Positions 1-10,240 of a stretch of 10,240 nt of DNA are shown piece by piece. The position numbers and the translations under genes were made by a program. The notes under the pieces are model-generated. The model was not told the DNA's origin and made no database searches. It worked only from the letters and a program-made list of their open reading frames with translations. How positions within the stretch are numbered: the stretch's first letter is position 1; every line of letters starts with the position of its first letter. The stretch comes from Thermoplasmata archaeon (GTDB lineage: Archaea; Thermoplasmatota; Thermoplasmata; SG8-5; JAGLSY01): assembly GCA_023137005.1 (NCBI GenBank), contig JAGLQE010000350.1:1-10240 (forward strand), in the 5' to 3' direction.

Positions 1-134
1 CCACAGTTGGCGAAGGAAATGTATTCACCGCGCTCGAACATAATGATCTCTGCATCCTCGCTCATGCGACGTGCACGTGTGACAGTTCCTGCACCACCGG
101 CTACGCCTCCCACTACCAATATTTTCTTTGACAT
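1..134 (-). CDS. CoA-disulfide reductase / NADH oxidase-type FAD flavoprotein, N-terminal fragment
   Basis: Only the first 44 complete codons are in the window; the gene continues beyond base 1. The protein begins MSKKILVVGGVAGGAGTVTR, an FAD-binding Rossmann motif (GGxxGGAG) after a short beta strand. The fragment ends ERGEYISFANCG, where Cys44 matches the single redox-active cysteine of the CoA-disulfide reductase/NADH oxidase/NAD(P)H sulfur reductase family (SFANCGLPYY in relatives). Members use FAD and NAD(P)H to reduce CoA disulfide, CoA persulfide, polysulfide or oxygen, so the exact substrate cannot be read from this piece. The start at 132-134 is supported by an AGGTGG Shine-Dalgarno about 7 nt upstream. 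It is divergent from a sulfur-carrier operon and shares its control region, which favours a persulfide or polysulfide reductase role (inference). Family assignment is firm, substrate is not. Confidence 0.9.
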   Translation of the reverse strand, partial: MSKKILVVGGVAGGAGTVTRARRMSEDAEIIMFERGEYISFANC

Positions 135-181
135 TTTATCCACCTTTCATATTCGAATCACTATATCATGTTTTTCGAAGA

Positions 182-191
182 TCTTTTTATC
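182..191 (-). promoter_or_regulatory. Putative TATA box for the flavoprotein gene
   Basis: On the minus strand this reads GATAAAAAGA. An archaeal start site about 25 nt downstream would fall near base 162, giving a leader of roughly 28 nt that contains the AGGTGG ribosome site. Between this box and the start codon lie two TTCGAA palindromes (152-157 and 174-179), 22 bp apart, which could bind a dimeric regulator. These are motif calls only. Confidence 0.35.
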
Positions 192-230
192 ATCGAGATT
201 GGGGAGTGTATCGGCATTTTGGTAATAAAA

Positions 231-325
231 TTAACGGTGTGAAAGCCCCATAAATCTTAACGATAATTAGACCCACTGGATAACTATCGTTAACGGTGTT
301 AGTAACTGTGTTATTAACGACGTTA
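231..325. promoter_or_regulatory. Cluster of TTAACG elements, candidate operator array in the divergent sulfur-gene control region
   Basis: TTAACG occurs at 231-236, 257-262, 290-295 and 314-319, again at 406-411, and in reverse orientation at 288-293. Two copies extend to an identical 10-mer TTAACGGTGT (231-240 and 290-299). TTAACGATA (257-265) pairs with TATCGTTAA (285-293) as a 9-bp inverted repeat, and TAACGACGTTA (315-325) is a near-perfect palindrome ending two bases before the TATA box at 328-335. The spacing of direct copies is 24-33 bp. The array lies between the divergent flavoprotein and DsrE/TusA/YeeE/rhodanese genes, so a shared sulfur- or redox-responsive regulator is a reasonable guess; none is encoded adjacent to it. 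Confidence 0.55.
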
Positions 326-327
326 TA

Positions 328-335
328 TTTATAAA
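328..335 (+). promoter_or_regulatory. TATA box of the sulfur operon
   Basis: TTTATAAA is a good archaeal TATA box. The expected start site is near base 355-360, coinciding with the ATG at 360. That gives either a leaderless transcript for the small ORF or a leader of roughly 165 nt before the DsrE-family gene. The same 27-28 nt TATA-to-ATG spacing recurs at the three other promoters near 8059, 8702 and 8738. Confidence 0.6.
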
Positions 336-359
336 CAATCAGAATATCCCTCACCAAAC

Positions 360-509
360 ATGTCCAAAGTGTTGATAATGATTCAAAAGGCAGGAAAAAA
401 TGACATTAACGCTATAAACGGACACTCTGACTTGGCAGAAAGTATCATAATTGATATTTATTTGCCCCAAAGTGTAAATGAAAAATACCGGATGAAAATT
501 AGAATATAA
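360..509 (+). CDS. Possible small leaderless protein, 49 residues, unknown function
   Basis: This short frame begins MSKVLIMIQKAGKND and ends EKYRMKIRI, with a TAA at 507-509. It is not recognised. Support for translation: its ATG sits about 28 nt downstream of a clear TATA box, as expected for a leaderless first gene, and its stop codon overlaps the AAGGAG ribosome site of the next gene, a layout typical of translational coupling. The opening residues resemble the first beta strand of DsrE-like proteins, but the rest does not continue that fold and no cysteine is present. The alternatives are that it is a regulatory leader peptide or a chance frame within a long 5' untranslated region. One TTAACG copy (406-411) lies inside it. 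Confidence 0.4.
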   Translation: MSKVLIMIQKAGKNDINAINGHSDLAESIIIDIYLPQSVNEKYRMKIRI

Positions 510-521
510 GGAGTGTGAAAA

Positions 522-875
522 ATGGCAAAAGTTGCGATATCAGTAAATGGAGACAAGCCCTCAAATCTGTTCCCCGCATTTATTTTAGCATCTTGCGCGG
601 CAGCCTCGGGAGATGACGTGATAATGTATTTCACGCCAGACGCGGCTCCAGCTTTGAAAAAAGGCGTATTAGAGAACATGAAGGGCAAAGGAATGCCGGA
701 GATGTCCGACCTCTTGGAGGGCGTGGTGGCTCTGGATGGTAGATTGCTTATGTGCGAACTAGGCCTGCCAGCGAATGACATGAAAGCAGAGGACCTGATC
801 GAGGATGTCGAGGTCTGTGGAGCAACCACTTTCTATGTGGAGGCACACGGAGCCGTTTTATCCCTCTCTTTCTAG
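522..875 (+). CDS. DsrE-superfamily sulfurtransferase-like protein
   Basis: A 117-residue protein that starts MAKVAISVNGDKPSNLFPAF and continues ILASCAAASGDDVIMYFT. This is the first half of a DsrE/DsrF/DsrH-like fold, closest in style to the stand-alone 'DsrE_2' peroxiredoxin-like group. Its C-terminal half has RLLMCELGLPANDMKAEDLI followed by EDVEVCGATTFYVEA, the segment holding the usual sulfur-accepting cysteine (here Cys78), with further cysteines at 25 and 99. Family members accept persulfide sulfur from TusA or rhodaneses. A strong AAGGAG ribosome site lies 8 nt before the ATG. It is followed after 33 nt by a TusA-type carrier, a partnership well known for DsrE-TusA pairs in sulfur metabolism. 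It is somewhat shorter than many DsrE_2 proteins but appears complete. Cytoplasmic; no signal sequence. Confidence 0.88.
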   Translation: MAKVAISVNGDKPSNLFPAFILASCAAASGDDVIMYFTPDAAPALKKGVLENMKGKGMPEMSDLLEGVVALDGRLLMCELGLPANDMKAEDLIEDVEVCGATTFYVEAHGAVLSLSF

Positions 876-908
876 AATATTTAATAAGAGATATAGGAGA
901 TGAAAAAT

Positions 909-1139
909 ATGGTTGAATTTGACGAAACATTGGATTGCCAGGGACTTTCCTGTCCCATGCCGATAATCAAACTGGCCAAGGCCATGAAGAAGCTACCATC
1001 TGGTAAAGTTCTGGAATTGGTCGGAACAGATCCTGGCTCAAAGGAAGATGTGCCAAAATGGTGCTCCAAGACCGGAAATGAGCTATTGGAAACAACAGAA
1101 GGCGATGGGCTTTACAAGTATTATATTAGAAAGAAGTAA
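909..1139 (+). CDS. TusA/SirA-family sulfur carrier protein
   Basis: A 76-residue protein with the hallmark LDCQGLSCPMPIIKLAKAM: the CPxP motif (Cys15-Pro-Met-Pro) whose cysteine carries persulfide sulfur in TusA. Cys10 precedes it and Cys52 lies in the KWCSKTGNELL segment that is conserved in the family. The length and the GDGLYKYYIRKK C-terminal strand are normal. I place the start at the second ATG (909): the ribosome site AGGAG at 895-899 is 9 nt upstream of it, but directly abuts the first ATG at 900, which would leave no spacer. TusA proteins pass sulfur between rhodaneses, DsrE proteins and biosynthetic enzymes, and TusA-like partners accompany YeeE-type transporters in thiosulfate uptake. 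Here it lies between a DsrE gene and a YeeE-type transporter gene, consistent with a cytoplasmic shuttle. Confidence 0.93.
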   Translation: MVEFDETLDCQGLSCPMPIIKLAKAMKKLPSGKVLELVGTDPGSKEDVPKWCSKTGNELLETTEGDGLYKYYIRKK

Positions 1140-1152
1140 GATCAACTCGATT

Positions 1153-1190
1153 TGTATAATGTATAATGTATAAAATATATAATATAAAAA
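1153..1190 (+). promoter_or_regulatory. AT-rich internal promoter candidate with three tandem TGTATAA repeats
   Basis: Three perfect head-to-tail copies of TGTATAA occupy 1153-1173 and are followed by AAATATATAATATAAAA. Each copy contains a TATA-like core, so the region could be an internal promoter for the transporter gene at 1206. It is the only sizeable AT block inside the operon. The GGAGG ribosome site of the next gene follows at 1193-1197. Confidence 0.4.
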
Positions 1191-1205
1191 TCGGAGGATA
1201 AATAT

Positions 1206-2564
1206 ATGTCAGAAGATAATATGGATCAAAAAGAAAAGCAGGAAGTTCCGGATGAGAAGCTTCCTGATAAAAAGGTGGAGAAAACCGAGATCCCTGAACC
1301 AAAAGAAGCATCCAAACCAGAGACCAAGCCAAAGTCTAAACCTAAGGCCAAACCAAAACCTGAGCCAGTTGCAGAAGAGCCAGGTATCTTTGATGGGCTT
1401 TATGATACTCTGTTTGGAAAATCCTGGGCCATGTGGATCGGATGCGTCATTCTCTCTGTACTTAGCATCGGTCTTTTCCTCATATCATCACCATGGGGCT
1501 CCAGCGGGGGTTTGCTCAGCTGGGGACAGAATATATTTGATATGATAGGAATGGACCTCTCGGAATCCGCACCCAATGGTGTCACTAGTCTGCTGGATAA
1601 TAGATACGGCATGCTGTCCGTGACAATGCTGATCGGAGCTCTTGGAGCTGCATTGATGGCAAAGGAATTCGCTATCAGGATCCCACCAATGGGAGAACTG
1701 GGCAAGGGATTGGCCGGCGGTATCCTCATGGGTATCGGAGCCATATTAGGAATGGGATGCACGGTAGGAGGATTCTACAGTGGATGGCCAGCCCTATCTG
1801 GTGGAGCACTCATCTTCGTCCTGGGACTTTTCATTGGTACTTTCATCGCCGTGAAATATCTCTTATGGGAGATGGAGGCCATGCCAAAGCTGAGCTCTGG
1901 AAAGTCCAGCATCTTGCTCGCGGCAAAGACCAAGGGAACATCACTTCAGCCACTGGCAGGGGCCATAGTTCTGGTCATAGGCGCGGCTCTCATGTATCTA
2001 TATGATGGTGCGACCGAGCAGGTGCTCATAGGATTCGTGCTCATAGGGCTCATGATAGGATTCGTTCTGCAGAGATCAAGATTCTGTGTTGTCCGAACTC
2101 TCAGAGAGACCTTCCTTACTGGTGATTCAGAACCCACCCAGCACCTCATTGTAGGATTGCTGGTAGGACTTTTCGGCTTCACCATTATCAAGATAATGGG
2201 CATCGGAAGCGAGATGAGCATGGTGAGCGGAAGTTTCTGGATGCCAGCCATAGTTGGCGGGGCAATATTCGGACTTGGTATGACCATAGCTGGTGGATGC
2301 ACTGTTGGCGCAACCTGGAGGGCTGGAGAAGGCCATGTTAAACTTTGGGCCGCACTCGCGGGTCTTGTTTTCACACTCCCAATTGCAGCCGAATACATAC
2401 AGCCAGCCTTCATGGACGCTCTGCCAGACAGCATGAAACAGCAGATCTTCCTCCCGGACACACTGGGATACGGCGGGTCAATATGCCTCATGCTCCTGAT
2501 ACTGCTTCTGTGGTATCTGTTTGCCAGATGGAACGAGGAGACCGGGAGGTTCACGGCTATATAG
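1206..2564 (+). CDS. YeeE/YedE-family sulfur (thiosulfate) or selenium transporter
   Basis: A 452-residue polytopic membrane protein of the Sulf_transp family. Its two related halves carry the conserved cysteine motifs GMGCTVGGFYSG (Cys185) and AGGCTVGATWRAGEG (Cys365), plus QRSRFCVVRTLRE (Cys294), the RxxFC motif of YeeE/YedE proteins. These cysteines line the sulfur relay path in YeeE/TsuA. About ten or more hydrophobic segments span residues 75-440. The first ~60 residues are an unusual hydrophilic extension rich in Lys, Pro and Glu, with a KPKSKPKAKPKPEP stretch near 41-54. A GGAGG ribosome site at 1193-1197 supports the ATG. The TusA-type gene immediately upstream matches the known YeeE-YeeD (TusA-like) pairing; the similar YedE-YedF pair is linked to selenium, so selenium is an alternative cargo. 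No selenium genes are visible, hence sulfur is preferred. Confidence 0.9.
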   Translation: MSEDNMDQKEKQEVPDEKLPDKKVEKTEIPEPKEASKPETKPKSKPKAKPKPEPVAEEPGIFDGLYDTLFGKSWAMWIGCVILSVLSIGLFLISSPWGSSGGLLSWGQNIFDMIGMDLSESAPNGVTSLLDNRYGMLSVTMLIGALGAALMAKEFAIRIPPMGELGKGLAGGILMGIGAILGMGCTVGGFYSGWPALSGGALIFVLGLFIGTFIAVKYLLWEMEAMPKLSSGKSSILLAAKTKGTSLQPLAGAIVLVIGAALMYLYDGATEQVLIGFVLIGLMIGFVLQRSRFCVVRTLRETFLTGDSEPTQHLIVGLLVGLFGFTIIKIMGIGSEMSMVSGSFWMPAIVGGAIFGLGMTIAGGCTVGATWRAGEGHVKLWAALAGLVFTLPIAAEYIQPAFMDALPDSMKQQIFLPDTLGYGGSICLMLLILLLWYLFARWNEETGRFTAI

Positions 2565-2580
2565 CCAGGAGGTGACAAGA

Positions 2581-5500
2581 ATGACAAAAATGGATAAGAT
2601 AATGACGATCGCATGCATTGTGATCCTTCTCATGGGAACGGTCATGTTCGCTGTTCAGAAGCAGAATGAGACCGAAGGTGATGATATATTGGTGGTCGAA
2701 GAGCCAGGAGATATGATATCCGCCACTAATGCATATGTGACCTCTGGGAAGTCAACCCTGATAACTGCTGAAGCTCTATATGCTAACTTAAATGATGGAT
2801 ATGCAGGAAATGACCCGTACATCCTCAGTGTTAGAAGTGCCGAGGCCTATGAGGCAGGACATATACCCGGGGCCGTGAACATCGCATGGAGGAGTGTCTT
2901 CACACCAGAGAACATCTCCAAACTGCCCAACAATAAGCAGATCGTGGTATATTGTTTCACTGGCCACACAGCCAGCCAGACAACCGCCATGCTCAATACC
3001 CTGGGCTATGACGCGGTCTGCCTCAAGTGGGGAATGTGCTCATGGACATCTGATACCGTCGTCGCTCCAGGTTACTATGACAGGTCAACAATAGGCGAGT
3101 TGCCATATGTCACAGGAGCAGAGCCAGGCACATGGACCACCATCGGAACAAGATCCGATGATACAGGAACAAGGCAATGTGGTGGGGACGATGAGCCAGC
3201 ACCCACACCAGTAGACACAGGCGATGTGGCTGAAGGAGACTTCAATGGAATTGCTAATGTTTACATGGCAGAGGGAAAGCCAGCAGCCATATCGGCTTCC
3301 TCTCTATACGATAATCTCAATGACGGCAATGTGGACAATGACCCGTTCATACTCAGCATCAGGTCAGCCACACAGTTCGCGACAGGCCACATACCTGGAG
3401 CCATCAATATCGGCTTCAAGAGCCTCTTCACCGAGGAGAACCTGACAAAGCTACCGGATGATGACCGCCAGATAGTCGTGGTCTGCTATACCGGACACAC
3501 AGCCAGCCAGGCAGCCTCCCTTCTGAACATGAATGGCTTCAATGCCACAGTTCTCAAGTGGGGAATGACCGGATGGCACTCTGACCCGACCATAGCACCT
3601 TCGTACTACAACAGGGCGACAGCATGCATGAACTTCCCTGTGGTCAATGGTACAGAATGTGGAACATTGGATGATGGGTTCATCGCAGACTCTGCGAGGG
3701 TTGTATTGACGGCAACAAGAGAATATCTAGCTGCTGGAAAGAGCACGATGATAACCGCCGCAGCTCTCCACGCCAACCTGGATGACGGATACACGGCCAA
3801 TGACCCTTTCATACTCAGCGTGAGAAGTGCAACAGCCTATGAGGCCGGACACATACCCGGTGCAGTGAACATCGCCTGGACCGAGGGCTTCACAGAAGAT
3901 AATCTGGCTCTCTTGCCAACAGACCGCGACATAGTGGTCTACTGCTTCACAGGACACACGGCCAGTCAGACAACCGCCATGCTCAATGTTCTGGGCTATG
4001 ATGCATTTTGCCTCAAGTGGGGAATGTGCTCGTGGACGACCAATTCCACTGTCGCCCCAGGGTCCTTCATTGATCCTGCAGAGTCCTACCCAACGGTACC
4101 CGGCTCCGAGCCAGGAACATGGACCCGCTCTGGAACAAGACAGGATTGTGGAGATGCTACAGGAACAGGAGAGACCGAGGCGATAACCGGCTCTGTCTAT
4201 GACATAACCAGAACTGTTTGCAACAATTACCTGGCAGAGGGAAAGCCCGCCGCAGTATCGGCCGCATCTCTCTACGAGAACCTGAATGACGGCGATGCGA
4301 CCAATGATCCTTTTGTTCTGACAGTGCGCTCGGCCACCCAGTACGCTATTGGCCACATACCAGGAGCCATAAACATCGGCCTCAGTGGTATGTTCACTGA
4401 TGAGAACCTGACAAAGCTACCGGAGAACAAGACAAGGCAGATCGTTGTAGTATGCTATACCGGACACACAGCGAGCCAGGCAACAGCTCTTCTGAACATC
4501 AATGGTTACAATGCCACTGCACTCAAGTGGGGAATGACCGGATGGACAGCCAATACCACCATCGCTCCGTCAAGATATGTCAGAGGAACAGCCGCCAGTA
4601 ACTTCGAGGTTGTTATCGGGACAAGCGCCGGCACCATCGCCGATGGTATCATCGCGGGAAAGACCGATGCAGAGATCATCAAGGACGCATCCAGAGCCTA
4701 TCTGGAGAACGGAATGAAGTTCATAACCGCACCAACACTGAGAGGCTTGTTGAACGACACCGATGACACGAACGATCCATTTGTTCTCAGCATCAGGAGT
4801 TCCACGCATTATGCATTGGGCCACATACCCGGAGCAATAAACATGCCGTGGAGGAGTCTTTTCTCCATCGAGAACCTGACCCAGCTACCGGATGATGAGA
4901 CACAGATAGTTGTCGTGTGCTATACAGGACAGACAGCCAGCCAGGTAACCGCCCTGCTCAATGTGCTCGGCTACAATGCCAGCACCCTGAAGCACGGTAT
5001 GAGTGCCTGGACCGTCAATACGACCATCGCGCCATATGGTTTCAACAATACAACACAGCAGGCAGCATACCCGACAGTTAGCGGGGTTGATGCTGGAGTA
5101 ATGGCTGATGCCATAACTCGTGGTTGTGATGACGATATCGGTGTGATCGGCTTGACCTTCGAAGGCAGTTCCGACGAGTGGGAGATCATCAGACAGGCTT
5201 GTGAACTATACGCCGCAACCGCCACCTTCACGGTGACCAATAAGGCATTGTTCAATAACCTGGATGACAACTACACGGCCAATGATCCCTTCATCCTGAG
5301 CATCAGGAGCTCGGAGCATTATGCACTGGGACATGTACCAACAGCCACCAATTTGGCCGCGGGAACCATCTTCGATGATGCGAACCTGGCCACATTACCG
5401 GCTGACAAGCAGATCGTGGTGTACTGTTACACTGGACAGGGAGCAGGACATTTATCGGCTCTTCTGAACATAAACGGTTACAATGCTATCTCGCTGAAGT

Positions 5501-5637
5501 ACGGTATGTGCTCGTGGACCAATAGCACTGATGTGGGTAACTCATGTTACACCCCGGATCTAGCTGGCTTCGACTTCGAGGTCGTGCTGGACTCCACCGA
5601 GCCAGGTGTTTGGGCAGACGGTGAGCTTGTAGGTTAG
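2581..5637 (+). CDS. Membrane-anchored, secreted protein with six tandem rhodanese domains
   Basis: A 1018-residue protein starting at ATG 2581, 5 nt after a strong AGGAGGTGA ribosome site (2567-2575); an in-frame ATG at 2521 lies inside the transporter gene and has no such site. Residues 7-25 form a hydrophobic segment (signal anchor or signal peptide) after a Lys/Asp-containing start; the rest is hydrophilic, so it probably acts outside the membrane. Six rhodanese domains lie near residues 52-165, 228-343, 382-494, 550-666, 707-820 and 877-983. Each has a GH(I/V)P-type substrate-loop approach and a CxTGxxAx active-site loop, with cysteines at 125, 302, 455, 625, 780 and 949. All six are intact. 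Rhodaneses carry sulfane sulfur as cysteine persulfide. Domains 1/3 and 2/4 are especially alike, implying duplication of a two-domain unit. Extra cysteines and over a dozen N-x-S/T sequons fit an exported, possibly glycosylated protein. It is the last gene of the operon, 16 nt after the transporter. Confidence 0.92.
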   Translation: MTKMDKIMTIACIVILLMGTVMFAVQKQNETEGDDILVVEEPGDMISATNAYVTSGKSTLITAEALYANLNDGYAGNDPYILSVRSAEAYEAGHIPGAVNIAWRSVFTPENISKLPNNKQIVVYCFTGHTASQTTAMLNTLGYDAVCLKWGMCSWTSDTVVAPGYYDRSTIGELPYVTGAEPGTWTTIGTRSDDTGTRQCGGDDEPAPTPVDTGDVAEGDFNGIANVYMAEGKPAAISASSLYDNLNDGNVDNDPFILSIRSATQFATGHIPGAINIGFKSLFTEENLTKLPDDDRQIVVVCYTGHTASQAASLLNMNGFNATVLKWGMTGWHSDPTIAPSYYNRATACMNFPVVNGTECGTLDDGFIADSARVVLTATREYLAAGKSTMITAAALHANLDDGYTANDPFILSVRSATAYEAGHIPGAVNIAWTEGFTEDNLALLPTDRDIVVYCFTGHTASQTTAMLNVLGYDAFCLKWGMCSWTTNSTVAPGSFIDPAESYPTVPGSEPGTWTRSGTRQDCGDATGTGETEAITGSVYDITRTVCNNYLAEGKPAAVSAASLYENLNDGDATNDPFVLTVRSATQYAIGHIPGAINIGLSGMFTDENLTKLPENKTRQIVVVCYTGHTASQATALLNINGYNATALKWGMTGWTANTTIAPSRYVRGTAASNFEVVIGTSAGTIADGIIAGKTDAEIIKDASRAYLENGMKFITAPTLRGLLNDTDDTNDPFVLSIRSSTHYALGHIPGAINMPWRSLFSIENLTQLPDDETQIVVVCYTGQTASQVTALLNVLGYNASTLKHGMSAWTVNTTIAPYGFNNTTQQAAYPTVSGVDAGVMADAITRGCDDDIGVIGLTFEGSSDEWEIIRQACELYAATATFTVTNKALFNNLDDNYTANDPFILSIRSSEHYALGHVPTATNLAAGTIFDDANLATLPADKQIVVYCYTGQGAGHLSALLNINGYNAISLKYGMCSWTNSTDVGNSCYTPDLAGFDFEVVLDSTEPGVWADGELVG
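2734..5529 (+). repeat. Six-fold degenerate coding repeat (rhodanese units, period about 153-177 codons)
   Basis: Active-site Cys codons fall at 2953, 3484, 3943, 4453, 4918 and 5425, giving spacings of 177, 153, 170, 155 and 169 codons, an alternating long-short pattern. Repeat starts are near 2734, 3262, 3724, 4228, 4699 and 5209. Nucleotide identity is locally high between repeats 1 and 3 (for example CTCAAGTGGGGAATGTGCTC at both, about 990 bp apart) and between 2 and 4 (AAGTGGGGAATGACCGGATG at both, 969 bp apart). Repeats 5 and 6 are more divergent. Each unit also ends with a related linker of the form Y/F-x-V-V-x-G ... G-T/V. Confidence 0.85.
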
Positions 5638-5654
5638 AGAGAGAAAAAGCAAAT

Positions 5655-5694
5655 AGGGAAGGCTGAAAACGCCTTCCCTCCCTTTTATCTTTTT
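5655..5694 (+). terminator. Hairpin plus T-tract terminator of the sulfur operon
   Basis: AGGGAAGGC (5655-5663) pairs perfectly with GCCTTCCCT (5671-5679) around a 7-nt loop, followed by a T-rich tract CCTTTTATCTTTTT. It starts 18 nt after the stop codon of the rhodanese gene. hypF converges from the other side, so it may also limit read-through from that strand. Confidence 0.8.
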
Positions 5695-5739
5695 AAATGC
5701 GATTATACTCATTGAACCCACGCATTTATTTTATCAAAC

Positions 5740-5756
5740 GTGTATAGGATATACAC
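5740..5756. terminator. Small inverted repeat between convergent genes, possible hypF 3' end signal
   Basis: GTGTATA (5740-5746) and TATACAC (5750-5756) form a 7-bp stem with a 3-nt loop, 27 nt beyond the hypF stop codon on its downstream side. The stem is AT-rich and is followed on the minus strand only by mixed A/T sequence, so a terminator role is weakly supported. Confidence 0.35.
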
Positions 5757-5782
5757 AGGTAAAGAGTTTGATTCGATTATTC

Positions 5783-8032
5783 TTATTTTTTACCAGTGGC
5801 ACCCACGATCGCGCACTGCCCAACAGAAATGCCTCCATCCCCACATGGCACTTTATCATGCCTTATCAGCTCGAAACCATGATCATTCAATTCTTTCATG
5901 AACATCTCCACTATCGGGATATTATAGGCCACCCCACCACTCAGGCCGATATTCTTGACATTGTTGGACCTGGCGGTTTCTATTGCGACCTCGCAAAGGG
6001 CCTTGACCAGACCACTGACATAGGCACTGGCCAGTTTTTGTTTCTCTTTATCTGATGGAAGCTCCGGGATCATATCCAGTAGTTCGCCGAAGGGCGTGAT
6101 GTGGTCGATAATGCCGCTTTTAATATTAAATGTATCTATTAAATTATATTTATTATCAATTATATTTAAATCAGAATTAATATACCTCTCTAATTTCATG
6201 GCTGGCTCACCATCATAGGAACGTGTATCGCATATTTCCAGAGCACAGGAGACCGCATCCAGCACCCGGCCCATGCTGGTTGTTTTGGGAGCCGTGGCCA
6301 TCATCTTATCGAATATCTTTTCCTCATCGGGAAGGATAGGATACTCTCTATTGGAGAGCCGGGCCATTGCATAGGCAAGTCTTTTGGGATCCTTGACCGC
6401 GGCTTCACCACCCAATAGCGGGAACTCGGCAAGATGCCCTGTCCTTTCATATTTCTCGAGGGAGGCTAGGAGAACCTCGCCACCCCAGGCATTTCCATCC
6501 GCACCATAGCCAGTGCCGTCAAGCGTGAGGACCATGGCCTCGTCAATGCCGGCATCCACCAGGAGGCTTGCTGCATGAGCCCAATGATGCTGGATCTCCA
6601 TTGTTTCACAGTTGAATTCATCAGCTAACTTTCGTGCCAGCTTGCGATTGCCATAACCAGGATGCATATCGATGCCGATACCGTCCACGGTTTCCATTCC
6701 TCGCAGGGCCAGCATGTGGTGGGTCGCGCTCTCCAGGTAGTCCATGACCCCATATTTACTGGATTTGCCAATGTACTGGCTTGGATAGATGAACCCTCCA
6801 GAGCCAATCGAGGAAGTAAGATTCTCATGGGCTCCCAGACCAATGAAATTACCTGTATTGGCAATGGGCAAAGGCACCGGGACAAAACCCCGGCTTCGTC
6901 TGATAAAGTAATTATGGCCAGCATGGTGAACTATCAGGGAATCGTCGCACCGATTGGCAATCCTGCGGTTGTGGAGTAAATAACCTCCAATGCCAGGACT
7001 CTTGTCTGAGCCAGTTTCACCCAGCTTGAGTATCCGATCCTCAGTGATAGCCATGGGCTCTCCCTGAGGATTGGCCGAGGTCATGATGACTGCTCCAATA
7101 TTTTTATCAAGATATTTAAATAATAAATGATGCACTGCTGAATAAGGAAGCATCACACCCACATTCCCCAGGCCAGGAGATACGATGTCCAGTTCCGGCC
7201 GGTCCCGCTTCTTCACAAGCACGATAGGACGCTCGCGCGAGGCCAATAGAGCCAGTTCTTCCTCATTGGCCTTCGTGTATCTGCCCACGGCCTTTTCGTC
7301 CCGGAACATCAGGGCAAAGGGCTTCTGCTCCCTGCCATACCATTCTCTGAGACTACTGCCAGCCTCTAATGAACAAATAATATGAGAGCCACCCCAGCCA
7401 TTCATGATGCCGAATTTTCCATCTTCAATGAGCTTGGCGAATCCCTCGATACCCTCCTTGGTTGGTTTGCCTTTCCCATCATACAAAGTGTACTGTGGCC
7501 CACATTCCGGGCATGATATGGTCTGCGCATGGAACCGCCTGTCACCCATCTTCTCGTATTCATCCAGGCATGACTGGCATAGGGGGAAATCCCCCATTGC
7601 AGTTAGGGGCCTATCATAAGGTAGATCCTCGATTATGGAAAATCTCGCACCGCAGTCCGTACAGTTGGTGAATGGATATTTCTCTCTCCTGTTACCGGGC
7701 TCCATCAACTCGTCCAAACATGGCTGGCAGATGGATGTGTCTGGCGGAATGGGAGAACTGCGGCTGCCCCTTTGACTGGGCAGAATAACAAAGCCATCAT
7801 TCTCCGGCTGCCCCTCACCTACCTCGATATTATCTATCCTCGCGAGGGGCGGTAGGATCGCCTTCAGATCTTCAATAAAAATATTTGCTTCATACCGACC
7901 ACCAGATAAGATGACCTCCACATTGGAGCCATTGTTTCGGACATGGCCAGATAGATCCATCTTGACAGCGAGCTTTACGACTGCTGGCCTAAAACCTACG
8001 CCTTGAACTACACCGTGGACCTGGAGTTTCAT
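5783..8032 (-). CDS. hypF: Carbamoyltransferase HypF, [NiFe]-hydrogenase maturation
   Basis: A complete 749-residue HypF. It uses carbamoyl phosphate and ATP to make carbamoyl-adenylate and transfers the carbamoyl group to the C-terminal cysteine of HypE, the source of the cyanide ligands of the hydrogenase iron. The order is canonical: acylphosphatase domain (residues 1-90, VHGVVQGVGFRP); two zinc fingers, each CX2CX18CX2C (Cys102/105/124/127 and 152/155/174/177); a YrdC-like domain (about 195-385, ending RRSRGFVPVP); and a Kae1-like domain (about 395-749) with metal-binding HHWAHA (482-487), LSGGVAYN and GDGGISVGQ. No ribosome site precedes the ATG, but a TATA-like box lies about 27 nt upstream, suggesting a leaderless mRNA. 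No hydrogenase or other hyp gene is visible, so its targets must be encoded elsewhere. A very AT-rich stretch encodes residues about 614-640. Confidence 0.97.
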   Translation of the reverse strand: MKLQVHGVVQGVGFRPAVVKLAVKMDLSGHVRNNGSNVEVILSGGRYEANIFIEDLKAILPPLARIDNIEVGEGQPENDGFVILPSQRGSRSSPIPPDTSICQPCLDELMEPGNRREKYPFTNCTDCGARFSIIEDLPYDRPLTAMGDFPLCQSCLDEYEKMGDRRFHAQTISCPECGPQYTLYDGKGKPTKEGIEGFAKLIEDGKFGIMNGWGGSHIICSLEAGSSLREWYGREQKPFALMFRDEKAVGRYTKANEEELALLASRERPIVLVKKRDRPELDIVSPGLGNVGVMLPYSAVHHLLFKYLDKNIGAVIMTSANPQGEPMAITEDRILKLGETGSDKSPGIGGYLLHNRRIANRCDDSLIVHHAGHNYFIRRSRGFVPVPLPIANTGNFIGLGAHENLTSSIGSGGFIYPSQYIGKSSKYGVMDYLESATHHMLALRGMETVDGIGIDMHPGYGNRKLARKLADEFNCETMEIQHHWAHAASLLVDAGIDEAMVLTLDGTGYGADGNAWGGEVLLASLEKYERTGHLAEFPLLGGEAAVKDPKRLAYAMARLSNREYPILPDEEKIFDKMMATAPKTTSMGRVLDAVSCALEICDTRSYDGEPAMKLERYINSDLNIIDNKYNLIDTFNIKSGIIDHITPFGELLDMIPELPSDKEKQKLASAYVSGLVKALCEVAIETARSNNVKNIGLSGGVAYNIPIVEMFMKELNDHGFELIRHDKVPCGDGGISVGQCAIVGATGKK

Positions 8033-8054
8033 TGATGTTCAGATATGTAATGAG

Positions 8055-8063
8055 GTATAGAAT
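8055..8063 (-). promoter_or_regulatory. Putative TATA box for hypF
   Basis: On the minus strand this reads AATTCTATA-like sequence centred near 8059, about 27 nt before the hypF ATG, the distance expected for a leaderless transcript. The hairpin at 8068-8091 lies directly upstream of it. Motif and spacing only. Confidence 0.4.
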
Positions 8064-8067
8064 TGTT

Positions 8068-8091
8068 ACGGAAGGTTAATGGACCTTCCGT
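8068..8091. terminator. 9-bp hairpin between the regulator gene and hypF: terminator or operator
   Basis: ACGGAAGGT (8068-8076) pairs perfectly with ACCTTCCGT (8083-8091) around a 6-nt loop. On the minus strand it begins 11 nt after the regulator's stop codon. No clear T-tract follows it, which weakens a terminator reading. It abuts the putative hypF TATA box, so it could equally be a protein-binding site controlling hypF. Confidence 0.5.
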
Positions 8092-8101
8092 CGGGTTGAC
8101 A

Positions 8102-8674
8102 TCAGTCATATGCCCTGATGAATTCCTTTATCTTCTTCTTGAGCTCGGGGTCCCTCTCCATCTCCAGCATCATGATGGCTGTCTGAAGTTTCCAGACCAT
8201 GTAGAAGCTCATATTGGAATCGGGCTTCAGGTCCTTCATCTTTTCTGAAACGACCTTCTCGATCTCCAGGAAAACGGCTTTCGCATGCTCGGCATGATCC
8301 CCATCCCCCTCGTATCCGATCTGCTCAAGGAGGGTGGCGATGGTCCCGCTGGTATTCTCCCATATCTTCAGCAACTCGTCCTTTTCCGGAACCGCATCCG
8401 CACCTGGCGCGAGAAAGAATAGCTTGGCGGTCCTGCCGTACATCTTCTTCGGAATATGGTGGATCTTCTTCTCCCCGGTCTGCTCGATGATGCCCGCATT
8501 CAGAAGCTTTTCCACGTGCCGGTATATCGTGGATTGGTCCTTTTCCAGGATACTGGCCATCTGATCCACCGTGAGATCGTTCAAACGCAGAAGCTCCAAT
8601 ATGGCTCTTCGGGTCTCATCTATCAGGAGCTTGATGATCTTGGGATCGTCGATCACTCTAATCTCGTCTGCCAT
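8102..8674 (-). CDS. ArsR-like winged-helix transcriptional regulator
   Basis: A 190-residue cytoplasmic regulator. Residues about 10-65 form an ArsR-type helix-turn-helix: DETRRAILELLRLNDLT, then VDQMASILEKDQSTIYRHVE as the recognition region, then KLLNAGIIEQ. It continues into a wing (TGEKKIHHIPKKMYGRTAKL). The remaining ~100 residues are mostly helical, acidic then basic, and probably mediate dimerisation or ligand sensing; the ligand cannot be read from sequence. There are no cysteines, so classic ArsR/SmtB metal-thiolate or cysteine redox sensing is unlikely. The ATG has no ribosome site but a TATA-like AGTATAAG about 28 nt upstream, so it is probably leaderless. It is divergent from a MATE efflux pump and upstream of hypF on the same strand; the pump and its own gene are the most likely targets. 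Confidence 0.85.
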   Translation of the reverse strand: MADEIRVIDDPKIIKLLIDETRRAILELLRLNDLTVDQMASILEKDQSTIYRHVEKLLNAGIIEQTGEKKIHHIPKKMYGRTAKLFFLAPGADAVPEKDELLKIWENTSGTIATLLEQIGYEGDGDHAEHAKAVFLEIEKVVSEKMKDLKPDSNMSFYMVWKLQTAIMMLEMERDPELKKKIKEFIRAYD

Positions 8675-8675
8675 T

Positions 8676-8687
8676 GGATAGATATCC
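8676..8687. promoter_or_regulatory. Dyad just upstream of the regulator start codon, candidate autoregulatory operator
   Basis: GGATA-GA-TATCC is a 5-bp-arm inverted repeat one base upstream of the regulator ATG (8672-8674), at the predicted transcription start. A protein bound here would block initiation. Confidence 0.35.
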
Positions 8688-8697
8688 CTATCACTTT

Positions 8698-8731
8698 ACT
8701 TATACTTATGTATACTTGCACAGTGATGCAA
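8698..8731. promoter_or_regulatory. Divergent promoter core with nested dyads between regulator and MATE pump
   Basis: The minus-strand TATA-like AGTATAAG lies within 8698-8707 and serves the regulator. Overlapping it is TATAC-TTAT-GTATA (8701-8714), and TATACTT is directly repeated at 8701-8707 and 8711-8717. Next is TTGCA-CAGTGA-TGCAA (8716-8731), a dyad ending three bases before the pump's TATA box. The positions suit a regulator that controls both directions. Confidence 0.4.
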
Positions 8732-8734
8732 ATG

Positions 8735-8742
8735 TTTAAATA
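8735..8742 (+). promoter_or_regulatory. TATA box for the MATE pump gene
   Basis: TTTAAATA centred about 28 nt upstream of the ATG at 8767, with no ribosome site between them; this fits an archaeal leaderless promoter and supports that start codon over the in-frame ATG at 8782. Confidence 0.55.
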
Positions 8743-8766
8743 ACTCACCACAATATATGCACCTAC

Positions 8767-10110
8767 ATGCAAGTGTCCCGTATGAACTCACGATTGAGGC
8801 GCAAGATATACAGTTTCGCCTGGCCAATAATATTGACCAATCTATTCGCAACGATCATGATGACGGTCAATATGATCATGGTCGGTCAATTGGGTCCGGC
8901 CGCGGTTGCTGGTGTAGGCCTAGGCGGCCAGGTGGTCCAGATATCCTTCGCAGTCATGATGGCCGTGAGTGCGGGCACGATCGCCATCGTTGCCAGATAC
9001 ACGGGTGCGAAGAAACCGGACATGGCCAACCGCGCGCTCAAGCAATCCCTCCTTCTTGGGATAATACTCTCCATACCCATAACCGTCATCGGCTGGTTCT
9101 TCGGAAGCTATTTCCTCGGATTGTTCGGGGCAGAACCGGATGTTCTGGATTTCGGATCGATATATGTTAAAATAACTTTCCTGGGAACCACATTCCAATT
9201 CATCGAGTTCCTGTCTGCCGCCGCTCTCAGAGGCTCAGGGGACATGAAGACACCATTGGCCATTGGCATTCTGAACAATGCCGTGAATATATTCTTAGGT
9301 TATGTACTGATATTCGGCCACCTGGGATTCCCGGAGATGGGGGTCATGGGTGCGGCTATCGGCAATGTGGTATCCTTCATTATCGGAGGCGTGGTCTATA
9401 TTCTCCTGCTACTGCGCGGTAACCTGAGACTGAAATTGGTGCGCAACCATGTGATATTCGACGGCTCGATAATGCGACGTATAATGAAGATCGGAACACC
9501 AGCCGCTGCAGAACAGGTCCTCATACAGACTGGATTCCTGGTCTACACTTTCATAATCGTATATTTCGGAACAGAGGCCCTCGCCGCCCACCAGATAGGT
9601 ATGAGAATTCAGGGACTGGCCTTCATGCCGGGAATAGGGTTCTCCATGGCGGCCACAGCTCTTGTTGGTCAGTATCTTGGAGCCAGAAAACCGAAAACAG
9701 CCGAAAGGTCCGCTATTGAATCAGCCAAGCTTTCCGCATCGGTCATGACCGTCATCGGCATTGTCCTTTTCTTCCTGGCCGAACCAATGGCTAGACTATT
9801 CATAAGCGATCCAGACACCCTCGGTTATACAGTTCTGTGGATTCGCCTTTTGGCCTTGAGCATGCCCGCCATCGGACTGTTCTTCACACTTTCCGGCGGA
9901 CTTCGGGGAGCAGGGGACACACGCTGGCCCCTCTACGCATCCACCTTCGGAATATATGCCATACGCCTTCCGGTCGCAGCCTTCCTGGGATTCTACCTGG
10001 GTCTGGGGATCATGGGGGCATGGATAGCCTTCATTACAGAATATTATGTCAGATCAGTGATAATAATATGGAGATTTAGATCGGGCAAGTGGAAGACAAT
10101 GAAGGTTTGA
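8767..10110 (+). CDS. MATE-family multidrug/cation antiporter
   Basis: A 447-residue membrane protein of the MATE (NorM/DinF-type) family, which exports organic cations or drugs in exchange for Na+ or H+. It has the expected length and about twelve hydrophobic helices in two homologous halves. The first half opens with FAWPIILTNLFATIMMTVNM and MIMVGQLGPAAVAGVGLGGQ; each half contains the family's RG(S/A)GD motif followed by a proline-containing segment (ALRGSGDMKTPL near 153-164 and GLRGAGDTRWPLY near 378-390). TEALAAHQIGMRI (269-281) in the second half mirrors the GPAAVAGVGLG segment of the first. The start is chosen from TATA spacing; Met6 is an alternative. It diverges from an ArsR-like regulator, an arrangement common for efflux pumps and their local repressors, so regulation by that protein is likely. 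The substrate is unknown. Confidence 0.93.
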   Translation: MQVSRMNSRLRRKIYSFAWPIILTNLFATIMMTVNMIMVGQLGPAAVAGVGLGGQVVQISFAVMMAVSAGTIAIVARYTGAKKPDMANRALKQSLLLGIILSIPITVIGWFFGSYFLGLFGAEPDVLDFGSIYVKITFLGTTFQFIEFLSAAALRGSGDMKTPLAIGILNNAVNIFLGYVLIFGHLGFPEMGVMGAAIGNVVSFIIGGVVYILLLLRGNLRLKLVRNHVIFDGSIMRRIMKIGTPAAAEQVLIQTGFLVYTFIIVYFGTEALAAHQIGMRIQGLAFMPGIGFSMAATALVGQYLGARKPKTAERSAIESAKLSASVMTVIGIVLFFLAEPMARLFISDPDTLGYTVLWIRLLALSMPAIGLFFTLSGGLRGAGDTRWPLYASTFGIYAIRLPVAAFLGFYLGLGIMGAWIAFITEYYVRSVIIIWRFRSGKWKTMKV

Positions 10111-10143
10111 TTCCCGCCCAGAGAAGATAGGTCAGAGATATAT

Positions 10144-10240
10144 TCACATACCCCAGGCAGTCAATATCTGCTTCTTCACAGACTCCCACTTGGTCTTGTC
10201 AAAAATGGCCCTCTCAAGAACCAGGGTTATGAGCTTATTG
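10144..10240 (-). CDS. 3' end of an unidentified protein-coding gene (C-terminal fragment)
   Basis: An open minus-strand frame enters from beyond the window's end and stops at TGA 10144-10146. The 31 visible residues run NKLITLVLERAIFDK then TKWESVKKQILTAWGM, a plausible amphipathic helical C-terminus with coding-like codon use. The family is not recognised. It converges on the MATE gene, whose stop codon is 33 nt away; I see no hairpin terminator in that gap. The fragment is short, so a chance open frame is possible. Confidence 0.45.
   Translation of the reverse strand, partial: NKLITLVLERAIFDKTKWESVKKQILTAWGM

Follow-up and report, generated by a model that had tools for sequence, protein, structure and literature searches.

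What could an archaeon do with six rhodanese domains, each with its loop cysteine, on a single protein encoded beside a sulfur transporter gene? This question is raised by a locus of an uncultured Thermoplasmata archaeon, studied here in a window of 10,240 nucleotides (the whole stretch of DNA analysed). Sulfur import into the cytoplasm is described, in the abstract of PMC11582611, as poorly understood even in sulfur oxidisers that have been studied.

Architecture of the rhodanese array and its family

The array protein (1018 aa; 2581..5637, plus strand) was delimited by its open reading frame, Pfam matches and predicted structure. Its domains, all on the same strand, alternate between types A and B and finish with two distinct types: domain 1 (type A, 2764..3051, Cys125), domain 2 (type B, 3292..3582, Cys302), domain 3 (type A, 3757..4038, Cys455), domain 4 (type B, 4258..4551, Cys625), the penultimate domain 5 (type C, 4750..5013, Cys780) and the last, domain 6 (type D, 5260..5523, Cys949). 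The original prediction had counted six rhodanese domains and proposed a PF00581 search and structure prediction as checks. Both returned six: every domain scores above the curated cut-off of 22.2 bits, and the model contains six rhodanese-like units with the rhodanese fold. The catalytic loop cysteine is present in all six domains, exactly where it had been placed.

The N-terminus is positively charged and carries a single hydrophobic helix (residues 4–28 of the predicted model; 2581..2664, plus strand) resembling an uncleaved signal anchor, followed by an acidic body; no lipobox was seen in it. Among 121 homologous proteins, a crude rule assigned a lipobox-like signal to 54 and a hydrophobic N-terminus to 54. 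The protein is thus probably exported and membrane-anchored, as the predicted hydrophobic anchor implied. The body also contains 17 sequons against a shuffled mean of 10.3, a weak excess reached by 2.3% of shuffles.

The highest Foldseek match of the model is the 525-residue chain of the Pseudomonas aeruginosa thiosulfate sulfurtransferase (PDB 1yt8), which aligns to several of the domains but superposes poorly as a whole chain (rmsd 28–36 Å). This enzyme, with four rhodanese domains, has to our knowledge no link to YedE. Tandem-domain thiosulfate and mercaptopyruvate sulfurtransferases (TST/MST) have two domains, the N-terminal one inactive. The array shares their fold and CxxGxx loop but, with six domains and a cysteine in each, falls outside their definition; superposing the whole model on two-domain enzymes gave an uninformative rmsd of at least 10 Å.

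The order of domains follows a simple grammar. The pattern (A-B)n-C-D, with n from 1 to 4, fits 72 of 72 domains in 11 archaeal-type proteins, and C-D is missing from one protein. The number of domains is even in 116 of the 121 homologues. Steps between domains alternate between a short, near-constant one (153–159) and a longer, variable one, an alternation that archaeal proteins share with P0051 (from a Chloroflexi MAG) and P0108 (from a Clostridiales MAG). The array can be written as A ~ [B=A] ~ [B=C] ~ D, where = denotes short ordered and ~ long flexible linkers, and would grow by whole A-B units. Because of the even-number rule and the alternating linkers, a two-domain functional module of definite geometry is predicted. 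With a pTM of 0.52 over the six domains, the model does not define one set geometry for a relay; its flexible linkers have low pLDDT.

Related proteins change their domain number nearly always in pairs, which suggests a sulfur-collecting arm of adjustable length. It is conceivable, though we think it rather doubtful, that the protein is an extracellular sulfur antenna adjustable in copy number, in which rigid B=A modules on flexible hinges would pass persulfide from one active domain to the next and in the end to the YedE channel, its length (4, 6, 8 or 10 domains) being tuned by gain or loss of whole dyads.

The loop cysteine is kept in 610 of 619 domains, and 116 of the 121 proteins have a complete set. 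P0053, a protein fused to YedE, has lost three of its four loop cysteines, and P0021 retains six of nine; full occupancy is therefore not obligatory in the wider family.

The operon and its YedE-family membrane protein

The array gene is the last of an operon in the order DsrE-TusA-YedE-rhodanese on the plus strand. It is preceded by genes for a DsrE-family sulfur carrier (PF13686, partial match; 522..875), a TusA sulfur carrier (PF01206; 909..1139) and a YeeE/YedE-family membrane protein (PF04143; 1206..2564). The adjoining sulfur transporter gene of the original prediction proved to be a conserved feature: YedE lies immediately upstream of the array in all six archaeal loci with sequence there, and is fused to it in the relative mentioned above. 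The remaining operon genes are less constant. Upstream of the array, TusA is missing in locus L041 and present in the window and in loci L038, L039, L040 and L042, and DsrE is present there only in the window, L038 and L040, being downstream in L039.

The YedE product scores 155 bits against PF04143 (cut-off 27), and its three TsuA-type cysteines (residues 185, 294 and 365) align to those of PDB chain 6leo and are invariant in six of six sequences. Its two halves are in swapped order relative to TsuA, residues 278–384 aligning to TsuA 6–110 and 132–212 to 239–320. It stays below the cut-offs of both TsuA equivalogs of NCBIfam (91 bits vs 400 and 82 vs 645). The best full-length NCBIfam match is NF033796, the YedE/FdhT of selenium metabolism (E 1.9e-47), at 162 bits against a cut-off of 350.

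Divergently from the operon, the window contains the first 44 residues of a CoA-disulfide-reductase-like (CoADR) gene (1..134, minus strand). A 680-aa CoADR-rhodanese-TusA-TusA-like remainder closes contig C362 of this genome; the two contig pieces, the only form in which the gene is seen here, presumably belong together. A complete relative has the arrangement CoADR-rhodanese-TusA-TusA, with a TusA-TusA tail that the Thermotoga maritima reductase NSR is not known to have. A pyridine-nucleotide reductase with a C-terminal rhodanese (CoADR-Rhd/NSR persulfide reductase) is present in L038, whereas in L042 no CoADR was seen in the roughly 2 kb before and 3 kb after the operon. Genome G004 encodes a CoADR of the same type (76% identical, with one internal stop), without an array or a PF04143 match.

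The divergent intergenic region contains three tandem inverted repeats TAACN3GTTA (291..325, unstranded), a candidate operator. The SurR-type sulfur operator motif with a three-base spacer, GTTn3AAC, occurs four times in the window (1.35 expected), twice at 298–318; L038 has the same halves but a four-base spacer. Further copies of the paired operator-like repeat in this genome all lie next to genes for NifX-like and Fe-S ATPase proteins. Two candidate regulators were rejected: the ArsR-type regulator at 8102–8674 has no cysteine with which to act as a SurR-like redox switch, and the HTH gene that L038 carries between its CoADR and DsrE genes, considered as a common regulator, has no Pfam match and only a 30% identical match elsewhere in the genome of the window. 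A short rhodanese-like match at 10145–10168 lies past the MATE stop at 10110 and was considered chance. A search for RNA genes found none.

Relation to known sulfur systems

The TsuA/YeeE-TsuB/YeeD thiosulfate importer (PDB 6leo, 8k1r; PMC11073785) resembles the window in its PF04143 family, three aligned cysteines and TusA-type partner gene; the window YedE differs from TsuA in its reversed halves, its scores below the TsuA cut-offs and the added rhodanese array. NSR of T. maritima is a CoA-stimulated NAD(P)H sulfur/polysulfide/thiosulfate reductase with a yeeE/dsrE/tusA cluster induced by thiosulfate or S0 (PMC9431562). Its cluster parallels the archaeal operon in combining a reductase with YeeE, DsrE and TusA homologues, but the word rhodanese does not occur in the text of that paper.

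Extracytoplasmic rhodaneses as such are already in print (PMC6148476, PMC13047784). Cable bacteria and Desulfurivibrio have periplasmic rhodaneses with YeeE/YeeD/DsrEFH (the YTD system), where the rhodanese has been proposed to form thiosulfate that enters via YeeE (PMC13047784). The pairing of an extracytoplasmic rhodanese with YeeE entry is common to this system and the archaeal operon, but no multi-domain array is described for it in the excerpts of that source. In the open-licence PMC literature searched, we found no homologue already described in the role proposed below, no description of a multi-site sulfur relay of the antenna kind and no published test of a length-adjustable sulfur-collecting arm.

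A putative sulfur import route and its alternatives

The locus is best read, somewhat more likely than not, as encoding an extracytoplasmic acceptor array for sulfane sulfur (thiosulfate or polysulfide) that serves YedE import and NAD(P)H-dependent persulfide reduction in the cytoplasm. Outside the membrane, the loop cysteines of the anchored array would be charged with sulfane sulfur as persulfide, the source being thiosulfate, polysulfide or dissolved S0, and the array would hand this sulfur to the importer encoded just upstream. Inside the cell, TusA and DsrE may carry the sulfur onward, and the CoADR-rhodanese-TusA-TusA flavoprotein may reduce the persulfide to sulfide. Such sulfur or thiosulfate reduction could be an electron sink, a sulfur supply or both for a hydrogenase-bearing, apparently non-methanogenic Thermoplasmatota-type archaeon. 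A link to methanogenesis was discarded, no mcrA being found in this genome and those of four relatives carrying arrays, as was a Dsr or Psr/Phs route, since neither NIR_SIR nor the Molybdopterin family gave a match to the genome of the window (79% complete, the sole genome searched). Exported array, YedE channel, TusA/DsrE carriers and nearby cytoplasmic persulfide reductase would together form a complete and testable route. The loss of three cysteines in the YedE-fused P0053 counts against it, as do the variable remainder of the operon, the G004 CoADR that has neither an array nor a PF04143 match in its genome, and the YedE scores below the NCBIfam cut-offs.

Selenium could take the place of sulfur: the array would then bind selenopersulfide species, or species derived from selenite, that feed the synthesis of selenoproteins or selenouridine. 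The resemblance of YedE to NF033796 points this way, as does the tie of a rhodanese-containing Geobacter cluster to selenite and tellurite via ExtI (PMC6148476). Yet that resemblance stops far below the family cut-off, the genes alongside encode a TusA carrier and a protein resembling persulfide reductases, and selD is above cut-off in none of the five array genomes (72–89% complete), weaker matches occurring in all five and likewise in control genomes; we regard this alternative as quite improbable. Equally improbable is a sulfur-stress or storage buffer, which on the outside of the cell would bind sulfane sulfur, as polysulfide or in another form, or detoxify cyanide, and would deliver nothing onward. 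Multivalency and predicted export suit buffering, and the paired repeats beside NifX-like and Fe-S ATPase genes equally fit a sulfur or Fe-S stress regulon, but the constant importer neighbour exceeds what a buffer needs. It is very unlikely that the array is mainly a structural or binding repeat protein, its cysteines retained through ancestry or for disulfides; the losses in P0053 and P0021 and the flexible linkers would allow it, whereas the near-complete retention of the cysteine across the family speaks against it.

The bacterial relatives suggest an extracellular redox role, in which the rhodaneses would not be an import device but would trade sulfane sulfur with extracellular multihaem cytochromes or minerals. 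ExtH, an exported rhodanese-family lipoprotein of the Geobacter extHIJKL extracellular electron transfer cluster (PMC6148476), resembles the array in being an exported rhodanese but belongs to a porin/cytochrome cluster. No ORF with at least three CxxCH motifs was found in the seven archaeal loci (the sequence examined being short in some), and within the window no ORF exceeds a single CxxCH, so that the multihaem neighbour of an ExtH-like system is lacking there. For the archaeal array this role is thus unlikely. In Bacillota relatives YedE lies 2.5–10.6 kb from the rhodanese gene, and outside archaea and Bacillota it was seen in the examined flank of none of 50 loci, many of which adjoin multihaem cytochromes; YedE delivery is therefore not a universal role of the family. 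Across 79 loci, 62 of the 476 ORFs lying no more than 3 kb from the rhodanese gene have at least three CxxCH motifs, compared with 5 of the 461 ORFs more than 5 kb away (Fisher p 3e-14, each ORF treated as independent), and P0067 joins rhodanese and cytochrome domains in one protein. Relatives that neighbour multihaem cytochromes in these further phyla may point to an extracellular sulfur chemistry that has received little study.

A probably exported rhodanese array and its dyad grammar

The window, one whole contig (G000:C280) of 10,240 bases, comes from a genome assembly that is 79% complete. The ORF at 2581–5637 encodes a rhodanese array protein of 1018 residues; it is preceded by GGAGGTGA, and the stop of the gene for a YeeE/YedE-family membrane protein (YedE) lies 16 nt ahead of its ATG. 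A Pfam profile search gave six PF00581 matches, each over the curated cut-off, with loop cysteines at residues 125, 302, 455, 625, 780 and 949, which bears out the coordinates, domain number and cysteine positions of the original prediction. The best named relative with full coverage is locus L038 (Methanomassiliicoccales MAG CSMAG_2432), the best segment being 74% identical.

The protein starts with MTKMDK, which leads into a hydrophobic helix; the body behind it is acidic, with a net charge of −60 over 988 residues. A homologue search, in which 7996 candidates were scored, found 171 proteins, the best 120 of which were analysed together with the query. By a crude rule, 54 of these 121 proteins carry a lipobox-like signal, another 54 a hydrophobic N-terminus and 13 neither, several of the last appearing N-terminally cut. 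These N-termini, combined with the helix and acidic body of the array, make export likely.

In the same set (best 120 of 171 homologues plus query), the loop cysteine is present in 610 of 619 domains, and no domain lacks it in 116 of the 121 proteins. Losses occur in P0021 (cysteine in six of nine domains), P0028 and P0104 (one lost in each) and P0053, a 1174-residue fusion of YedE and a four-domain array with one of four cysteines kept and three lost; the loop position of one P0006 domain could not be judged. Asp is usual in the DVR motif. Across these 619 domains, the Asp position before V-R is occupied by Ser in 498 and by Asp in 110; in the window array it holds Ser in every domain except domain 4, which has Thr.

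Domains were counted with a profile built from the six window domains. The number is even in 116 of the 121 proteins (best 120 of 171 plus query): four domains in 72, six in 21, ten in 11, eight in six, two in six, five in three, and nine and eleven in one each. The search admits proteins of about 560–1782 residues, leaving three-domain forms mostly out of reach and five-, seven- and nine-domain forms within it. Of the five proteins with odd counts, P0055 bears the label partial and P0016 is a shorter copy of the window's array protein.

A domain tree was built on just 112 columns, with many inner forks weak; it covers 118 domains of 20 proteins selected by the author from the 121. Domains of 11 proteins (P0001, P0003, P0005, P0014, P0015, P0018, P0020, P0022, P0031, P0036 and P0037) fall into four groups. 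A and B have 26 rows each, with support of 99/96 for A and a moderate 96/73 for B; C and D have 10 rows each, supported at 100/89 and 99/96. All 72 domains fit the order (A–B)n–C–D, with n from 1 to 4, except that P0014 repeats A–B four times without C–D, the alternation still being kept. These proteins are called archaeal-type, an archaeal contig being assignable for three of them (P0003, P0018 and the window's array); P0034, which is close to P0031 and stands outside the tree, carries a gammaproteobacterial MAG label. In the same tree, P0029, P0056 and P0058 did not sort into the four groups. In P0045 and in P0051 (named Chloroflexi), odd domains cluster apart from even ones, in groups of their own, so that dyad expansion seems to have occurred more than once.

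Spacing between loop cysteines was measured in 15 proteins selected from the 121, plus the window. It alternates in the window (177, 153, 170, 155, 169), and the other 10 archaeal-type proteins have short steps of 153–159 and long steps of 161–191. Alternation is also seen in P0051 (156/139/156/138/156), P0045 (160/145/159/145/160) and the Clostridiales protein P0108 (140/126/145), and is less clean in P0056 (167/134/148). Within genus g5, the six-domain form in genome G011 (taken as L038) and the four-domain form in G007 (taken as L040) differ by one dyad.

Gene neighbourhood and candidate operator

Upstream of the array lie genes for DsrE (522–875), TusA (909–1139) and YedE (1206–2564). YedE is directly upstream in the window and in L038–L042, with gaps of 5–22 nt between longest ORFs; L043 and L045 lack upstream sequence and stand outside this count. 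TusA is upstream in five of these six archaeal loci (the exception being L041) and DsrE in three (window, L038 and L040), while in L039 DsrE is downstream. The array was found in 5 of 61 genomes, all among the 10 with a PF04143 (YedE-family) match; 17 others matched the array protein only weakly, and the congeneric G001 (74% complete) has neither.

Divergently, the window starts with the first 44 residues of a CoA-disulfide-reductase-like (CoADR) gene, 95% identical to the L038 counterpart, and what is probably its remainder, 680 residues with parts resembling rhodanese and TusA, stands at the end of contig C362 of the same genome. In L038 the gene, in the same divergent position, encodes 742 residues (Pyr_redox, rhodanese and two TusA stretches); its best matches are CoADR-RHD, a persulfide reductase, and a CoA-persulfide reductase with known structure. 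The CoADR gene directly follows the array in G022, follows in G013 a one-domain rhodanese piece at the contig start, taken for the end of an array, and lies on a different contig from the array in G007. G004 has a CoADR of the same type (76% identical, one internal stop) and neither array nor PF04143 match.

In the divergent intergenic region that separates CoADR from the DsrE operon, three tandem TAACN3GTTA inverted repeats occupy 291–325 (0.07 expected). The same region of L038 has four (0.10 expected), with tandem repeats at 2971–2994 and 3427–3450. Paired repeats occur in G011 in this region alone, and in the window's genome only here and on contig C196 (2778–2800), where they precede a pair of NifX-like genes and a ferredoxin–MinD-type ATPase gene, with the end of an Mrp/NUBPL-type ATPase gene on the other side. 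None were found in G007 (whose contig starts inside DsrE), G013 or G022. GTTn3AAC is the short SurR site of Thermococcales in the excerpt of PMC12162507. Halves read across the window copies give this motif at 298–318, but the L038 spacer is four. A shared regulator is no more than a lead.

Behind the array, L038 9985–16526 encodes a single protein that combines an Oxidored_q6 domain with an iron-only hydrogenase C-terminal domain. The stretch also holds a NuoF-like gene and the first part of a NiFe-hydrogenase large subunit, and it looks like an unusual hybrid hydrogenase. On the minus strand of the window (5783–8674), HypF adjoins a gene for a Cys-free ArsR-type regulator.

Substrate and role of the system

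The finding holds up, and the biology behind it goes further than the original prediction: a dyad-repeat rhodanese array, probably exported, belongs to an operon for sulfur import. Both extracytoplasmic rhodaneses and YeeE/TusA/DsrE systems have precedents; in the excerpts of the literature searched, no description of the array, its domain grammar or its union with YedE was met.

TsuA has three conserved cysteines (22, 91 and 293, as counted in the alignment), which align with window YedE residues 294, 365 and 185 and are invariant in all six YedE neighbours. The halves of window YedE run in the opposite order to those of TsuA, whereas the match to YedE/FdhT is collinear. Since window YedE falls under the cut-offs of both families, its substrate could be thiosulfate, other sulfane sulfur or selenium. 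Against selenium, selD exceeded its cut-off in none of the five array genomes, all having weaker matches, as control genomes do.

None of the five array genomes has mcrA, and all have NiFe-hydrogenase large-subunit matches over cut-off. As the window's own genome (79% complete) gave no NIR_SIR or Molybdopterin-family match, a cytoplasmic NAD(P)H persulfide reductase is the visible route by which sulfane sulfur would be reduced. The parts of this system resemble those of Thermotoga maritima: in the excerpt of PMC9431562, NSR reduces S0, polysulfide and thiosulfate, and S0 or thiosulfate induces both nsr and yeeE, the latter 42.6-fold under thiosulfate. We modestly favour capture and delivery of sulfane sulfur by the array and its operon, a reading slightly weakened because YedE is a more constant neighbour than DsrE, TusA or CoADR and because the G004 CoADR occurs without an array. 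The bolder proposal, a sulfur relay along the array, is rather doubtful.

Bacterial relatives

A genome-contig scan turned up 243 encoding stretches, from which 79 loci were retained. In these 79, YedE genes lie 2.5–10.6 kb off in 17 of the 22 loci from Bacillota, Fusibacter and Dethiosulfatibacter among them; over the flanks covered, there is none in the 50 other bacterial or unplaced loci (author's counts). Fusibacter species make sulfide from S0 or thiosulfate (excerpt of PMC5525254), and in strain 3D3 its formation is not tied to energy conservation (excerpt of PMC9751042). Of the ORFs no more than 3 kb from the rhodanese gene, 62 of 476 have at least three CxxCH motifs, vs 5 of 461 beyond 5 kb (79 of 243 loci); such ORFs occur in Chloroflexota, Actinomycetota, Planctomycetota and others, and in none of seven archaeal loci over the flanks covered, some of them short. 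In L044, L047, L066, L069 and L115, from several bacterial phyla, two- or four-domain rhodanese genes lie about 0.4 kb or less from ORFs with 9–10 CxxCH motifs, and P0067, P0072, P0109, P0119 and P0121 are single proteins annotated with both cytochrome c3/c7-type and rhodanese domains, the latter numbering two or four.
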